Positions 1 to 64,000 of a stretch of 64,000 nt of DNA are shown one piece after another (position 1 is the stretch's first letter; the number at the start of each line of letters is the position of its first letter). The stretch spans positions 1,178,001-1,242,000 of the forward strand of contig NZ_CP062165.1 of assembly GCF_014844075.1 (NCBI RefSeq), read 5' to 3'. The stretch comes from Paenibacillus sp. JNUCC-31. Its GTDB lineage: Bacteria; Bacillota; Bacilli; Paenibacillales; Paenibacillaceae. The notes under the pieces were generated by a model. That model was given only the letters and a program-made list of their open reading frames with translations, searched no databases and was not told the origin of the DNA. Made by a program: the position numbers and the translations under genes.

Positions 1-510
1 CGAGATTTCAGGCGGAATCTGAACGGTCTTGTTCTCCACCTGGCCCGTATTCGTTACAATGATTGCAACGGCTTCGCTTTCGTTAAGCGGAAGCAGTTGA
101 AAATGACGAAGTGACGTATGAAAGACTTCCGGTCCAAGCAGGATCGAAGTATAATTCGTCATATGTGACAAAATAACTGAGGCATGCTGAATAACTTGTT
201 CCATCACGTTCAGCTTTTCCGCGAAGAAAGACTTTAAGTCATCCAGTTCTTGCGGTTCCACTTGATTCCAAGGAACCAGATGATCGACATAATATCGATA
301 GCCTTTATGCGAAGGAATGCGACCAGCCGATGTATGTGGCTGTTCCAGAAAACCCATGTCTTCAAGATCTGCCATTTCATTACGGATCGTAGCCGGACTG
401 TATCCAACATCTCCCCTTTTGGAAATGCTTCGGGACCCTACGGGCTCAGCTGAACGGATATAGTCATCCACTATAGCGTTCAGAATCATTCGTTGACGCT
501 CAGTTAACAT
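1..510 (-). CDS. hrcA: Heat-inducible transcription repressor HrcA (N-terminal part, runs off the window)
   Basis: HrcA represses the class I heat-shock genes by binding CIRCE. The visible 170 residues start MLTERQRMILNAIVDDYI and show the N-terminal winged-helix DNA-binding domain (SPATIRNEMADLEDMG, then the wing with HTSAGRIPS), followed by the start of the GAF-like domain. The C-terminus lies beyond base 1. The ATG at 510 is preceded by a strong AAGGAGGG site. A CIRCE element and a sigma-A-like promoter lie just upstream, so the gene is autoregulated. In Bacillales it heads the hrcA-grpE-dnaK-dnaJ operon, which would lie to the left. Identification is secure; only the end is missing. Confidence 0.95.
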   Translation of the reverse strand, partial: MLTERQRMILNAIVDDYIRSAEPVGSRSISKRGDVGYSPATIRNEMADLEDMGFLEQPHTSAGRIPSHKGYRYYVDHLVPWNQVEPQELDDLKSFFAEKLNVMEQVIQHASVILSHMTNYTSILLGPEVFHTSLRHFQLLPLNESEAVAIIVTNTGQVENKTVQIPPEIS

Positions 511-550
511 GGTGAGTATTCCCTCCTTCTGACTGTACTGTCCCATGTCG

Positions 551-577
551 TTAGCACTCCGGTTAGATGAGTGCTAA
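551..577. promoter_or_regulatory. CIRCE operator (HrcA binding site)
   Basis: Perfect inverted repeat TTAGCACTC, nine spacer bases, GAGTGCTAA, matching the CIRCE consensus at all 18 arm positions. It lies in the predicted 5' leader of hrcA, 41 bases upstream of the ATG, as expected for HrcA autorepression. Confidence 0.97.
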
Positions 578-588
578 GCGGTAATACA

Positions 589-618
589 AAAATACCAAAC
601 TGACGTGATCGTTGTCAA
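589..618 (-). promoter_or_regulatory. Sigma-A-like promoter of the hrcA operon
   Basis: On the minus strand TTGACA (613-618) is followed after 18 bases by TATTTT (589-594). The predicted start falls just ahead of CIRCE, so the operator would be transcribed. The -10 match is only moderate. Confidence 0.6.
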
Positions 619-713
619 GTGAGTTTGATGAGTACGCTCATCTATTTATAGTATAGACCAATATATGCAAGTCCTAACAACTTTGCTGCACATCTAATCT
701 AATGAATTAAAAA

Positions 714-755
714 GAACCGCATCTGATTGAGTGTACTGCTCGATCCATGCGGTTC
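714..755 (-). terminator. Rho-independent terminator after the GNAT gene
   Basis: GAACCGCAT pairs with ATGCGGTTC, followed on the minus strand by TTTTTAATT. It sits just beyond the acetyltransferase stop and separates it from hrcA. Confidence 0.8.
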
Positions 756-763
756 ATTATTTA

Positions 764-1234
764 TTAGGCGGAAACGTTCAACTCTTTCAATACGGCAATC
801 TCATCACAGCAATCCTGTTTACTGCAATAAACACAGTCGGTCCATACTTTTTCCGGGAAAATCTCCTTTTCCACAACAGCGAAGCCATTTTTCAAGAAAA
901 AAGAGACCTCATATGTCAACGCCATGACCTTGGGAATCTGTTGTTTCTCCGCTTCTTCTACGAGCCGGTCCAGCAGCAGTGAGCCAATGCCCATGCCTTT
1001 GTGACCTTCCGAGATGCCGAGGGACCTGACTTCCACCAAATCATTCCCCAGACGGCAAAGGGATCCACATCCTACAACTTCACCATTCACTTCAGCTACA
1101 ACAAAGTGCTCCAGTTGCCGATGCAGTACTTCTCTTGAACGCGGAAGCATGATTCCACGCTCTGCATAGCCCTTAATCATTTCAAATAATGGTTCAACAT
1201 CTTCCGGTACGGCTTTTCTGCATATGGCCGACAT
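764..1234 (-). CDS. GNAT-family N-acetyltransferase, short N-acetylglutamate-synthase-like type
   Basis: A 156-residue single-domain acetyltransferase. The GNAT core is visible: a first strand (AICRKAVPEDVEPLFEMI), the region VRSLGISEGHKGMGIGSLLLD around residues 87-107 with the acetyl-CoA pyrophosphate loop (KGMGIGS), and a late strand with FFLKNGFAVVEKE. The tail carries a Cys-rich WTDCVYCSKQDCCDE segment, seen in short ArgA-like proteins of Firmicutes. Substrate is not certain: glutamate acetylation is possible, but no arginine genes are nearby. The ATG at 1232-1234 follows AGGAGGAG. It lies between hemW and hrcA with its own terminator. Confidence 0.8.
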   Translation of the reverse strand: MSAICRKAVPEDVEPLFEMIKGYAERGIMLPRSREVLHRQLEHFVVAEVNGEVVGCGSLCRLGNDLVEVRSLGISEGHKGMGIGSLLLDRLVEEAEKQQIPKVMALTYEVSFFLKNGFAVVEKEIFPEKVWTDCVYCSKQDCCDEIAVLKELNVSA

Positions 1235-1297
1235 CCAGCTCTCCTCCTAATAAGAAGCTTTCCAGAGGAAAGCCAACTTCGTAGTTGTATAAATCAC

Positions 1298-1339
1298 ACG
1301 CTCTGTAAAATCAATATGAATAAATATACAACAGAGCGT
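1298..1339 (-). repeat. Inverted repeat downstream of hemW
   Basis: ACGCTCTGT and ACAGAGCGT form a perfect 9 bp stem around an AT-rich loop of 24 bases just past the hemW stop. There is no U-run, so it may be a weak terminator or an mRNA-stabilising stem. Confidence 0.35.
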
Positions 1340-1352
1340 ATATAATTTCAAG

Positions 1353-2537
1353 CTACGAATTCAGCGATATCGACCCGATAAACTCGGCAAAAACGTCATT
1401 TCCGAACAGGATGCCCTGCTCACTAAGCCTGAAGCCGTCTGGCGTCTTCTCAAGCAGTCCTGCATTCAACATTTTGCTTAAAGGCTTCGCAAACACTTCC
1501 TCCATCGACTCCCCGAACTGTTCGCTGAACCGCGATGATGAAGCCCCTTCCAGCATTCTCAGCCCAACCATCAGGTAATCCTCCATCGCCTCAGCACGGC
1601 TGATCTCAAAATGATCGAGACGCGGGAGCCCTGCTCTGGAAGCTTCAACATAAGGGTTTATACCTTTAATATTCATATGACGTTCACGGCCCACATACCC
1701 ATGCGCACCTGCACCCAGACCATAATAGTCCTCATTCCGCCAGTACGTTATATTGTGACGACTCTCGAAGCCAGGTTTGGCAAAGTTACTGATCTCGTAT
1801 TGTCCGTAGCCCGCTTCTTTCATGCGCTTCATTAATAGAAGATACATTTGCAGCTCGTCATCTTCATGAGGAAGGGGAAGTTGATTTTTCTGATACAACG
1901 TATGGAAAAGGGTATTCTCTTCCACCTTCAGACTATATATGGAATAGTGAGGGAGGTCCAGTTCCAGCGCTTTGTCGATACTCTCGTTCAGCATCTCAAC
2001 CGTCTGGTTTGGCAAACCAAACATGAGGTCAATAGACAAGTTATGCAATCCGGCAGCTCGGGCATTCTCCAGACTGCGGTATACATCATCTGTATTATGA
2101 ATGCGGCCAATGCCTGTTAGCAGATCATTTTGAAAAGCCTGTACCCCAAAACTGACGCGGTTAACTCCGCCTTCCTTCATGACTGCAAGCTTCTCTGCAT
2201 CAGTCGTCCCAGGGTTTGCTTCCATCGAAAATTCGATATCGTCTGCCCAGTTCGGGAAGTAGGTCTTAACTGATTTCAGGAATACGGCCATTTCGTCCGG
2301 CTTCAGTGCAGTCGGCGTGCCGCCGCCCACAAATATGGTTTTTATCTCTCCCGGCGGATTCGCCTGAACCGTATGTTCCATCTCCCGTTCCAGCGCTTCA
2401 AGATATTGCATAACAGGCTGGTCCTTCAATACATAGGAGTTAAAATCGCAATAAAAACATTTATTTGTGCAAAAGGGAATGTGAAGATACACCGCTTGGG
2501 GTGCACCTGTTTTCCGGCTGTGTGCTGCCAATGTCAT
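1353..2537 (-). CDS. hemW: Heme chaperone HemW (radical SAM, HemN-like)
   Basis: Encodes 394 residues from the chosen ATG at 2537; a longer frame to 2573 exists, but only the 2537 start has an upstream GAGGGGG site. The radical SAM cluster motif CTNKCFYCDF (CxxxCxxC) follows YLHIPFC, and the glycine-rich FVGGGTPTAL and FGVQAFQ motifs are present, with the HemN C-terminal region at the end. HemW binds heme and an Fe-S cluster and is not the oxygen-independent coproporphyrinogen oxidase it resembles. Its first cluster motif has three cysteines without the extra Cys of true HemN. It lies directly downstream of lepA, the conserved Bacillales order, and is probably co-transcribed with it. Confidence 0.93.
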   Translation of the reverse strand: MTLAAHSRKTGAPQAVYLHIPFCTNKCFYCDFNSYVLKDQPVMQYLEALEREMEHTVQANPPGEIKTIFVGGGTPTALKPDEMAVFLKSVKTYFPNWADDIEFSMEANPGTTDAEKLAVMKEGGVNRVSFGVQAFQNDLLTGIGRIHNTDDVYRSLENARAAGLHNLSIDLMFGLPNQTVEMLNESIDKALELDLPHYSIYSLKVEENTLFHTLYQKNQLPLPHEDDELQMYLLLMKRMKEAGYGQYEISNFAKPGFESRHNITYWRNEDYYGLGAGAHGYVGRERHMNIKGINPYVEASRAGLPRLDHFEISRAEAMEDYLMVGLRMLEGASSSRFSEQFGESMEEVFAKPLSKMLNAGLLEKTPDGFRLSEQGILFGNDVFAEFIGSISLNS

Positions 2538-2739
2538 GGCAAGTCCCCCTCTATTTGAAAAAAGGAAAGCCATCCGGCTTCCCTTTCAGCTTGGTTTATT
2601 TTTTATTCTGTGTTGTACCCAAATGAATTCTCTTTAATCTAGTTTGAATGAATACACACACTCTGTGTTGTACCTCAAATTAGATTATTTAAACGCATTC
2701 TCCAATACACAAAATTTGGTGTCCCTGGAGATTGCGTTC

Positions 2740-4554
2740 TTAATCATCAATTTTCAGCACCGCCATAAACGCTTCCTGCGGTACCTCTACGTTACCGACC
2801 TGCTTCATCCGCTTCTTACCTTCCTTCTGCTTCTCAAGCAGTTTCCGTTTCCGCGAGATGTCACCGCCATAACACTTGGCAAGTACGTTTTTACGCATCG
2901 CTTTTACCGTTTCACGAGCTACAACCTTGGTACCTACAGATGCCTGGATCGGCACCTCGAACATTTGCCGTGGAATCAGCTCGCGCAGCTTCTCACAGAT
3001 AATGCGTCCGCGGTTATACGCACGGTCACGGTGAACGATGAAGGACAAGGCATCGACTTGCTCACCATTGAGCAAGATGTCCATTTTCGCCAAATTGGAC
3101 TGACGATAACCGGATAGTTCATAGTCAAACGATGCATATCCTTTGGTGCTTGATTTCAACTGGTCGAAGAAGTCATATACAATCTCGGACAACGGGATCT
3201 CATACGTAATGGTAACCCGAGTTGTGTCCAGATATTCCATATTCACATATTCACCGCGTTTATTCTGACAAAGCTCCATGATTGTACCCACATAATCATT
3301 CGGTACGATTATAGAAGCTTTCACATACGGTTCCTCAACAAAATCAATTCTGCCCACTTCTGGATAGTTGGATGGGTTGTCAATTTGCATGACTTCACCG
3401 TTAGTCAACGTCACGTGGTAGATTACACTTGGTGCGGTCGTGATCAACGGAATGTTGAACTCACGTTCAATCCGCTCCTGGATAACATCCATGTGAAGCA
3501 GTCCAAGGAATCCGCAACGGAATCCAAAACCGAGTGCACTGGAAGTCTCCGGCTCAAAGCTGAGCGACGCATCGTTCAACTGTAATTTCTCCAACGCTTC
3601 ACGCAGGTCCACATAATCCGATGTTTCGATCGGATAGAGACCGCAGTAAACCATTGGATTGATTTTACGGTAACCCGGTAAAGGTTCCAATGTTGGATTT
3701 TTGGCGTCTGTTACCGTATCACCGACTTGGGTATCACCGACATGCCGGATACCTGCAACAACAAAACCAACATCACCCACGTTCAGCTCGTCCACAATAG
3801 TCATGCGTGGTTTAAACGCGCCCACTTCGATAACTTCAAATGATTTTCCCGTTGCCATCATTTTGATTTTGGAACCGGACTTGATTTTACCATCAATGAC
3901 ACGGATATATACGATGACACCTTTGTATGGGTCATAGTGCGAGTCAAAAATCAGCGCTTTTAATGGCTGGTCCGGATCCCCCTGTGGTGCAGGCACACTT
4001 TGTACCACTTGCTCCAGAATCTCTTTGATCCCGATGCCCGCTTTGGCTGAAGCCAGTACCGCATTGCTTGTGTCCAATCCAATGACATCTTCCACTTCCT
4101 GCTTCACCCGATCAGGATCAGCGCTCGGAAGGTCGATCTTGTTGATGACCGGTAAAATTTCGAGATCATTATCTAATGCCAGGTACACGTTAGCCAGTGT
4201 CTGGGCTTCAATCCCCTGGGCCGCATCCACAACCAGCAGAGCACCTTCACATGCTGCAAGGCTGCGGGACACTTCATACGTGAAGTCTACGTGTCCAGGT
4301 GTATCAATCAGATTCAAAAGATACTCTTCGCCGTCATCGGCTTTGTAAGTCAGCGCTACCGCCTGCAGCTTGATCGTAATACCACGCTCACGTTCAAGTT
4401 CCATTTGGTCCAATACTTGTTCTTGCATTTCCCGTGTAGTAAGCGCACCTGTGTACTCCAAGATCCGGTCCGCAAGTGTTGATTTGCCGTGATCTATATG
4501 TGCAATAATTGAAAAGTTACGAATTTTACGTTGTCTTGCCCGAATGTCAGTCAT
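2740..4554 (-). CDS. lepA: Elongation factor 4 (ribosomal back-translocase GTPase)
   Basis: A full-length 604-residue EF4. The GTPase domain carries [10 protein letters not shown] (G1), DTPGHVDF (G3) and INKIDLP (G4). After these come the EF-G-like domains II, III and V, and the LepA-specific C-terminal domain ending [22 protein letters not shown]4 binds ribosomes and modulates translocation under stress. The ATG at 4554 follows a GGGGGTAAGGAATG region. A sigma-A promoter lies 38 bases upstream. hemW follows after a 202 bp gap that holds no gene, only a 13 bp direct repeat (2607-2619 and 2662-2674). Confidence 0.98.
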
Positions 4555-4591
4555 TCCTTACCCCCAGAAACAGCCTAGTGTCAATCACTTC

Positions 4592-4620
4592 ATTATAACA
4601 GTTGATGCAAGGAGCATCAA
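4592..4620 (-). promoter_or_regulatory. Sigma-A promoter of lepA
   Basis: On the minus strand TTGATG (4615-4620), a 17-base spacer and a perfect TATAAT (4592-4597). It overlaps a 7 bp hairpin (4602-4620) that has no U-run. Confidence 0.75.
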
Positions 4621-4700
4621 TCCCGCGTTTCCTCAACTTTATCATAACCGTTACAACGGCAATCTCCCAAGGGTTTAGTTTGCCTGTATTTCAGGGCGTT

Positions 4701-5060
4701 TTATTCAGCTACACCGCTAAATAAGGAAACGACCCACTTCATTCCGTTATGGGACAGATTTTGGAGAAGCCCTGCCGTTTTGTCGGCAAGCACGTCGACA
4801 GGAGCTTTATTCTGTTCTGCACCAAGTACCTGGCTCGGAGAGAGAACAGGTACAACAGGCGCTTCCTTGACCTCCTGTTGTACAGGCTTGACTGGAACAG
4901 ATTCGGCTGTCGGTGACACAGCTGTTTTTACAACTGCCGGGCTGCCTCCCGAATCATTACCCATATGAAAGTTGCTGCCAGCCAGTTGCATTCCGAACAG
5001 AACACCCAGCAGCATTAATACGCAGATGGAAAATAATCTTTTACCGAATCTGGACACCAT
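4701..5060 (-). CDS. yqxA: YqxA-family protein (DUF3679), sporulation locus
   Basis: A 119-residue protein with an N-terminal membrane segment (about residues 9-27, FSICVLMLLGVLFGMQLAG), a Pro/Val-rich linker and a short hydrophobic C-terminal helix (MKWVVSLFSG). This matches the YqxA family in size, topology and position: between spoIIP and lepA, as in Bacillus subtilis. Function is not known; the context suggests a role in the mother cell or forespore during sporulation. It starts 46 bases after the spoIIP stop, so the two genes probably share a transcript. Confidence 0.8.
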   Translation of the reverse strand: MVSRFGKRLFSICVLMLLGVLFGMQLAGSNFHMGNDSGGSPAVVKTAVSPTAESVPVKPVQQEVKEAPVVPVLSPSQVLGAEQNKAPVDVLADKTAGLLQNLSHNGMKWVVSLFSGVAE

Positions 5061-5105
5061 CTTCGCCTCCTGTCTTTATTTCTAGTTCTTACATATTAAA
5101 ATGAA

Positions 5106-6401
5106 TTAGCTCCCTTTTGACGTTTTAACTGCGCTCGCTTTGTCCACTTTCTGTTCCTCCCAATACACTTGCGCAATCATGTCGGCAAGCACTTTTGAGG
5201 TTCGTTCCAATTCAGCAGCTGTATTGTCGATGCCACCAATTTCGATCAGAATGCTATTGGGTGAGAGCGTCTGGTTATATTCGCCATTGTTTGCCCCGCC
5301 GCCATCCTTACCCCAGACGCCCCGAGACACCCCTGGATACTTCGCTTCCAGTTTCTTATGAATTTTGGCCGCAAAGGCTTCATTCTGCTGCCAGTTTGGA
5401 TTTTCATGTCCAATGATAAAATATACTTTGGCGTAGCCCAACTTATTAATAGTTGTTGTGGTTTTATTATGACGTTGTGAGTCACGGTGAATATCAATCA
5501 GATACGTAAGATCTTCATTTTGAGCCAGCGCAGCTTTTACGGTCTGACGGGAATATTTATAAGAATAGTTCCAGTTGTAATCCTTAACTTTCGTAGGATA
5601 ATCTTCTTTGGCATGTTCCACTCCGATCCCCAGCTTTTCGAGACTGTCAGACAAGTAGGTACCTACTTGAAAAACGTTTCCTGTAGATTTACCAGAGGAC
5701 GGATTGTCACTCTTCGTGCCAAGAAGCGGATTATACCCTTCACGCGGATGAGAATGGTAGACAAGCACTGCCTTTTTTCCTGTCGTCGGTGTGCTTGGAT
5801 CATCCTTCTCGCCACTCTTCGGTGGCGGATCTTCCTTCACTTCGCCATCACCAGACCCCTGCGGATCAGATGGCTCGGTATGATCTTGACCTGGAGGAAC
5901 ATGCTGTTCGCCGCCCGACTTCCCTCCACCTGCTGATGCAGTATCCGTGAGTCCAGGACCCGGCTGGTAGTCTTCCGGCGCTTCCCCTTTTTCATTTCCC
6001 GAACCAGGTCGCAGCAATACGGGCTGATTCGAACCCATACCCGGCATTTCTCTAGCAATCAGGCTCTTCGGGTCCTGCGGATTCACATTCGTCAGCAACT
6101 GGAATACAAAGGAAGTCAGGTTCTCACCGGAAAACGCAGAGGTCTGTTCCTTCTGGGTGAGGTGAGGCATTTCCATGCCAAGCATGTCCACAAAAAAACG
6201 GCTTGATACAGCGCCCGCAAATCCTTTCATGGAGGAAACCGGTGAGTTATTCAAACGTTTTTCTGCCATTCCCCCTAGACCGAGTATTACAAAAAACAAG
6301 GCAGATATGATCATAAGCAACAACAACGTACGGCCCATGGCCAGCACGTGCAGACATCTTTTTTTCCATTTACCAATATTCCAGGCCAATATTTTGTTCA
6401 T
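5106..6401 (-). CDS. spoIIP: Stage II sporulation protein P, peptidoglycan hydrolase
   Basis: 431 residues from the ATG at 6401, which has a GGAAGGAG site; a frame open to 6428 lacks one. Layout: N-terminal transmembrane segment (TLLLLMIISALFFVILGLGG), a roughly 100-residue Pro/Gly/Ser/Asp/Lys-rich disordered stretch, then the SpoIIP catalytic domain with VLVYHSHPREGYNP, YLIDIHRDSQRH and ILIEIGGIDNT. The histidines and glutamate in these motifs fit the metal-dependent amidase/endopeptidase site. SpoIIP works with SpoIID and SpoIIM to degrade septal peptidoglycan and drive engulfment. It lies between gpr and yqxA, the conserved order. Confidence 0.95.
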   Translation of the reverse strand: MNKILAWNIGKWKKRCLHVLAMGRTLLLLMIISALFFVILGLGGMAEKRLNNSPVSSMKGFAGAVSSRFFVDMLGMEMPHLTQKEQTSAFSGENLTSFVFQLLTNVNPQDPKSLIAREMPGMGSNQPVLLRPGSGNEKGEAPEDYQPGPGLTDTASAGGGKSGGEQHVPPGQDHTEPSDPQGSGDGEVKEDPPPKSGEKDDPSTPTTGKKAVLVYHSHPREGYNPLLGTKSDNPSSGKSTGNVFQVGTYLSDSLEKLGIGVEHAKEDYPTKVKDYNWNYSYKYSRQTVKAALAQNEDLTYLIDIHRDSQRHNKTTTTINKLGYAKVYFIIGHENPNWQQNEAFAAKIHKKLEAKYPGVSRGVWGKDGGGANNGEYNQTLSPNSILIEIGGIDNTAAELERTSKVLADMIAQVYWEEQKVDKASAVKTSKGS

Positions 6402-6570
6402 GCCTCTGTCTCCTTCCCTGCTGGACAACGCTTATACTTCAACTCTATGAGCCTGCCAGATTTGATAGAACAGGAAAAAGAAGATTGCACCCCAAAAAAA
6501 AGAAAGTCCGATAGATTCGAACCTTCTTCTTAAGAGTTTCAGACATATAAAATTCAATATCAAACCTAAA

Positions 6571-7572
6571 TCAATGGGTGTAGGCAGCTACATTCTCAGC
6601 ATTAACCGCATCATGGAGCGCAGCGTTCAGTCCTGTTGCAATAATGTTGGCAATATCCTCGACAAATTCATCGATTTCCTTGGGGGTAACGATCAGATCA
6701 TGTCCCAGTGGTTCCAACACCTCTTTTACCAAGCTGAGGCGGTCATTCTCGCTTATGTCGTCCAGCATGCCCATAATCTGTTTCGTCTGATCCGTCTCCT
6801 GCCGAAAATGGGTACGCATCATTTCGATAACGTTATTCACGATGGTCGATGCATAACATACCGTAGGCACCCCAATCGCAATGCAGGGTACACCCAATAT
6901 CTCCCGTGTCAATCCGCGTCGCTTGTTACCGATGCCTGAGCCAGGATGGATACCGATGTCCGCGACCTGAATCGTTGTGTTGACACGCTCCAGGGAACGT
7001 GAAGCCAAGGCATCAATGGCAATGATCGCATCCGGCTTGGTACGGTCCACGATCGCCTGCACGATGTCACTGGACTCGATGCCTGTTGTACCCAGCACCC
7101 CCGGGGCAATCGCACTGACTTCCCGATAGCCAGGGGCCACCTGATCCGGTACCAATTCAAAATACTGACGGGTAACCATCAGATTTTCTACCACCAACGG
7201 ACCGAGGGAATCTGGTGTTACGTTTAGGTTGCCGAGTCCCACAATCAGTATCTTGGACGTCTTGTTAATGCCCGCCTTGGCCAAAAAATCTTCCATTTCC
7301 CGTGTGAATTCTGCTGCAACCCGCTCCTGAAGCTCGGTATCCCCGTTACGAAGCGAGGGGACCTCCAATGTGACGTAGTGCCCTTTCACACGCCCAATGG
7401 CTGTGGCAGCAGCATCATTCAGCACATCAATACGCGTAATGGTGATCCCGTCTTTTTGATCCACATCTTCCCGCAGCCCGGGAATCGTCTGTTTCTGTTT
7501 ACCCTGAGCCATTTCCTTGGAGTCAATGGCCAAGTCTGTACGAATTGTATAGTTTTGCAAATCCAGTGTCAT
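6571..7572 (-). CDS. gpr: Germination protease GPR (spore endopeptidase)
   Basis: A 333-residue GPR, normal family length. It degrades small acid-soluble spore proteins at germination. The N-terminus contains RTDLAIDS, the region of propeptide autoprocessing. The core shows LIVGLGNLNVTPDSLGP and AIIAIDALASRSLERVN, which carry conserved aspartates of the unusual active site, then GIHPGSGIGNKR and the conserved GVPCIAIGVPTVCYAS. The ATG at 7572 follows AGGGAGG. A candidate sigma-G promoter lies about 31 bases upstream, which fits forespore expression. The neighbour spoIIP is in the same direction after a 169 bp gap. Confidence 0.96.
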   Translation of the reverse strand: MTLDLQNYTIRTDLAIDSKEMAQGKQKQTIPGLREDVDQKDGITITRIDVLNDAAATAIGRVKGHYVTLEVPSLRNGDTELQERVAAEFTREMEDFLAKAGINKTSKILIVGLGNLNVTPDSLGPLVVENLMVTRQYFELVPDQVAPGYREVSAIAPGVLGTTGIESSDIVQAIVDRTKPDAIIAIDALASRSLERVNTTIQVADIGIHPGSGIGNKRRGLTREILGVPCIAIGVPTVCYASTIVNNVIEMMRTHFRQETDQTKQIMGMLDDISENDRLSLVKEVLEPLGHDLIVTPKEIDEFVEDIANIIATGLNAALHDAVNAENVAAYTH

Positions 7573-7603
7573 CTGTCCCTGCCTCCCTTACCGCATTTGA
7601 GCA

Positions 7604-7633
7604 TATTGTGTGGGAAAATGATGTGCTTTATGC
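7604..7633 (-). promoter_or_regulatory. Candidate sigma-G promoter of gpr
   Basis: On the minus strand a -35-like GCATA (7629-7633), an 18-base spacer and CACAATA (7604-7610). This compares with the known sigma-G pattern GHATR, 18 bases, CATnnTA, with one -10 mismatch. The distance to the gpr ATG is suitable. Confidence 0.55.
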
Positions 7634-7662
7634 AGCACTGTCGAACTTCATAGGAAAATTGG

Positions 7663-7691
7663 TTGCAATTTGCATGCTAGCGTGCTAGAAT
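7663..7691 (+). promoter_or_regulatory. Sigma-A promoter of rpsT
   Basis: TTGCAA (7663-7668), a 17-base spacer and TAGAAT (7686-7691), 57 bases before the rpsT start. It is divergent from the gpr promoter about 30 bp away. Confidence 0.65.
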
Positions 7692-7747
7692 ATTTTAAGT
7701 TGTGAAACGTTTGTATTCATGCAAATGCCTTACAGGAGGTGAATGTA

Positions 7748-8020
7748 ATGCCAAACATCAAATCCGCTGTTAAACGCGTAAAAACGAGCGACAAGCGCCG
7801 CGCACTCAACGCTTCCCAGAAATCTGCACTCCGTACAGCTGTTAAAGCTGCTGATGCTGCTCTGGTAAGTAACGAAGTTGATACTGCAAAAGCTGCGATT
7901 CAAGCTGCTTCCAAAAAGCTGGACAAGGCTGTAACTAAAGGTCTGGTTCATAAAAATGCTGCAGCCCGCAAAAAGTCTCGCTTGGCGAAAAAACTGAACG
8001 CTCTTTCCGCACAAGCGTAA
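7748..8020 (+). CDS. rpsT: 30S ribosomal protein S20
   Basis: 90 residues starting [18 protein letters not shown] and ending in a Lys/Ala-rich helical tail, typical of bacterial S20, which binds 16S rRNA early in 30S assembly. The ATG at 7748 is chosen because the AGGAGGTGA site lies 6-7 bases upstream; an in-frame GTG at 7739 overlaps that site. It is a single-gene unit with its own promoter and terminator, divergent from gpr as in other Bacillales. Confidence 0.97.
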
Positions 8021-8046
8021 GAAGCGTTACTTATACGATCTAATGG

Positions 8047-8083
8047 AAAAATCCTGAACAGCACGAGCTTTCAGGATTTTTTA
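8047..8083 (+). terminator. Rho-independent terminator of rpsT
   Basis: AAATCCTGA pairs with TCAGGATTT around a 13-base loop and is followed by a T-run, 28 bases after the rpsT stop. Confidence 0.88.
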
Positions 8084-8113
8084 GTATCTGATTCTATAAG
8101 CAATCAAATAAAG

Positions 8114-8157
8114 CGGCCTCTCATTCGAAGATCTCACCATCAACGAATGAGAGGCCG
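8114..8157. terminator. Bidirectional terminator between rpsT and holA
   Basis: A perfect 14 bp stem (CGGCCTCTCATTCG with its complement) around a 16-base loop, flanked by T-rich sequence on the plus side and AAATAAAG on the other. It can end holA transcription and back up the rpsT terminator. Confidence 0.82.
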
Positions 8158-8178
8158 TTTTGTTGTATCGTTTGCCTT

Positions 8179-9195
8179 TTATGCCCCAAGCCTTAACAGG
8201 AACAGCTCAAGTCCCAGCACTTTATCCACTGCGCCCGTCTTCATCTGATAATCCAGCTCACTGAGATGGCTCAGAATCAGCCTCAACCGTTCGGCCTGAA
8301 ATTTGCGAGCCTGTTCACCAGCAATTTTGACAGCATACGGATGCAGACCAAGCTGGCTGGCAATTTGCTGTTGGGAATAACTCTGCTGCCCCAACTCTTT
8401 CACTTGGATCATGATCCGAAACTGACGGGCGATCAACGCTGCAATTTTGATAGGTTCTTCACGCTGTTTGAGCAACTCATAAAAGAGACCCAAAGCCTTC
8501 TCCAGGCGCAAGTTAGCCAGCTCCTCCACCAGTGCAAACACATTCTGCTCGGTGCTTCGCGCCACCAATGACTCAATATCCGCGCGTTTGATTGTACCCC
8601 CGTTGCCCGCAAACAAACATAATTTGTCCACTTCCGCAGATAATGTCTGCAGACCTGTCCCTGCATAACTTACAAGCGTATCCGCTGCTCCAGCCTCAAA
8701 TGATACATCCCGCTGCTTGGCCAGCTTCAGAATCCAATGAATCAGCTCCTCACCACTTAACGGAGCGAATGCCAGTACAACCGCTTGTTTCTTGGCTGCC
8801 TTCACAAGTTTTTTACGCTCATCCAGCTTATCCCCTTGAGCCAGAAAAACAATAATACTATAATCTGCCGGATTGTCCATATATGTAAGCAGTCGGTCAA
8901 TCTGGTGATCAATCTTGGAATCCTTGCCAGCTGTGAACAGATTGGCATCACGAACGATAATAAGTTTACGCGGGACAAGAAAAGGAACCGTCTCCGCTTC
9001 TTCAATAACCACCTCCACAGCTGTTTCAGACAGATCATACGGAATGATCGCAAATTCACGGTGCTCTTCTTCAATCACCTGTTGTTTTAGCATATCCGTA
9101 AATTGCTGTATCTGGTACTTCTCCGTTCCGTACAGCACATATATCGGAGCCGTTTCTCCGTTACGTATTGCCTTTGTCGCACTCTTTACATCCAT
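8179..9195 (-). CDS. holA: DNA polymerase III, delta subunit
   Basis: A 338-residue clamp-loader delta subunit (YqeN in Bacillus). The N-terminal DUF/HolA domain contains APIYVLYGTEKYQIQQF, a degenerate nucleotide-binding region without a Walker A motif, and KLIIVRDANLF. The middle domain includes STEQNVFALVEEL, and the C-terminal clamp-loader domain ends GLELFLLRL. Delta opens the sliding clamp within the clamp loader. The ATG at 9195 is preferred over an in-frame GTG at 9198 because of the AAGGGGG site. It stands alone, facing rpsT across a bidirectional terminator. Confidence 0.94.
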   Translation of the reverse strand: MDVKSATKAIRNGETAPIYVLYGTEKYQIQQFTDMLKQQVIEEEHREFAIIPYDLSETAVEVVIEEAETVPFLVPRKLIIVRDANLFTAGKDSKIDHQIDRLLTYMDNPADYSIIVFLAQGDKLDERKKLVKAAKKQAVVLAFAPLSGEELIHWILKLAKQRDVSFEAGAADTLVSYAGTGLQTLSAEVDKLCLFAGNGGTIKRADIESLVARSTEQNVFALVEELANLRLEKALGLFYELLKQREEPIKIAALIARQFRIMIQVKELGQQSYSQQQIASQLGLHPYAVKIAGEQARKFQAERLRLILSHLSELDYQMKTGAVDKVLGLELFLLRLGA

Positions 9196-9248
9196 CACGG
9201 TGCCCCCTTATCCCTCTTATCCTACCAGAAAACGTGATAGACAACAAA

Positions 9249-9283
9249 GGGGCCTTACATCCGATTAACGGATATAAGGCCCC
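9249..9283 (-). terminator. Terminator after the anti-sigma gene
   Basis: GGGGCCTTA pairs with TAAGGCCCC; an inner stem TCCG/CGGA extends it. The minus-strand side continues into TTTGTTGT. The hairpin lies 53 bases upstream of holA and 170 bases beyond the anti-sigma stop. The 9284-9453 stretch between them shows no gene. Confidence 0.7.
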
Positions 9284-9453
9284 TGTCCTACATCTATATA
9301 AACGCGGACACCAACGATTCTAGAAAAGGCTGGTGCGCGGTCATACGACGTCAGTTGTTCCAACTGAGATAGGACGTTTTGGTTCATTCCATTATATTCT
9401 TGTCATACCTGGAGTGTTCGGCAAATCTATAGGGTAAACATCTGATATACAGC

Positions 9454-10710
9454 CTATTTGCCAGAAGTTCCGTTAGAAGCAGTAGACACATTAAACGATT
9501 TCTTTATAGTTGTCCCATTTTGATCTGTCTCATAACTGAATACGGTACTGTCATTGGACCAGCTTGCAGATTTCAGTGTGCCCTCCATATTGCGCTGTTC
9601 AACCAGATTGAGTTCATCCGTGTCAGCGGCAGATTTGGAGTAGATGCTGATTTGGTCACCGATCAGCATGACCAGGTAGGTTCCATCCGGTGATTTCCAT
9701 TCTTTTGGAGCCGTGGTGGTCGCTGCACCCTGATCTGTGGCGGCAAATCCTTTATTCCCGCCAGACGCATCCATTCCCGTCTCCGAATCCGGTGTCGTCG
9801 TTGCACTCTCTGTCGGATCTTCTACCTTCAGATCAGGCATATCCTGAGAAGTGAATACTTCCGAATCACTTGGTTCCGGCTCTGTTGTTTTACGGTCCTC
9901 AGAAACTGCCGGAGGTACGGTCCCAGCTGTAGGATCCTGGTTTTTCTGTTGATTTGCATTCTTTGAGCTATCCCCGGACTTGGAACTTGAAGGGGTATCT
10001 TTTGTTTCACTGCTCTTGTTCGATTCTGAACCAACAGCTGGCTGCTTAGGAGTGATGTCTTCCTTGCTTTCAGGCTCTTTCACCTGTTCCGAGCCATCGG
10101 CTTCAGGAGCAGCATCCTGGGCTTGCTCATCTTCAATCGACGACTGGTTATCTGAACGGTCAGCCCCCATACTGTCATTGCTCTCTGGGGAAGGAGATCC
10201 TTCATTGTTGATCTCTCTGCTCAGCGGATTTTGATCCGTGTTCCCGCTTTCTTGGCTACTTCCTGTGCTCATCATCATTTCAGCATTTTCTATCTTCTCT
10301 GGCTGATATCCGAAGATTGCAACGCCCAGAACAACAGCTGCGGCAGCAGCACCCACGGACATTCGGCCTGCCATGGAATTGAGCCATTTTTGCTTCGGTT
10401 TTCGCTCACTTGATCGCTGTAAATTCTCAAATGCAGCAGGGACAGGACTCATTTCCTGTAATGTACTGCTCTGTTCCCTCTTCGCTTCGTCGATTGCATC
10501 CAGTTGCGGCATAATGGCATCAACCAGACTGAATCTCGGGGTTACCTGCGGCAAATCTTCCAGTTCTCTGGAGAGAGCTCTGAGCAAACTAAAATTTTCG
10601 GCGCACTCCGGACACTTCGCCACATGCTGTAGCATCTGCTCGGTTTCCGCCTCGCCCAGATCATGATCCAGATACCGGTGCATCCATTCCACCACCTCTT
10701 CGCATTTCAT
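9454..10710 (-). CDS. Anti-sigma factor with zinc-finger N-terminus and long extracytoplasmic region
   Basis: 418 residues. The N-terminus is a zinc-binding anti-sigma (ZAS) domain: CEEVVEWMHRYLDHDL, then HVAKCPEC with the Hx3Cx2C motif at about residues 29-36. A single transmembrane segment (GAAAAAVVLGVAIFGY, about residues 116-131) follows. Roughly 190 residues of Ser/Glu/Asp/Pro/Lys-rich low complexity come next, then a small globular C-terminal domain (WKSPDGTYLVMLIGDQISIY and after) resembling a beta-propeller repeat. Its start overlaps the sigma-factor stop by 4 bases (ATGA), so the two are translationally coupled. It should sequester the neighbouring sigma factor at the membrane and release it on an envelope signal. 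The signal and the protease are unknown. Confidence 0.85.
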   Translation of the reverse strand: MKCEEVVEWMHRYLDHDLGEAETEQMLQHVAKCPECAENFSLLRALSRELEDLPQVTPRFSLVDAIMPQLDAIDEAKREQSSTLQEMSPVPAAFENLQRSSERKPKQKWLNSMAGRMSVGAAAAAVVLGVAIFGYQPEKIENAEMMMSTGSSQESGNTDQNPLSREINNEGSPSPESNDSMGADRSDNQSSIEDEQAQDAAPEADGSEQVKEPESKEDITPKQPAVGSESNKSSETKDTPSSSKSGDSSKNANQQKNQDPTAGTVPPAVSEDRKTTEPEPSDSEVFTSQDMPDLKVEDPTESATTTPDSETGMDASGGNKGFAATDQGAATTTAPKEWKSPDGTYLVMLIGDQISIYSKSAADTDELNLVEQRNMEGTLKSASWSNDSTVFSYETDQNGTTIKKSFNVSTASNGTSGK

Positions 10711-11255
10711 CCTGTCACACCACCTTTCTGATACTCCTGTAGTAGATTTTGTAATTGCTGTCTGGCTCTAAATAAATAAGATTTAACCGTATTTAACGGA
10801 AGATCAAGGCAATCCGCAATTTCGTTATAGGATAAGTCCTGCAAATATCTTAGAACAATAACGGTACGATGATGCTCAGGCAGCTTGTTGATCGCATCCT
10901 GAATATCCTTTGCCACATATGTGGACATGACTTCGAATTCAACATCCTGATTGTCCTGAAAAACCATCTCATGCTCGTCAATGGAGACGGAGGGCTTGGT
11001 TCTTCTGAATTTATCAATACAGATATTCGTGACGATGCGCTGGACCCACGTCTTAAACTGGGCCTTTTCCTCATACGAATTAATCTTGGTGTAAATTCGG
11101 ATCAACGCTTCCTGAGCAGCATCCAAAGCGTCCTGTTCATTATTTAGAATGTAATATGCGGTCCGATAAACATGCTGTTCAATGTCCCGCAATAGGGTAA
11201 TTAGAGCGTCGCGATCGCCCGATTGAGCGGCTCTGATGAGTTCCGGCTCTACCAC
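10707..11255 (-). CDS. ECF-family RNA polymerase sigma factor (SigW/SigX-like)
   Basis: 182 residues with sigma region 2 (DALDAAQEALIRIYTKINSY and the -10 recognition segment FKTWVQRIVTNICIDKFRR) and region 4 (LPEHHRTVIVLRYLQDLSY, then the helix-turn-helix EIADCLDLPLNTVKSYLFRA). No region 1.1 or 3 is present, typical of ECF factors. The ATG at 11255 follows AGGGGGATCC. The partner anti-sigma gene overlaps its stop. A TGCAAC-17-CGTC element upstream resembles an ECF promoter, suggesting autoregulation. Closest by character to the SigW/SigX/SigV groups; the exact group cannot be told by eye. Confidence 0.92.
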   Translation of the reverse strand: MVEPELIRAAQSGDRDALITLLRDIEQHVYRTAYYILNNEQDALDAAQEALIRIYTKINSYEEKAQFKTWVQRIVTNICIDKFRRTKPSVSIDEHEMVFQDNQDVEFEVMSTYVAKDIQDAINKLPEHHRTVIVLRYLQDLSYNEIADCLDLPLNTVKSYLFRARQQLQNLLQEYQKGGVTG

Positions 11256-11285
11256 AAAGGATCCCCCTCTCCCTGCAACCTTACA

Positions 11286-11312
11286 GACGTGACCATCAAT
11301 AAAATTGTTGCA
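11286..11312 (-). promoter_or_regulatory. Candidate autoregulatory ECF promoter
   Basis: Minus strand TGCAAC (11307-11312), a 17-base spacer, CGTC (11286-11289), about 30 bases before the sigma-factor ATG. The known SigX/SigW pattern is TGwAAC, 16-17 bases, CGwC/CGTA. Confidence 0.55.
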
Positions 11313-11619
11313 AAGTTAAGTATTTTTTTTATATTGCCATAACAAAATAACGGCTTATGTATTAGGGCCGCTGAAATCTTCTCTTAGAATAACAGAAATT
11401 GCATAACGAGTCACCAAGCCAATCTCAAAAGTCATTCCATTACTTACACGACTCAATTTAATTACAATGGCATACATTATAGCTAACAACATTTGTGGCA
11501 TTGAAAATTAGAAAAATTCAAGTTTTGTTCAAATTTTGTCCGAATTTAAGCTCATTTTAATGTAATTTTCATGAAAATAGTTTATTGTAAATTTACATTC
11601 ATAACACGAGGTGATGAGC
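11313..11619. other. AT-rich intergenic stretch with a 14 bp palindrome
   Basis: No gene is seen here. ATTTTCATGAAAAT at 11565-11578 is a perfect palindrome 41 bases before the next start codon and may be an operator for that gene. No convincing sigma-A promoter is visible, which leaves room for an alternative sigma factor. Confidence 0.4.
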
Positions 11620-11922
11620 ATGCCAGCTCTTGCAAAAATTCAAGCGTTAAAAGAACAAATGCCCAAAGAATATCAAAGCATATCCCATTTTGTGGAACAT
11701 GCACTGCAGTCTATTGATACCCTGGTTGAGGAACATCGAAAATATACCGCTGCACAAGCATTGTACGGCGATAAAATCGTCGGGTCGGAAGAACGCTTGT
11801 ACAGGGAAACCGTCTTGGACGTAAGAGCACAGCTCCTGCTTACGCTTGAGAAAACCGTAGAGGATCTGTTGCATAAAGGCGACAAACATTGGAGTAAACA
11901 TTTCAAAGACGGCGTTGAATAA
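11620..11922 (+). CDS. Small soluble protein of unknown function
   Basis: 100 residues from the ATG at 11620 (GAGGTG 6 bases upstream; two in-frame starts at 11611 and 11614 overlap the site). The protein is predicted mostly helical, charged, with no membrane segment, cysteine or recognisable motif: PALAKIQALKEQMPKE at the start, LLTLEKTVEDLLHKG and HWSKHFKDG at the end. A good ribosome binding site and a strong terminator say it is a real single-gene unit. I do not recognise the family; no function is proposed. Confidence 0.7.
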   Translation: MPALAKIQALKEQMPKEYQSISHFVEHALQSIDTLVEEHRKYTAAQALYGDKIVGSEERLYRETVLDVRAQLLLTLEKTVEDLLHKGDKHWSKHFKDGVE

Positions 11923-11951
11923 TTCTTTTATTTCCAAAAGTTTAAAAAATG

Positions 11952-12002
11952 GCCCGCTTTCCGGTATTCTCCCCGAGGAGTTTAACGGAAAGCGGGCTTT
12001 TG
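11952..12002. terminator. Bidirectional terminator
   Basis: GCCCGCTTTCCG pairs perfectly with CGGAAAGCGGGC, with TTTTGGTTT after it on the plus strand and an A-run (TTTAAAAAAT) before it. It serves the small plus-strand gene and the converging minus-strand gene. Confidence 0.88.
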
Positions 12003-12042
12003 GTTTCATTCTACGAGCAAATGATACACTTCATACATAAAA

Positions 12043-14055
12043 TTAATAAATGACAATCAGTTTTCCTCCAACAAAACCTAAAGCACGTATACCTGCCGAG
12101 CTGCCATATACCCACACTTCAATCTTCCCCTTCGAACTCATCTCCTGGCTTATACTTGTTGGATCTCCCCAGGCCAAACGAGCCTGTGTTGTAGTCATCC
12201 CCAAGTCTACTTCCCCAGCGATAATCTTATTCCACGTGGATTGGGACCATTTATATTTCTGATAAGGATCATTTGCGAAGAATTGATTGGTATCTGACAG
12301 CATCTCCGTCACCTTAGCTGCAGTACCTCCTGCATAAGCAACAACCGTTTTTCCTTTGGCATTACGGAATACAACAGAGTAGCTCTTATCTCCAGAGTCA
12401 GACTTCTCAATCTTAATGTCTGTTATGGTCACTTTGCTGAAACGTCGTCCAAGATCCGTATAATCATTGATCCAATAGGACTTACCAATCAACCGACTAA
12501 GGCTGCCCAGTTCTTTTTTCTTGATTAAAGCGAATGTATCCTTCGATTCAACATTAATGGATGACTTTCCAACCAAAACTTTTGCCTGTTTTAACTCTGA
12601 ATCCCATTGAACTTGAATTCCCGCCGTTTGACTTAACAGATTCGCAGGAAATACTGTTTGTCCGCCAAAGGTTTGCACTTTACCTTTCATCTCGAGATCC
12701 TTGTTGTTAAAGCGTGCAATTGCACTTCCTTTTTTCAAAGTTATTTTTTCGTCTCCGAATTGAATCTCAAAAGATGAACCTTTAACATCAACTTTAGCTC
12801 CCAGTGTCTTAAAAACGGACTGCACTGGTAAATATACAGTTCCGTCCAACAATGTAGCGCCTGTCAACTTTTGCTGTGATTCAACGTTCAGTTGAAGGCT
12901 CGAAGTCAGATCACCTATCTTTAAAGTTATTTGGGTTGTCCCCATACCGCTAACCTTTAGTTTCCCGCCTTGAATTTGTGCCACTTGAGGTTGCTCTACT
13001 ATAATTTCTTCCGGCAAAGGTGTGCGCTTGGTTTTGAACCCGTTGCTATAGTTCTCCTGAACAGTAAGTGTAATCTCATCTCCAATAACTGCTTCTTTGG
13101 AAGATGCAGTCAATGTTACTTTATTTAAAGTAGGAGCTACGAGCGGGGTTATTTTCCCATTGTTATAAATGACCCAAGATCCGTCTTGTAACTGGGCATA
13201 TAATTCATCCAGATCATACGAATGTACAAGCCTATTCACATTAGTTAATCCTGGCAATTGTTCTGACTTGTATTTGGCGGTTCGATCATAACTCCATACG
13301 GTCCCATCATTCTTCACCGTGAGCAGCTTATGTGTACTTCCCCACCAGATCATGGATTGCACATCACTAGCAATAGTTACCTGTTCGTCCTCGTACAACA
13401 CACTTACAATAACAACAGATCCATCGTTCTTCAATACTGCTGCATAAGCGCTGTTTAGTGCGATAGCTTTACCATTAGGTACATTGCCTGCTTTGCGCAC
13501 TTTGTTTCGATAGTCGGCGTAATACACGTCTCCAGACGAAGATAATGCGCTATAAAAATATTCCCGACTTCCCACATATGGCCCAACATCAATGATGGAT
13601 TCCAAGCCTTTAATTGGTTCCCCTTTAGTATGAAGTGTTCCATCTTGAAGAAGAACCAACCCATGTCCATATACCTTCACTATTCCATTGTATTGGTTAA
13701 ACTCTGGTTTATCTGCATTATCCTTATCCCATTGAATGACCTGCCCGTTCGCATTCCAGCCGAAAATCGAGTGGGTGTCGGCGTTGGAGATACCGATCAG
13801 GTTTCGACTTTGCGTCCAGATACCACTGGTGCTCCCTTTGGACCAGATGGTACCATTGTCCAGCATATAGTTATTCCGATCCAGCACGGAAATGATTGAA
13901 CCGTTTGAGCTGGATGCTGCAATCGCAGAGGACTGGCCCACCAGCAAACCAATAAATAGAAGTCCAACCCACAACGCTACTGTTATTCTGATCCATTTAA
14001 ATCTATTCTTCCGTGTAACATTGCCGTTCTGTTGTGCTGTTTTTACAAGCTCCAT
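12043..14055 (-). CDS. Secreted mosaic protein: RCC1-like propeller, Ig-like, copper amine oxidase N-terminal-like and BamE-like parts
   Basis: 670 residues. A signal segment (WIRITVALWVGLLFIGLLVG, about 21-40) ends in AIAAS. From about 50 to 310 come repeats with RCC1/propeller character (LLQDGTLHTKGE, VLKNDGSVVIVS, TVKNDGTVWSYD, QLQDGSWVIYN). About 315-400 is an Ig-like/BIG2-type domain (GDEITLTVQ, KLKVSGMGTTQITLK). About 405-505 is a domain like the copper amine oxidase N-terminal domain of Paenibacillus surface proteins (LLDGTVYLPVQSVFKTLGA, GGQTVFPANLL). The C-terminus has GMTTTQARLAWGDPTSIS, a SmpA/BamE-type motif. Likely exported and wall- or membrane-associated; function unknown. It stands alone between a terminator and comEC. 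Confidence 0.75.
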   Translation of the reverse strand: MELVKTAQQNGNVTRKNRFKWIRITVALWVGLLFIGLLVGQSSAIAASSSNGSIISVLDRNNYMLDNGTIWSKGSTSGIWTQSRNLIGISNADTHSIFGWNANGQVIQWDKDNADKPEFNQYNGIVKVYGHGLVLLQDGTLHTKGEPIKGLESIIDVGPYVGSREYFYSALSSSGDVYYADYRNKVRKAGNVPNGKAIALNSAYAAVLKNDGSVVIVSVLYEDEQVTIASDVQSMIWWGSTHKLLTVKNDGTVWSYDRTAKYKSEQLPGLTNVNRLVHSYDLDELYAQLQDGSWVIYNNGKITPLVAPTLNKVTLTASSKEAVIGDEITLTVQENYSNGFKTKRTPLPEEIIVEQPQVAQIQGGKLKVSGMGTTQITLKIGDLTSSLQLNVESQQKLTGATLLDGTVYLPVQSVFKTLGAKVDVKGSSFEIQFGDEKITLKKGSAIARFNNKDLEMKGKVQTFGGQTVFPANLLSQTAGIQVQWDSELKQAKVLVGKSSINVESKDTFALIKKKELGSLSRLIGKSYWINDYTDLGRRFSKVTITDIKIEKSDSGDKSYSVVFRNAKGKTVVAYAGGTAAKVTEMLSDTNQFFANDPYQKYKWSQSTWNKIIAGEVDLGMTTTQARLAWGDPTSISQEMSSKGKIEVWVYGSSAGIRALGFVGGKLIVIY

Positions 14056-14167
14056 TTTTTCTTGATTCCCTTCTCATTATGTAATGTTGCTATCTCTAGC
14101 CCCTCAAACCTGAGCCTACATAATATTCGGTAAAAATAACCATTATCCTGCACTGTACAAAAATTCA

Positions 14168-17044
14168 TCAATCTTCCCTGATCAATTTGTAGCGCACATC
14201 AATCTTCCCATCTTTGATCTTCATCTGAACCTCACCCATTTGGTCTGTTCGATAGATATCCGCACCCGTGGCCTCCAGCCGTCCAAGCACTCCCGGATTG
14301 GGATGACCGTATGTATTATTAACGCCAGCGGATATTACGGCGGTTTTGGCATTCCAGTACTGTAACCACGCTTCTGTGGACGAGGTTTTGCTGCCATGGT
14401 GGGCAATTTTTAATACATCAATGGAGACAGGCATACTAATATTGGCCTCCTGTTCCTCCCCCGAATGATGTGTAAACAACTCCTGAACAGAATCATCTGC
14501 TAGTGCAGCGTCTGCATCATGCTGTCCGAACGAGGCTGCGAGCGATCCATCCTGAATCATAAAGAGCAGATCCTGCTCAGCTGCGGCATCCATGTCACCC
14601 GTGAACAACAAGGAGGCACCGGCCATCTCCAGCAAAAAGACAACCGAGTCATGATTCTGATGCTCAGACACGGGTAATCGATCTCCCACATCCATTGTTT
14701 TCTCCAGATCCGGATATACAAAACGCAGATTGGTTTCTCCATCCGGTGCATAGGACATTCCTTGTCGGATCGCATATAAGGGAATCTCCTTTTCTATAGC
14801 GGTGTCCAGCAATTTCTCAAAATTGTCGGTTCCGCTGGTTGTCCCATTGAACATGAATCGTTCCACCGGAATCTGTTCGAGCACGGCCTGTAATCCTCCT
14901 GCATGATCCTGATCGGCATGGGTGACAATCACGGCATCCAGCCGATGAATGCCCCGCTTTTTCAATAAGGGAACCACGACCTTGGCCCCTACTTCATATG
15001 GATCACGCCGTGTTCTCCAGGATTGGTCAGGCTTCCCGAATCGAACCGTACCTCCACCATCGACCAAAATATGTTTACCTCCCGGTGTTGTAATTAATGT
15101 ACTGTCTCCCTGTCCGATATCCAGAAATTGCACCATTCCCGCCCCCGCAGGCTGCGGTGTCTGGTATGCCCACCATAAACCGGCCACAAAACTTAGAGCC
15201 AGCAGCGCACACATCCATTTGTGGAACGAACCCATACGTTCACCGGAGTAAAACCCTGCCCCGCGCACTGCAAAAGCACTGGTATATTCCGGCCAGGCAA
15301 TGCTTGCACTTAATGTCGTCATCGAACCAGGACTAGCTTCAAGCCTACCTGTTCTTCTGTCATGTGATGATGATAAAGTAGATCGTGAAGACAACCCTAG
15401 AGCCCCTCTAGGCACTCCCCCAACATATCGACGATCCAGCGGAGCTGTGTCCTCTTCCACCCCCTGGTTAATCGACTGCTGCTCACCGCGTCCCCGATGA
15501 AAGACACGCAAAAGCGCGTAGAGAACAGTATAATATGCTGCAATCCACAGTAGCGAAGGTGTAGCCCAGATCAGCACAAAACCAGGCAAACTGTTCATCC
15601 ACTCCACACTTGCAAAAGTCAGTTTATTTAGCAGAATGGCAATCCACGCCAAGGGTTTAGCCAAAGGTAACCAGAGAAACGATACAATCAAGGCAATCGT
15701 CCCAAGCGGCAGAACAATAGCGCTGATTAAGGATACAAGCAGGAAGTTTGCGACAAAAGAAAGCAGCGAGAACTGGTTGAAATACAGAATCGTTACCGGA
15801 AAAGAAATGAGTTGTGCCGTCACCGTTACGGAGGCTGTTGCTGCAAGCGCTTTGGGCCAACTGCTAAATAACCGATTAATCAATGGCATGTAAATCATCA
15901 GTCCGGCTGTTACAAGAAAAGATAGCTGGAAGCTGACACTTAGCAAAAAGTAGGGATTCCACCACATCATTAACAATGCCGCTGCACTGATCATCTGCAA
16001 TCCGTCCCTGGCTAGGCCGCGCCGCGCCATGTACAAACCAATCATGGACATGATGCCGGCACGAATGACCGATGGCGAACCGCCGGACAACAGTACATAT
16101 GCAGGGATTAACAGCAGCACAATGGTGAGCGATGTTTCTCGGGTTAACCTGAGCCAGGATAAAAGGAGCAGCAGTGATGCCACATACACCGCGACATGTG
16201 TACCTGAAATCGCTAATATATGAGTTAAGCCCAGCTGCGAAAATTGACCGTAGGTATCCGGATCGATATCACTTGCCATGCCGATAATCAGACCTTTCAT
16301 ATAGCCCCCATGTGGCTCAGGAAATATCTGATCAACCGCCGTACCAAGCTTATGCCTGATGATGTCATTCCACCGCAGTATATTGAATTTCTCCCAGCCT
16401 TCGGGTGAGATGGTTGTTACCGAGCTGGCACCCTTCACTTTAAACAACCAGTGGATGTGAAGAGTTCTTAAGTAATTTCGATAATCAAAACCACCAAAGT
16501 TTCGGGCTTCGCCGGGAAGGGAAAGCGAACCGGTCAGCTTCACTGAATCTCCTCGTTTCCAGCCTGCCGCTACTTGCTGTTCCTCTTCCTCGGCCAGACG
16601 AACTTGGACCATCAGACGTTCTTTCAAGTTAGGCTCAGTTCGCGTTTCCGACGCTGGTGCCGATGTTGTATCAGATTGCTGGAGCATGGAGGTAATCTGC
16701 ATTTCAAAATCGGCCCGATCCCCATCTATGCGTACATCCGACATCAGGGTTCCTTCAAATGTAGCTGCATAACCATCCAAATCCTCGGCAGCCGTATGTG
16801 TGATCTCGGGCAGACTGCTCCGATTCCTTGCATCATTCCATTCCCAGTGCATGGCCCCGCCAAGGAGTGCCCCAATCAGCAGCAAGGTGGACCAACCTCG
16901 TATATCAATCATTCGCAGCAACAACGGCAGACAGGCCAGCGCGCCGATCATTCCCACGATCAGGGACCATCCAGATAACGCACATGCTATCCCGCTACCG
17001 CATAACCAGCAGACTGTAAATACCAGCAAAGGTCTGCCTTTCAT
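14168..17044 (-). CDS. comEC: DNA internalization competence protein ComEC/Rec2
   Basis: 958 residues, larger than the usual ~780. The N-terminus has membrane helices and an OB-like DUF4131 domain (about 60-210). A polytopic Competence domain follows (GLIIGMASDIDPDTYGQFSQLGLTHILAISGTH region, then many hydrophobic helices). The C-terminal metallo-beta-lactamase domain has VTHADQDHAGG, FTGDMD and KIAHHGSKTSS. A low-complexity insertion (about 525-600, rich in Ser/Arg) lies between the channel and the hydrolase domain. ComEC conducts single-stranded DNA across the membrane; the hydrolase domain is thought to degrade the non-transported strand. The start at 17044 follows GAAGGAGGTG. It is the last gene of comEA-EB-EC, but a terminator precedes it. 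Confidence 0.95.
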   Translation of the reverse strand: MKGRPLLVFTVCWLCGSGIACALSGWSLIVGMIGALACLPLLLRMIDIRGWSTLLLIGALLGGAMHWEWNDARNRSSLPEITHTAAEDLDGYAATFEGTLMSDVRIDGDRADFEMQITSMLQQSDTTSAPASETRTEPNLKERLMVQVRLAEEEEQQVAAGWKRGDSVKLTGSLSLPGEARNFGGFDYRNYLRTLHIHWLFKVKGASSVTTISPEGWEKFNILRWNDIIRHKLGTAVDQIFPEPHGGYMKGLIIGMASDIDPDTYGQFSQLGLTHILAISGTHVAVYVASLLLLLSWLRLTRETSLTIVLLLIPAYVLLSGGSPSVIRAGIMSMIGLYMARRGLARDGLQMISAAALLMMWWNPYFLLSVSFQLSFLVTAGLMIYMPLINRLFSSWPKALAATASVTVTAQLISFPVTILYFNQFSLLSFVANFLLVSLISAIVLPLGTIALIVSFLWLPLAKPLAWIAILLNKLTFASVEWMNSLPGFVLIWATPSLLWIAAYYTVLYALLRVFHRGRGEQQSINQGVEEDTAPLDRRYVGGVPRGALGLSSRSTLSSSHDRRTGRLEASPGSMTTLSASIAWPEYTSAFAVRGAGFYSGERMGSFHKWMCALLALSFVAGLWWAYQTPQPAGAGMVQFLDIGQGDSTLITTPGGKHILVDGGGTVRFGKPDQSWRTRRDPYEVGAKVVVPLLKKRGIHRLDAVIVTHADQDHAGGLQAVLEQIPVERFMFNGTTSGTDNFEKLLDTAIEKEIPLYAIRQGMSYAPDGETNLRFVYPDLEKTMDVGDRLPVSEHQNHDSVVFLLEMAGASLLFTGDMDAAAEQDLLFMIQDGSLAASFGQHDADAALADDSVQELFTHHSGEEQEANISMPVSIDVLKIAHHGSKTSSTEAWLQYWNAKTAVISAGVNNTYGHPNPGVLGRLEATGADIYRTDQMGEVQMKIKDGKIDVRYKLIRED

Positions 17045-17083
17045 TCTCCCACCTCCTTCGAGTCATTCGTAAGAACGCAGAAA

Positions 17084-17117
17084 AACCCCCGGCAGCTGTG
17101 ACAGCAACCGGAGGTTC
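17084..17117 (-). terminator. Terminator between comEB and comEC
   Basis: On the minus strand AACCTCCGG pairs with CCGGGGGTT with one G-T pair, followed by TTTTTCTG. It lies 33-66 bases after the comEB stop, so comEC expression probably depends on read-through or an own promoter. Confidence 0.7.
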
Positions 17118-17149
17118 TTCCCCGCGAATTTGAATATTATGTTGGTGTT

Positions 17150-17671
17150 CTAGTCACTTACCGTCATCATCGTCTCACGGGGAGGCTGATAACTTTCCAG
17201 TCTGCGAAACGTGATGCCTTTTTGCTTCATCATATTGGTGACCTTGCCTGTATCCTTGGGATATGGGCGATGAAAGACAATTTCTGTAATGCCGCTATTT
17301 GCGAGCATATTGGAGCAAGTCCAGCAAGGTTCATCCGTTACATATACAGAAGAGCCTTCACGGTCAATCCGGTCCGTGAACAAAAGCAGATTTTGCTCTG
17401 CATGAATGGTTCGAATGCAGCGTTGCTTTTTGACCATTTCCTTCTGACCGTCGGTTACCACGAGTTCATACTCTTCGGAGATCATGCATCCTGCTTCAGA
17501 GCAATCCGGAACTCCCATCGGTGCACCGTTGTAAGCTGTTCCAAGCAGCTTTTTCCCCTGGACTAGCACGGCGCCAACATGACGGCGTGAACAGCGGGAA
17601 CGGGTTGAGACCATATAGGCGATGTCCATAAAATACGTATCCCAGTCTTTGCGTACGTCTGCAGTACTCAT
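17150..17671 (-). CDS. comEB: ComE operon protein 2, deoxycytidylate deaminase family
   Basis: 173 residues from the ATG at 17671 (GGGAGG 9 bases upstream); an in-frame ATG at 17719 has no such site. The zinc-dependent deaminase motifs are present: HAEQNLLLF with the zinc histidine and catalytic glutamate, and DEPCWTCSNML with the paired cysteines. An additional Cys-rich loop GVPDCSEAGC fits dCMP deaminases. dCMP deaminase makes dUMP for dTMP synthesis. In B. subtilis comEB sits in the competence operon but is not needed for DNA uptake. Confidence 0.93.
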   Translation of the reverse strand: MSTADVRKDWDTYFMDIAYMVSTRSRCSRRHVGAVLVQGKKLLGTAYNGAPMGVPDCSEAGCMISEEYELVVTDGQKEMVKKQRCIRTIHAEQNLLLFTDRIDREGSSVYVTDEPCWTCSNMLANSGITEIVFHRPYPKDTGKVTNMMKQKGITFRRLESYQPPRETMMTVSD

Positions 17672-17798
17672 GTCCGTTTCCCTCCCGTCCGATACAAGCT
17701 GATTCATAAAAATGTACATCTAGACTCTCTGCGTACAGAAAACCTTCCGATTGCGGTTATGTCATTTTCAAGTTCAACTTCTATCATCCTATTTATTA

Positions 17799-18392
17799 TT
17801 ATCTGATCTGCACATAAGGAGCCATTTTCTCCAGCATCTTCATACCGATTCCTTTCACTTTGGTCAGATCGCTGACTTTGGTAAAAGATCCATGCGAATT
17901 ACGATAGTCAATAATAGCTTGTGCCTTTTTCTCCCCAATTCCGGGAAGTTCCATAAGCTTGGCAGCAGGTGCAGTATTGACATCAATTTTGCCATTGTCT
18001 GTAGCTTCACTGCTCACTAATGCTTGATTATTGTCATGCGGAACAGCGGATGCATCCGATTTCACTTCTGTCCCCGCAGTAGAAGCATTCGTTGGGTTGC
18101 TTGCAACGGCCTGATCAGCCTCTTTCCCCATTGCAGCATCAACCTGATTTTGCTCTACGGAAGTCACAGCTGCTGGTGACTGTTGCTGGTTTGTATCGGC
18201 TGTGCTGTTCGTTTGTTTCTGAACCGAAGTAGCCGACTGTACAGCAGCGGTTTGCTGCTCTATCGTCGGCTTCTCGGCGGCGAGCTGTATAGGTTCCCAG
18301 CCAGAAGGTGGCTGTTCACTTTTGCCCGACCATAATATCAGTATGCTTCCAACCACCGCAGCAGCAATGGTCAGCCCCTTATTCCATCTCAT
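17799..18392 (-). CDS. comEA: ComEA DNA receptor with helix-hairpin-helix domain
   Basis: 197 residues. An N-terminal membrane anchor ([15 protein letters not shown], about 6-20) precedes roughly 110 residues of Gln/Ser/Thr/Ala-rich linker. The C-terminal double helix-hairpin-helix (about 135-197) shows [19 protein letters not shown] and [19 protein letters not shown]. It binds incoming DNA outside the membrane and hands it to ComEC. No folded domain is evident between anchor and HhH. The start at 18392 follows GGGAGAGGTG. It heads comEA-EB-EC and is divergent from comER. Confidence 0.92.
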
Positions 18393-18575
18393 CCTTCCAC
18401 ACCTCTCCCTAATTCAAAATAATCTATTCTGAACACGGGCGGTGCTTCCGAACCGTTGGACTTGCCTTATAGACCAAGCAGTACATTTTTCATGTCATGT
18501 CACACAGGTTCTGACGCATACACTAGAGGGAAAGAACTGCGCCATCACCGTAAAGCATGAAAGGAGGCCTGAACA

Positions 18576-19421
18576 ATGAAGGTTGGATTTATCGGAACCG
18601 GCAGCATGGGCAGCCTGCTGATCTATGCCTTGATTCAATCCGGTGCACTCGAGCCCCGGCAGATCAGCGCAAGCAATCGAACACCTTCCAAAGTACGGCA
18701 GCTATCCCTCCGTTACCCTGGTCTGCATGAATCACAGAGCAACAGGGAAACCGTCATCCGAAGCAATATCATCTTCCTGTGTGTGAAGCCACTTGAATTC
18801 AAACATGTTATCGACGACATCCTGCCTGTCGTAAATCCCAATCATATGGTCGTCTCGATCACCAGTCCCGTGCAGCTGCGACATCTGGAATCTTCACTTC
18901 CTTGCAAAGTCTCCAAAGTTATCCCGAGTGTTACGCACCAGGTCGGCAGCGGAGCATCCCTGTGTATACACGGTGAACGAATGACCACCCAAGACCGCGC
19001 TGTACTGGAGGGGCTGCTAAGTCATATCGGTAGACCCTTTCAAGTGGATGAAGCTTGTACCCGAATCACATCCGACTTCTCCAGCTGCGGACCTGCATTC
19101 ATATCGTTCTTTCTGGAGCAATGGATTGAAAGTGCCGTCAAGCTAACAGGTATCAAACGAGCTGATGCCTGCGCTCTTGCTGGCGAAATGCTTCTGGGAA
19201 CAGGCAAGCTGCTCACCGAAGGCGGATACACCCCGCAAGAGCTTCAAGCTCGTGTGGCTGTACCTGGCGGCATCACCGCACAGGCACTTGCCCTGCTGAA
19301 AGTTAGTCTGAATGGTGTTTTTGACAGCCTGATTCATACGACGCATGACAAATATGATGAAGATTTGTTGAAGCTGGATGAACTATTCAAAGCCGGTGAG
19401 ATTAACCGGCAACAATATTAA
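18576..19421 (+). CDS. comER: ComER, pyrroline-5-carboxylate reductase-like protein
   Basis: 281 residues. A Rossmann N-terminus ([15 protein letters not shown], GxGxxG) binds NAD(P)H and the ProC-like C-terminal helical domain carries [18 protein letters not shown] and [15 protein letters not shown]. The divergent position next to comEA identifies it as ComER rather than ProC. The family role is uncertain: in Bacillus cereus it has been linked to sporulation and biofilm regulation. The start at 18576 follows GAAAGGAGG. Its last 20 bases overlap the end of leuS on the other strand. Confidence 0.9.
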
Positions 19422-21846
19422 CGAGTTTGCCTGGAACGGCAATGACCTTGCGAATGGTCTTGCCTTCCAGTGCCTGTTTCACAGGTGCCAGTTCCATCGT
19501 AAAGTCCTGCATGCCCTGTGCATCCAGATCCTTCGCGATCGTAGCACGGGTTACAATTTTGCCATTCACCTGAACAACAATTTCGACTTCTGCATCCACT
19601 GTCATGGACTCGTCATACTCAGGCCAAGCTACGTAAGAGATTCCACCTTCATGACCGAGACGGCTCCACAGTTCCTCCGCCATATGTGGTGCCAGCGGTG
19701 ACAACAGCTGTACAAAATTCTCCATGGCTTCACGCGGCAGCGTATCTGCTTTGTACGCATCGTTGATGAAGATCATCAGCTGACTGATGGCTGTGTTGAA
19801 GCGCAAATGTTCCAGATCATCGGTAACCTTTTTAATCGTTTTGTGCGCAGTCCGCTTGAACTCATCCGTACCACCATCTGCTGTAATCTTGTCATTGACC
19901 GCACCTGTATCTTCATTGATGAACAGACGCCATACACGTGACAGGAAGCGGTGCATGCCTTCAACCCCGTTAGCGTTCCACGGTTTTGTCGCTTCCAATG
20001 GTCCCATGAACATTTCATACAAACGCAATGTATCTGCACCGAATTCATTGACGATCTCATCCGGGTTAATGACATTACCACGGGATTTACTCATCTTCTC
20101 ATTATTGGTTCCGAGGATCATACCTTGATTCACCAGTTTGTGGAAAGGCTCTTTGGTATGCACCACACCTAGATCATACAGCACTTTATGCCAGAAACGA
20201 GCGTACAGCAAGTGAAGCACCGCATGCTCTGCTCCCCCAATGTACAGATCAACTGGCAGCCACTGCTGCTGTTTCTCTTGAGAGATCAGTTCCTTGTCAT
20301 TGTGCGGATCGATAAAGCGCAGGTAATACCAGCAGCTGCCCGCCCATTGCGGCATCGTGTTTGTCTCACGGCGTGCTTTCATTCCCGTTTCCGGATCTAC
20401 CGTATTAACCCATTCCGTAACGTTTGCCAGTGGCGACTCTCCAGTACCCGAAGGTTTGATCTGATCGATATCAGGCAGCAGCAAAGGAAGTTGATCCTCC
20501 GGCACTGTCTTCATCGTCCCATCTTCCAGATGCAGAATCGGGATTGGCTCACCCCAATAACGCTGACGGCTGAACAACCAATCGCGCAGACGGTAAGTTG
20601 TTTTGCCTTGTCCCTTGCCGTTCTCTTCCAACCAGGCAATCATCTTCGCAATCGCTTCTTCGTTGTTCAATCCGTTCAGGAACTCGGAGTTCACATGCGG
20701 ACCGTCTCCGGAATACGCTTCTTGTGTCACGTCGCCACCCTGTACCACCTCGATGATATCCAGACCAAACTGTTTTGCAAACTCCCAGTCACGAGTGTCA
20801 TGACCCGGAACGGCCATAATTGCCCCTGTACCATAGCCAGCCAGTACATAATCGGCAATCCAGATAGGCACCTTCGCTCCGTTTACCGGATTGATTGCAT
20901 AAGTTCCTGTAAACACACCCGTTTTATCTTTAGCCAAATCGGTGCGTTCCAGATCGCTCTTGCGAGAAGCCTGTTCCTGATATGCTTTGACTACTTCACG
21001 CTGTTCTGCCGTTGTAATGACTTCCACCAGCTCATGCTCAGGTGCCAATACAGCATAACTTGCGCCGAACAACGTATCTGCACGTGTTGTAAACACGTTG
21101 ATCACTTCTTCATGACCCTCAATGGAAAAAGTAACTTCCGCCCCGGTCGATTTGCCGATCCAGTTGCGCTGCATATCCTTGATGCTTTCCGACCAGTCCA
21201 GTTCTTCCAGGTCTTCCAGCAAACGTTCTGCATATTCCGTAATTCTCAATACCCATTGGCGCATCGGTTTACGAACGACCGGATGTCCACCGCGCTCACT
21301 CTTGCCGTCGATAACCTCTTCATTCGCCAGGACTGTACCCAAAGCCTCGCACCAGTTAACAGGTACTTCATCTACATAAGCCAGGCCTTTATTGTACAGC
21401 TGGATGAAGATCCATTGCGTCCATTTGTAGTAGTCTGGGTCTGTCGTGCTGATCTCCCGATCCCAGTCATACGAGAATCCGAGGGATTTGATCTGACGAC
21501 GGAAATTGTCAATGTTGCGGAATGTAATCTCTCGCGGATGTTCGCCCGTATCCAGGGCGTGCTGCTCGGCAGGCAAACCAAAGGCGTCCCAACCCATCGG
21601 ATGCAACACATTGTATCCTCTCATACGTTTGAAGCGTGAAACGATATCCGTTGCCGTGTACCCTTCCGGGTGACCTACGTGCAGACCTGAACCGGATGGA
21701 TATGGAAACATATCCAATGCATAAAACTTCGGTTTAGCCGGGTCCTCACCCGTTTTAAACGTTTTATTCGCATCCCAGTACTGCTGCCAGCTTTTCTCCA
21801 TGACTTGTGGCTGATAGCCGTGTTTTGGCTGTTGATTCTCACTCAT
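19402..21846 (-). CDS. leuS: Leucyl-tRNA synthetase
   Basis: 814 residues, normal bacterial class I LeuRS. Signatures: [19 protein letters not shown] with the HIGH-type motif at about residue 50, the CP1 editing domain with [14 protein letters not shown] and [30 protein letters not shown] with KMSKS at about 580, and the anticodon-binding domain before the C-terminal appendage ending [15 protein letters not shown]. The ATG at 21846 follows GAGGAGG. A T-box leader with a Leu specifier precedes it. Its 3' end overlaps comER tail to tail. Confidence 0.98.
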
Positions 21847-21884
21847 CTATTGTTCCTCCTCTGGTTATTCGCTTTTATTGCAAC

Positions 21885-22190
21885 AAAAAAACCTCAGCAT
21901 CCCGTAGCGTTTGCAGCGCTAGGGACGAGAGGTTGAATTCCCGTGGTACCACCCTAGTTAGCGGACGAACGTGCTTCGTCATCCACTCCCTTTGGACCTG
22001 TAACGGCGGTTAACCGATGCGGATTTCCATTCCTGAACCCGAGTGTTGCTCCGGTCGGTCACAGGATGGTGTAATCACCGCATTTCTCCAAGGCGAGTTC
22101 GTGAAATACTGTCAACCGACTTGCACCAACCGCCGGCTCTCTGTCATGTACAGGACTCACTACTGATCCTTATCATCGAAATATGTATAC
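21885..22190 (-). promoter_or_regulatory. T-box riboswitch (leucine) upstream of leuS
   Basis: The T-box sequence AGGGTGGTACCACGG is at 21941-21955. The terminator helix (AGCATCCCGTAGCG pairing with the region up to 21935) ends in a seven-T run at 21885-21893. Upstream lies Stem I with a GGTTGGTGC motif, and GAACTC gives a CTC leucine specifier codon at 22095-22097. Uncharged tRNA-Leu should stabilise the antiterminator and allow leuS transcription. Confidence 0.93.
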
Positions 22191-22202
22191 AATATCGGGA
22201 CC

Positions 22203-22231
22203 ATTATATAAAAAAACAGCATTAAAGTCAA
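22203..22231 (-). promoter_or_regulatory. Sigma-A promoter of the T-box leuS transcript
   Basis: TTGACT (22226-22231), a 17-base spacer and a perfect TATAAT (22203-22208) on the minus strand, just before the T-box leader. Confidence 0.85.
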
Positions 22232-22280
22232 TATTACACTGTCTTTTGCCTATAAATGGCGCTATTCATCAGCATACACC

Positions 22281-23237
22281 TCAGGATAACCGAAATCGCT
22301 GAATTCCTTCCTCCAGGTTATCGATTGCCCATTGAATATGATCCTGATTATCATATTGGCGATAAGGACATTCGATTCTGAGGGCCAGATCAAAATACAG
22401 ATCATACAACCTTCTTCTTTTCCGTTCGCGATCCGTTGTAACTGCGCTTCCATAGCCTTTGAGAAATCCCGGTGTATTATTAAAATGACTGAAGTAATGC
22501 TCCATCAGAGGATCTGCCCAAAGCGAGCGTTCAAAATCAATAATCGCCGTAATTTTCCCTGCTTCCACAAATACGTTGCCATCCCACAAATCCCAATGCA
22601 CCAGCACAGGTTCCTTAACATCATCCAGTACTTCCGATTTCTCCTGAATCAAACGCTCCAGTTCCTCATAACCAATGGAAAATTCCACACCCGCTTCTTT
22701 GCCATCTGCAAGCATGTCATCCATCAGGCTTAGAAAAGCTTCTTTCCATGTGGCATACTTCGGTTTCTTTACGGAAAAGTAACCAAACTTCTCGCCTTTA
22801 ATCTCATTCATTCGGCGATTGTATGCACCCAGCTGCTGCTCAATAGATTCCTGTTCTTCCACATTGTATTGATCCTTGACTTTGTTATAGGGCGTTCCAG
22901 GCATATATTCCATAATAAAATATTCGGCCGGTACCAGGGTCAGGGAAGGATCATAGGCCAATACCCGAGGAACGGGTACATCCTGAAGCTTTTTCGCGAG
23001 TCGAAGTGCCTCTACCTCAGCAACCATGACATGCTGCTCACAGCGCATCAGCTTGATGTCATTAGAAGGAGCTATTTTGAGTACTACCTTCTGTCCGTCA
23101 TTCAGTGTAATAAAGTAAGCGTGGTTTGCCCAGCCGTCGACCATTTCCTTATAAGCTTTGATAGCGGTGTTAAAGTGATGCTTCACAATCCTGTCTAGCT
23201 GGTCGGCAGTCAGCCTCGTTTTGTATGTACTTTCCAT
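22281..23237 (-). CDS. Aminoglycoside phosphotransferase (APH)-family kinase
   Basis: 318 residues from the ATG at 23237 with AGGTGAGGTG upstream; the frame stays open to 23336 without a better site. The APH/choline kinase fold is clear: a nucleotide-binding lobe (ANHAYFITLNDGQKVVLKIAP with the lysine, EVEALRLAKKL), FIMEYMPGTP in the hinge, the catalytic HWDLWDGNVFV (HxDxxxxN) and IIDFERSLWADP as the metal-binding loop. The substrate cannot be told: antibiotic, sugar or other small molecules are all possible in this family. It lies downstream of a repeat-rich region and next to the leuS leader. Confidence 0.82.
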   Translation of the reverse strand: MESTYKTRLTADQLDRIVKHHFNTAIKAYKEMVDGWANHAYFITLNDGQKVVLKIAPSNDIKLMRCEQHVMVAEVEALRLAKKLQDVPVPRVLAYDPSLTLVPAEYFIMEYMPGTPYNKVKDQYNVEEQESIEQQLGAYNRRMNEIKGEKFGYFSVKKPKYATWKEAFLSLMDDMLADGKEAGVEFSIGYEELERLIQEKSEVLDDVKEPVLVHWDLWDGNVFVEAGKITAIIDFERSLWADPLMEHYFSHFNNTPGFLKGYGSAVTTDRERKRRRLYDLYFDLALRIECPYRQYDNQDHIQWAIDNLEEGIQRFRLS

Positions 23238-23386
23238 TTTGCACCTCACCTGAACTTTTAATTTTCGGATTAATTTTACTAGGGCATAATCTTCAAACTC
23301 AAATATGGCAAACCCAGTATGGCTGCCCGTGTCCAAAAAGCCTTGGAGTACCCAGAATTTATCCTAGCAAGTGGCCAAACGTTTTT

Positions 23387-23578
23387 CTAAGGAACCGAGG
23401 ATGTCCTATTTGGCCACCAGACCTTCTTTTTCAATCGTAAGGAACTCCAGACGCGTTATTTTCTAAAAACCTCCTAAAAAACGCTACAAAAGGACCCTAA
23501 TTTTGTTATAACGTGTCTCAGGTTCCTTAGCTTTCGGAAGGCGCTTCCCCCCTTAATAAGCCGTCTCAGATTCGTTAG
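23387..23578. repeat. Intergenic F-F-R-R repeat element, copy A
   Basis: Four copies of a ~25 bp motif (consensus close to CTAAGGAACCTGAGACACG then TTATTT): forward at 23387 and 23437, reverse ending at 23530 and 23578. The nested inverted repeats could fold into a long stem. A second copy at 58288-58481 has the same layout and aligns when reverse-complemented, including the centre (AAAAACGCT) and the outer end TTCGTTAGCGCTC/TTCGTTAGTGCTC. The whole gap 23238-23904 has no gene. Confidence 0.8.
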
Positions 23579-23592
23579 CGCTCCACCCTCTG

Positions 23593-23682
23593 CGTCAAAG
23601 CAAACCCTTCGTAACTAGGAACACGACCACAGATAGCGCTGATACGAAGGACCTCAAGGAGAAGGGCTAACCTGCTTTGACG
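23593..23682. repeat. Long imperfect stem-loop beside repeat copy A
   Basis: CGTCAAAGCA (23593-23602) and TGCTTTGACG (23673-23682) are perfect complements. Inside, CCCTTC pairs with GAAGGG and CCTTCGTA with TACGAAGG as an alternative. There is no coding frame and no U-run. Confidence 0.6.
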
Positions 23683-23861
23683 GTATCTTGATCGTTTGCT
23701 TGCCCGTTTAGGCCTCGGTTTAAAGATACACTTTAGAAAACTCTCTCCATTCAACTATTATGGCTACCATTTACCTAGACTGACAATACCCATTGTTACA
23801 AAAAACTTTTATTTTTCTTACAGTGTTAACGCTGTAAACAGAGATTCAAAATACATAAGAA

Positions 23862-23891
23862 AAACTGCCCTTATGCATTATAAGGACAGTT
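23862..23891 (-). terminator. Terminator of the methyltransferase gene
   Basis: AACTGTCCTTAT pairs with ATAAGGGCAGTT with one mismatch and is followed by TTTTTCTT on the minus strand, 14 bases after the stop. Confidence 0.85.
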
Positions 23892-23904
23892 CTACATCTT
23901 CATT

Positions 23905-24702
23905 CTATTTCACGGCTACATAGAACAGACGCTGTGCGCCTTCTTTTGCCTCTTCCCACTCAAAATCAGCATATACACGGACATCTCTGAAACCAGCCTT
24001 TGTCAGCTCCAGCTTCATCCAGTCCGGATCATACGCACGCTGAACATGAACCTCTTCAAACCGTTGGTACATATCCTTGCCGCTCTCAGCCACTCGGGAA
24101 AATATACTCAGATGATGCTCAATCTCACACCGAACATGATCCATATCACAGGTCCAAATATACGATATGGAGCGTTCATCCAATACAAAAGGCTGCTCCT
24201 CTTCGTATCGAATAAGGGTGTTCGGATGATGCACATCGAACAGGAACGTGCCCTCCGGCTTCAGCATCTCGTATGTACGCTGGAATGTACGAACAACGTC
24301 CTCTTTTTCAAGCAGATAATTGACACAATCACAGAACGATATAACCGAGTCCACGGGCTCCGGTACTCTCCAGTCTCGCATGTCCTGCTGCACCCAGCGA
24401 ACACTGCCTTCCCGATACAAGCGGTGACCTTGAGGCGTAGCCTCCATTTTACTGCGTGCGACAGACAGCATGTCTGCTGACAGGTCAATACCTGTAACTT
24501 CGAAGCCGGAGTTCACCAGCGGGATCGTAATTGAGCCCGTTCCGCAGCCGAGTTCAGCTACACTTTTCGGCATGCCATGCCGTTCCCAAGCTGTTCTCGC
24601 AAACCTTATCCAATCCGGATAAGGCATATCCTCCATTAATTCATCGTAAACATAAGCAAATTTCCGGTAAGACATGTCAGGCACCGCACTTTCAATTTTC
24701 AT
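23905..24702 (-). CDS. yqeM: Class I SAM-dependent methyltransferase, YqeM type
   Basis: 265 residues from the ATG at 24702. Motif I is VAELGCGTGSITIPL, motif II is VTGIDLSADMLSVAR, and FDSVISFCDCVNYLL-like sequence follows at motif IV (VDSVISFCDCVNYL). The gene holds the place of yqeM at the end of the yqe block, and the sequence fits that family, whose substrate is not established. The start could also be farther up at 24753, but that frame runs through a terminator hairpin, so the 24702 start is preferred despite a weak ribosome binding site. It is separated from cvfB by that terminator, so it may have its own promoter. Confidence 0.85.
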   Translation of the reverse strand: MKIESAVPDMSYRKFAYVYDELMEDMPYPDWIRFARTAWERHGMPKSVAELGCGTGSITIPLVNSGFEVTGIDLSADMLSVARSKMEATPQGHRLYREGSVRWVQQDMRDWRVPEPVDSVISFCDCVNYLLEKEDVVRTFQRTYEMLKPEGTFLFDVHHPNTLIRYEEEQPFVLDERSISYIWTCDMDHVRCEIEHHLSIFSRVAESGKDMYQRFEEVHVQRAYDPDWMKLELTKAGFRDVRVYADFEWEEAKEGAQRLFYVAVK

Positions 24703-24729
24703 TTTCCAATCCCCATTTGAACAAAAGAA

Positions 24730-24771
24730 AAAGCAGGGGCGTCCGGAGTTCACCCAGCCTTGCCCTGCTTT
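24730..24771 (-). terminator. Terminator after the S1-domain gene
   Basis: AAAGCAGGGC pairs with GCCCCTGCTTT (one bulge) and is followed by TTTCTTTTGT on the minus strand, 43 bases past the cvfB stop. Confidence 0.85.
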
Positions 24772-24814
24772 ACTTGTGGATTCAAGTTTATTCTTGATCC
24801 ATGATACCTGTTGC

Positions 24815-25720
24815 TTACTTGTCTTCGCTCTGATCCTGCGGTGCAGACTCTGTTAGATAGGTCCAGCTTTCCTTCTGCGTCACCAGACCATCCTTCATCA
24901 GTTTGCCCAAAGCACGCTTAAAAGCGGATTTGCTGATACCAAATCGCTGCTTGATGATATCCGGCGGGGTTGCATCCGAATAAGGCATGCCACCTGTAGG
25001 ACGTTCTTTCATGAAAGCGAGCAGCTTGTCTGCATCTTCATTGCGACCCACCTCTTTGAGAGGAGACATTGCCAGATTGACACGACCGTCTTCACGCACC
25101 AGTGTCACCCGGCATTTCACTTTTTCACCAAGGCGCAGCAGGCGGCTCCGTTCCGAGGAATGGATCATGCCAATGGCACCAAAACCAAGCACTCCGCCTT
25201 CCACGAGTACAAAAGTACCCATCTGCAACGGCTTATACACCGTAGCTTCAACCCATTCGTTCACCCAAGAGGTTGGCGCATGGAAGGACAATGGCGCAAG
25301 CTCACGTTCCCCAGCCAATTTCGCCCGCAGACGTCCTTGCTTGTCATGCTCCATAATAACAAAAACTTCATCGCCCATATGGGGACGCAACTCTTCCAAT
25401 TCAGGCAATTCACGAATCGGGAGCAGCAATTGCCGCCCAAGCCCCATCTCGAGGAAACATCCGAGGCGTGGATGAATATCCGCCACAACCAGTCGTCCCA
25501 TTTCGCCGAGTGTGAGATACGGTTTTTTCATGGTTGCTGCCAAACGGTCTTCTGTGTCAAAGAACAGAAATACCTCCAGCACTTCTCCAATTTTAACGTC
25601 CCGTGTGAGTTCCGTATAGTGAAGCAGTACATCTTCCGATCCTGTCGTCAAAAAGTAGCCAAACGGAGACACTTCACGTGAAACCGGCAGGTTGACGACT
25701 GTTCCAGCGATCAAACTCAT
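24815..25720 (-). CDS. cvfB: S1 RNA-binding domain protein, CvfB/YitL-like
   Basis: 301 residues with the CvfB layout: tandem S1-type beta-barrels (VSPFGYFLTTGSEDVLLHY; then VADIHPRLGCFLEMGLGRQ; then FGAIGMIHSSERSRLLRLG) and a C-terminal winged helix (PPDIIKQRFGISKSAFKRAL, LMKDGLVTQKESWTYL). CvfB of Staphylococcus binds RNA and affects virulence gene expression; the role here is unknown. The ATG overlaps the rsfS stop by 4 bases, so it is translated with the yqe operon. In B. subtilis the gene (yitL) is elsewhere, so its place here is a lineage feature. Confidence 0.88.
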   Translation of the reverse strand: MSLIAGTVVNLPVSREVSPFGYFLTTGSEDVLLHYTELTRDVKIGEVLEVFLFFDTEDRLAATMKKPYLTLGEMGRLVVADIHPRLGCFLEMGLGRQLLLPIRELPELEELRPHMGDEVFVIMEHDKQGRLRAKLAGERELAPLSFHAPTSWVNEWVEATVYKPLQMGTFVLVEGGVLGFGAIGMIHSSERSRLLRLGEKVKCRVTLVREDGRVNLAMSPLKEVGRNEDADKLLAFMKERPTGGMPYSDATPPDIIKQRFGISKSAFKRALGKLMKDGLVTQKESWTYLTESAPQDQSEDK

Positions 25721-26064
25721 ACCGTTTCCACCACTTTGGCGTCAGACCACAGGCGCTCAATGTTATAGTATTCCCGCTCGTCGCGGTGGAAGATATGAAC
25801 AACGACATCCCCCATATCCATCAATACCCAACGCGCAGAATCCATGCCCTCAATGCCTTTGATATTCACGCCGGCTGCATGAGCCTGTTTGCGAATTTCC
25901 GTTGCAATCGCCTGTACCTGTGTATCGGAATTCCCGTGACAGATAACAAAATAGTCTGCTACCAGCGAGATACCAACCAGATCCAGTGCCACAATGTTGG
26001 ATGCCTTTTTATCGTCAGCGGCAGCAACCGCCATATTCATAAGTTCCTTCGATGATACTGTCAT
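25717..26064 (-). CDS. rsfS: Ribosomal silencing factor RsfS
   Basis: 115 residues, the usual length. It binds ribosomal protein L14 and blocks subunit joining during starvation. Conserved features: LDLVGISLVADYFVICHGNSD, IKGIEGMDSARWVLMDMGDVVVHIF and the closing EYYNIERLWSDA. The ATG at 26064 follows TGGAGG. It is 17 bases after yqeK and overlaps the next gene, so the operon is tight. Confidence 0.97.
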   Translation of the reverse strand: MTVSSKELMNMAVAAADDKKASNIVALDLVGISLVADYFVICHGNSDTQVQAIATEIRKQAHAAGVNIKGIEGMDSARWVLMDMGDVVVHIFHRDEREYYNIERLWSDAKVVETV

Positions 26065-26081
26065 GAACCAACCTCCATAAT

Positions 26082-26648
26082 CTATAAATGTGCAATCAAG
26101 TCATTTCGCGACAACATGGTCAAAGGATAAATGACACGGCGCTGTGAGATCAGCAAGCTGATCGTTGAATCAAAACCGGCAATTAAACCTTCTTCCAGAC
26201 TATGCCCAGCCTGTTCACGAATATGATCTACCCCCGGGAAGTCTCTTCCCGGTTCAATATAATCCGCCAGACATACCACTTTATCCAGCAGGCTCATGCC
26301 CACCCGACCCGAGGTATGCCAGCGAATGGCATTAATAATCTCGGCATCATCAATGCCGTAATCACGCTCAGCAACAAAGGCCCCCACTTCGGAATGCCAG
26401 AGCTGCTTGTCATGCTGCAAAAGTTCTTCGTTCAATCCATTGTCACGAATGACCGCTTCCATCTCGGCTACGGGCCAATACTTGGCCACATCATGCAATA
26501 TGGCTGCCAGATCTGCTTTTACAGGATCAGCACCGTATTGGTTAGCCAGCATAACGGCCGACTCCATGACACCCAAGGTGTGCTTCCAGCGCTTCTCCGG
26601 CATTTGGCCGGAAACAGCTCGGATTAGTTCCTCACGGCTTAGTTCCAT
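26082..26648 (-). CDS. yqeK: HD-domain protein YqeK, Ap4A hydrolase family
   Basis: 188 residues. An HD phosphohydrolase: RWKHTLGVMESAV gives the first histidine, AILHDVAKYW the HD pair, DKQLWHSEVGA and NAIRWHTSGR further metal ligands, and VCLADYIEPGRDF the last aspartate. YqeK proteins hydrolyse diadenosine tetraphosphate symmetrically and are linked to stress. The ATG at 26648 follows AAGGAG and overlaps the end of nadD by 17 bases. Confidence 0.94.
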   Translation of the reverse strand: MELSREELIRAVSGQMPEKRWKHTLGVMESAVMLANQYGADPVKADLAAILHDVAKYWPVAEMEAVIRDNGLNEELLQHDKQLWHSEVGAFVAERDYGIDDAEIINAIRWHTSGRVGMSLLDKVVCLADYIEPGRDFPGVDHIREQAGHSLEEGLIAGFDSTISLLISQRRVIYPLTMLSRNDLIAHL

Positions 26649-27222
26649 ATAAACCGCTCCTTACAATGTATTGATGAACCGCATCGGGAATCATGAAGCG
26701 CACGGAATGCCCCTTGGCAAGACGTCTGCGTACTGCTGTGGATGATATATCCACCAGGGGCATCTCTGCCAGCAGAACCCGATCCTGTAACGCATCCGGA
26801 AGGTCATCCAGATGTAACTGGAACCCCGGCCGTCCCACACCGATGAAGGTTAAGCCTTCGGCGAGTTCTTCGATCTGTTCCCATTTGGGAAGATAGTTCA
26901 CCATATCCGCCCCGACAATGAAGTAGAATTCATGCTCGGGATAGCGGCGCCACAGCTCCTTCATCGTATCGATGGTATAAGACACACCACCAAGCTCCAT
27001 CTCAATGGCAAGCACCTCATATTGCTGCACTTCCTTCACCGCAGCTTCCGTCATATCGAGACGCTGCTGTCCCGATGCTCCGGCTCCGCGTTTGTGAGGT
27101 GGAACATGGGAAGGCATGAACCAGATCGCATCCAGTGCATGTGAATCCCTTGCTGCTTCCGCTGCCAGCAGGTGCCCCATGTGGATCGGATCAAACGTAC
27201 CACCCATGATGCCGATCTTCAC
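26632..27222 (-). CDS. nadD: Nicotinate-nucleotide adenylyltransferase
   Basis: 196 residues from a GTG at 27222. The in-frame GTG at 27231 abuts the AAGGGAGG site, while 27222 has the proper spacing and gives the family start MKIGIMGGTFDPIHMGHL. The T/HxGH nucleotidyltransferase motif is GTFDPIHMGH, and the ISSTAVRRRLAKG segment holds the second motif (ISSTxxR). It forms deamido-NAD in NAD biosynthesis. It lies between yhbY and yqeK. Confidence 0.95.
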   Translation of the reverse strand: MKIGIMGGTFDPIHMGHLLAAEAARDSHALDAIWFMPSHVPPHKRGAGASGQQRLDMTEAAVKEVQQYEVLAIEMELGGVSYTIDTMKELWRRYPEHEFYFIVGADMVNYLPKWEQIEELAEGLTFIGVGRPGFQLHLDDLPDALQDRVLLAEMPLVDISSTAVRRRLAKGHSVRFMIPDAVHQYIVRSGLYGTKP

Positions 27223-27237
27223 CCGCGTCACCCTCCC

Positions 27238-27531
27238 TTACCTAGGTAGTTCGATTTGTTTGTTGTCACGCGATTCTTTGTACAGAATGATGGTACTTCC
27301 GATGATTTGCACCAGCTCGCTGCCTGTTTCACGGGCAACCTCTTCAGCAATCTCGTTTTTGTCATCCAGACAGTTGTTCAGCACTTGTACTTTCATCAAT
27401 TCACGCTTCTCGATTGCATCTTCGATATGACGGAACAGATGCTCATTAGTGCCCCCTTTACCAATTTGAAATACAGGGGTCAGATGATGTGCTTGTGAAC
27501 GCAAAAAGCGCTTTTGTTTACCGTTTAACAT
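27238..27531 (-). CDS. yhbY: YhbY-family RNA-binding protein (YqeI)
   Basis: 97 residues from the ATG at 27531, with AAGGAG and TGGAG upstream. It is a CRM-domain protein: LNGKQKRFLRSQAHHLTPVF, QIGKGGTNEHLF (the GxxG loop) and LVQIIGSTIILYKES. CRM proteins bind RNA and are associated with pre-50S ribosomes. It is 15 bases ahead of nadD. The 280 bases between it and aroE hold no gene. Confidence 0.93.
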   Translation of the reverse strand: MLNGKQKRFLRSQAHHLTPVFQIGKGGTNEHLFRHIEDAIEKRELMKVQVLNNCLDDKNEIAEEVARETGSELVQIIGSTIILYKESRDNKQIELPR

Positions 27532-27811
27532 GAATACTCCATACTCCTTATGGTGAGCAAACCTCAGCAACAGTACAATGTCTGTCCGGGGATTGACCGT
27601 TCAAATTATATTTTTACATTCATAAAACGAACTAACAAAGTTTACACAGTGTGACTACGATTGCAGTACCATCTTACGATCGCTGTTATCCCCAGATTTC
27701 TTCATTTCATTTTTATAAAGGGAAAATCCGGTGATAAAGGCGAGCACTTCATTTCTTCAGATTGGTTCTGCACTTTTCGTCATCGTGTAATCTTATTTTC
27801 ATTTTACAATA

Positions 27812-28675
27812 TCAAAAACTGTCTAATACAGCTCGTCTCATCGTCTCCACGGGAGCCGGAATGCCGAGCCAGTGTTCGAATGCTACGGCGCCCTGGTATA
27901 TAAACATGCCCAGACCACCATGCACGGTGCATCCACGCTGCCTTGCCTCGCGAAGCAGGCGTGTTTCCAGCGGATTGTAGATGAGGTCACTCACTGCTGC
28001 ATCTGCTCGAATGAGTGCAGGATCAACAGGTATGTCATCTACATGCGGATGCATGCCTGCAGCTGTCGTATTAATGACAATATCAGCCGAGGCGAGAACC
28101 TGGGCAGCTTCTTCCATGCCACTGCCTGTGATCTCTCCAAGTCCATGAGCACACAGATCAGAAGCAAGGGCAACGGCTCTGTCGGCAGTTCGGTTCAGTA
28201 TACTGATCCGTTCAGGCTTCTCTAAAGCAAGCGCATATATCACGCCTCTTGCTGCACCTCCTGCCCCAAGAACAGCGATACGCTTGCCCGCAAGTTCCGG
28301 AACAGCTTCTTCCTTCAAGGAACGCACATAACCAATACCATCCGTATTATACCCTGTCAGCTTGCCCTCTTCATTGACAATAGTGTTCACCGCTCCAATC
28401 AGGCGTGCACTTTCATCAATCACATCCAGATACTTCATGACCTGTTCTTTGTGGGGAATCGTTACATTCACACCACGGTATCCCAGCGCCACGATACCTC
28501 GAATGGCTGATTCCAGCTGCTCGGGACGAACATGCAATGGCATATACATTCCGTTCACTCCTGCAGCCTGAAGAGCCGCATTATGCATTGCAGGCGATTT
28601 GGAGTGCGCAATGGGATCGCCCATTACACCAAGCAAGACAGGAAGTGAGGGATTGGCATTTTTTTGTTCTGACAT
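27812..28675 (-). CDS. aroE: Shikimate dehydrogenase
   Basis: 287 residues. It reduces 3-dehydroshikimate with NADPH. The substrate site is GDPIAHSKSPAMHNAALQ and NVTIPHKEQVM with the catalytic Lys, GYNTDGIGYVRSL gives the Asn/Asp pair, and AVLGAGGAARGVIYAL is the NADPH-binding Rossmann loop with GGLGMFIYQGAVAFEHW near the end. The ATG at 28675 follows GGAGGCGG. It lies between yqeH and yhbY, the standard order. Confidence 0.97.
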   Translation of the reverse strand: MSEQKNANPSLPVLLGVMGDPIAHSKSPAMHNAALQAAGVNGMYMPLHVRPEQLESAIRGIVALGYRGVNVTIPHKEQVMKYLDVIDESARLIGAVNTIVNEEGKLTGYNTDGIGYVRSLKEEAVPELAGKRIAVLGAGGAARGVIYALALEKPERISILNRTADRAVALASDLCAHGLGEITGSGMEEAAQVLASADIVINTTAAGMHPHVDDIPVDPALIRADAAVSDLIYNPLETRLLREARQRGCTVHGGLGMFIYQGAVAFEHWLGIPAPVETMRRAVLDSF

Positions 28676-28716
28676 ACTTCCGCCTCCGATCTGATGAACA
28701 TGCTTCTAAGATTACA

Positions 28717-29844
28717 TTAGATCAAGGAAGGACGGATCAGTACACGAATACCTTTTGGAGCATGAACTGCAACAAGCGCCCCATTCTCACCGTTAACCTT
28801 AATCCAGCCCAGACCGGAAATGAATATATCCGACTGACTGCCACGTTTGATACGGAATTCATGTCTTGTCCATTCAGGCATGTCCGCTGCATCTTCACGC
28901 GTTGGTGGAGACAACAATTCACCCAGATGGCCACGATACAAGTCGTCTGCACGTTCAAGCTTCGTCCGGTGAATATCAAGCGCAGTGCTGATAAAACAAG
29001 TGAAGGACTGGCGATCCCCTTCTACAAAGTCAAATCGAGCCATGCCGCCAAAGAACAGCGTCTGACCAGAATTCAACTGATAAACGGCAGGTTTAAGCGG
29101 TTTTTCCGGCATAATGGCAGCCAGATCCTTACGGGATACAATTTCGCTGAAACGCCATGGGTATACAATACCCGGCGTATCAATAATAGCTTTTCCATCA
29201 TCCAGCGGAATATTAACCATATCCAGCGTCGTTCCCGGATAACGGGAGGTCGTAAGTTCCTGCTCCAGATCGCTGTAGTCACGGATCAGACGGTTAATCA
29301 ATGTCGATTTGCCCACATTAGTACCGCCAACCACATATACGTCACGATCTCCGCGATACGTCCCGACTAGCTCAAGCAGTCGGTCGAAGCCCTGATTTTG
29401 CTTTGCGCTGCATAGAACGACATCCACTGTACGCAAACCTTGTTCTTTGGCCTGCTTCTGCACCCAGTTACGAACCTTGTTCCAGTTGGTTACTTTGGGG
29501 AGCAGGTCCGTTTTGTTCACGGCAAGCAATACTGGATTGTTACCTACGAAACGCTGCAAACCGGAGATGATACTGCCATCAAAGTCAAACAGATCAACGA
29601 TATGGATGACAAGTGCATCCTTATCCCCGATTTTGCTCAGCAGGGCCAGGAATTCGTCCTGATCCACTGTAACGGATGATGACTCATTGTAATTTTTGAT
29701 ACGGAAACAACGCTGGCAAATGACCGGTTCACGATCCAACGCTTTCTCAGGGATGAAGCCTGGTAATTCAGGGTTTTCCGTTTGCAGATGCACGCCGCAT
29801 CCGCTGCATCTTACGGCAATATTGCCGTTATGCGGTTCTGTCAT
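28717..29844 (-). CDS. yqeH: Ribosome biogenesis GTPase YqeH
   Basis: 375 residues. The N-terminus has a treble-clef zinc finger (CSGCGVHLQ and CQRCFRI). The circularly permuted GTPase core follows: VNKTDLLP (G4), LCSAKQNQGFD (G5), then VGGTNVGKSTLINRL (G1) and DTPGIVYPW (G3). YqeH is needed for 30S subunit maturation. The start overlaps yqeG by 4 bases (ATGA). Confidence 0.97.
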   Translation of the reverse strand: MTEPHNGNIAVRCSGCGVHLQTENPELPGFIPEKALDREPVICQRCFRIKNYNESSSVTVDQDEFLALLSKIGDKDALVIHIVDLFDFDGSIISGLQRFVGNNPVLLAVNKTDLLPKVTNWNKVRNWVQKQAKEQGLRTVDVVLCSAKQNQGFDRLLELVGTYRGDRDVYVVGGTNVGKSTLINRLIRDYSDLEQELTTSRYPGTTLDMVNIPLDDGKAIIDTPGIVYPWRFSEIVSRKDLAAIMPEKPLKPAVYQLNSGQTLFFGGMARFDFVEGDRQSFTCFISTALDIHRTKLERADDLYRGHLGELLSPPTREDAADMPEWTRHEFRIKRGSQSDIFISGLGWIKVNGENGALVAVHAPKGIRVLIRPSLI

Positions 29845-30368
29845 TTCTTATTTTCCTCCTCAAGCCATAAGCCTTTCTTGCGCAAACTCGTTAGAGCAAT
29901 CCGTTCCACGCGCCGATTGAAGCGGGTCATGAAGCCTTCATCTCCAATGGAAATCGGCAACACCAGAACCGTATAGAGTCCCAGCCGATTACCTCCAAAG
30001 ACATCCGTAAGCATCTGATCGCCTACTACAATCGTTTTTTCTGGAGTTAACTCCATCATTTTCATTGCTCTACGAAACGGAACATTCGATGGTTTGCGTG
30101 CACTATGCACAAACTGGATATCCAGTGGCGTCGCAAACAGGGATACACGATTCAAATTGTTATTGGACACAATCATGAGCTGGAAACCAGCCTCTTTCAC
30201 ACGTGCGAACCACTCGATCAGTTCGGGCGTAGCGTCAGGGGCTTTGGCCCCAACGAGTGTATTGTCCAGATCAGTTATAATTCCACGGTAGCCTTGAGCG
30301 TATAGCTCTTCCAGATTAATGTCAAAAACCGTGTCTACACGCAGCTTGGGCATTAACATTTCAAACAA
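29841..30368 (-). CDS. yqeG: HAD-superfamily phosphatase YqeG (class IIIA)
   Basis: 175 residues. The HAD nucleophile motif is GIITDLDNTLVG (DxDxT) and motif III lies at KTIVVGDQMLTDVFGGNR. IMVSNNN is motif II. I place the start at a TTG (30368), because GAGGTG lies 6 bases upstream; an ATG at 30359 is the alternative, and the frame is open to 30395. It opens the yqeG-yqeH-aroE operon. Substrate unknown. Confidence 0.9.
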   Translation of the reverse strand: MFEMLMPKLRVDTVFDINLEELYAQGYRGIITDLDNTLVGAKAPDATPELIEWFARVKEAGFQLMIVSNNNLNRVSLFATPLDIQFVHSARKPSNVPFRRAMKMMELTPEKTIVVGDQMLTDVFGGNRLGLYTVLVLPISIGDEGFMTRFNRRVERIALTSLRKKGLWLEEENKK

Positions 30369-30477
30369 AGAAGTCACCTCAGTTTCATACGACACACTAT
30401 ATCACAAATCCGTCTTTCCTGAAAATGCATACAGCCCTGATGGGATGGGGAAAAAGGAAAAACGGGACAGGCGACAT

Positions 30478-32691
30478 CTATGCCCGTTCCGCTTTGAGTT
30501 CCTTACGCAGCTTCGAAGCTGTCTGGTATACTGCTTTCCAGTCATCTGCTGTTACAGACGCTGGACTATAGCGAGTCTGTTCAAACTTCGCAAGAAGTTC
30601 ATGAAAAGTCGCTGCTGCAGCCGGTTTTGCCTTGCTCCAGCGGGTTACCGATTCACGAAGTGTTTCGTGCCCGCTCCGGGTTAGCCCTTTCCGTCTCGCA
30701 TAACGAATCCAGCGCTCGGTCTCCGCCACAACCTTTTGTTCAGGAGTAAGCGGACCGCCTGTCCGAAGACGAAGCACAAAGAATCGAAGCGAGAAACGAT
30801 TACGCCAGAACATGTAAGCAACCCATAATACGATGATGGCTCCCGCAACCCAGATCACAAAAGCCGGGATGCTGGATGCAGCCTTTTCAGGTGAAGGAGT
30901 CGGCTCTTCTTCTTGTACCGGTTCCTCTTCAGGTTGTTCTTCAGGCTCATCTACGGGTTGTACATCCGGTTGTTCCGTGAGCAGCGGCATGTCAAAGCCC
31001 GGCGTCGCTTCCACCGGAATCCAGCCATACTCGCCAAAATAAACTTCAGCCCAGGAATGCGCATCTGCATTCGTAACGGTGTAGGTCGTCTCGATCTCGG
31101 CTCCCGGTTGGCGCGGAGCCTGCATATCGGAATTCAGCGACAGCTGACCAGGCGCGTAACCTTTCACCCAGCGGGCGGGAATACCCTCGGAGCGCGCCAT
31201 CATCACCAGCGCAGTTGAGAAGTAATCACAATACCCTTCACGAATGTCAAATAAAAACCCTTCAACAAAGTCACTGCTTACTTTTCGGGATAAATCCGGA
31301 TTGTTCGTGTAATCAAAATTTTGTTGTAAATAGTTTTGCAGTAATGCCACTTTTTCATACGGTGTATTTGCGGATGCTGTAATTTCGGTGGCCAGGTCCG
31401 TTACCCGATCAGGGAATCGGGATGGGAGCTGCAGGTACATATCATCTGCCGGATTGCTCGAATACAGATCATCAAAAGACTTTGTCCGGAGTTCGTCCTC
31501 CACAATGACTGGAGCTTCGGATACGAGCGTATATGTCTTCGGATATTGCGGTTGCTGACGGTCTGTTACGACATGCAGCTCTGCCTGTTCCGGATTCCAT
31601 AACATCCGGTCCGAATTGGCCTCTCCATTAACTGAAGTGACTTCAGCAATGGAATAGGCTCCGAAGAGGATAGGATACACATTGTCATTCAACATGGTTA
31701 CTTTTTGAGTGACTTGCTTGGTCTCCACGTTGCCGGATTCGTCATTCTTCAGAACCTGTCCTGCCTCAACATCCTCTGTCCCTCTTCGTCCCCGATCATC
31801 CCAACCTGTTCCTGTATATTCGGCACGCGTCTCACCGCGCCAGTAGCTGCGCTCATTGGTAGTGACGGACATGACAGGTGTGTAGTCAAAGTTAAATCCT
31901 CCGCCCAGCTTATTGTCTTCCCTGCTGTATCCCGACTCGGTCGCTGCCGGAATGTCCAGTGTTCCGTTGCCCGCCTGACTTGCCGAACTTCCGGTATAAT
32001 TACGCCATGCGGTATACGGGTCAGTCAAGGTTGGAGGGATTTCCGGCATGTTTACACTAGCTACGATAATCAAAGAAAATATGATGGCAATGTTGGCCAG
32101 TATTTTATAAGGATATCGGATAATTCGCTTCCACCCTTGTGGATATTGCAGTTGGAAATTACGGAAGTGCTGGCATACCAGCCATCCCATTCCCGCAAAC
32201 ATTACCCAGGCGATTTCAATCCAGAGTGGAACCTGGGTGAAGGAGTCAAGAATTCCCATCGAAATAATGTTAATGCCCAGAAAAACGAGAATGCGTGGTG
32301 TTGTGGTCACCAGACGAAGGGCTGCTTCAAGCATCACCCATGCACACAGGGAGAACCAGATGTATGGAGTCAGGTGCAGTATAAACTGCTCTGTACGCTC
32401 CATTAATGTGCCGTAAGGAATGTAAACCGCGTAATCGATTAATGTCTTATGCAAAATATAACCAATGACAACAGCCTTGATTATGGTTCGAATCATCATT
32501 TTGAAGGGGAGTATAATTTCCAGTAAACTGACCGCTGCAAGCGTCCATAGCACCAATGAAGTTGTTTCGGTATACCAGGTTTCCTGTGTAAATGAAATCC
32601 ACTGCATCCCAATCAGGAATATCCATAGCAACGAAGCTGCATGATACCAGGATCTTTTTCCCGCTGCCAGCTCTTTGCCTTTAGTACTCAT
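30478..32691 (-). CDS. Membrane transglutaminase-like protein (TgpA type)
   Basis: 737 residues. Seven or so membrane helices occupy the first ~220 residues. The periplasmic-side transglutaminase-like cysteine-peptidase domain (about 390-560) contains DIREGYCDYFSTALVMMARS with the catalytic Cys, NADAHSWAEVYFGEYGWIPV with the His, and VEATPGF with the Asp region. A Pro/Glu-rich linker, a last helix (IPAFVIWVAGAIIVLWVAY) and a DUF4129-like tail follow. The start overlaps the DUF58 gene by 4 bases. The MoxR/DUF58/transglutaminase set is a recurrent operon of unknown role, perhaps envelope protein assembly. Confidence 0.88.
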   Translation of the reverse strand: MSTKGKELAAGKRSWYHAASLLWIFLIGMQWISFTQETWYTETTSLVLWTLAAVSLLEIILPFKMMIRTIIKAVVIGYILHKTLIDYAVYIPYGTLMERTEQFILHLTPYIWFSLCAWVMLEAALRLVTTTPRILVFLGINIISMGILDSFTQVPLWIEIAWVMFAGMGWLVCQHFRNFQLQYPQGWKRIIRYPYKILANIAIIFSLIIVASVNMPEIPPTLTDPYTAWRNYTGSSASQAGNGTLDIPAATESGYSREDNKLGGGFNFDYTPVMSVTTNERSYWRGETRAEYTGTGWDDRGRRGTEDVEAGQVLKNDESGNVETKQVTQKVTMLNDNVYPILFGAYSIAEVTSVNGEANSDRMLWNPEQAELHVVTDRQQPQYPKTYTLVSEAPVIVEDELRTKSFDDLYSSNPADDMYLQLPSRFPDRVTDLATEITASANTPYEKVALLQNYLQQNFDYTNNPDLSRKVSSDFVEGFLFDIREGYCDYFSTALVMMARSEGIPARWVKGYAPGQLSLNSDMQAPRQPGAEIETTYTVTNADAHSWAEVYFGEYGWIPVEATPGFDMPLLTEQPDVQPVDEPEEQPEEEPVQEEEPTPSPEKAASSIPAFVIWVAGAIIVLWVAYMFWRNRFSLRFFVLRLRTGGPLTPEQKVVAETERWIRYARRKGLTRSGHETLRESVTRWSKAKPAAAATFHELLAKFEQTRYSPASVTADDWKAVYQTASKLRKELKAERA

Positions 32692-33935
32692 ACACTACCT
32701 CCCCCCATAACCGTTGGAAGCTCCTGTAGATGGGAAACCGTGAAGGATCTGGTTCCTCTTCCGCGCAGCATGGCATTCCATTCAGCACTCCGGCGGGATT
32801 CACTGGTGTCCGTCAGAATATGGCACGGGGTCATCCCCCGCGTATCCGCCCATCGCAGCAGTTCCAATACCTTTTCATCCTTCTGGGGAGAAATCACTAC
32901 AAAATAAGCGCCCTGAGGCAGCTGACGCGTCATTTTCTCCACACCTGGCAGCAGCCGATTGTCCTGGCCGTTATATTGGATATCCACCAGATGATGCATC
33001 ATCTTTTGCCGTTCCAGCAGACTTTCGCTTGGTGCAAAAAATGCAGTATTCTCCGACAGTGTCAGCAATCCCATACCCATTCTTTCTCTTGAGCCATACT
33101 CCAGCAGGGAAGCAGCCGTGGATACAGCCAGTTCAAAGGCCTCACCGTGTTCGTAGCTGCCTGCAAGCGCATCAAGCACCAGAATCGTTTTCGGTACAGA
33201 CTCATGTTCAAATTCCTTGGACTTCCACGCTCCCGTCTTCGCAGTAGCGTTCCAGTGGATGCGGGAAAGACGGTCTCCGTACACATAATCACGCACGCCA
33301 TTGATCTGGGTCGTTTCCCTTCGCGAGCGGGTTAGAGCCGTCTGCGGACCCGATAACCGTGATTTGCGGTCATACAGCTGCCAGTATGGAATAAATACCG
33401 TTCGTGGCAACACCCGAAACTCTCCTTTGGCCTTGAATGTTCCTCGATGTTCGATCAGTCCAAAGATGTCTTCGCTGGCACATTCCGTCTCTGAAAAGAC
33501 ATACTTCCCCCGCTCCAGCGGTGGGGTTTGAAATGATAAATTCCCATACCCTCGCATGTTCGGGATCAGGCTTTCTTTGAAAGACCAGGATTCGCCGTTA
33601 TGCCGATGCAGCATTTCTCGCACTACGACATAAGGAAGTGGCAAAAATCCCGGAATGTTCAGACTTAATTGCACCTGTACCTGGTCACCTGCATGCAGCA
33701 ATTCTTCATGATCCTGACCGGAAGAGAGCTTGCGCACGCCTTGGACACGCCTTACTCCGCCAAACCCGGCAATCGCCAGATAAAGACAAAGCAGGGTCAC
33801 CATGGACAGCAGCATCAGGGAGGTCTTCCCACCCTGGAACAAAACATAAGCCAAACAGCACATCCACACCGCCGCGATGCTCCAAACGCGGGGGTGGCGG
33901 ATTCCCCTTCTGACTGTACTCAAAAGCGGCTTCAT
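32688..33935 (-). CDS. DUF58 domain-containing protein
   Basis: 415 residues. Two N-terminal membrane helices (VWSIAAVWMCCLAYVLF, LMLLSMVTLLCLYLAI) precede an Ig-like segment and the DUF58 module with VRDYVYGDRLSRIHWNATAK, the family's YxxGDxxxxIxW signature, and a von Willebrand A-like core (TILVLDALAGS). It begins at ATG 33935, six bases after the moxR stop, and has no clear ribosome binding site, so it is probably translationally coupled. It forms an operon with moxR and the transglutaminase gene. Confidence 0.9.
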   Translation of the reverse strand: MKPLLSTVRRGIRHPRVWSIAAVWMCCLAYVLFQGGKTSLMLLSMVTLLCLYLAIAGFGGVRRVQGVRKLSSGQDHEELLHAGDQVQVQLSLNIPGFLPLPYVVVREMLHRHNGESWSFKESLIPNMRGYGNLSFQTPPLERGKYVFSETECASEDIFGLIEHRGTFKAKGEFRVLPRTVFIPYWQLYDRKSRLSGPQTALTRSRRETTQINGVRDYVYGDRLSRIHWNATAKTGAWKSKEFEHESVPKTILVLDALAGSYEHGEAFELAVSTAASLLEYGSRERMGMGLLTLSENTAFFAPSESLLERQKMMHHLVDIQYNGQDNRLLPGVEKMTRQLPQGAYFVVISPQKDEKVLELLRWADTRGMTPCHILTDTSESRRSAEWNAMLRGRGTRSFTVSHLQELPTVMGGGSV

Positions 33936-33938
33936 CAA

Positions 33939-34895
33939 TTATTGTCCCATGGAGACGGGCACACGAACCTGCTGAAGAACGGAATTCAGTACGGCTTCAG
34001 AGCTCATGCTGTCCAGTCTCGATTCGGGACGCAACACGATCCGATGGGAGATAACGTAAGGCGCCATCGTTTTCACGTCATCCGGAAGCACGTAATCACG
34101 TTCCTGCAAAAAGGCAAAAGCCTTCACGGCCATCATGAATGAAATGGCTGCCCGCGGGCTGGCGCCCAGCAATACGGATGGGTGGGAGCGAGTTTGGCGA
34201 ACCACATCAAGCAAATAATCCATCACCGGATCGCCGATGAACACTTCCTTGATCTCCTGCTGAATCACAGAAATCTGATCCATATGGGTTACGGATTCAA
34301 GCCGGTCAACAGGCTGACCCGACTGATGCTGTTTCAAAAGCATTTTCTCGATATCCTTGTCTGGGTAACCCAGACTTATTTTCAACATGAACCGGTCGAG
34401 CTGCGCTTCCGGCAATGTATACGTCCCTTCAAAATCGATTGGATTCTGGGTTGCGCAGAGCATAAATGGATGGGGCAGATCATATGTATCGCCGTCTACG
34501 GTTACACTGCGCTCCTCCATGACTTCCAGCAATGCGGACTGCGTTTTCGTTGTGGCCCGGTTAATCTCGTCTGCCAGCAAAATGTTGGTCATGACCGGAC
34601 CCGGACGGAAGTAAAAGCGCTCATCACGCGGGTGGAACACGGAAACTCCCGTAATGTCACTTGGTAAGATATCAGGATTACATTGAATACGACGGTACTC
34701 ACCACGCATGGACTTGGATAATGCTTTAACCAATTGCGTCTTGCCTGTTCCCGGTACGTCTTCAATTAGAACGTGTCCGCCTGCAAGCAAAGCTGTGAGC
34801 AAAAGTTGAATTTCAAAGGATTTCCCCATTATGCAAGATTCCAGATTAGAACGAACAGCTGAAATGATTTGGATCGACTCTTTGCGCACAGGCAT
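33939..34895 (-). CDS. MoxR-family AAA+ ATPase
   Basis: 318 residues from the ATG at 34895, preceded by AGGAGG; the frame is open to 34964 but without such a site. Walker A is EDVPGTGKTQLVKAL, Walker B ILLADEINRATTKTQSALLE, sensor 1 CATQNPIDFEGTYTLPEAQ and the C-terminal arginine/sensor 2 segment GASPRAAISFMMAVKAF. MoxR ATPases act as chaperones for the assembly of partner complexes with von Willebrand A-type proteins, and here the partner is the adjacent DUF58 protein. Confidence 0.95.
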   Translation of the reverse strand: MPVRKESIQIISAVRSNLESCIMGKSFEIQLLLTALLAGGHVLIEDVPGTGKTQLVKALSKSMRGEYRRIQCNPDILPSDITGVSVFHPRDERFYFRPGPVMTNILLADEINRATTKTQSALLEVMEERSVTVDGDTYDLPHPFMLCATQNPIDFEGTYTLPEAQLDRFMLKISLGYPDKDIEKMLLKQHQSGQPVDRLESVTHMDQISVIQQEIKEVFIGDPVMDYLLDVVRQTRSHPSVLLGASPRAAISFMMAVKAFAFLQERDYVLPDDVKTMAPYVISHRIVLRPESRLDSMSSEAVLNSVLQQVRVPVSMGQ

Positions 34896-35031
34896 GTGGT
34901 CTAACCTCCTAAAAAAGCATACAGATTTCCTTTTATTGTACATGATCCACGGTCGCGAGTACACTCGAAGGAACTCAACATTTGTTTCCAGCCGTCAGAT
35001 TCACCGCAGTTCTCGCATGATTACGACAAAA

Positions 35032-35063
35032 AGAGGCCCGGATAGAAGTTATCCGAAGCCTCT
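35032..35063 (-). terminator. Terminator after spoVAE
   Basis: AGAGGC and GGATA pair with GCCTCT and TATCC, and TTTTTGTC follows on the minus strand, 40 bases past the spoVAE stop. Confidence 0.82.
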
Positions 35064-35102
35064 GCTGACTACTATCTATAACGGCTGCCCCTGCATGCCT
35101 GA

Positions 35103-35453
35103 TTACCCTTTGGGTCGAACGACCAATGCCGCGAGAAACGAAAAAATAATCGCTGACGAAATCCCGGCGGCAGTCAGATCAAATATTCCGGTAATGACAC
35201 CGATCCAGCCTTCTTTCTCCAGTTCCGTCAATGCCCCGTGCACGAGGGAGTTACCAAAACTGGTAATGGGGATGGATGCCCCCGCACCTGCAAATTTGAC
35301 AAGTGGATCATACAAGCCAAACGCATCTGCCACAGCACCGGCAACAACAAGTGTACTCATCGTGTGAGCAGGAGTCAGTTTGACACCATCCATCAGCAGC
35401 TGTCCCACGACACATATCAACCCACCAACAATAAATGCCCATAAAAACTGCAT
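35103..35453 (-). CDS. spoVAE: Stage V sporulation protein AE (SpoVAEb)
   Basis: 116 residues, entirely hydrophobic with about four membrane helices (FLWAFIVGGLICVVGQLLMD, TMSTLVVAGAVADAFGLYDP, AGASIPITSFGNSLVHGAL, GVITGIFDLTAAGISSAIIF). It is part of the SpoVA channel of the spore inner membrane that moves calcium-dipicolinate in sporulation and out in germination. The ATG at 35453 lies 3 bases after spoVAD. It is the last gene of the operon; only the C, D and E genes are present here. Confidence 0.92.
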   Translation of the reverse strand: MQFLWAFIVGGLICVVGQLLMDGVKLTPAHTMSTLVVAGAVADAFGLYDPLVKFAGAGASIPITSFGNSLVHGALTELEKEGWIGVITGIFDLTAAGISSAIIFSFLAALVVRPKG

Positions 35454-35456
35454 TCC

Positions 35457-36473
35457 TTACCCCTCCTTTTCTATGGCTACAGCATGAGCAATACAAGGAA
35501 TGCTCTCGCCCTGCTGGTATGAAAGCGGAGATAACAACGCACCGGTAGCAACAACGAGCACCTTCTTGAGCTCACCCTTTTGCATCCGATTCAGGATGTG
35601 ACCATAGGTCACGCTCGCCGAACAACCGCAGCCGCTTCCTCCGGCCACAACCTGAGGCTGCTTCTCCAGGTCATAAATCATCAGACCGCAGTCATTGAAC
35701 ACGGTCTGTTCCATCGGTATGCCCTCTTTGTGCAAAAGCTCCTTAACAATCGGTAATCCAACCGAGGCAAGATCCCCCGTAACAATGAGATCGTAATATC
35801 CAGGTTCAAGCCCTGTATCACGAAAATGGGAAACAATGGTGTCCGCCGCCGCTGGAGCCATGGCTGCCCCCATGTTAAACGGGTCCTTGATGCCCATATC
35901 CATGACTCTGCCAATAGTTGCACGGGTCACAACAGGGCCATCACCCGTTCGGGATACCACGCTGCATCCTGAGCCAGTTACGGTATACTGGGCATAAGGC
36001 GGTTTCTGAGAGCCATATTCCGTGGGGTAACGGAACTGTTTCTCAACCGTACAGTTATGACTGACCGTGCCAGCGAGTACATAGTCTCCGCCACCAGAAT
36101 CCACAATAAGGGAAGCCAGAGCCAGTGTCTCCATGGAAGTGGAACAGGCACCAAAGACGCCGAGATAAGGAACGCCCAGTTTACGAGCCGAAAATGAACT
36201 GCTGATAATCTGGTTCATCAGATCCCCTCCGACAAAAAACTGAAGCTCTTCCTTTGTAATATTCGCATTGATTAATGCCATTTGAGTCGCCTGTTCGAGC
36301 AGCTTGCGCTCTGCCTTTTCCCAGGTTTTCTCCCCTAACTCCAGGTTATCGTACACGTAGTCGAAATCGGATGCCAAGGGACCTTGTCCTTCATCGGGAC
36401 CGACTACAGTTGCTCTGCCGATAATGCGCGGACGATTCTCAAACTGCCAGGATTGACGGCCGATTCGTTTCAT
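35457..36473 (-). CDS. spoVAD: Stage V sporulation protein AD
   Basis: 338 residues, soluble, thiolase-like fold. Conserved stretches include GVFGACSTSMETLALAS with a Cys in the thiolase-like active-site position, VGPDEGQGPLASDFD near the start, GSGCSVVSRTGDGPVV and GSGCGCSASVTYGHIL. SpoVAD binds dipicolinic acid on the outer face of the spore inner membrane. The ATG overlaps the spoVAC stop by 4 bases. Confidence 0.95.
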   Translation of the reverse strand: MKRIGRQSWQFENRPRIIGRATVVGPDEGQGPLASDFDYVYDNLELGEKTWEKAERKLLEQATQMALINANITKEELQFFVGGDLMNQIISSSFSARKLGVPYLGVFGACSTSMETLALASLIVDSGGGDYVLAGTVSHNCTVEKQFRYPTEYGSQKPPYAQYTVTGSGCSVVSRTGDGPVVTRATIGRVMDMGIKDPFNMGAAMAPAAADTIVSHFRDTGLEPGYYDLIVTGDLASVGLPIVKELLHKEGIPMEQTVFNDCGLMIYDLEKQPQVVAGGSGCGCSASVTYGHILNRMQKGELKKVLVVATGALLSPLSYQQGESIPCIAHAVAIEKEG

Positions 36474-36973
36474 AGATGCCCACCTCCGAATCCAAGACAG
36501 GCATAGACGATGCCTACAATAAACGCTGCCACTACACCAAAAACGATAACTGAGCCGGCGAGTTTAAACATGTTGGCCCCCACACCCAGCACCAATCCCT
36601 CAGCGCGATGCTCCAGCGCAGCCGAACACATCGAGTTGGCAAATCCGGTAACCGGTACCGCTGTTCCTGCCCCGGCCCATTGGGCAATTTTATCGTAGAC
36701 CCCAAGGCAGGTCAGGATAACCGAAATGAGGATCATAACCGCAACGGTTGGACTGGCAGCTTCCTTGGATGTCATATGGAACGCGGCCATAAAAGCTTCC
36801 TGGATCGCCTGTCCAATGACGCACACGAATCCGCCAACGAAGAAAGCTTTGATACAGTTCGCCCAGATTGGACGGGCAGGCTCATGTTTTTTGGCGACTT
36901 TTTTATATTCCTGTTCGCTGATGGACAGGGATGAAGATTTTTTCCCATTACCTGACTTCTCTTGAGCTGGCAA
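36470..36973 (-). CDS. spoVAC: Stage V sporulation protein AC
   Basis: 167 residues. A short basic N-terminus precedes four membrane helices (CIKAFFVGGFVCVIGQAIQE, VAVMILISVILTCLGVYDKI, GAGTAVPVTGFANSMCSAAL, LAGSVIVFGVVAAFIVGIV). SpoVAC behaves as a mechanosensitive channel in the dipicolinate transport complex. The start codon is a TTG at 36973 with GGGAGG 9 bases upstream. No convincing sigma-G promoter is visible upstream. Confidence 0.93.
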   Translation of the reverse strand: MPAQEKSGNGKKSSSLSISEQEYKKVAKKHEPARPIWANCIKAFFVGGFVCVIGQAIQEAFMAAFHMTSKEAASPTVAVMILISVILTCLGVYDKIAQWAGAGTAVPVTGFANSMCSAALEHRAEGLVLGVGANMFKLAGSVIVFGVVAAFIVGIVYACLGFGGGHL

Positions 36974-37163
36974 GATTTAGAACCTCCCTTGAAATCAAAA
37001 TGAGTCAACAGCTAATGACGACTTGTACTGTGTGTAACCCTATATTCATTGTTTGTTAATGTTGGGAAGGTTATGTATCCGGCGAATGACAGCATTTGTT
37101 TCCAGCTCCATGAAGTAGCCGAATCCAGATGAGTTACGCAGCCGGTTCAGAACTGTGATTCAT

Positions 37164-37247
37164 TTATAAATAAAGCAGAACAATCACGAGCAGAATAAAA
37201 AGAACGATACAAAGGATGGTTTCATTGCCTTCATTTGGCGGCCTCAT
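37164..37247 (-). CDS. 27-residue YjcZ-like membrane peptide
   Basis: An ATG at 37247, preceded by GAGGGAG at 10 bases, opens 27 codons: a polar start MRPPNEGNETI followed by a hydrophobic helix (LCIVLFILLVIVLLYL) and TAA. The composition resembles the small YjcZ-type sporulation peptides of Bacillales, whose C-terminal half has LFILLVIV. It lies upstream of spoVAC in the same direction and is too short for ordinary gene callers. Role unknown; a single-pass membrane peptide made during sporulation is my inference. Confidence 0.6.
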   Translation of the reverse strand: MRPPNEGNETILCIVLFILLVIVLLYL

Positions 37248-37564
37248 TTGTTTCCCAACTCCCTCCTGTTGTCAGGCAAGTGAAATAATGCAGGGAAAGC
37301 AGACACTTCCTCACTACATGCATATTCAATACAACTGCTTTGGGACAATGAATTGTGCGGATTTTGGGACGTGGAGAAAATGATATGAAGAGGAACCTCT
37401 TATGCCTTAGATACGTGACATAACCATGGACAATTACTAGCGCAAGGTTCATACTATAGTGTGACCAGTGGTTAAATAAATCGTTCTTCTCTTTCTGAAG
37501 AACAACCGTCCGGCAGCCGTTCTGCTGAGACTGATCTACATACAAGCAGAGGAGTTGTCGACAC
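37248..37564. other. Intergenic region upstream of the M42 peptidase
   Basis: 317 bases without a supported gene. The minus-strand open frame at 37231-37566 has no ribosome binding site and no recognisable content. Direction-specific promoters could lie here, since the region divides the small peptide from the M42 gene, but none is clear. Confidence 0.4.
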
Positions 37565-38638
37565 ATGAATCAAAAAACGATGGAAATGTTTCGCACGTTA
37601 ACGGAATTCCCTTCCGTTTCCGGGTTTGAACGCGAGCTTCGCGGATGGATGAAGGAGCAAATGTCTCCTTATACGGATGAATTTGTCCAAGATCGCTTGG
37701 GCAGCCTTTTTGGAGTACTCCGGGGCGAGAAGTCCGGTCCCAAAGTTATGGTTGCGGGTCACTTCGATGAAGTTGGCTTCATGACTACAGGCATTACGGA
37801 AACAGGCATGATCAGATTCCGTCCACTCGGTGGATGGTGGAGTCAGGCTGTACTGTCCCAGCGTCTTCAGATCATCACTCCGGATCGCCGGATTACAGGG
37901 GTTGTCGGTTCAACACCTACACACTTGCTGGATGATTCCCAACGCAATAAACCGGTTGATCTTAGCCATATGTACTTGGATATTGGTGCGGATAACCGTG
38001 CAGAAGCAGAGTCTTGGGGCATTCACCCCGGTATGCAGATCGTACCGATCTGTGAATTCACACCGATGGCCAATCCGAAGAAAATTATGGCGAAGGCCTG
38101 GGATAACCGTTACGGGGTAGGACTTGCACTTGAGTTAGTTGAAGCACTACACAAGGAAACATTGCCAAATACGCTCTACTGCGGTGCAACGGTCCAAGAG
38201 GAATTGGGACTCCGCGGTGCACGCACTGCTGCCAACCTGATTGAACCAGATATCTTCTTTGCACTGGATTGCAGTGCGGCAAATGATATGACAGGAGATA
38301 AGCAGTCTTTTGGGCATATCGGGCAGGGCGCTTTGCTGCGAATCTTCGACCCGGGCATGTTCACCCACCGCGGCATCGTGGAATATGTTCAAGATACCGC
38401 TTCTTCCAATCAGATCAAAATGCAATATTTCATCTCTCCCGGTGGTACGGATGCCGGAGCGGTTCATATGAGTGGTATTGGTGTACCTTCAACGGTAATT
38501 GGGATCTGTGCCCGTTACATTCATACCTCTTCTTCCATCATTCACACGGATGACTATGATGCAGCCAAAGAGCTGCTCGTGAAACTGGTGAAGGGTCTGG
38601 ATCAGACCACACTAAATACGATTATTGAAAATGCGTAA
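37565..38638 (+). CDS. M42-family glutamyl/deblocking aminopeptidase
   Basis: 357 residues of the M42 family (YsdC/FrvX-like). Metal ligands: VAGHFDEVGFMTTG (H, D), AWDNRYGVGLALELV (D), ATVQEELGLRGARTAA (E, catalytic and ligand), FALDCSAANDM (D) and the late His in RYIHTSSSIIHTDDYD. These enzymes form large tetrahedral assemblies and trim peptides. The ATG at 37565 follows AGAGGAG. It ends with its own terminator. Confidence 0.94.
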   Translation: MNQKTMEMFRTLTEFPSVSGFERELRGWMKEQMSPYTDEFVQDRLGSLFGVLRGEKSGPKVMVAGHFDEVGFMTTGITETGMIRFRPLGGWWSQAVLSQRLQIITPDRRITGVVGSTPTHLLDDSQRNKPVDLSHMYLDIGADNRAEAESWGIHPGMQIVPICEFTPMANPKKIMAKAWDNRYGVGLALELVEALHKETLPNTLYCGATVQEELGLRGARTAANLIEPDIFFALDCSAANDMTGDKQSFGHIGQGALLRIFDPGMFTHRGIVEYVQDTASSNQIKMQYFISPGGTDAGAVHMSGIGVPSTVIGICARYIHTSSSIIHTDDYDAAKELLVKLVKGLDQTTLNTIIENA

Positions 38639-38714
38639 TTGTGGATTCTAGGGTGAAGCTTGAGCTACATGCACTTCATAGCTTAACCTTCATTGAAATG
38701 AATATATGAATTTA

Positions 38715-38750
38715 AGAGATATCCTGATACATCAGGATATCTCTTTTTTG
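38715..38750 (+). terminator. Rho-independent terminator of the M42 gene
   Basis: A 14 bp perfect stem (AGAGATATCCTGAT with its complement) around AC, followed by TTTTTT. Confidence 0.93.
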
Positions 38751-38845
38751 GGTTCAACTAGTTTAATAGCTAGAACATATATAGAAAAGAATCATAAGAT
38801 ATTACTACAAGAGAAGAACTAAAAAAACAAGCGGGGGACCTTTTT

Positions 38846-39163
38846 ATGGCAATGAGAAGGAACGGAAAATCGAATAAAGGTTCCACCAAAACAAATGCTG
38901 CCAACACCCTTCTCAATGGCAACCTTAAAGGAAAGAACCTGGAAATTATCGTCGCAGCCTTGCTGGTGAGCGGGAAATTAAGAGTGGATGCCGTTACGTT
39001 GTTTAGAGAAGCAACATTGGTGGTCGAGTTGACCGGAAAATATAAAACGCTGCAAAATATGACATCAACTAACACGGATAAGCTGGTCGATTTCATGAAC
39101 CAGAATGGAGATATGACTTTGGATGACGTGATGCAAGCTTTCCAGAAAAGAATGAATTCCTAG
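38846..39163 (+). CDS. Hypothetical protein, 105 residues
   Basis: A basic, low-complexity N-terminus (MAMRRNGKSNKGSTKTNAAN) is followed by a compact soluble part with LEIIVAALLVSGKLRVD, LVVELTGKYKTLQNM and a C-terminal helix DDVMQAFQKRM. No family is recognised. GGGGGA lies 9 bases before the ATG. A tiny membrane gene follows 24 bases later, so the two may be one transcript. Possibly a spore-associated protein by the character of the neighbourhood, but nothing proves it. Confidence 0.65.
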   Translation: MAMRRNGKSNKGSTKTNAANTLLNGNLKGKNLEIIVAALLVSGKLRVDAVTLFREATLVVELTGKYKTLQNMTSTNTDKLVDFMNQNGDMTLDDVMQAFQKRMNS

Positions 39164-39187
39164 ATATTATGAAATGAGGTTGGAATG

Positions 39188-39307
39188 ATGTCTGACTTTG
39201 ACGGAACCGGCTTTGCCGAACTGATAATTGTAGTTATCCTTGTAATGTTGTTTGTATTTGGTTCAACAGATATTGAAGGTTTGTCGAGTACACCCACAAA
39301 GAGCTGA
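39188..39307 (+). CDS. 39-residue membrane peptide
   Basis: Starts at ATG 39188 (ATG 39185 equally possible) with GAGGT about 7 bases upstream. The product MSDFDGTGFAELIIVVILVM continues with FVFGSTDI and a short polar tail: one membrane helix flanked by polar ends, YjcZ-like in layout. It ends just ahead of a strong terminator, which supports its being a transcribed gene, together with the 105-residue neighbour. Function unknown. Confidence 0.55.
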   Translation: MSDFDGTGFAELIIVVILVMLFVFGSTDIEGLSSTPTKS

Positions 39308-39360
39308 ACCACATGACCCTCTCCATATTGATTACAGCCATGGATATGAACAAAAGAAAT

Positions 39361-39390
39361 ACCAGTCCTGCAAGAGGACTGGTATTTTTG
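39361..39390. terminator. Bidirectional terminator
   Basis: ACCAGTCCT pairs with AGGACTGGT around GCAAG, with ATTTTTG after it on the plus strand and AAAGAAAT before it. It serves the small peptide and the converging YdjM-like gene. Confidence 0.87.
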
Positions 39391-39395
39391 AGATT

Positions 39396-40103
39396 TCACA
39401 GAAATAAAGGGGAGAATGCAATCCAGGCCAAAATGAGAGCCAGTACAATGCAGACATTTTCCACAACGGTCCCATGTTTGGTTCCTGTACTCATCAGATT
39501 GGCCCGTATACGCCACTTGAGCGGTGGGAAAGGACGAATCCCGCGATTCGTCAATGAATCAGCTAATAAGTGCATGGCGTACGCCGTACCTCCAGCTACC
39601 CAAATCTCTGGTCCCTGCTGATGCGTAGTGCTATAGAGCAATCCAGCCCATACGACGGTTCCATAAAGGGTATGTGTTAAACCTCTGTGGGTTAACGTCG
39701 TGCACAGCATTAACAAACTGCCCGTGATCAGATTCCAGGGTGCGAATGCATGACCATAGATGACGAGTCCCAATCCGATCGCAAACATCAACACTTTGCG
39801 CAGGGAACGGGATGGTAGGAAAGATACCATTGCAATCAGAATGGCGAGCAGCAGATTCCATGGTTTTGCCTGTACATAGAAGTACACAAATACGGCGACT
39901 GGTAGCAGGATTGTCTGTAATAACCGGATGAGGCTGTTCGGCAATGCCTTTGATACCAATAGCGAATTGGGCTCATCAATGTCTGGCAGCAGCGAACCGA
40001 TCAGGGCCACGGTAACCGCTGGTGCAGTAACGGGCATGCCAGCCAATTGCAAAACAGAGAGGGACACTGTGGTCCCGATAATCAGGTGGGATCTTCCCAT
40101 CAT
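39396..40103 (-). CDS. YdjM-family membrane-bound metal-dependent hydrolase (DUF457)
   Basis: 235 residues from the ATG at 40103 with AAAGGAAG upstream; the frame is open to 40184 without a site. Metal-binding motifs MMGRSHLIIGTT, LLPDIDEPNS, LTHRGLTHTLY and MHLLADSLTNRG fit the YdjM/DUF457 family (LexA-regulated in Enterobacteria). Several membrane helices lie between them. Substrate unknown. Stands alone, divergent from nirB. Confidence 0.85.
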   Translation of the reverse strand: MMGRSHLIIGTTVSLSVLQLAGMPVTAPAVTVALIGSLLPDIDEPNSLLVSKALPNSLIRLLQTILLPVAVFVYFYVQAKPWNLLLAILIAMVSFLPSRSLRKVLMFAIGLGLVIYGHAFAPWNLITGSLLMLCTTLTHRGLTHTLYGTVVWAGLLYSTTHQQGPEIWVAGGTAYAMHLLADSLTNRGIRPFPPLKWRIRANLMSTGTKHGTVVENVCIVLALILAWIAFSPLFL

Positions 40104-40270
40104 GGTGCAAAAACTTCCTTTCAAAGAAATAGGGAACATAAACCGCCCACTTCCGATATTACAACGAAAATAAAACAAGAACAATAGTTCGCATTTCTCA
40201 TATATTTAACTTTTAGTCTCTATACCCTTCTGATATGCATTGATATTTATACATACTTAAAAAAAGTTTC

Positions 40271-40286
40271 CGTGACAGGGATCACA
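40271..40286. promoter_or_regulatory. CRP/FNR-type palindrome, distal
   Basis: CGTGA, six bases, TCACA. It differs from the TGTGA-N6-TCACA pattern at one position. Centre about 88 bases before the predicted nirB start site. Confidence 0.65.
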
Positions 40287-40317
40287 CTTTTTAATTTGTG
40301 ATGCCTCTATCCTTATT

Positions 40318-40360
40318 AGTGAAATTAATCACATTTTCTGTCAGCATTAGACGTTATACT
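40318..40360 (+). promoter_or_regulatory. CRP/FNR-type site and -10 element of nirB
   Basis: AGTGA-AATTAA-TCACA at 40318-40333, one mismatch to TGTGA-N6-TCACA. TATACT at 40355-40360 would be the -10 box. The site centre then falls at -41.5 from the predicted start (about 40367), the class II geometry of FNR activation. No good -35 box is visible, as expected of an activator-dependent promoter. Confidence 0.65.
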
Positions 40361-40422
40361 TCAAATATAAACCACTAAAAATGATGGTATTGTAAAGTGT
40401 CCATTCAAGGAGGCATACACAC

Positions 40423-42852
40423 ATGAACGGAAATAAGGAAAAATTAGTCATCATCGGTAACGGTATGGCAGGCATCAGTACAGTTGAACAAATTTTAAAA
40501 TTGAGCTCACGGTTCGACATTACGGTCTTTGGTACTGAACCCTATCCCAATTACAACCGGATTATGCTGTCCTATGTGCTGGAAGGCAGCAAAACAATTG
40601 ATGATATTGTGCTCAATGATCTGCATTGGTATGAGGATTATGGTATTACCCTCCATACAGGTACAACCGTAACACGGATTGATTCCGAGACCCATGAAGT
40701 CGTTACTGCAGAAGGCCAACGCTTCCCTTACGACAAAATCATCATCGCAACCGGCTCCAGTTCCTTCATTCTTCCCGTACCCGGTCATGACAAACAAGGG
40801 GTTGTTGGGTTCAGGGATATAGCCGATTGTAACGTCATGCTGGAAGCTGCGAAACAGTACAAAAAAGCGGCTGTCATTGGGGGCGGGCTTCTAGGCCTGG
40901 AAGCTGCCAAAGGGTTGGTACAGCTAGGGATGGAAGTCACAGTTGTGCATTTGATGCAGGATCTGATGGAACGCCAGCTTGATCCGCAGGCGTCCGCGAT
41001 GTTAAAAGCCGAACTTGAACGTCAGGGCATCCGGTTCAAGATGGGTGCACAAACCGCAGAACTGCTTGGTGGCGAACGGGTAGAAGGTATTCGTTTTGCC
41101 GATGACTCCGTGCTGAACACCGATTTTGTTGTTATGGCCGTAGGCATCAAACCCAACACGGATGTAGCTCGTGAAAGCGGCATGGAAGTTAACCGGGGCA
41201 TTGTGGTGAACGACTATATGCAAACTTCACTGGAGAACGTGTATTCCGTCGGGGAATGTACTGAACATCGCGGTGTATGTTACGGCCTTGTTGCCCCACT
41301 ATTCGAACAAGGCATGATTCTGGCCAAACATATATGCGGCGTGGAGACCGCTCCTTATGAAGGTTCTGTTGTATCCACCAAATTGAAAATTTCGGGCGTG
41401 GACGTCTTTTCGACCGGTGAATTCATCGACAGTCCCGAACATACGGTCATTGCGCATAAGGATGACTGGAAACGCACGTACAAAAAAATTCTTCTTCGGG
41501 ATAATATCTTAGTTGGTGCCGTACTCTTTGGTGACATTACGGATTCTGCAGAATTACAGAAGTTGATCAAACAACAAGCCGAAATGACCGATGAATTGTA
41601 TGCTTCACTGATGGGTACAGGCTGTGGCGGGCACAAAAAGGCTGCCTCCGTGGAAACCATGGCAGAAGACGAAATTGTCTGCGGATGTAACGGAGTAACC
41701 AAAGGAACCATTGTCGATGCCATTACGAATCAAGGATTAACCAGCGTAGACGAAATTAAAGCCTGTACGGGTGCAACCCGCTCCTGCGGCGGCTGTAAAC
41801 CGGTTGTTGAACAAATTTTGCAATATGTGCTTGGAGACAGCTTCACAACAGGTGCCAAACAGGGAATCTGTGGTTGCACCTCCCTCAATCGGGATGAAAT
41901 TGTATCCGAGATTAAACAAAAAGGATTGCAAACGACCAAAGAGGTCATGAATGTGCTGGGATGGAGCCAGCCCGAAGGATGTTCCAAATGCCGCCCGGCC
42001 ATTAACTATTACCTTGGCATGATTGCACCAGATACCCATGTGGATGAAAAGGAGTCCCGTTTTGTCAACGAACGCATGAACGCCAATATTCAAAAAGATG
42101 GCACATATACCGTTGTACCGCGCATGTATGGCGGGGTCACAACACCGGAAGACTTGAAACGCATTGCTGACATTTCGGTCAAATACGATGTAAAAGCCGT
42201 CAAAGTAACAGGAGGTCAGCGTCTGGACCTGATTGGAGTCAAAAAAGAAGATCTGCCCAACGTGTGGGCTGAGCTGGATATGCCTTCAGGCTACGCATAC
42301 GCCAAGTCACTGAGAACGGTCAAAACATGCGTCGGTTCACAATTTTGCCGCTTCGGCACACAGGATTCCATGGCGATGGGCGCTCTGCTCGAGCGCAAGT
42401 TCGAACGTCTGGATCTGCCTGCCAAGTTCAAATATGCCGTGAACGGTTGTCCTCGTAACTGTGCGGAGTCGTGTACGAAAGATATCGGTATCGTAGGTAA
42501 TGACGGCGGCTGGGAAATATTTATTGGCGGTAACGGTGGCATCAAGGCCAGACTCGCTGACTCCCTGTGCAAGGTGAAGACTGATGAAGAATTAGTTGAG
42601 CTTTGCGGAGCAATCATGCAGCATTATCGGGAGACAGCCAATTACCTGGAGCGGACTTCCGAATGGGTGGAACGTCTGGGTCTGGAGCAGATTCGAGCCG
42701 TTGTGGTCGATGATGTGAAAGAGCGCAAGGCACTTATGGGACGAATCGAATTCGCTCTTGAGCAAGTGGAAGACCCTTGGAAAAAAGCACTGCGTAACGA
42801 GGAAGGCCAGAACAAACTATTCCATGGCATAGAAGTGACAGCTCGACCATAG
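40423..42852 (+). CDS. nirB: Assimilatory nitrite reductase (NADH), large subunit
   Basis: 809 residues. Order of domains: FAD/NAD-binding oxidoreductase (VIIGNGMAGISTVEQIL, then GGGLLGLEAAKGL), two BFD-like [2Fe-2S] domains (CGCNGVTKG with CTGATRSCGGC; CGCTSLNRDE with PEGCSKCRP), a nitrite/sulfite reductase ferredoxin-like half and the siroheme/[4Fe-4S] domain (TCVGSQFCRFG and NGCPRNCAESC). It reduces nitrite to ammonium in the cytoplasm with NADH. The ATG at 40423 follows AAGGAGG. It is first of nirB-nirD-nitrite channel, with CRP/FNR-type sites upstream. Confidence 0.97.
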   Translation: MNGNKEKLVIIGNGMAGISTVEQILKLSSRFDITVFGTEPYPNYNRIMLSYVLEGSKTIDDIVLNDLHWYEDYGITLHTGTTVTRIDSETHEVVTAEGQRFPYDKIIIATGSSSFILPVPGHDKQGVVGFRDIADCNVMLEAAKQYKKAAVIGGGLLGLEAAKGLVQLGMEVTVVHLMQDLMERQLDPQASAMLKAELERQGIRFKMGAQTAELLGGERVEGIRFADDSVLNTDFVVMAVGIKPNTDVARESGMEVNRGIVVNDYMQTSLENVYSVGECTEHRGVCYGLVAPLFEQGMILAKHICGVETAPYEGSVVSTKLKISGVDVFSTGEFIDSPEHTVIAHKDDWKRTYKKILLRDNILVGAVLFGDITDSAELQKLIKQQAEMTDELYASLMGTGCGGHKKAASVETMAEDEIVCGCNGVTKGTIVDAITNQGLTSVDEIKACTGATRSCGGCKPVVEQILQYVLGDSFTTGAKQGICGCTSLNRDEIVSEIKQKGLQTTKEVMNVLGWSQPEGCSKCRPAINYYLGMIAPDTHVDEKESRFVNERMNANIQKDGTYTVVPRMYGGVTTPEDLKRIADISVKYDVKAVKVTGGQRLDLIGVKKEDLPNVWAELDMPSGYAYAKSLRTVKTCVGSQFCRFGTQDSMAMGALLERKFERLDLPAKFKYAVNGCPRNCAESCTKDIGIVGNDGGWEIFIGGNGGIKARLADSLCKVKTDEELVELCGAIMQHYRETANYLERTSEWVERLGLEQIRAVVVDDVKERKALMGRIEFALEQVEDPWKKALRNEEGQNKLFHGIEVTARP

Positions 42853-42925
42853 CCCCCTTTCTCGGCCATTATGATTTATCTTAATTGATTCTGTAAGGTA
42901 ATTTGAAAATGAAGGAGTTGTTCAT

Positions 42926-43252
42926 ATGACAACACAGCAATCTGCCATCTACTATCCTGCCGGAGAGATTGAAGAATTCCTGCCTCAGATTGGCAGAGTC
43001 GTTGAGGTCAAAGGCCAATCACTGGCCGTATTTCGGACTTCTGATGGCACCATCTTCGCCGCAGAAAATCGTAGTCCCCATCCCAAAGGTGGACCGCTGG
43101 CAGAAGGGATGGTCTCCGGGTATGATCTGTACGATCCACTGTATGATTGGAAAATCGATCTGAACACAGGTCTTGTGCAGGCCCCCGATCAGGGCCAAGT
43201 GCGGATGTATCCTGTGAAAATCGAGAACGGGCAGGTTTGGATCGCTATATAG
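42926..43252 (+). CDS. nirD: Nitrite reductase (NADH), small subunit
   Basis: 108 residues of the NirD family, a Rieske-like fold. The usual Rieske ligands Cys-His and Cys-His are largely absent (only SPHPKGGPLAEG is left of the first pair), which is normal for NirD proteins without a cluster. It partners NirB. The ATG at 42926 follows AAGGAG; 73 bases after nirB. Confidence 0.93.
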   Translation: MTTQQSAIYYPAGEIEEFLPQIGRVVEVKGQSLAVFRTSDGTIFAAENRSPHPKGGPLAEGMVSGYDLYDPLYDWKIDLNTGLVQAPDQGQVRMYPVKIENGQVWIAI

Positions 43253-43302
43253 CTATATATTTTCACTGTCAACGATAGATGCACCAAATGGAGGAAATCG
43301 TC

Positions 43303-44100
43303 ATGTATACACCCAATGTTGAAGGCATTATTGAAGCTGCAGTAAAAAAACGGGATCAAATGAATGCCAGCCTGCCACGTTACATGGTTGCAGCCTTGAT
43401 GGCTGGTGCTTATGTAGGTCTTGGCATCATTCTGATATTCAGTATCGGTGCCCCGCTGCTTGCTGCTCAGTCACCACTGCAAATGATGCTGATGGGCATG
43501 TCTTTTGGACTCGCCCTCACACTCGTTATCTTTGCCGGATCCGAACTGTTCACAGGTAATAACATGTTTTTCACCATGAGCACGCTGGCAGGCCGGACTA
43601 CCGTTCGGGATACGCTCAAAAACTGGGGACTTGTCTTCCTTGGCAACCTGATCGGTGCTGTTCTGCTCAGTCTGCTCATTGTGGGCAGTGGTCTCTTCAA
43701 GACGGCTACACCGGAACATCTGCTGTTTGTCGTTTCTGCCAAAAAGATGGCCGCTCCCGTTAGCGAATTGTTCTTCCGTGGCATTCTCTGTAACTGGCTA
43801 GTCTGTCTGGCGATCTGGATGGCAGCCCGCTCGAAAGAGGATATTGCCAAACTTGTCCTCATCTGGTGGTGTCTGTACGCTTTTATCGCCAGTGGTTATG
43901 AACATAGTGTCGCCAATATGACCTTGTTATCCTTGTCCTGGCTGCTGCCAAACCACCCGGATACGATTACTCTGGCAGGCTGGATGCATAACATGATTCC
44001 GGTCACGCTCGGTAATATTATCGGAGGAGCTCTATTTGTCGGCATGGCCTATTGGTTTGTTTCGCCTGTGAGAAAAAAGGATAGATCGCCTACGATATAG
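43303..44100 (+). CDS. nirC: Formate/nitrite transporter family protein (NirC-like)
   Basis: 265 residues from the ATG at 43303 with GGAGG upstream (the frame is open to 43279). Six membrane helices, with the FNT signatures GSELFTGNNMFFTM and CNWLVCLAIWMAA (FNT motif 2), and GYEHSVANM at the third. It most likely takes up nitrite for NirBD. A terminator ends the operon. Confidence 0.93.
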   Translation: MYTPNVEGIIEAAVKKRDQMNASLPRYMVAALMAGAYVGLGIILIFSIGAPLLAAQSPLQMMLMGMSFGLALTLVIFAGSELFTGNNMFFTMSTLAGRTTVRDTLKNWGLVFLGNLIGAVLLSLLIVGSGLFKTATPEHLLFVVSAKKMAAPVSELFFRGILCNWLVCLAIWMAARSKEDIAKLVLIWWCLYAFIASGYEHSVANMTLLSLSWLLPNHPDTITLAGWMHNMIPVTLGNIIGGALFVGMAYWFVSPVRKKDRSPTI

Positions 44101-44150
44101 TTCACTTTCGTTAATCGTCTTTTTGCAGGAACTCAGATGTATACCATTTC

Positions 44151-44198
44151 ACCACCATTCTTCCTTCGACTTATCTTCAAAGGGACATGGTGGTTTTT
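44151..44198 (+). terminator. Terminator of the nirBDC operon
   Basis: ACCACCAT pairs with ATGGTGGT around a 28-base loop with an inner weak stem, followed by TTTTTTC. Confidence 0.78.
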
Positions 44199-44301
44199 TC
44201 TATTTAGCCATTTTTACCTTTCATGTATACATCGTTAATCCACGGTTAATATAACTGGAGTATACTCGGTGCATACCCAACTAAAAAGGATGATCGCATA
44301 C

Positions 44302-44931
44302 ATGGGAATTCATACGTACTTCAGGTCTCTAAACGATCTCGAACGCATTATCCGCACGCCTGGCAAATTCAAGTTTGAAGAACACAGTGTATCCGCACAC
44401 TCCTGGAAAGTTGTGCAGTACGCCAAAACGCTCGCCGATATTGAAGAACAACACGGCGTCAGCATCGATTGGAAGAAGTTATACGAAATCACCAGCAGCC
44501 ATGATTATGGCGAAATCTTCATCGGTGATATTAAAACACCGGTCAAGCATTACTCTCTGGAGCTGCGTTCGATGCTGCAACAAGTGGAAGAAGGCATGGT
44601 TGAGCATTTTATTAACGAAAATATTCCTGAAGAATTCCAGCCGATTTTCCGCAGACAGCTGCGTGAAGGCAAAGATAACTCTGTCGAAGGACTTATTCTG
44701 GAAGTGGCCGACAAAATGGATCAGGTGTACGAAGCGTTTGCTGAACTGCAACGTGGCAACACCGAAAAGGAATTTATCGTGATGTACCGATATGCCCTGA
44801 TCAAAATCAAAAATATTGACCTCCACTGTGTACACTATTTTCTCCAGCATATTCTCCCCGACATCATTGAGGAAGGCAACCGTTCCCCATTTGATATCCG
44901 CCAAATCACGGAAGAGGCCTTGTCCCAATAA
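44302..44931 (+). CDS. HD-domain hydrolase, YfbR-like
   Basis: 209 residues from the ATG at 44302; a GTG at 44269 is a weaker alternative. HD ligands are visible at EEHSVSAHSWKVVQ (H), TSSHDYGEIFIGDI (HD) and LEVADKMDQVYEA (late D). YfbR proteins are 5'-deoxynucleotidases; substrate here is inferred by resemblance only. The gene is a single unit between the nir operon and a response regulator on the other strand. Confidence 0.82.
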   Translation: MGIHTYFRSLNDLERIIRTPGKFKFEEHSVSAHSWKVVQYAKTLADIEEQHGVSIDWKKLYEITSSHDYGEIFIGDIKTPVKHYSLELRSMLQQVEEGMVEHFINENIPEEFQPIFRRQLREGKDNSVEGLILEVADKMDQVYEAFAELQRGNTEKEFIVMYRYALIKIKNIDLHCVHYFLQHILPDIIEEGNRSPFDIRQITEEALSQ

Positions 44932-44983
44932 TCAGCTCCAGTCATCGTGGTTCTTCAAGGGCCATGGACAGGGCTTTTTTTCG

Positions 44984-45742
44984 TTATTGTAACTGTTGGC
45001 GATACTCGCTAGGATACAGTCCTGTCTTGTTTTTGAAAATACGGCTGAAATAATGAGAATCACTGTATCCTACCGCTTTACCTACTGTCTTGATATCCAT
45101 ATCTTCAAAGGCCGCGAGCATGCGTTTTGCTTCGTTGATTCGAAGTCCTGTCATATATTTGAGCGGTGTTTCGCCCGTTACTTTTTTGAAGCACTTTCCC
45201 AGGTAATCCACACTGAAATGCATCTGTCCTGCCATATCCTGCAACGTGATTTCGTGCATATAGTTCTGTTTCAGATACCGTTTGACAGCCTCTGCAATAT
45301 CTTCCGGCTTTACCTGTTCGTCCTGCACCGCGCTGACATGGGCCAGCGAGTCTCCTGCGCTGCCGAGTTTTAATTCCATCGCGTCCAGCAGCGTCCGGAG
45401 TTGCTGCTCCGTGAGTGGTTTGAGGAGATAATCCTCCACTTTATAATGGATCGCCTGACGTGCATATTCAAACTCATGGTGGCCGCTCAGGATTACAATC
45501 TTGACATGGGGGTAGGCAAAATACAGATGTTTTGCCAGTTCCAGCCCATTCATAACAGGCATCTGAATATCGGTAACAACCAGGTCAGGCACCATTTGTT
45601 CAATTAGCTGTAATGCTTCCTGTCCGTTCCTCGCTTCACCAATCACCTCGAAACGTGTGCTGAGCTCTCTGAATTTACGCGATACATTGCGGCGAATCAA
45701 TGCCTCGTCCTCGACAATAATAGTTCTATACGTCATCGTCAT
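44984..45742 (-). CDS. Response regulator, REC plus AraC-type DNA-binding domain (YesN type)
   Basis: 252 residues from the ATG at 45742 (an ATG at 45736 is also possible). The receiver has the acidic pair VEDEALIRR and the phosphorylated Asp in DLVVTDIQMPVMNGLEL, with the conserved Lys in LLKPLTE. The C-terminal AraC domain has two helix-turn-helix motifs (ITLQDMAGQMHFSVDYLGKC; KTVGKAVGYSDSHYFSRIFK). AAAGGAG lies 14 bases upstream. It is downstream of and overlaps the kinase gene, and should regulate the divergent ABC importer. Confidence 0.93.
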   Translation of the reverse strand: MTMTYRTIIVEDEALIRRNVSRKFRELSTRFEVIGEARNGQEALQLIEQMVPDLVVTDIQMPVMNGLELAKHLYFAYPHVKIVILSGHHEFEYARQAIHYKVEDYLLKPLTEQQLRTLLDAMELKLGSAGDSLAHVSAVQDEQVKPEDIAEAVKRYLKQNYMHEITLQDMAGQMHFSVDYLGKCFKKVTGETPLKYMTGLRINEAKRMLAAFEDMDIKTVGKAVGYSDSHYFSRIFKNKTGLYPSEYRQQLQ

Positions 45743-47627
45743 GGATTGAACGGTGCTCCTTTCGAATGGAACCTCCAATGGTAATGCTCACTCCACCAGA
45801 AAACTTGTTTACAATATGAATACGAGCTGCGGCGCCATACCATAACTTCAGTCTGATCCAAATGTTCCGGAGGCCCATCCCGCCCATCTCCAGCTCAGGC
45901 ATGCGCTCCCATTCCTGTGATTTCTTCATGTATTGCTGTATGGCGCTAAGCGCCTCGGGTTCCATACCAGGTCCGTTATCTTCTACTGTTATTTGCCATG
46001 CCTTTGCTATCATGTCCAGTTCTCCAATGATATGTATCCTCCAGGGTGGCGTATCCCCAAGTCCATACTTCATGACATTTTCCAATAGAGGCTGAATCAG
46101 AAGCATCGGAACCTGAATGTCTTTCATTGCGTCAGGGATACGAAATTCATAGACCAGATCATCTTCAAACCGGATTTTCATACACTCCAGGTATCGTTCG
46201 CAATAGTCGATTTCTTTGGATAATGGGACGCCGTTTTTGTTCGGAGCCGAGATATAACGCAGCATGGAAGCAATATGACCACAGAACGCAACAATCTGTC
46301 CATTCATGCCTTCTTCCGCCATAATACTGATGTTCGTAATGTTGTTATACAGAAAGTGAGGATTCATCTGGGACTGCAAGGCCAGCAATCTGGCATCGGT
46401 CTCCTGTGATTTGATGGCCATCATATCCTGAAAAGACTGTACAAGCTGTTGATTCAGTCTGATAAATGTATCATTCAGTTCATCCATCTCGCGGATGGAA
46501 CCCGGGCGATCCAGCTTAAACAACTGACCCGAGTCCTCACCTGTGGTTAGATCATGCACACCAGTTTTCTGAATAATACGCTGCAAACGATGGAGCGGCA
46601 AAGTGACACGCTTCGAGATCAGGTAGGAGAGAAGCAGAATAAGCATCAATGTACCCAAAGTAGCCCCCATAAACAGAAGAGCCATGCGATTCAGATTTGC
46701 AAAAAGGGACTGCTTGGACTGCATAACGACAACAGTCCATCCTGTCTCCTGTGAGGTGGTGTATGTCATCATCTGTTTCGAATTCCCATACGGATCAGCA
46801 ATTTCCTGCATCGTTCCTGATGCCTCGTCACCATTACGAACTCTCTCTACAACGTAGGCGCTGTTTTCAATCAACTCTCGATCATCAGAAGCAAAAGGAT
46901 ATAATAGTGTATTGCGCTCGTCCATCACATAAATCCGAAGATCACCCTGACCACCCTGGACTTCATTCAAATGCTGGAACAAGGTACCCGCATCCTGCAG
47001 AATCTCAACTACTCCCTGACTGACGTAATTCCCGTCTTTGTATACGCGAGTGAGAGAGATATACGGATTCCCGGACTTCCCCTCCTCTGTAGGCATAGGC
47101 AGACTTCCCCCATCCAACAGCCGGATGACCCGCCAGCCGCTCCTCTCCCACGTTTCCTCGTACCATGGTCGTTGAGTGAGGTCTACCGACATTTGACCGT
47201 TAAAAGCCCCTGCCCCCAACATTTTTCCATTCATGTCATAGATATTCGCCTGTTTCGCCGTGTTCGAGCTGCTAATAATCGCCAGAATGACATCAATCAA
47301 TGTCGTTGTATCCTTGTAAAATGCCGGATCACTCCCCAGTGTCTGTTCACTGTCCTCCGCTGGAGACAAATAATGACTGAAATGTTCTTTCACCAGATTG
47401 GAATACACAATATTCATGGAGAAATTGTTCATTTTAACAATCTCTTGGTCCAGATTGCCTACCATCGATACCCCCAGTTGCTTCTGCTGCTCCTCACTAC
47501 GATTACGGATATCGCTTGCGAGAAAAACATACAGAAGGCCTGCCACAATGAGCGAAAAGATTATAAACACCGCAGAGTAATAGGCAAACAGACTTTGCTG
47601 AAGCGTTCTAAAGCGATAACGAACCAT
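45726..47627 (-). CDS. Sensor histidine kinase, YesM type
   Basis: 633 residues from the ATG at 47627 with GAGGTG upstream. Two membrane helices (about 14-35 and 320-342) flank a dCache-like extracellular sensor of about 280 residues. The HAMP region follows (ISKRVTLPLHRLQRIIQKTG), then the His_kinase domain LQSQMNPHFLYNNI with the phosphorylated His, and the ATPase domain ENVMKYGLG and DNGPGM. YesM kinases sense sugars or oligosaccharides. The stop overlaps the response-regulator start. Confidence 0.93.
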   Translation of the reverse strand: MVRYRFRTLQQSLFAYYSAVFIIFSLIVAGLLYVFLASDIRNRSEEQQKQLGVSMVGNLDQEIVKMNNFSMNIVYSNLVKEHFSHYLSPAEDSEQTLGSDPAFYKDTTTLIDVILAIISSSNTAKQANIYDMNGKMLGAGAFNGQMSVDLTQRPWYEETWERSGWRVIRLLDGGSLPMPTEEGKSGNPYISLTRVYKDGNYVSQGVVEILQDAGTLFQHLNEVQGGQGDLRIYVMDERNTLLYPFASDDRELIENSAYVVERVRNGDEASGTMQEIADPYGNSKQMMTYTTSQETGWTVVVMQSKQSLFANLNRMALLFMGATLGTLMLILLLSYLISKRVTLPLHRLQRIIQKTGVHDLTTGEDSGQLFKLDRPGSIREMDELNDTFIRLNQQLVQSFQDMMAIKSQETDARLLALQSQMNPHFLYNNITNISIMAEEGMNGQIVAFCGHIASMLRYISAPNKNGVPLSKEIDYCERYLECMKIRFEDDLVYEFRIPDAMKDIQVPMLLIQPLLENVMKYGLGDTPPWRIHIIGELDMIAKAWQITVEDNGPGMEPEALSAIQQYMKKSQEWERMPELEMGGMGLRNIWIRLKLWYGAAARIHIVNKFSGGVSITIGGSIRKEHRSIHDDDV

Positions 47628-47806
47628 CTCACACCTCATCCTCTTGACTTAAGTCTATTGCGTCATTCGAAAATGTCCACTCAACAGAACGCTTTTGTCT
47701 ATTGAGCACATTCGTCGTTCACAGTAAAGTTATCCACATAAGAATACGCTTACATCAAGCGTTTCGGCAAGTGTCAATTATTCTTTTTATTCTGGGAGGT
47801 TCAATC

Positions 47807-49108
47807 ATGAGAAAACGATTTCTATTTACCTTCGCAAGTGTGCTGCTGCTCTCCACCCTGCTGCTTGCCGGATGCAACTCCGGTAAAAATGCGGACGGCA
47901 ATGGCAAGGTAACACTCACCTTCGGAACAAGCCAGTCTGGTATTCCACGTACAGGGATCATGCAGACGATGGCTAAGGAGTATGAGCAGGAAACTGGCGT
48001 CAAAATTGACTTTCAGGTGGTACCTGACGCCCAGTGGCGTGACTTGATCAAGGTGAAGCTCGCCTCCGGTGAAGCTCCTGATATTTTCAACGTTGATGTG
48101 GACCCGCTTAGCATGCCTGCCAACGTAAGGCCGGAAGAAAACGCGATTGATCTGACCAAGGAAGAATTTACGGGTCGCATGTCGGAGGAGATTTTACCAA
48201 CAGTCAGTCACAAGGACAAGGTATATGGCGTTTCTTTTGCACCAACAAAAATCTGGTATGTGTACTATAACAAACGCATCTTTGAAGAGCTTGGCATTGA
48301 GCCGCCAACTTCATATGCAGAATTCAAGGCGATCAGCCAGAAAATCAAGGAAAAAGACATCATCCCTTTCTATCAGGCACCTGCCAGTGGATGGTATCAA
48401 GTTCTGCCTTTGTTCGAAACGGGGCCTAACTATGAGCAGTCTGCGCCGGGAACGTATGAGAAGCTGAACAACAATGAGATGAAAGTCGAAGATTTGACGC
48501 AGCTCAAGACGGTCATTGAACAGTTGAAAGAATTTGCGGACCTCGGCTATTTCGGCAAGGATTTCCTATCCAATACCGTTGAAGCGGGAATCGAGGCCTT
48601 CGGTCAGGAGAAAGCAGCAATGCTGCTGCGGGTACCAGGTACGGAGAAGGAAGTTTCCGAGGCTTATCCGGCGATGGCGGACAATATGGGATTCTTCGTC
48701 ATGCCATGGGGAGACAACCAGACCATTGGTGTGAACCCGGGTGGTTCAGCAGCCATGTTTGGCAACAAAAACAGCAAACATCCTGAGGAAGTACTGAAAT
48801 TCTTCCGCTGGATTACGGAGCATGATCATCTGCAGCGTGTCTTTGATGAAGGTGAAGGCAATCTGACGATCTGCTGGCCAGAAATCGAACCGAAGCTGAC
48901 GCAGGATTATATCGATTATGAGAAAAATCATGAAAAGGGTACGGTGATGCAGGCAGCCGTGAAGTACATTGATCCGCAATGGATGGATATCGGCAAGGAT
49001 CTTTCGGGCATGTTCGCCGGAGCAATGACCCCGGATCAAATAATGCAGAATATTGATAAACGCCGGGCCGAGCAAGCCAAAGTGCTGAAGGATGAAGCGT
49101 GGCAATAA
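47807..49108 (+). CDS. Carbohydrate ABC transporter, substrate-binding lipoprotein
   Basis: 433 residues from the ATG at 47807 with GGGAGG upstream (the frame is open to 47702). The signal peptide ends in the lipobox LLAGC, so Cys is lipidated. The binding protein has the extracellular solute-binding protein family 1 layout: LTFGTSQSGIPRTGIMQTMA, FAPTKIWYVYYNKRIFEELG, GVNPGGSAAMFGNKN. The sugar is unknown. It is divergent from the YesMN-type genes and is followed by two permeases, the usual arrangement. Confidence 0.93.
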   Translation: MRKRFLFTFASVLLLSTLLLAGCNSGKNADGNGKVTLTFGTSQSGIPRTGIMQTMAKEYEQETGVKIDFQVVPDAQWRDLIKVKLASGEAPDIFNVDVDPLSMPANVRPEENAIDLTKEEFTGRMSEEILPTVSHKDKVYGVSFAPTKIWYVYYNKRIFEELGIEPPTSYAEFKAISQKIKEKDIIPFYQAPASGWYQVLPLFETGPNYEQSAPGTYEKLNNNEMKVEDLTQLKTVIEQLKEFADLGYFGKDFLSNTVEAGIEAFGQEKAAMLLRVPGTEKEVSEAYPAMADNMGFFVMPWGDNQTIGVNPGGSAAMFGNKNSKHPEEVLKFFRWITEHDHLQRVFDEGEGNLTICWPEIEPKLTQDYIDYEKNHEKGTVMQAAVKYIDPQWMDIGKDLSGMFAGAMTPDQIMQNIDKRRAEQAKVLKDEAWQ

Positions 49109-49212
49109 CAGCGTATATGCCGGGTAACCTATAATATAAGGCTGACCAGCGTTGCATACAACGGGCATCGCCCGCTCATGGATGTTGGCAGGAAGGACAG
49201 GTGTAACGGATT

Positions 49213-50085
49213 ATGAATGCGAACAAGATCTATCCCTGGTATTTCTCATCCGGAGCGATTGTATTATATCTACTGTTCATCGTCGCTCCCGCCCTGCTGG
49301 GCATCTACTATTCCTTCACCGACTGGAACAGCTACAGTTCGGAGAAGAACTTTATAGGCCTGGAACATTTCCGCACCATTCTGGCGGGTGATCCAACGTA
49401 TTTACTTTTTATTAAGAATACAGTACTTTTTACCCTCATTACCTCCATCGCCAAGACGGTACTGGGTCTCTTCCTTGCCCTGCTGCTAGTCAGCGGTGTA
49501 AAGGCCGCCAATCTGCATCGGATGATCATTTTTTCACCCCAGGTGCTGTCATTCCTGATCGTCGGCCTGGTATTCAAAAGCCTGCTAGATCCCAACAACG
49601 GGTTCGTTAACGTGACGCTGCGTTCGCTCGGTCTGGACGTTCTGGCCCAGAACTGGCTGGGCTCACTGACCTGGGCCATGCCATCCATCATGGCGGTGGA
49701 TACGTGGAAAGGGATGGGGTACATCATGGTCCTGTTCATCGCCGGACTGCTCGCCATTCCTCGTGATTATTATGAAGCGGCATCCATTGATGGTGCCGGC
49801 TTCGGGCAGAAGCTGTTTCGGATCACCATTCCGATGCTGATGCCTACAATCACGATCGCCACGGTGCTTAATATTACGTACGGGCTGCGGGTATTCGATG
49901 CCGTATACGTGCTGACTAACGGTGGGCCAGGCAACGCTACAGATGTGATTAACACAGCGGTGTATTCCTCTTTTGCGAAAGGCTATTGGGGACTCGGCAG
50001 TGCGTTATCCACGATTCTGTTTGTCATTATGGCGATCATCTCCTTCTTCATCATCCGCTTGATGAACCGAAAGGTGGAATTCTAG
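49213..50085 (+). CDS. ABC transporter permease, MalF-like
   Basis: 290 residues with six membrane helices and the permease signature EAASIDGAGFGQKLFRITIP (EAA loop). The start, 104 bases after the substrate-binding gene, follows AGGA-type sequence and continues NANKIYPWYFSSGAIVLYLL. It forms the membrane pore with the next permease. No ATPase is encoded here; carbohydrate importers of this type usually borrow a shared MsmX-like ATPase. Confidence 0.93.
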   Translation: MNANKIYPWYFSSGAIVLYLLFIVAPALLGIYYSFTDWNSYSSEKNFIGLEHFRTILAGDPTYLLFIKNTVLFTLITSIAKTVLGLFLALLLVSGVKAANLHRMIIFSPQVLSFLIVGLVFKSLLDPNNGFVNVTLRSLGLDVLAQNWLGSLTWAMPSIMAVDTWKGMGYIMVLFIAGLLAIPRDYYEAASIDGAGFGQKLFRITIPMLMPTITIATVLNITYGLRVFDAVYVLTNGGPGNATDVINTAVYSSFAKGYWGLGSALSTILFVIMAIISFFIIRLMNRKVEF

Positions 50086-50910
50086 ATGCGAGTGAAAAAA
50101 CAGCTGGTTTCCATCGGATTAAATGTACTCGCCTGGCTGCTTAGCCTGGTGGTATTGATTCCTTTTGTCGTCATTGTCCTGAATTCATTCAAGTCCGATG
50201 CTGAAGCCAAAGTACTAAAACTGACCCTACCTGAGAAGTTTGTCTTTGAAAATTATAAAATCGTCTATGAACAGGGACATTTGGGAGGTTCCTTTTTCAA
50301 CAGTCTGCTGCATTCAACGGCTTCTTCTCTGCTGCTCGTGTTTGTGGTCGCGTTCTCGGCCTTTACATTGTCGCGCAATCATTCGAAGTTCAGTCAGTTC
50401 CTGTACTTCTTCCTGATTCTCGGCATCACACTGCCGCTCAATTACATCCCTTTAATGGAAGTGATGAAATCCCTGGGCATGATTAATTCGCATGTGGGCA
50501 TGATTCTGCTGTACACAGCGATGGGCATTCCGATCTCGCTATTCATCACGTATGCGTTTGTATCCAATATTCCAAAAGAACTGGATGAGGCAGCCATAAT
50601 GGACGGGTGCAACGGGATCAAGCTGTTTCTCAGAATTATCGTGCCTCTGTTAACCTCTGTACTGGTGACGGTGTTTGTTCTTAATTTCCTGAGTGTCTGG
50701 AATGAATTTACCGCCCCGCTCTACATGCTCAATACCGTCGAGATGTGGCCGATGACACTGGCTGTATATAACTTCTTCGGACAGTTCAGTGCTCAGTGGA
50801 ATCTGGTGAGCGCGGATATCGTGCTTACTTCCCTGCCTGTGTTGATTGTGTTCCTGATTGGGCAAAAATATATTGTCGGCGGCCTCACTTCCGGGGCAGT
50901 GAAGGGATAA
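50086..50910 (+). CDS. ABC transporter permease, MalG-like
   Basis: 274 residues, six membrane helices, EAA loop DEAAIMDGCNGIKLFLRIIV. It begins the base after the previous stop, with an upstream GAAAGGTGG site. Partner of the MalF-like permease and the substrate-binding lipoprotein. No glycoside hydrolase is encoded with this importer within the window. Confidence 0.93.
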   Translation: MRVKKQLVSIGLNVLAWLLSLVVLIPFVVIVLNSFKSDAEAKVLKLTLPEKFVFENYKIVYEQGHLGGSFFNSLLHSTASSLLLVFVVAFSAFTLSRNHSKFSQFLYFFLILGITLPLNYIPLMEVMKSLGMINSHVGMILLYTAMGIPISLFITYAFVSNIPKELDEAAIMDGCNGIKLFLRIIVPLLTSVLVTVFVLNFLSVWNEFTAPLYMLNTVEMWPMTLAVYNFFGQFSAQWNLVSADIVLTSLPVLIVFLIGQKYIVGGLTSGAVKG

Positions 50911-50970
50911 GATCACTTGAATGACGATATCCCAAACCTTTTTTATAAAAAACTGCTGACTTCACAGTCA

Positions 50971-51045
50971 AAAAGCCCTTGTCTGCAAAGCATGTGTGTC
51001 TGGTTCTTCAACCAGACCGTTCACCTGCTTCGGACGAGGGCTTTC
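50971..51045. terminator. Bidirectional structured terminator
   Basis: AAAGCCCTTGTC pairs with GGACGAGGGCTTT around a branched loop containing a second hairpin (TCTGGT/ACCAGA). It ends the importer operon and the converging MFS gene; an A-run lies on the far side. Confidence 0.8.
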
Positions 51046-51083
51046 GCTGTGGAGATCTTTAACCGTCACACATTCATTCTGAA

Positions 51084-52409
51084 TTAATCGTGCGCCAAAC
51101 CGACAGAATCGGGCGGAGCGATGTCGGTGTCTTGCTCCAACGACTTGATCATTTTCAAACGGGATGTAATAAGCGCGATCAAAATAACGAAGAGACCCGC
51201 AATGATGAACAGCAGGGCAATGCCTCTTCCCGGCCCTGTTCCAATGATCTGACCAATGGAAGACGCCAGCGCTCCACCCTCCATCATCAGTGGATTAAAC
51301 ACATGGTCAGCCAGAAATCCAGCCAAACTGTATGCTATCACGAACCCGAGCTGTGACAGAATACCAATAATGCCCCATACCCTACCCTGTTTTTCGTTGG
51401 CAATATTGTTTCGTACCAGCACATCTGCGCTCATGTTGACAAACGGCAGTGAAGACAGAAATAGAAAGCCTGCGAAAATAATAAAATAAATGTTGGTGGA
51501 TACACCCAGAAGTGAGAAGGACAAGCCGCACAAAATCAGCCCCATCACAAGCACACTTGCGTATTTCTTCGTCATTGTAAAAATACCGATACACAAGCTG
51601 CTGATCAGCATGCCGATAGCGCTCACGGACTGAAACGTTCCAAGTGTCTTCGCATCCGTAAAGGACAGCAGCATCGGGCCAATAAGTGTCTCCAGGAATC
51701 CCAGATAGAAGGTGACCAGAGAAATAATCATGACAAGCAGCAGTACTCCCTTGTTGGTTACAACTTCCCTCCAGCCCTCCTGAATATCAGTCATCCAGTT
51801 TTTGTCTTCTTTATTCTCTCGCTCAACCTTCATGCTCTTCCGAATGACCAGCACAGCCAAAATAGCAACCAGGAATGTCAGAATGTTAATGACCAGAATA
51901 ACTTCAATGGTTGTTATACTAAGCAGAATACCCGCAATGATCGGTGAAAAGAGAAACTTCGAGGATTCAGCCAGCTGCACCAGCCCGCTTCCTTTGGAGA
52001 ACTGATCTTTATCCAGCAAGTCGGTGGCAGAGGCCTTATATGCCGGGCTTTGCAGTGCGGAAAACACAGAACTAAAGGCCACTCCCACATAGATATGCCA
52101 TAACTGGATATCACCCGTAAGCATAATCGACAGAATGAAAATCAAACCCGCCGCCGATCCCAGGTCGCCGATGATCATCATGGTTCGACGGTCGAACCGA
52201 TCAGCCAGCACACCTCCAATCGGTCGAAGCAGGATGTTCGGCAGAAACGTGAACAAGGTGATCAGCGCAACACTTGTTGCGGTATTCGTTTTTTCGAAGG
52301 CATATACCCCCAGCGAGAAGGCTGTAAGACCAATCCCGATCATGGAGATAAGCTGACCGAACCATACAACCAGAAATTTCCGAAATGATTTTTGAACGGT
52401 ATGTTCCAT
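51084..52409 (-). CDS. MFS transporter
   Basis: 441 residues, twelve membrane helices, DHA-like layout. MFS motif A GVLADRFDRRTMMI is after helix 2, and a repeat at GIFTMTKKYASVLVM is after helix 8. The ATG at 52409 follows AAAGGAG (a GTG at 52418 is worse). It is preceded by a tetR gene 20 bases upstream, so it is probably controlled by that repressor. The exported compound is unknown. Confidence 0.9.
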   Translation of the reverse strand: MEHTVQKSFRKFLVVWFGQLISMIGIGLTAFSLGVYAFEKTNTATSVALITLFTFLPNILLRPIGGVLADRFDRRTMMIIGDLGSAAGLIFILSIMLTGDIQLWHIYVGVAFSSVFSALQSPAYKASATDLLDKDQFSKGSGLVQLAESSKFLFSPIIAGILLSITTIEVILVINILTFLVAILAVLVIRKSMKVERENKEDKNWMTDIQEGWREVVTNKGVLLLVMIISLVTFYLGFLETLIGPMLLSFTDAKTLGTFQSVSAIGMLISSLCIGIFTMTKKYASVLVMGLILCGLSFSLLGVSTNIYFIIFAGFLFLSSLPFVNMSADVLVRNNIANEKQGRVWGIIGILSQLGFVIAYSLAGFLADHVFNPLMMEGGALASSIGQIIGTGPGRGIALLFIIAGLFVILIALITSRLKMIKSLEQDTDIAPPDSVGLAHD

Positions 52410-52429
52410 GGATAGCACTCCTTTCTTGG

Positions 52430-53065
52430 TTAAGCTTGATGTGGAAAATAAAGACGGGTGACGTAGGCAAAGCTTCCTTTTTCTGCTCCCAGAACACGTT
52501 CCATAATATGCGTGAAGGCTTCAACCTTTTGTTGGAGTTCTTCCTCCTCCCATTGAAAGATGCCTCGATCCAGCAAAAATTGGGACGATACGAGCAGAAA
52601 TTCGATGGATTCCTTGGGGCTAGGTGTATGAAACACCCCTTCCTGAATGCCCTGCTCCACCACTTCAGCCAAGATCGGACTTAACCGAATTACCGTCTCC
52701 ACGAGACTCTTTTGGTGCATCTCCACATTATGGACACTGTGCAATTGCTCGATGAGATCATGCTTTCTGTCGTCAGGCTGATTCTGTGCCATCATGATTC
52801 GAAAAATTTTGTCATGGGCGTTCAGTTTGGGATCGGATACCACGCGCTTGGCTGATGCCTCGCCGCTGAGAATAAAACGCATGACGATGGCATTCATAAC
52901 CTCTTCCTTGGACTGAAAATAATAATAAAATGTGCCCTTGGCAATGTTGCACGCCTGGAGAATATCCATCACCGTTGCTTTGGTATATCCCTTGGTCACG
53001 AACAGAATCTCGGCCGCATCCAAAATCTCGTTTCTTCGTTCTTCCGGGTTTTTTATCACTCTCAT
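52430..53065 (-). CDS. TetR-family transcriptional regulator
   Basis: 211 residues from the ATG at 53065, which has GGAGG 7 bases upstream; a longer frame to 53113 overlaps the operator. The N-terminal helix-turn-helix is EILDAAEILFVTKGYTKATV followed by MDILQACNIAKGTFYYYFQS (about residues 25-50). The C-terminal ligand-binding half is variable. Its likely operator is the 15 bp palindrome at 53087-53101. It probably represses itself and the MFS gene, and perhaps the ABC genes upstream. Confidence 0.93.
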   Translation of the reverse strand: MRVIKNPEERRNEILDAAEILFVTKGYTKATVMDILQACNIAKGTFYYYFQSKEEVMNAIVMRFILSGEASAKRVVSDPKLNAHDKIFRIMMAQNQPDDRKHDLIEQLHSVHNVEMHQKSLVETVIRLSPILAEVVEQGIQEGVFHTPSPKESIEFLLVSSQFLLDRGIFQWEEEELQQKVEAFTHIMERVLGAEKGSFAYVTRLYFPHQA

Positions 53066-53086
53066 ATCCTGGCCTCCGATACGTTC

Positions 53087-53101
53087 GACCGACTGTCGGT
53101 C
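53087..53101. promoter_or_regulatory. Palindromic operator for the TetR regulator
   Basis: GACCGAC-T-GTCGGTC, a perfect 7 bp inverted repeat between the ABC ATPase gene and tetR. GACCG-type palindromes are typical TetR-family sites. Confidence 0.75.
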
Positions 53102-53124
53102 TATTGTAGTCATGAAGTACTTTT

Positions 53125-53892
53125 TTAGAACCCCATTTCAGTCAACCATTTCGCCAGATGGCTTTCCCTTGCTTTCAGATCCTGACGTTCTCTTGCATAT
53201 TTTCCGATATTTTTGTCTGCAACCAGTTTGCCGTCCATCATAAACAGCACACGTTCCGATCTGGCAGCAACTTTGACATCATGGGTTACGAGCAAAATGG
53301 TTGTACCTGCTGCATTAATATCGCCCAGAATATCCATAATTTCATACGTCGATTTGGAATTCAGCGCCCCTGTCGGTTCATCTCCGAATAGAATATCCGG
53401 ATTATTAATAAGCGCACGGCAGATGGCAATCCGCTGCAGCTGTCCTCCAGAGGCTTGGGTGATGTTATGCTGGGCCAGCCCGTCAATCCCCATTTTTTTC
53501 ATCAGTGACATCGCCCGTGTATTGATCGTTTCTCTGCTGCTGTTCTTGGCGAGATATGCGGACAGTACGATATTGTCCAACAGATTCAGATTCTTGAGCA
53601 GATGAATATTTTGAAAAATGAACCCCATCTTGGTCAGACGCAGACTTGCCAGGTCTCTCTCCTGAAATGCGGATATTTTTTTGCCATTAAAATAGACGCT
53701 GCCCGCACTAATCTGATCCATGCCGCTGATGTTGTACAATAACGTGGACTTGCCTGAGCCGGACGGGCCCATGACGGAAACAAACTCTCCCTTTTTTAAT
53801 TGAAGGTTGATATCTTTCAGGATGCTATGTTCTTCATTCTCGCCGATCGCTACGGATTTATTCACTTCTTTGGCTTCAACTATCGTTGTCAT
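53125..53892 (-). CDS. ABC transporter ATP-binding protein, MacB/BceA type
   Basis: 255 residues. Walker A is VMGPSGSGKSTLLYNI, the Q-loop GFIFQNIHLL, the signature QASGGQLQRIAIC, Walker B PDILFGDEPTGAL and the H-loop LVTHDVKVAA. The partner permease is the FtsX-like protein directly upstream, 12 bases apart. Such pairs export peptides or antibiotics, or act in lipoprotein release or antimicrobial resistance. The substrate cannot be told. Confidence 0.95.
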   Translation of the reverse strand: MTTIVEAKEVNKSVAIGENEEHSILKDINLQLKKGEFVSVMGPSGSGKSTLLYNISGMDQISAGSVYFNGKKISAFQERDLASLRLTKMGFIFQNIHLLKNLNLLDNIVLSAYLAKNSSRETINTRAMSLMKKMGIDGLAQHNITQASGGQLQRIAICRALINNPDILFGDEPTGALNSKSTYEIMDILGDINAAGTTILLVTHDVKVAARSERVLFMMDGKLVADKNIGKYARERQDLKARESHLAKWLTEMGF

Positions 53893-53904
53893 CGTTAATC
53901 CTCC

Positions 53905-56238
53905 CTATTCCACAATCATTTTGGATATGCTAGTTTCCTTGATCGATTGTATGCTGATCCATGCTGTCAGTACGATCGTGCCTGCAAGCAGCAATGGGCA
54001 CAAAATATAAGCCTGCAGCGGGTTAACAACAAAAACAATATTCGAAGCACTAAACGTCGACATGATGCCACTGACCAGTAGCGGACCCAGTGTATTGGAT
54101 AATATCGTTCCAGCAACAACCCCAACAATCAATATGACAAGTGACATCACGACATACTTCAACTTGATCTTGGACAAGGCAAAGCCAAGACTTCTTAATA
54201 CAGCAATGTCATTGTTGTCCTTGGCTACTAACATCTGAAGGAACAGAGATGTAATCAAAATGGATATGAAGACACCGATGACCAAGGCCAGCATTGTAAC
54301 CAATTTCAATTGCTGGATGGTTCCTCCGAGCGTCTGATCCAGATATCCTTGAAGATCCGTTACTTTGGCTGGAGAGAAGGACGTCTCATACTCAGCTATT
54401 TTGGCAGCCATTTCCCCGCGATCTTTCAGATCCAGACTGACCACGTACCACAAAACGCTATCCTTGTTGTAGGGCAACAAAGCTTTCGCCGTTTTCCCAC
54501 CATTCGTAACGTCCTGGTATATGCCACTGACCGTCATCACCTGGTCCTTGCCATTAACCAGCAGGGTAAGCTGCTCACCTGTCTTCAGACCCAGCTCGCC
54601 GCTGTTTGCATCTGATAGCGCTATTTCATTCTCGGTTGTTGGCGCATTCCCGCTAACATAGGACAATGGAAAAATACTGAAATCCCCGGTTTCCACACTC
54701 AGATTGTCATAACTTCCTTCTGCATTCCGAACCTTGAACTGGCTCGTTACCAATGGGGAATACGTTTTGATATCATTATCATTTTGGATCTGGGCAACCA
54801 GACTGGCATAACGCTGCTCTACATCGTCTGTGTGCCTCAAGTCAATGCGAATATCGCTTTGTCCAACACCCATATAGGAAATAAAGCTTGGCGCCTGTAA
54901 AGTGTTCAGGAAGTTGACCGGCACAATCATGATAAATGAACTGACCACAAAGACGAATAATAACAATCGGAACATCTTTATTCGCTGTATGACTTCCTTC
55001 AGACCTAGAAAGACGGGTACGGAAGACCAGCGATTGCGGGACAAACTAAGCCGATTCCGAATGAGCTGAGTGTCTCCCAGGCTTCCGGTACGGAGAGCAT
55101 CCACCGCGGAGATGGAACGAAAACGCCGCAGTACCGTTCGACAGAACAGAACCACCATTGTGAATATCAATCCGGCTGCCACTAAAGGAATTGCAAAATG
55201 CAGCAGGGTTGCAGGCGCTTTTCCCATATACAACATAATGTTTGAAACGAATAGTCTGTTAACCCCGAGCGATGCAATGTAACCCAGCACGGAAGCTAAT
55301 CCGGCCATAAAAATATACTTCATCAGATACAGTCTCTTGATATCCTTCTCGGCGATACCAATCGCTTTCATGACACTGATCTCACGATAATCCTCTTCGA
55401 TGGTCGCCAGCATCGTGAATCGGATGCAGAGCATCGCGATCAGGATCAGCACAAGACTGACCAGAATAATGACGGCTGCAATAACTCCGTCGGTCATGGC
55501 ATTCAATACCTGGAACAGCCCGTAGGTTACAACTGGCCCGGCATTGGGAAGCCCGGCATTTTGGTAAGCCTGGGTGAAATCTCCCGTCTGTCCGGGATCA
55601 GTCAACCGAAACTCAATGAGATACTCCATCTCCCCGATGCTCTGCTTCAGTTCCTGCAAATTCCCTGAACTCACAATAAAACGTTTGGAGTGGACAACCG
55701 ACGGATTCATCTGAGCATCACGGACAAAATCAACAATCGTATAGGAACGCTCAAACTGTCCATTACCTACCCGGACCTGATCACCCACATTCAATTTGTT
55801 TTGCTGCATGTAATATACCGGTACTGCGATCTCGCCGTCGTTAACCTGTATAATCTCACTGTTCAGATTCAACAAGTAGTCAAAACCCTGATTCTGTGTA
55901 ACAAAATCAATGTCCATAACGCTGTTTTTTTCAGACTCTGCTCCGAGAAACAGGTTAGAGCCGTCAATGTTGACCATCTCCACAATCTGATGCTGCTGGG
56001 CCATGGCATTTTCCTCGGCCCACGTGTTCACTTTGGCCTGATCGAGCTCTCCGGCATGCATTTGTACAAAGTGTGGTGTTTTGGATTCAGAGAACAGATA
56101 TTGGATGGAACTTGTCAGTTCCATAATCATTCGTGAACCCGAAGATACCAGCAAGGCGGCTAACAGTACAAAAATAAACAGTGCAGCGGTAATCCCTTTC
56201 TTTCTTGTCAAGTCGTTTCTCAGCATTCGTAGCAACAT
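53905..56238 (-). CDS. FtsX-like ABC transporter permease
   Basis: 777 residues, the large duplicated BceB/MacB-like layout: an N-terminal membrane helix, an extracytoplasmic domain (about 40-240), three membrane helices with FtsX character (GVIAAVIILVSLVLILIAML and following), a second extracytoplasmic domain (about 430-610) and a final membrane bundle (VTMLALVIGVFISILITSLF and later). The start at 56238 follows GAGAGGAG at 12 bases; an ATG at 56226 is an alternative. Forms a unit with the ATPase gene. Confidence 0.93.
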   Translation of the reverse strand: MLLRMLRNDLTRKKGITAALFIFVLLAALLVSSGSRMIMELTSSIQYLFSESKTPHFVQMHAGELDQAKVNTWAEENAMAQQHQIVEMVNIDGSNLFLGAESEKNSVMDIDFVTQNQGFDYLLNLNSEIIQVNDGEIAVPVYYMQQNKLNVGDQVRVGNGQFERSYTIVDFVRDAQMNPSVVHSKRFIVSSGNLQELKQSIGEMEYLIEFRLTDPGQTGDFTQAYQNAGLPNAGPVVTYGLFQVLNAMTDGVIAAVIILVSLVLILIAMLCIRFTMLATIEEDYREISVMKAIGIAEKDIKRLYLMKYIFMAGLASVLGYIASLGVNRLFVSNIMLYMGKAPATLLHFAIPLVAAGLIFTMVVLFCRTVLRRFRSISAVDALRTGSLGDTQLIRNRLSLSRNRWSSVPVFLGLKEVIQRIKMFRLLLFVFVVSSFIMIVPVNFLNTLQAPSFISYMGVGQSDIRIDLRHTDDVEQRYASLVAQIQNDNDIKTYSPLVTSQFKVRNAEGSYDNLSVETGDFSIFPLSYVSGNAPTTENEIALSDANSGELGLKTGEQLTLLVNGKDQVMTVSGIYQDVTNGGKTAKALLPYNKDSVLWYVVSLDLKDRGEMAAKIAEYETSFSPAKVTDLQGYLDQTLGGTIQQLKLVTMLALVIGVFISILITSLFLQMLVAKDNNDIAVLRSLGFALSKIKLKYVVMSLVILIVGVVAGTILSNTLGPLLVSGIMSTFSASNIVFVVNPLQAYILCPLLLAGTIVLTAWISIQSIKETSISKMIVE

Positions 56239-56566
56239 AAACGAACATGGCTCCTCTCATCTACATGTCGTTCCTATTCATCTGGAGTCAAATCATTCTG
56301 GACAAATATTATTTCAAATACATGTTTGATAACTAGAGGTTATGAGAAGTTGATTTGTTCAAAAATTTTTAAAAATAGGTATCACTCTCCCTGCTTTTCA
56401 TTTTGGAACGATTTTTTTCTCAATATGTACATTGGTGTAGATAATCAGATTATATATTCACTTAAATATTTGTCAATTAACATATTTTTTTCTATTTTTT
56501 TCTGATTGTTATCATCATCCATAATTACGAAATATTCCTGATGTCCAATATCATTTTATAAAAAAA
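56239..56566. other. AT-rich divergent intergenic region
   Basis: No gene seen. It lies between the start of the FtsX-like permease and the Rrf2 promoter and must hold the promoter of the ABC genes, but no clear -35/-10 pair stands out. Confidence 0.4.
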
Positions 56567-56603
56567 TTGACATCCATTCGTTTTGTAACTATTATAGTTA
56601 CAA
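56567..56603 (+). promoter_or_regulatory. Promoter with overlapping perfect palindrome, Rrf2 gene
   Basis: TTGACA (56567-56572), a 17-base spacer and TATTAT (56590-56595). The -10 box lies inside the perfect inverted repeat TTGTAACTA-TTA-TAGTTACAA (56583-56603), a good repressor site and most likely that of the Rrf2 protein encoded 16 bases on. Confidence 0.85.
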
Positions 56604-56618
56604 CGGTGGTGATCATCC

Positions 56619-57044
56619 ATGAAACAAATCAGCAGTCGCTTTTCCATTGCAGTTCATACGCTGTCCCTGGTCGCTGTTGTGCCCAATGAGTGCACTGGAG
56701 ATTATATCGCCAAAAGCGTGAATACGAATCCCGTGATTATTCGGCGGATCATGTCCAAGCTGAAACAGGCCGGCCTGATTGAGGTTAGACCCGGTGTCGG
56801 CGGTGCTTCCTTGTTGAAGGACCCGGCGGACATTACCCTTTTGGATATATATCGAGCTCTTGAGGTCGTCGAGGATGGGGAGTTGTTCAACTTCCACAAA
56901 CATCCGAATCCGAATTGTCCGGTTGGCAGCATGATCGAACAAACCTTGCGTGCCGAACTTATTGAGGCTCAGACAGCCATGGAGCAGCGCTTGAATCGTG
57001 TAACGATACAACAGATGATGGATCAGGTTCACGTCTCTGAATAA
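56619..57044 (+). CDS. Rrf2-family transcriptional regulator (YwnA-like)
   Basis: 141 residues. Winged helix-turn-helix at GDYIAKSVNTNPVIIRRIM and the wing AGLIEVRPGVGGASLL. Only two cysteines are seen (C29 in NECTG and about C107 in PNCPVG), so it lacks the three-Cys cluster of the NsrR/IscR type; it may sense redox through these Cys or act otherwise. The ATG at 56619 follows GGTGGTG. It is autoregulated by the palindrome in its promoter, and probably controls the next gene. Confidence 0.9.
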   Translation: MKQISSRFSIAVHTLSLVAVVPNECTGDYIAKSVNTNPVIIRRIMSKLKQAGLIEVRPGVGGASLLKDPADITLLDIYRALEVVEDGELFNFHKHPNPNCPVGSMIEQTLRAELIEAQTAMEQRLNRVTIQQMMDQVHVSE

Positions 57045-57067
57045 AAAAGCTCATTACGAGCTTTTTT
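57045..57067 (+). terminator. Terminator of the Rrf2 gene
   Basis: AAAAGCTC pairs with GAGCTTTT around ATTAC, then TTTTTAA; it starts at the stop codon. Confidence 0.87.
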
Positions 57068-57127
57068 TAAACCTTTCGTTGTAATCACACCTGTTATAAC
57101 ATCTACGATTACATCCATTCGTGTAGA

Positions 57128-57156
57128 TTGACATTTCAGATTAGTGTCGATACAAA
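57128..57156 (+). promoter_or_regulatory. Sigma-A promoter of the oxidoreductase gene
   Basis: TTGACA (57128-57133), 17 bases, TACAAA (57151-57156). Just upstream TGTAATC and GATTACA form a spaced inverted repeat, possibly a second Rrf2 target. Confidence 0.65.
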
Positions 57157-57181
57157 ACACACCCCATAGGAGGAAATATCA

Positions 57182-58039
57182 ATGAAAATTTTAGTTACGG
57201 GAGCAACAGGTCATTTGGGTTCACTCGTCGTAGACGCTTTGTTAAAAACGGTATCCGCTGGGGATCTGGCCGTAAGTGTACGGAGCCCGGAGAAAGCGGA
57301 AGCTCTTCGTGCTCAGGGCGTTGACGTTCGTCACGGTGATTTCGATCAACCGGAAACATTGGAAAAAGCGTTTGCTGGCGTGGACCGTTTGCTGCTCATT
57401 TCCACTGATGGTGACAATGAAACACGTATTCGCCAACATCAGACTGCCGTGGACGCTGCCCAGAAAGCAGGCGTTGGATTCATCGCTTATACCAGCGTTG
57501 TGAATGCGGAGAAAAACACCCTTTCGCTGGCTGAAGTACATCGCGCCACAGAACAGGCTATCCGCGAATCCGGCATTCCTTATTCCTTCCTGCGTAACAA
57601 CTGGTACCTGGAAAATGAAGCAGGCAGTGTTCAAGCAGCTTCCCAGGGCGCACCTTGGGTGCATGCAACGAACGCCAGCCAAGTCGGCTGGGCTACTCGC
57701 AGCGATTATGCTCATGCTGCTGCTGCTGTTCTTGCTGGGGAGAAACATGAAAATACCGTATATGAGCTGTCCGGCAAATTGCGTACTCAGGCTGACCTGG
57801 CTGCCATTGTTGGTGAAGTGCTGGGACAGGAGATCAACGTACAAAACGTGGACGATGCCGCTTACGCGGATATCATGAAAGGTGCAGGTCTGCCTGACTT
57901 TGTAGTCTCCATGCTCGTAGATATGCAAAGTGCCATCCGTGAAGGTGCACTGGCTGTAGCAAGCGACACATTGGAGAAATTACTTGGCCGTCCGGCTCAA
58001 CCATTGAGCGAAGGTGTTAAAGCGATTTTGGGCAAGTAA
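57182..58039 (+). CDS. NAD(P)-binding SDR-family oxidoreductase, NmrA/QorB-like
   Basis: 285 residues. Rossmann N-terminus MKILVTGATGHLGSLVVDAL (TGxxGxxG), a RHGDFDQPETLEKAF segment, YTSVVNAEKN, and YSFLRNNWYLEN, typical of NmrA-like and quinone-reductase-2-like proteins. No full Tyr-xxx-Lys catalytic pair is evident, so it may sense or reduce quinones. It begins with AGGAGG upstream and follows the Rrf2 gene, as in the B. subtilis ywnA-ywnB pair, suggesting a redox or quinone response. Confidence 0.88.
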   Translation: MKILVTGATGHLGSLVVDALLKTVSAGDLAVSVRSPEKAEALRAQGVDVRHGDFDQPETLEKAFAGVDRLLLISTDGDNETRIRQHQTAVDAAQKAGVGFIAYTSVVNAEKNTLSLAEVHRATEQAIRESGIPYSFLRNNWYLENEAGSVQAASQGAPWVHATNASQVGWATRSDYAHAAAAVLAGEKHENTVYELSGKLRTQADLAAIVGEVLGQEINVQNVDDAAYADIMKGAGLPDFVVSMLVDMQSAIREGALAVASDTLEKLLGRPAQPLSEGVKAILGK

Positions 58040-58110
58040 GTTTTGGGTACGAAAACTCTCCAGTTTCGAACTCTCTCTCTGTATACATAGAGGAGAAGTA
58101 ATGGAAATCA

Positions 58111-58150
58111 AAAAGGGACACATCAACGAATGTTGAATGTGTCCCTTTTT
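58111..58150 (+). terminator. Terminator of the oxidoreductase gene
   Basis: AAAAGGGACACA pairs with TGTGTCCCTTTT, with an inner CAAC/GTTG stem, followed by T's. Confidence 0.87.
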
Positions 58151-58287
58151 GTGCAGTTAAGAACTGTAACGCTATCTGGAAGCTGAACAGATCACTTATA
58201 CAAGTGCATGTCTTCAAACCCACTGAAAGCGGAAGCCGACCTGAACGTGTCAGGGCATGGCATCTTGAATGTACAAGTAAGCGAGCA

Positions 58288-58481
58288 CTAACGAACCGGA
58301 GACGTCTTATTCAGGGATTTGAAGTGTATACAGAAAACTAAGAAACCTGAGACACGCTATATCAGAATAAACAGCCGTTTACAGCGTTTTTGTCAGGAAA
58401 TTCAGGAAATAACGTGTCTGAGGTTCCTTACTTTTTAGAAAGAGTATCTGAAGGCGAAATAAGACGTCCTGAGTTCCTTAG
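58288..58481. repeat. Intergenic F-F-R-R repeat element, copy B
   Basis: Same four-part layout as copy A: forward motifs begin at 58288 and 58338, reverse motifs end at 58431 and 58481. The inner pair spans 94 bases, exactly as in copy A. Copy B aligns with A along its full length when reverse-complemented. It lies between convergent genes, and the surrounding 58040-58520 has no gene. Confidence 0.8.
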
Positions 58482-58520
58482 AAAAGGGTCTACTAGCTGG
58501 CTTGGACTTCGAGACAGTGA

Positions 58521-59057
58521 TTATTGCTGGATGTAACGTGCCGGGATATGATCGGCCAGCCAAATATTTTCGTTTCCATGATAAAAGAGTATTCCGTCTT
58601 TGGCCGCTTGATTGGCATTAATTTTCAGTATTACAGGCTGGTCATCACGTCTTTTTCCCACCTGTTTGGCGGTATCGATATCTGCGGACAGATGTACATA
58701 CTGCCTTTGTCGCGGTTGTAAGCCTTGTTCCATAATGGAAGCGACCGACCGCAATGGCGTACCATGATAGAGTATCCCCGGTGGATCGGCAGGTGTTTTG
58801 GAAATCTTTTGCGGAGTCGAATGACCATATAATGCCCGGATGCGGCCAGAACGGATCTCATGTCTCTTTTTCTCCGAGGCCTGAATCATCTGCTCCAGAT
58901 CGGCTTCCGTGACTTCCTTCCACTGTGGACTTTCATGTAAAGCCACTAACAATTGGGGAATCTCCACCCAGCCTTCTTCGTCCAGCTCTAACTCATATTC
59001 CCAAGGGGCGTGACGCAAGGCGTAAGAAAGTTCCTTGCTTAATTTCATCAGATCCAT
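58521..59057 (-). CDS. kptA: RNA 2'-phosphotransferase Tpt1/KptA
   Basis: 178 residues from the ATG at 59057 with GGGGAG upstream. The Tpt1/KptA family is recognised from the N-terminal LSKELSYALRHAPW (first Arg-His), then GWVEIPQLL, RIRALYGHST, LYHGTPLRSVASIMEQG and RQRQYVHLSADIDTAKQVG. In eukaryotes it removes the 2'-phosphate at the splice junction of tRNA; its bacterial substrate is unknown, though it can act on 2'-phosphorylated RNA or ADP-ribose-type molecules. It lies beside immunity genes and a nucleotidyltransferase. Confidence 0.92.
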   Translation of the reverse strand: MDLMKLSKELSYALRHAPWEYELELDEEGWVEIPQLLVALHESPQWKEVTEADLEQMIQASEKKRHEIRSGRIRALYGHSTPQKISKTPADPPGILYHGTPLRSVASIMEQGLQPRQRQYVHLSADIDTAKQVGKRRDDQPVILKINANQAAKDGILFYHGNENIWLADHIPARYIQQ

Positions 59058-59089
59058 TGCGATCATCTCCCCGATTTACGAATTCTCTT

Positions 59090-59530
59090 TTATCTCTCCG
59101 GTTGTACTGCCGCCAAAATCTCCTGAATGTTGCGAGCCAGCCCTTCATCGTCTTCCTGATTGAACTGGCGATGTCCATCAATTCCGCGATGAATAATCGT
59201 GTTCATCACAGGATGAACTTCACGATCAGAAGCCACCCGAATCAGGTCATCCGCAAAATCCACAGCCTGCTGCTCACTGTAGTTAAACGGCTTAATCAGC
59301 ATCCGGATGCTCAATGCATGAGCCTGCGGCTCCCCTAGTTGATCCCGATGGGTAATGCCATATACAGCGCCAAATCCAAAAGCAGCAATCACCTGACGCT
59401 CCAGTTCCGTTGTCTGTTCCAAAGGCGTACCAGTCAGTTCACAAATTTTGCCCACCATCTGCTCCAGCTCTGAAGCCGCCGCAGCCAAAATTACATCGTT
59501 AATATCTTCAGCGTTGATAAAATCAGTCAT
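59090..59530 (-). CDS. Imm48-like immunity protein
   Basis: 146 residues from the ATG at 59530 with GGAG upstream (59545 is the other start). AFGFGAVYGITHR and VHPVMNTIIHRGIDGH, together with ASDREVHP, match the Imm48 family of polymorphic-toxin immunity proteins as I remember it. No cognate toxin is next to it, so it looks like an orphan immunity gene. Overlap of 33 bases-scale spacing with kptA suggests a common transcript. Confidence 0.6.
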   Translation of the reverse strand: MTDFINAEDINDVILAAAASELEQMVGKICELTGTPLEQTTELERQVIAAFGFGAVYGITHRDQLGEPQAHALSIRMLIKPFNYSEQQAVDFADDLIRVASDREVHPVMNTIIHRGIDGHRQFNQEDDEGLARNIQEILAAVQPER

Positions 59531-59670
59531 GTTGTATTTCTCCATTTCTGAGCCGTATTGGATCCATTCTCTCAGACTCTATGAGAACATTGTATCGAAG
59601 TTTGGGTGTTCGTTTCAAATCCATTTGCAAATCCACAATCGATGTTTCAGGTTACTTGTAAATGAGAAGG

Positions 59671-60567
59671 CTATTTATGTGTAGTACAGCTGGGTAGATT
59701 TTCATATGCGTAACTATTAATCCCGGCGTGATTCATCGTTTGGCGCAGCTCCGAGACAAACTCCATAAAGTACACTTCAGGACTACGACTTCCGGCATAA
59801 TACTGTAGGTCATAATCGTAGTTTAACCTCGAATACACATCATGAAGATCGTCAACCAGTACCTTTTTCATATCCTCTTTGGAAATGGCTGGGTCAATAG
59901 CGCACTCGTTGACTAGCGTCTGTAGTGTCTCCTGGAGAGCTTGCTGATCGTATGACGGGTTAGACAACAGATGCTGCAAATCATACAAGTCTTTGAACCG
60001 TGGCCTCACTATCGTTTGATGTAGCTTCCATGCAATTTGAATGGAGAGTGGTACGGTGTGAGGAACCACAAAAGCTTCTCCAACCATGGGTTGGTACAGT
60101 AGAGCAACAGACTTCTCATTCAAGTCGAGGTTAAAGGATATATCCAGATGCAGCTCATCCTCATACATATCTTCTTTCCTTGGTTCACTATCAATATAAA
60201 AGGCAAGCTCCGTGTTCACCGTGGGAAAATCATCCGCCATCGCGTAGTCTATTCTGCGCCAAAAGGTATTCTCCCGAAAGCTTCGGAATACGATACCGTC
60301 ATTCAGATCCATCTCAGTTACCCGAATCATCCAATCTGTAAAAATTTCATTGGCTTCATCCTCGCTCTCAATTCGACCTGCATACAAAAAATCAATATCA
60401 TCAACATACCGAATACTTGGATTCTCCAAATACTGTCTGGTTAACAAGCTACCTTTTAATATAAATGGGTCATCTACTAGAGTGGCACGTTTCAATAAGG
60501 CTTCTAACACCACAATGAATCTCTCATCCTCATTTAAGAGGTGCATTTTTATGTTTTTTCCAGACAA
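59671..60567 (-). CDS. Nucleotidyltransferase, AbiEii/AbiGii toxin-like
   Basis: 298 residues from a TTG at 60567, which has GGAGGAG at good spacing; in-frame ATGs upstream (60588, 60600) have none. Features: FILKGSLLTRQYL, then YVDDIDFLYAG (the GS and DxD motifs of the nucleotidyltransferase fold), and KLHQTIVRPRFKDLYDLQHL, the AbiEii-type late Lys/Asp segment. AbiEii toxins transfer nucleotides to tRNA or other targets. The protein upstream is not a recognisable AbiEi antitoxin, so the partner relation is unproven. A phage-defence or toxin-antitoxin role is inferred. Confidence 0.75.
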   Translation of the reverse strand: MSGKNIKMHLLNEDERFIVVLEALLKRATLVDDPFILKGSLLTRQYLENPSIRYVDDIDFLYAGRIESEDEANEIFTDWMIRVTEMDLNDGIVFRSFRENTFWRRIDYAMADDFPTVNTELAFYIDSEPRKEDMYEDELHLDISFNLDLNEKSVALLYQPMVGEAFVVPHTVPLSIQIAWKLHQTIVRPRFKDLYDLQHLLSNPSYDQQALQETLQTLVNECAIDPAISKEDMKKVLVDDLHDVYSRLNYDYDLQYYAGSRSPEVYFMEFVSELRQTMNHAGINSYAYENLPSCTTHK

Positions 60568-60604
60568 CCGTTCTCCTCCTCTATTCATCGTACTCAACAT
60601 CCGG

Positions 60605-61186
60605 TTAGATCCATCCACGATCCAATTCTTCCCGGCTATCGTAGATGCACAGTTCATATTGCTGTTTTAACAGTTCGATCTTGTTCATATGCAGAATGGC
60701 ATGAATCTTTTCAACTCTACGATAAAAATGTTCTGCACTTTCATATTCTCGGACCGTTACGAATCTAACTTTTCCATTCGCATTCAACGAGTTCCGTGAG
60801 ATATGTCCACCCGAGTCGGCGCATAGCTGCTTCAACTTAACCACATCATCAACATACACTTTACCGTGCCATTCGAAATAAGGCTTGGACTGTGGCAGCA
60901 AAGGCTGATCAAAATATGTCTCTTCTTTTGCGGGAATTTCCACTTTGGTCCGAACCACCGTGAATCCATTAACCCGGAATTTCGTGATAACCTCTTCAAT
61001 AACATCCTTTACTTCTTCATAATCCGTGCTATGTACAATGCCTGTGATCATCGGTTGATTGATATATTCACCTTGGTCCAAGACGATTAACACGGGCTTC
61101 ACGTTCTCTTCATTACAGATGTTGATAAAAGTTTCCTTCTCATTCTGCTTCAGATCACTCATGGTTACATGATATTCAAATTCCAT
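60605..61186 (-). CDS. Unknown protein paired with the nucleotidyltransferase
   Basis: 193 residues. ATG at 61186 with AGGAAGTGA upstream. It is soluble, with an N-terminal part (EFEYHVTMSD, PVLIVLDQGEYINQPMITG) and a C-terminal part with RFVTVREYESAEHFYRRVEK, ELLKQQYELCIYDSREELD and GW at the end. I do not recognise the family. It ends 37 bases before the nucleotidyltransferase start, so the two are surely co-transcribed; an antitoxin or regulator role is a guess. Confidence 0.6.
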   Translation of the reverse strand: MEFEYHVTMSDLKQNEKETFINICNEENVKPVLIVLDQGEYINQPMITGIVHSTDYEEVKDVIEEVITKFRVNGFTVVRTKVEIPAKEETYFDQPLLPQSKPYFEWHGKVYVDDVVKLKQLCADSGGHISRNSLNANGKVRFVTVREYESAEHFYRRVEKIHAILHMNKIELLKQQYELCIYDSREELDRGWI

Positions 61187-61360
61187 CGGGTCACTTCCTA
61201 ACTAGTTTTGGTCATCTATCAAAAGCTAGCTCTATCTTATCATCTTCTGATAATCGTTCAGCCACATCGTTTAAATCGAATTCTTTCAGATATTATTAAT
61301 GGACTATAGTCTACAGACATACAGTGAATTGACCACGTACTAACATGAACTAGATTAACC

Positions 61361-61834
61361 TTATTCATTTAGCATTTCAAAAAATTCTGATATATTATGA
61401 GCTACACTTTGTGTCACAGGAGAAAACTCCTCTGACTCTTCATGAAACCAAATAACTACAGTAGGCTCTTCTGTTTCTCTAAAATCTAAACAAATAAAAT
61501 CTCCTGAAAAAAGCGCTGCAATAGGAACTACATTCATTCCCACTAAATCTTCATTATCAGTTAATCTATCACCTATTTGTGTAATAGTAACTTCAATATC
61601 ATACCATCCATTAATAGGATCAGACTCACTGTCATTCAATATACAAAGAAATTTCTCAATTATATATTCACGCTGATTATAACTAAACTTATTCGCGATT
61701 GGCACAGCTCCATTATTTCCCTTCATAAAACTCCTATAAGTTTCAGGAAATGAAACTCTCAAGCTTCGCTCAACTACATCTAATAATTTATCGGTTGGCA
61801 ATGGAAAGACAATCGTATTAGCATCCAATCTCAC
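61361..61834 (-). CDS. SMI1/KNR4 (SUKH) family immunity protein
   Basis: 157 residues from a GTG at 61834 (GGGAG 8 bases upstream; the GTG at 61843 overlaps the site). SUKH core: LLDVVERSLRVSFPETYRSF, MKGNNGAVP and GDFICLDFRETEEPTVVIWF. SUKH proteins neutralise toxin nucleases of polymorphic toxins. Its start lies 12 bases after the stop of the broken toxin upstream, the standard toxin-then-immunity order, so that toxin is its probable partner. Confidence 0.88.
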   Translation of the reverse strand: MRLDANTIVFPLPTDKLLDVVERSLRVSFPETYRSFMKGNNGAVPIANKFSYNQREYIIEKFLCILNDSESDPINGWYDIEVTITQIGDRLTDNEDLVGMNVVPIAALFSGDFICLDFRETEEPTVVIWFHEESEEFSPVTQSVAHNISEFFEMLNE

Positions 61835-61846
61835 CTTTTTCACTCC

Positions 61847-62389
61847 CTATTCATATCTTTTGGCATGCACCCAACCACCTGGGACTCTTCCACCTTGATG
61901 ATTTATGGAATTATGCATACCAAAAGGACTAATTCCATTCTACCGTCAATTTCAGTTTGTTCCAGGTGGTCGTTTCCCACTTGGAAGTTGTGAATCAAGC
62001 CATTGGAACTGTTTAGGATCAGTCTTCTTCCAATAATCTTTAGGCAACTGTAAAATAACAGGTTTGCCATCAATCTTTATGATTAAATCAGCTTTCTCAA
62101 AATCGGGATATCTTGTACAAAGCTTCATAGGTACATCAGGTATTTTTTCCAGTTCTTTCGCGCGTTCTCTAATCAACTTAATCTGCTTCTGAGTCAAAGA
62201 ATCCCCACCCGGTATATTTCTCCATTTCAAAGGGGCATTTGAATTAACTTTCTCCGCGTAAACTGTAGTATAGTCATCTAATACTTCATCAAACTTCTTA
62301 TTACCTGACAAGAAATTGTCAATGTTTTGTAAATGGGGTGGTTTACTTCCACAATCTTTTTTCCAATTACCACCATTATATCAACTTGC
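61847..62389 (-). pseudogene. Broken toxin C-terminal domain, HNH-like nuclease
   Basis: The frame opens after a TGA near 62390 (YNGGNWKKDCGSKPPHLQNI) and runs without Met; a TTG at 62311 allows translation of 119 residues to a stop at 61952 (RPPGTN). After it the same frame has TGA, TGA and TAG within 15 bases, then re-opens as GISPFGMHNSINHQGGRVPG and WVHAKRYE, stopping at 61847. In the +1 frame between, EIDGRMELV is readable. Two compensating indels thus restore an HNH-toxin-like core: PPGTN, EIDGRMELV, then MHNSINHQGG. Probably a decayed polymorphic-toxin tip lacking its N-terminal delivery part; sequencing error is the alternative. Confidence 0.7.
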
Positions 62390-62434
62390 CTGACGCTCTG
62401 TTTTCAGAAAAAAAGGAGAAAACGAGGAAAACAA

Positions 62435-62477
62435 AAAACAGGTCAATCATGGTGGTATATGACCATAATCACCTGTT
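62435..62477 (-). terminator. Terminator after the pentapeptide-repeat gene
   Basis: AACAGGTGATTATGGT pairs imperfectly with the complement at 62437 and after; the minus strand continues CTGTTTTTTGTTTTCC. The stretch 62478-62627 shows no gene. Confidence 0.65.
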
Positions 62478-62627
62478 CAATGTAAAGGAACAGCATTATT
62501 TAAGTTATAAAATTCATGCATTTGATGTGCGTACAAACATATTTAGTAAAACTTCATATGGGGCTGATAAGGGTTAAGTCTGATTGAGCATTGCTACCCA
62601 TTCCACTCGGCACTGCAGCCAATCCTC

Positions 62628-63230
62628 TTAGCCACTTACTTCACATTTTTCTAACATCCATTTCTTTGCTTCATCTGATTTCAACAAAATTGGTTTCTCC
62701 AACGTACCAATATTAATACTTTTAATATGAGCTTCTTCTACACCTTTAATATTTTTCAAAGTCACTCCGCTTAATAAAGTTTCTTCAAACGTCGCTACAC
62801 TTATATCTATATTTTCTAGTGTTGCCCAACTAAAATCCGTTAAGTAAAACGATACATTAATCAAATTACAATCTACTAAATATGCATTTCTAAATATTGC
62901 TTCCCAACAATCACCTTTACTAAATCTACTGTTTTTAACGACGCAACCGGAAAAATTTGTATATCTTAGATCTGATTTATAAAAATCACATTTATCTAAA
63001 TATGCATTTTTAAATGATGACGAGGCTAATAATGATGTGTGAAAATCGATATTTTCCAGTTTGAGATCATCAAAAGTACACTCTATTAAATATGCTTGTT
63101 CAAGCAATATATGGGATAAATCAAAACTTCTTAAGTCCACTTCATCTAACTTTAACATTTCCCCTTCTTTACCAATTGTCTCAACCCATTTTTTATGCAA
63201 ATCAAACTTCCTATTAAGATTTCCTTCCAT
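62628..63230 (-). CDS. Pentapeptide-repeat protein, candidate immunity protein
   Basis: 200 residues. From about residue 30 to 155 the A(D/N)Lxx-type pentapeptide periodicity runs on: VDLRSFDLSHILLEQAYLIE, TSLLASSSFKNAYLDKCDFY, KSDLRYTNFSGCVVKNSRF, NLINVSFYLTDFSWATLENI. A right-handed quadrilateral beta-helix is expected. It begins 12 bases after the toxin stop, the toxin-immunity order, so it may neutralise that toxin. Pentapeptide-repeat proteins are known immunity and DNA-mimic proteins. Confidence 0.8.
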   Translation of the reverse strand: MEGNLNRKFDLHKKWVETIGKEGEMLKLDEVDLRSFDLSHILLEQAYLIECTFDDLKLENIDFHTSLLASSSFKNAYLDKCDFYKSDLRYTNFSGCVVKNSRFSKGDCWEAIFRNAYLVDCNLINVSFYLTDFSWATLENIDISVATFEETLLSGVTLKNIKGVEEAHIKSINIGTLEKPILLKSDEAKKWMLEKCEVSG

Positions 63231-63242
63231 TTTCCCACCCCT

Positions 63243-64000
63243 TCAAGGATACCATATTATTTTATCTGTTACTCCTTCTTCATCAATTGCTTTCTTGAGT
63301 TGTTCAACATGCTTAGGCTCCATTTTTCTCGTGTCAATAATTACATTGTTCCCATTATCAAATTCTTTTTGCAGCTTTTTCATACCTTGTTTGATAGTAA
63401 AGGCACCCTTTTTGGGATTTGTTATAGGAACTCCATTGTCACTACTTGGGTATGATTCAAAGCTTTTCACGTCCCACTTTAAACCTGAAGAAGTATCAAT
63501 AAACTCTGCTCCATTTTCTGCTTGTGGATCACGTATTAGCTTTCCTACTTGACCTCTTTCTTCTACTGCTAATCCAACTTCCCTTTCCCTTATATTTTTA
63601 GGTTCTATTTTCCCATTACTTGCTGGATCTCGAGCTAAGTCTTCCAACTCCTTCTGAGTTCTACCGCCCGTATAATTTCCATCCTTATCATAAAGGTTAG
63701 GTTTGTTACCTTTACCCGTCGCCTCAGTACCTTCCAGTTTATCCTTCGGTTTGTTTGTATTCTCCTCTGGTTTCTCCGGTTCGGATGATTTAGGCGGTTT
63801 CGTATCGGCTTGCGGTTTACCTTCGTCCTTTTTCTTAGATGGAGATGGCTTCCACGTATTCACTTCATTCGGCGTTTCATTTTTTTCTGGTTTCGTCTTC
63901 GATGTCATGCTATTTTTCGGTGTTGTCGTTGCATTAGGTTCATTCGTTTTCGAAGAAGGTGTACTATCCGAATTTTGTTTCGGTTTCGACGGGTTCCCTA
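63243..64000 (-). CDS. Polymorphic toxin with EC869-like nuclease C-terminal domain (partial)
   Basis: The coding frame runs off the right edge. The visible 252 codons begin in a Lys/Pro/Thr/Glu-rich linker (about 110 residues of low complexity, with KPDKLEG-like repeats), followed by GRTQKELEDLARDPASNGKI and a compact C-terminal domain: GAEFIDTSSGLKWDVKSFES, FTIKQGMKKLQKEFDNGNN, VIIDTRKMEPKHVEQL and IIWYP at the end. The WDVKS and IIDTR features fit the CdiA EC869-type metal-dependent DNase tip (PD-(D/E)xK fold). The delivery domain, missing here, is probably LXG- or Rhs-like. A pentapeptide-repeat gene follows. Confidence 0.75.
   Translation of the reverse strand, partial: GNPSKPKQNSDSTPSSKTNEPNATTTPKNSMTSKTKPEKNETPNEVNTWKPSPSKKKDEGKPQADTKPPKSSEPEKPEENTNKPKDKLEGTEATGKGNKPNLYDKDGNYTGGRTQKELEDLARDPASNGKIEPKNIREREVGLAVEERGQVGKLIRDPQAENGAEFIDTSSGLKWDVKSFESYPSSDNGVPITNPKKGAFTIKQGMKKLQKEFDNGNNVIIDTRKMEPKHVEQLKKAIDEEGVTDKIIWYP

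What the first reader, a model, noticed from the sequence alone, without database searches (positions are those of the whole stretch)
23387..23578. Two-copy intergenic element with forward-forward-reverse-reverse motif architecture
Seen directly: a ~25 bp motif near CTAAGGAACCTGAGACACG plus TTATTT occurs four times at 23387-23578 and four times at 58288-58481. The spacing is nearly identical: forward starts 50 bases apart in both, inner forward start to inner reverse end 94 bases in both, reverse ends 48 and 50 apart. Copy B matches A end to end when reverse-complemented, including the outer TTCGTTAGCGCTC/TTCGTTAGTGCTC and the centre. Outer and inner motifs are subtypes: outer ends GACGTCTTATT, inner ends GACACGTTAT. 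Such an arrangement folds into a long nested stem and is conserved in layout more than in base identity, so it may be a structured RNA, a mobile mini-element or a chromosomal binding array. I know of no name for it.
Basis: partly seen in the sequence, partly recalled or inferred. Interest (0 to 1): 0.8.

Follow-up and report, generated by a model that had tools for sequence, protein, structure and literature searches.

The report
Phased four-site intergenic DNA element
A repeated stretch of DNA between genes in Paenibacillus and its relatives carries four protein-docking motifs at rigid spacings and a nucleosome-like A/T rhythm, so it probably holds an unknown DNA-wrapping or DNA-bending protein complex rather than making an RNA.

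Summary
The two window copies belong to a family with at least 50 whole or broken copies in this genome. A paired-motif search matches 119 of 246 sampled genomes of the order; a similar one matches 2 of 360 sampled genomes of the rest of the class. Each element has four 22-bp modules (TAACGAAY...YTAT), two forward, two reverse. The middle step is 60-62 or 69-72 bp in 277 of 279 elements; the outer steps are nearly always 50. These are 6, 7 and 5 turns of 10.1 bp. Outside the modules, A/T peaks recur every ~10.1 bp in 247 of 279 elements with one shared phase, and in 34 of 34 from other genera. In 20 element pairs at the same locus in two species, key module bases changed in 8 of 640 cells, spacers in 238 of 1120. 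Forward and reverse motifs do not co-vary within a genome, so the RNA-stem reading fails. Best reading: a host-maintained nucleoprotein site where an unidentified protein binds four in-phase operators and wraps or bends DNA. Binder and function are unknown.

The parts
23388..23577 (.). Element copy A (steps 50, 70, 48); looks like a drifting copy
   Evidence: spacer phasing not significant (p 0.45); the copy at the same place in G001 has steps 50, 70, 50 (L259)
23388..23409 (+). copy A outer forward module F1
   Evidence: matrix 25.5 bits
23438..23459 (+). copy A inner forward module F2
   Evidence: matrix 29.0 bits
23508..23529 (-). copy A inner reverse module R1
   Evidence: matrix 34.4 bits
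23556..23577 (-). copy A outer reverse module R2
   Evidence: matrix 29.8 bits
58289..58480 (.). Element copy B (steps 50, 70, 50); canonical, A/T phased (p 0.001)
   Evidence: at the same place in G053, G001, G084, G089, G079 with middle steps 70, 70, 71, 80, 70
58289..58310 (+). copy B outer forward module F1
   Evidence: matrix 33.9 bits
58339..58360 (+). copy B inner forward module F2
   Evidence: matrix 29.0 bits
58409..58430 (-). copy B inner reverse module R1
   Evidence: matrix 38.1 bits
58459..58480 (-). copy B outer reverse module R2
   Evidence: matrix 29.2 bits

Best explanation
The element is a DNA-level docking site of about 180-193 bp for a sequence-specific, DNA-wrapping or DNA-bending protein complex. 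Shown here: four modules in forward-forward-reverse-reverse order; steps close to whole numbers of 10.1-bp turns; A/T-rich stretches every 10.1 bp between the modules with one shared phase, as in wrapped DNA; far fewer changes in key module bases than in spacers in copies inherited in place; no convincing RNA pairing signal. Inferred: the four sites face one side of the helix; an unidentified protein of this bacterial order binds each module; the bound units contact each other across the bent DNA; the particle acts as an architectural or insulating site downstream of genes, often between convergent genes. New copies arise from time to time by an unknown route.
For: Geometry: 44 full elements of this genome, found through single modules; 80 loci of named genomes; 279 elements; middle step 60-62 in 136, 69-72 in 141, 64 and 80 in one each, 45-100 allowed. 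Same-locus changes of about one turn in the middle step: 61 against 70 and, at the locus of copy B, 70-71 in five genomes against 80 in a sixth. A/T phasing: spacer-only fit R2 0.49-0.51 at 10.0-10.1 bp in three classes, 0 of 300 permutations each; amplitude 0.22-0.26 against 0.05-0.06 at the best flank periods; 247 of 279 elements, phase concentration 0.942; 34 of 34 elements of other genera, 0.950. Selection: (key 8 of 640, middle 88 of 800, spacers 238 of 1120, 10 bp outside 99 of 400). No stem covariation within genomes. Context: 24 convergent, 18 tandem, 0 divergent, 3 overlapping a called frame in this genome, against 33, 98 and 45 for other intergenic stretches of this and named genomes. 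Array growth in 50-bp steps too (FFFFRR at 6285851).
Against: No binding protein was found: HTH_ParB and Y1_Tnp gene counts do not track the elements. A wedge model (parameters recalled) predicts no more intrinsic bend than spacer-shuffled versions (142 of 279 more bent), so phasing can mean bendability at most. Window copy A lacks significant phasing; 32 of 279 elements do too. One element has a middle step of 64 (L391). Distribution is patchy: 127 of 246 genomes have no match with that pattern (it misses some motif dialects), so any function is dispensable at order level. On 19 aligned elements two of five measures lean toward pairing. No expression or binding data. The ORF calls behind the context counts are a simple heuristic.
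Confidence: 0.6

Rival explanations
1. Selfish or commensal mini-transposon: the four modules are binding sites of a transposase supplied in trans (inverted/direct-repeat ends fused into a minimal element), and conservation reflects mobilisation rather than host use.
For: Near-identical dispersed copies; only 14 of 32 G053 elements compared have a matching G000 element locus (G000 set incomplete); a site with 300 bp against 36 bp in the relative; hit number from 0 to about 180; tandem units of about 300 bp; units with flanking hairpins in G172 (by eye).
Against: Copies inherited in place keep the modules (8 of 640 key changes against 238 of 1120 in the spacers), which mobilisation alone does not explain. 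No clear autonomous copy in the loci read: one split copy (1581171, R2-like module 1.44 kb from R1) has two frames between, one a DUF1801/OmdA protein, one without Pfam match. Eight of the 25 recurring neighbour clusters listed were checked: transporters, oxidoreductases, response regulators, one unmatched. The middle step is tied to the helical turn. No clean target duplication seen by eye at three sites.
Confidence: 0.2
2. Chromosome-domain site: a centromere-like, nucleoid-occlusion-like or origin-domain anchor.
For: Elements crowd toward the origin: 37 of 50 in this genome and 40 of 50 in G053 lie in the origin-proximal half (dnaA at 3406252); 37 of 40 in G023 and 23 of 25 in G016.
Against: Those four genomes are one genus and share loci. 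No bias in G178 (9 of 16) or in the listed part of G151. The TAAGG subtype is not biased (5 of 10). Many relatives have no match. ParB/Noc-type gene numbers do not differ in step with the elements.
Confidence: 0.1
3. Strong DNA-gyrase or other type II topoisomerase site, like E. coli BIMEs.
For: Location after genes and between convergent genes; A/T-periodic arms, as in the gyrase motif (PMC6379681, passages).
Against: The E. coli gyrase motif has a 10.75-bp period and a central cleavage region (PMC6379681, passages); here the period is about 10.1. The 61 and 71 classes move the dyad by half a turn relative to the arms, which a twofold cleavage core at the dyad should not tolerate (inference). 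Gyrase is universal (recalled), the elements are patchy.
Confidence: 0.06
4. Structured RNA with nested long stems.
For: Copy B minus strand folds better than shuffles (z -5.6). On 19 elements the share of paired cells and the covariation score exceed most shuffles (12 and 13 of 500 reach them).
Against: Pairs with changes on both sides (10 against a shuffled mean of 10.9) and pair types (33 against 33.9) do not exceed shuffles; several pairs are broken in most sequences, e.g. 16 of 19. z near 0 within two genomes; across genomes the F1-F2 pair, which cannot form a stem, scores as high as the stem pairs. No Rfam match at the gathering score over the window elements or nine further loci.
Confidence: 0.04

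Closest known systems
REPINs mobilised by RAYT transposases
   Same: Short dispersed intergenic elements with inverted motifs, persistent, variable copy number (PMC8049555, passages; rest recalled)
   Different: Two hairpin motifs there (recalled), four modules without stem covariation here; element-rich genomes often lack any Y1_Tnp gene (13 of 20)
E. coli BIMEs / strong gyrase sites
   Same: Repeats downstream of genes (recalled); periodic, nucleosome-like arms in the gyrase motif (PMC6379681, passages)
   Different: 10.1 against 10.75 bp period; rigid four-module geometry; found here essentially in one bacterial order
Noc or parS arrays (dispersed specific sites for a chromosome protein; recalled)
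   Same: Tens of sites per chromosome, origin-proximal in one genus
   Different: Composite 180-193-bp phased sites instead of single short palindromes; no link with ParB/Noc gene number
Nucleosome-positioning DNA / bacterial histone particles (PMC12701072, title and start of abstract in a search listing)
   Same: A/T every ~10.1 bp with shared phase, period below 10.5 as in left-handed wrapping (recalled)
   Different: Four strict sequence-specific modules; no histone-type protein was looked for
MITEs
   Same: Short, dispersed, some near-identical copies with imperfect terminal repeats in one subfamily (12 of 16 letters, my reading)
   Different: No clean target duplication seen; the conserved core is internal and helically phased

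Membership tests
REPIN/RAYT | Co-occurrence with a Y1 (RAYT-type) transposase gene | tested here: not met
   Y1_Tnp in 7 of 20 element-rich genomes and 10 of 20 with no match; 3 of those 20 show 1-5 hits with a wider pattern (G116, G123, G147)
REPIN/RAYT | Motif pairs form a conserved hairpin | tested here: not met
   no excess pairing within elements of one genome; mixed, see report
MITE | Terminal inverted repeats with target-site duplication | tested here: inconclusive
   imperfect end repeats in one subfamily; no clean duplication by eye at three compared sites
MITE | Related autonomous transposon in the genome | tested here: inconclusive
Strong gyrase site / BIME | About 10.75-bp periodic arms around a central cleavage site | tested here: not met
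   period 10.10-10.15; dyad phase differs by half a turn between the two classes
Strong gyrase site / BIME | Gyrase binding or cleavage in vivo | not testable with these tools
   needs cleavage mapping
Structured RNA family | Compensatory base changes in stems | tested here: not met
   one search mixed (two of five measures lean toward pairing)
Structured RNA family | Match to a described family | tested here: not met
   Rfam 15 at gathering scores
ParB/Noc-type chromosome sites | Origin-proximal distribution | tested here: inconclusive
   met in 4 genomes of one genus, not in G178 or the listed part of G151
ParB/Noc-type chromosome sites | Bound by a ParB/Noc-family protein | not testable with these tools
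   gene counts do not track the elements
Nucleosome-like wrapped particle | A/T periodicity near 10.2 bp in phase along the wrapped DNA | tested here: met
Nucleosome-like wrapped particle | Physical wrapping around a protein core | not testable with these tools
   needs footprinting or structure

The most novel reading that the evidence does not exclude
A sequence-programmed bacterial nucleosome-like particle: about 18 or 19 turns of DNA wrapped left-handedly around an unknown protein of this bacterial order that reads four in-phase operators, dispersed as a lineage-specific system of chromosome architecture whose motif dialects co-evolve with the binder.
Probability: 0.3. Interest if true: 0.95.

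Novelty: new variant of a known kind. Interest (0 to 1): 0.78.

Why it matters
The bacterial intergenic repeats that I know of are mostly hairpins, terminators or remnants of transposons (recalled). Here is a repeat family whose conserved property is helical phase: operators set at about whole turns, A/T rhythm at the wrapped-DNA period, one-turn variants common and half-turn variants nearly absent (1 of 279). If the binder is found it would give a defined, repeated, sequence-specific wrapped nucleoprotein particle in a spore-former group, and the range from no hits to about 180 across relatives makes its role directly testable.

Tried and rejected
RNA stem: covariation tests negative within genomes, mixed on 19 aligned elements. 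REPIN/RAYT: no gene association. Extra ParB/Noc paralogue: no link; a third weak match occurs in 4 of 20 element-rich genomes, and three or four matches in 5 of 20 without a match. The 20 'without' genomes were chosen; three of them (G116, G123, G147) have 1-5 hits with the wider pattern. Plasmid or phage origin: no match for copy B in the plasmid or phage collections, and none for the exact corrected pattern in viral contigs. Gene-linked regulator: no element-specific neighbour family seen (8 of 25 listed clusters checked). Origin-domain site: supported in one genus, not in two others. I first took the crowded region for the terminus; skew and dnaA showed it is the origin. Intrinsic curvature: not predicted. 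Literature: nine searches of open-access papers showed nothing on this element in the rows listed (6-15 per search, of up to 1,757 papers found); subscription journals are not covered.

Full report
OBSERVATION. The two copies are present as described. In copy A the modules start at 23388, 23438, 23508 and 23556; in copy B at 58289, 58339, 58409 and 58459. The paired forward-forward pattern with up to 2 mismatches is found 57 times forward and 54 times reverse in this 7.55-Mb genome, and never when the pattern is read backwards. The bacterial group is named from the titled loci and from a 97% match over 1438 bases between a stretch of this genome and a locus of Paenibacillus xylanivorans (L138); the order name Paenibacillales is my inference.

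ANATOMY. A matrix built from this genome gives the module cTAACGAAYCtnAgACACGyTTATtt. The stretches read hold 50 whole or broken copies, not all that the pattern finds; at least one further hit (3589816) was not fetched. Of the 50, 44 are full forward-forward-reverse-reverse elements: F1-F2 is 50 bp in 42 of 44, R1-R2 is 50 in 40 of 44, and F2-R1 is 61 in 5 and 69-71 in 39. These were found through single modules, so the steps were not preselected. Broken forms also occur: lone modules, pairs, a copy whose last module is 1.44 kb away, and one FFFFRR array that grew in 50- and 51-bp steps. In the 80 listed loci of named Paenibacillus, Cohnella and Saccharibacillus genomes the middle step is 60-62 in 53 and 70-72 in 25 of 78. 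Its pattern fixes one arm at 50 bp; arms that do not match the pattern have 50 in 42 of 51 and 49 or 51 in the rest. Over 279 distinct elements the middle step is 60-62 in 136, 69-72 in 141, and 64 or 80 in one each, although 45-100 was allowed; outer steps are 50 in 526 of 558, with 48-52 allowed. These 279 include same-locus pairs and near-identical copies, so they are not independent.

SAME-LOCUS JUMPS OF ONE TURN. At one locus this genome has a middle step of 61 and G053 has 70. At the locus of window copy B the step is 70 here and 70, 70, 71, 80 and 70 in G053, G001, G084, G089 and G079. The middle step therefore changes in place by about one turn while the outer steps stay at 50.

PHASING. 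Between the modules A/T-rich bases recur every 10.1 bp. Fitted on positions outside the modules only, R2 is 0.49-0.51 in the 61, 70 and 71 classes with amplitude 0.22-0.26; 0 of 300 permutations reach it in each; the best flank fits have amplitude 0.05-0.06 at other periods. That profile was made symmetric, so its positions are not independent. Element by element, without that step, 247 of 279 show it in the top 5% of their own shuffles, with phase concentration 0.942. For other genera I fetched 38 stretches aimed at hits and two arbitrary ones. 31 of the 40 held 34 full elements by my criteria; nine held none, including all four of G208, whose dialect departs most. All 34 show the phasing, with concentration 0.950 and middle steps 60-61 only; many have other motif dialects such as TAACGGAC. 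Peak period 10.10-10.15. The steps 50, 61 and 71 are thus close to 5, 6 and 7 turns. The period is below the 10.5 of free DNA, as in left-handed wrapping (recalled), and differs from the 10.75 of the E. coli gyrase motif (PMC6379681, passages read). Because the 61 and 71 classes move the arms by half a turn relative to the dyad, the constraint is between the arms, not with a core at the dyad (inference). A wedge model did not predict more intrinsic bend than in shuffles (142 of 279 more bent), so I claim bendability, not curvature. Copy B of the window is phased (p 0.001); copy A is not (p 0.45), and with its 48-bp last step A looks like a drifting copy.

SELECTION. G053 is a close, largely collinear relative with 48 forward and 44 reverse hits for the paired pattern at up to 3 mismatches and none in the control. 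In 20 element pairs at the same locus with identity of at least 0.69 (18 with both flanks matching, 2 with one), key module positions changed in 8 of 640 cells, module middle positions in 88 of 800, 28-bp spacers in 238 of 1120, the centre in 176 of 956, and the 10 bp outside in 99 of 400. Six further matches below that identity were left out: two are the same place with unrelated element sequence (910504 and 4705660), four are one-sided cross-matches. Bias: the G053 loci came from a pattern that tolerates 3 mismatches in one arm, and loci where G053 lacks an element were not part of the test. At the spacer rate an arm of 16 key positions would carry about 3 changes; 8 in 40 two-module arms were seen. 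So the bias cannot make most of the difference (inference).

NOT AN RNA STEM. Within this genome and within G053 the forward and reverse modules pair no better in the same element than across elements (z -0.04 and 0.25 for F2-R1, 0.16 and -0.54 for F1-R2; an earlier test on 44 elements gave 0.73 and 0.99 for Watson-Crick pairs). In the G172/G178 set pairing is lower than shuffled (z -4.4 and -6.9), where orientation was not harmonised. In the mixed-species set it is higher (5.8 and 6.3), but so is the F1-F2 control that cannot form a stem (7.5): species dialect, not pairing. On 19 aligned elements the share of paired cells (78.8% against 77.7%, reached by 12 of 500) and the covariation score (reached by 13 of 500) lean toward pairing. 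The cells with a change on both sides are reached by 53 of 500, double-sided pairs by 384, pair types by 360, and several pairs are broken in most rows. Rfam at gathering scores gives nothing for the window elements or for nine further loci.

DISTRIBUTION. 119 of 246 genomes of the order have at least one match with up to 2 mismatches, in 26 of 46 genera, and four genomes show a single control hit. With a wider pattern, 31 of 38 genomes of the order and 2 of 360 others of the class match (3 hits and 1 hit), with no control hit. Forward hits run from 0 to 180 (G172; G178 has 165 forward and 174 reverse). No match for copy B in plasmid or phage records, and none for the exact pattern in viral contigs.

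PLACE IN THE GENOME. With a simple ORF caller, elements in this genome lie between convergent genes in 24, tandem in 18, divergent in 0, and overlap a called frame in 3. Other intergenic stretches of at least 150 bp, in this and the named genomes, gave 33, 98 and 45. G053 gave 27, 12, 2 and 3; named genomes 19, 27, 12, with 7 overlapping and 8 at an edge. dnaA is at 3406252. 37 of 50 copies here and 40 of 50 in G053 lie in the origin-proximal half; G023 37 of 40, G016 23 of 25, but G178 9 of 16 and no bias in the listed part of G151 (exact matches only, G178 clusters merged, G151 list cut at 65 of 113 hits). Origins of the last four genomes were placed from the ParB/Noc gene positions. The bias is seen in one genus only.

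MOBILITY. Near-identical dispersed copies exist: three here and several in G053. In that subfamily the shared stretch starts near GGGGCTGTCTC and ends with a hairpin GAGGATGTCCC...GGGACATCCTC (by eye). In G172 the shared unit of about 310 bp has a hairpin on each side and often stands in tandem (by eye). At one locus G053 has 300 bp where this genome has 36 bp, a terminator-like hairpin. So copies do spread, by an unknown route, but the module core is what is kept.

SEARCH FOR THE BINDER. I could not list whole proteomes. Two families were tested on 40 chosen genomes: Y1_Tnp (7 of 20 element-rich, 10 of 20 without a match) and HTH_ParB (present in all 40, usually 2 per genome). Neither tracks the elements. 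Of 25 recurring neighbour clusters listed, eight representatives were scanned: seven are transporters, oxidoreductases or response regulators, one has no Pfam match.

CONCLUSION. Shown: a family of rigidly spaced, phased four-module DNA elements whose modules are kept in place, found here essentially in one order. Inferred: a wrapped or bent nucleoprotein site with an unidentified binder. It works like an architectural site; it is not shown to belong to any named family.

Noticed in passing
window 21918-22185, minus strand: T-box leader upstream of the leucyl-tRNA synthetase-like gene (Rfam RF00230, 111 bits); ordinary.
   Followed up: no
window about 58107-58151: Terminator-like hairpin between the convergent gene end and copy B (read by eye).
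   Followed up: no
window about 23592-23681: Inverted repeat GTCAAAGCA / TGCTTTGAC just outside copy A (read by eye).
   Followed up: no
L099 5852-6144 (G000 6285851): FFFFRR array: the first three forward modules are nearly alike, steps 50, 51, 50.
   Followed up: partly
L098 5172-6755 (G000 1581171): Split copy: an R2-like module lies 1.44 kb from R1 with two frames between, one a DUF1801/OmdA protein.
   Followed up: partly
G178 C1:1337308-1338316 and G172 C16:114513-116284: Tandem arrays of elements with periods near 300 bp.
   Followed up: partly
L396-L415: Flanking hairpins of the G172/G178 units vary in sequence but stay paired by eye, unlike the modules; perhaps terminators or transposition ends.
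   Followed up: no
G000 910504 and 4705660 against G053 L308 and L297: Same locus in two species carries unrelated element sequences (identity 0.59 and 0.51): replacement or very fast change.
   Followed up: partly
listed loci and the 34 elements: A 70-72-bp middle step occurs among the titled loci only in Paenibacillus (25 loci); the 34 elements of other genera have 60-61, so the extra turn looks derived.
   Followed up: partly
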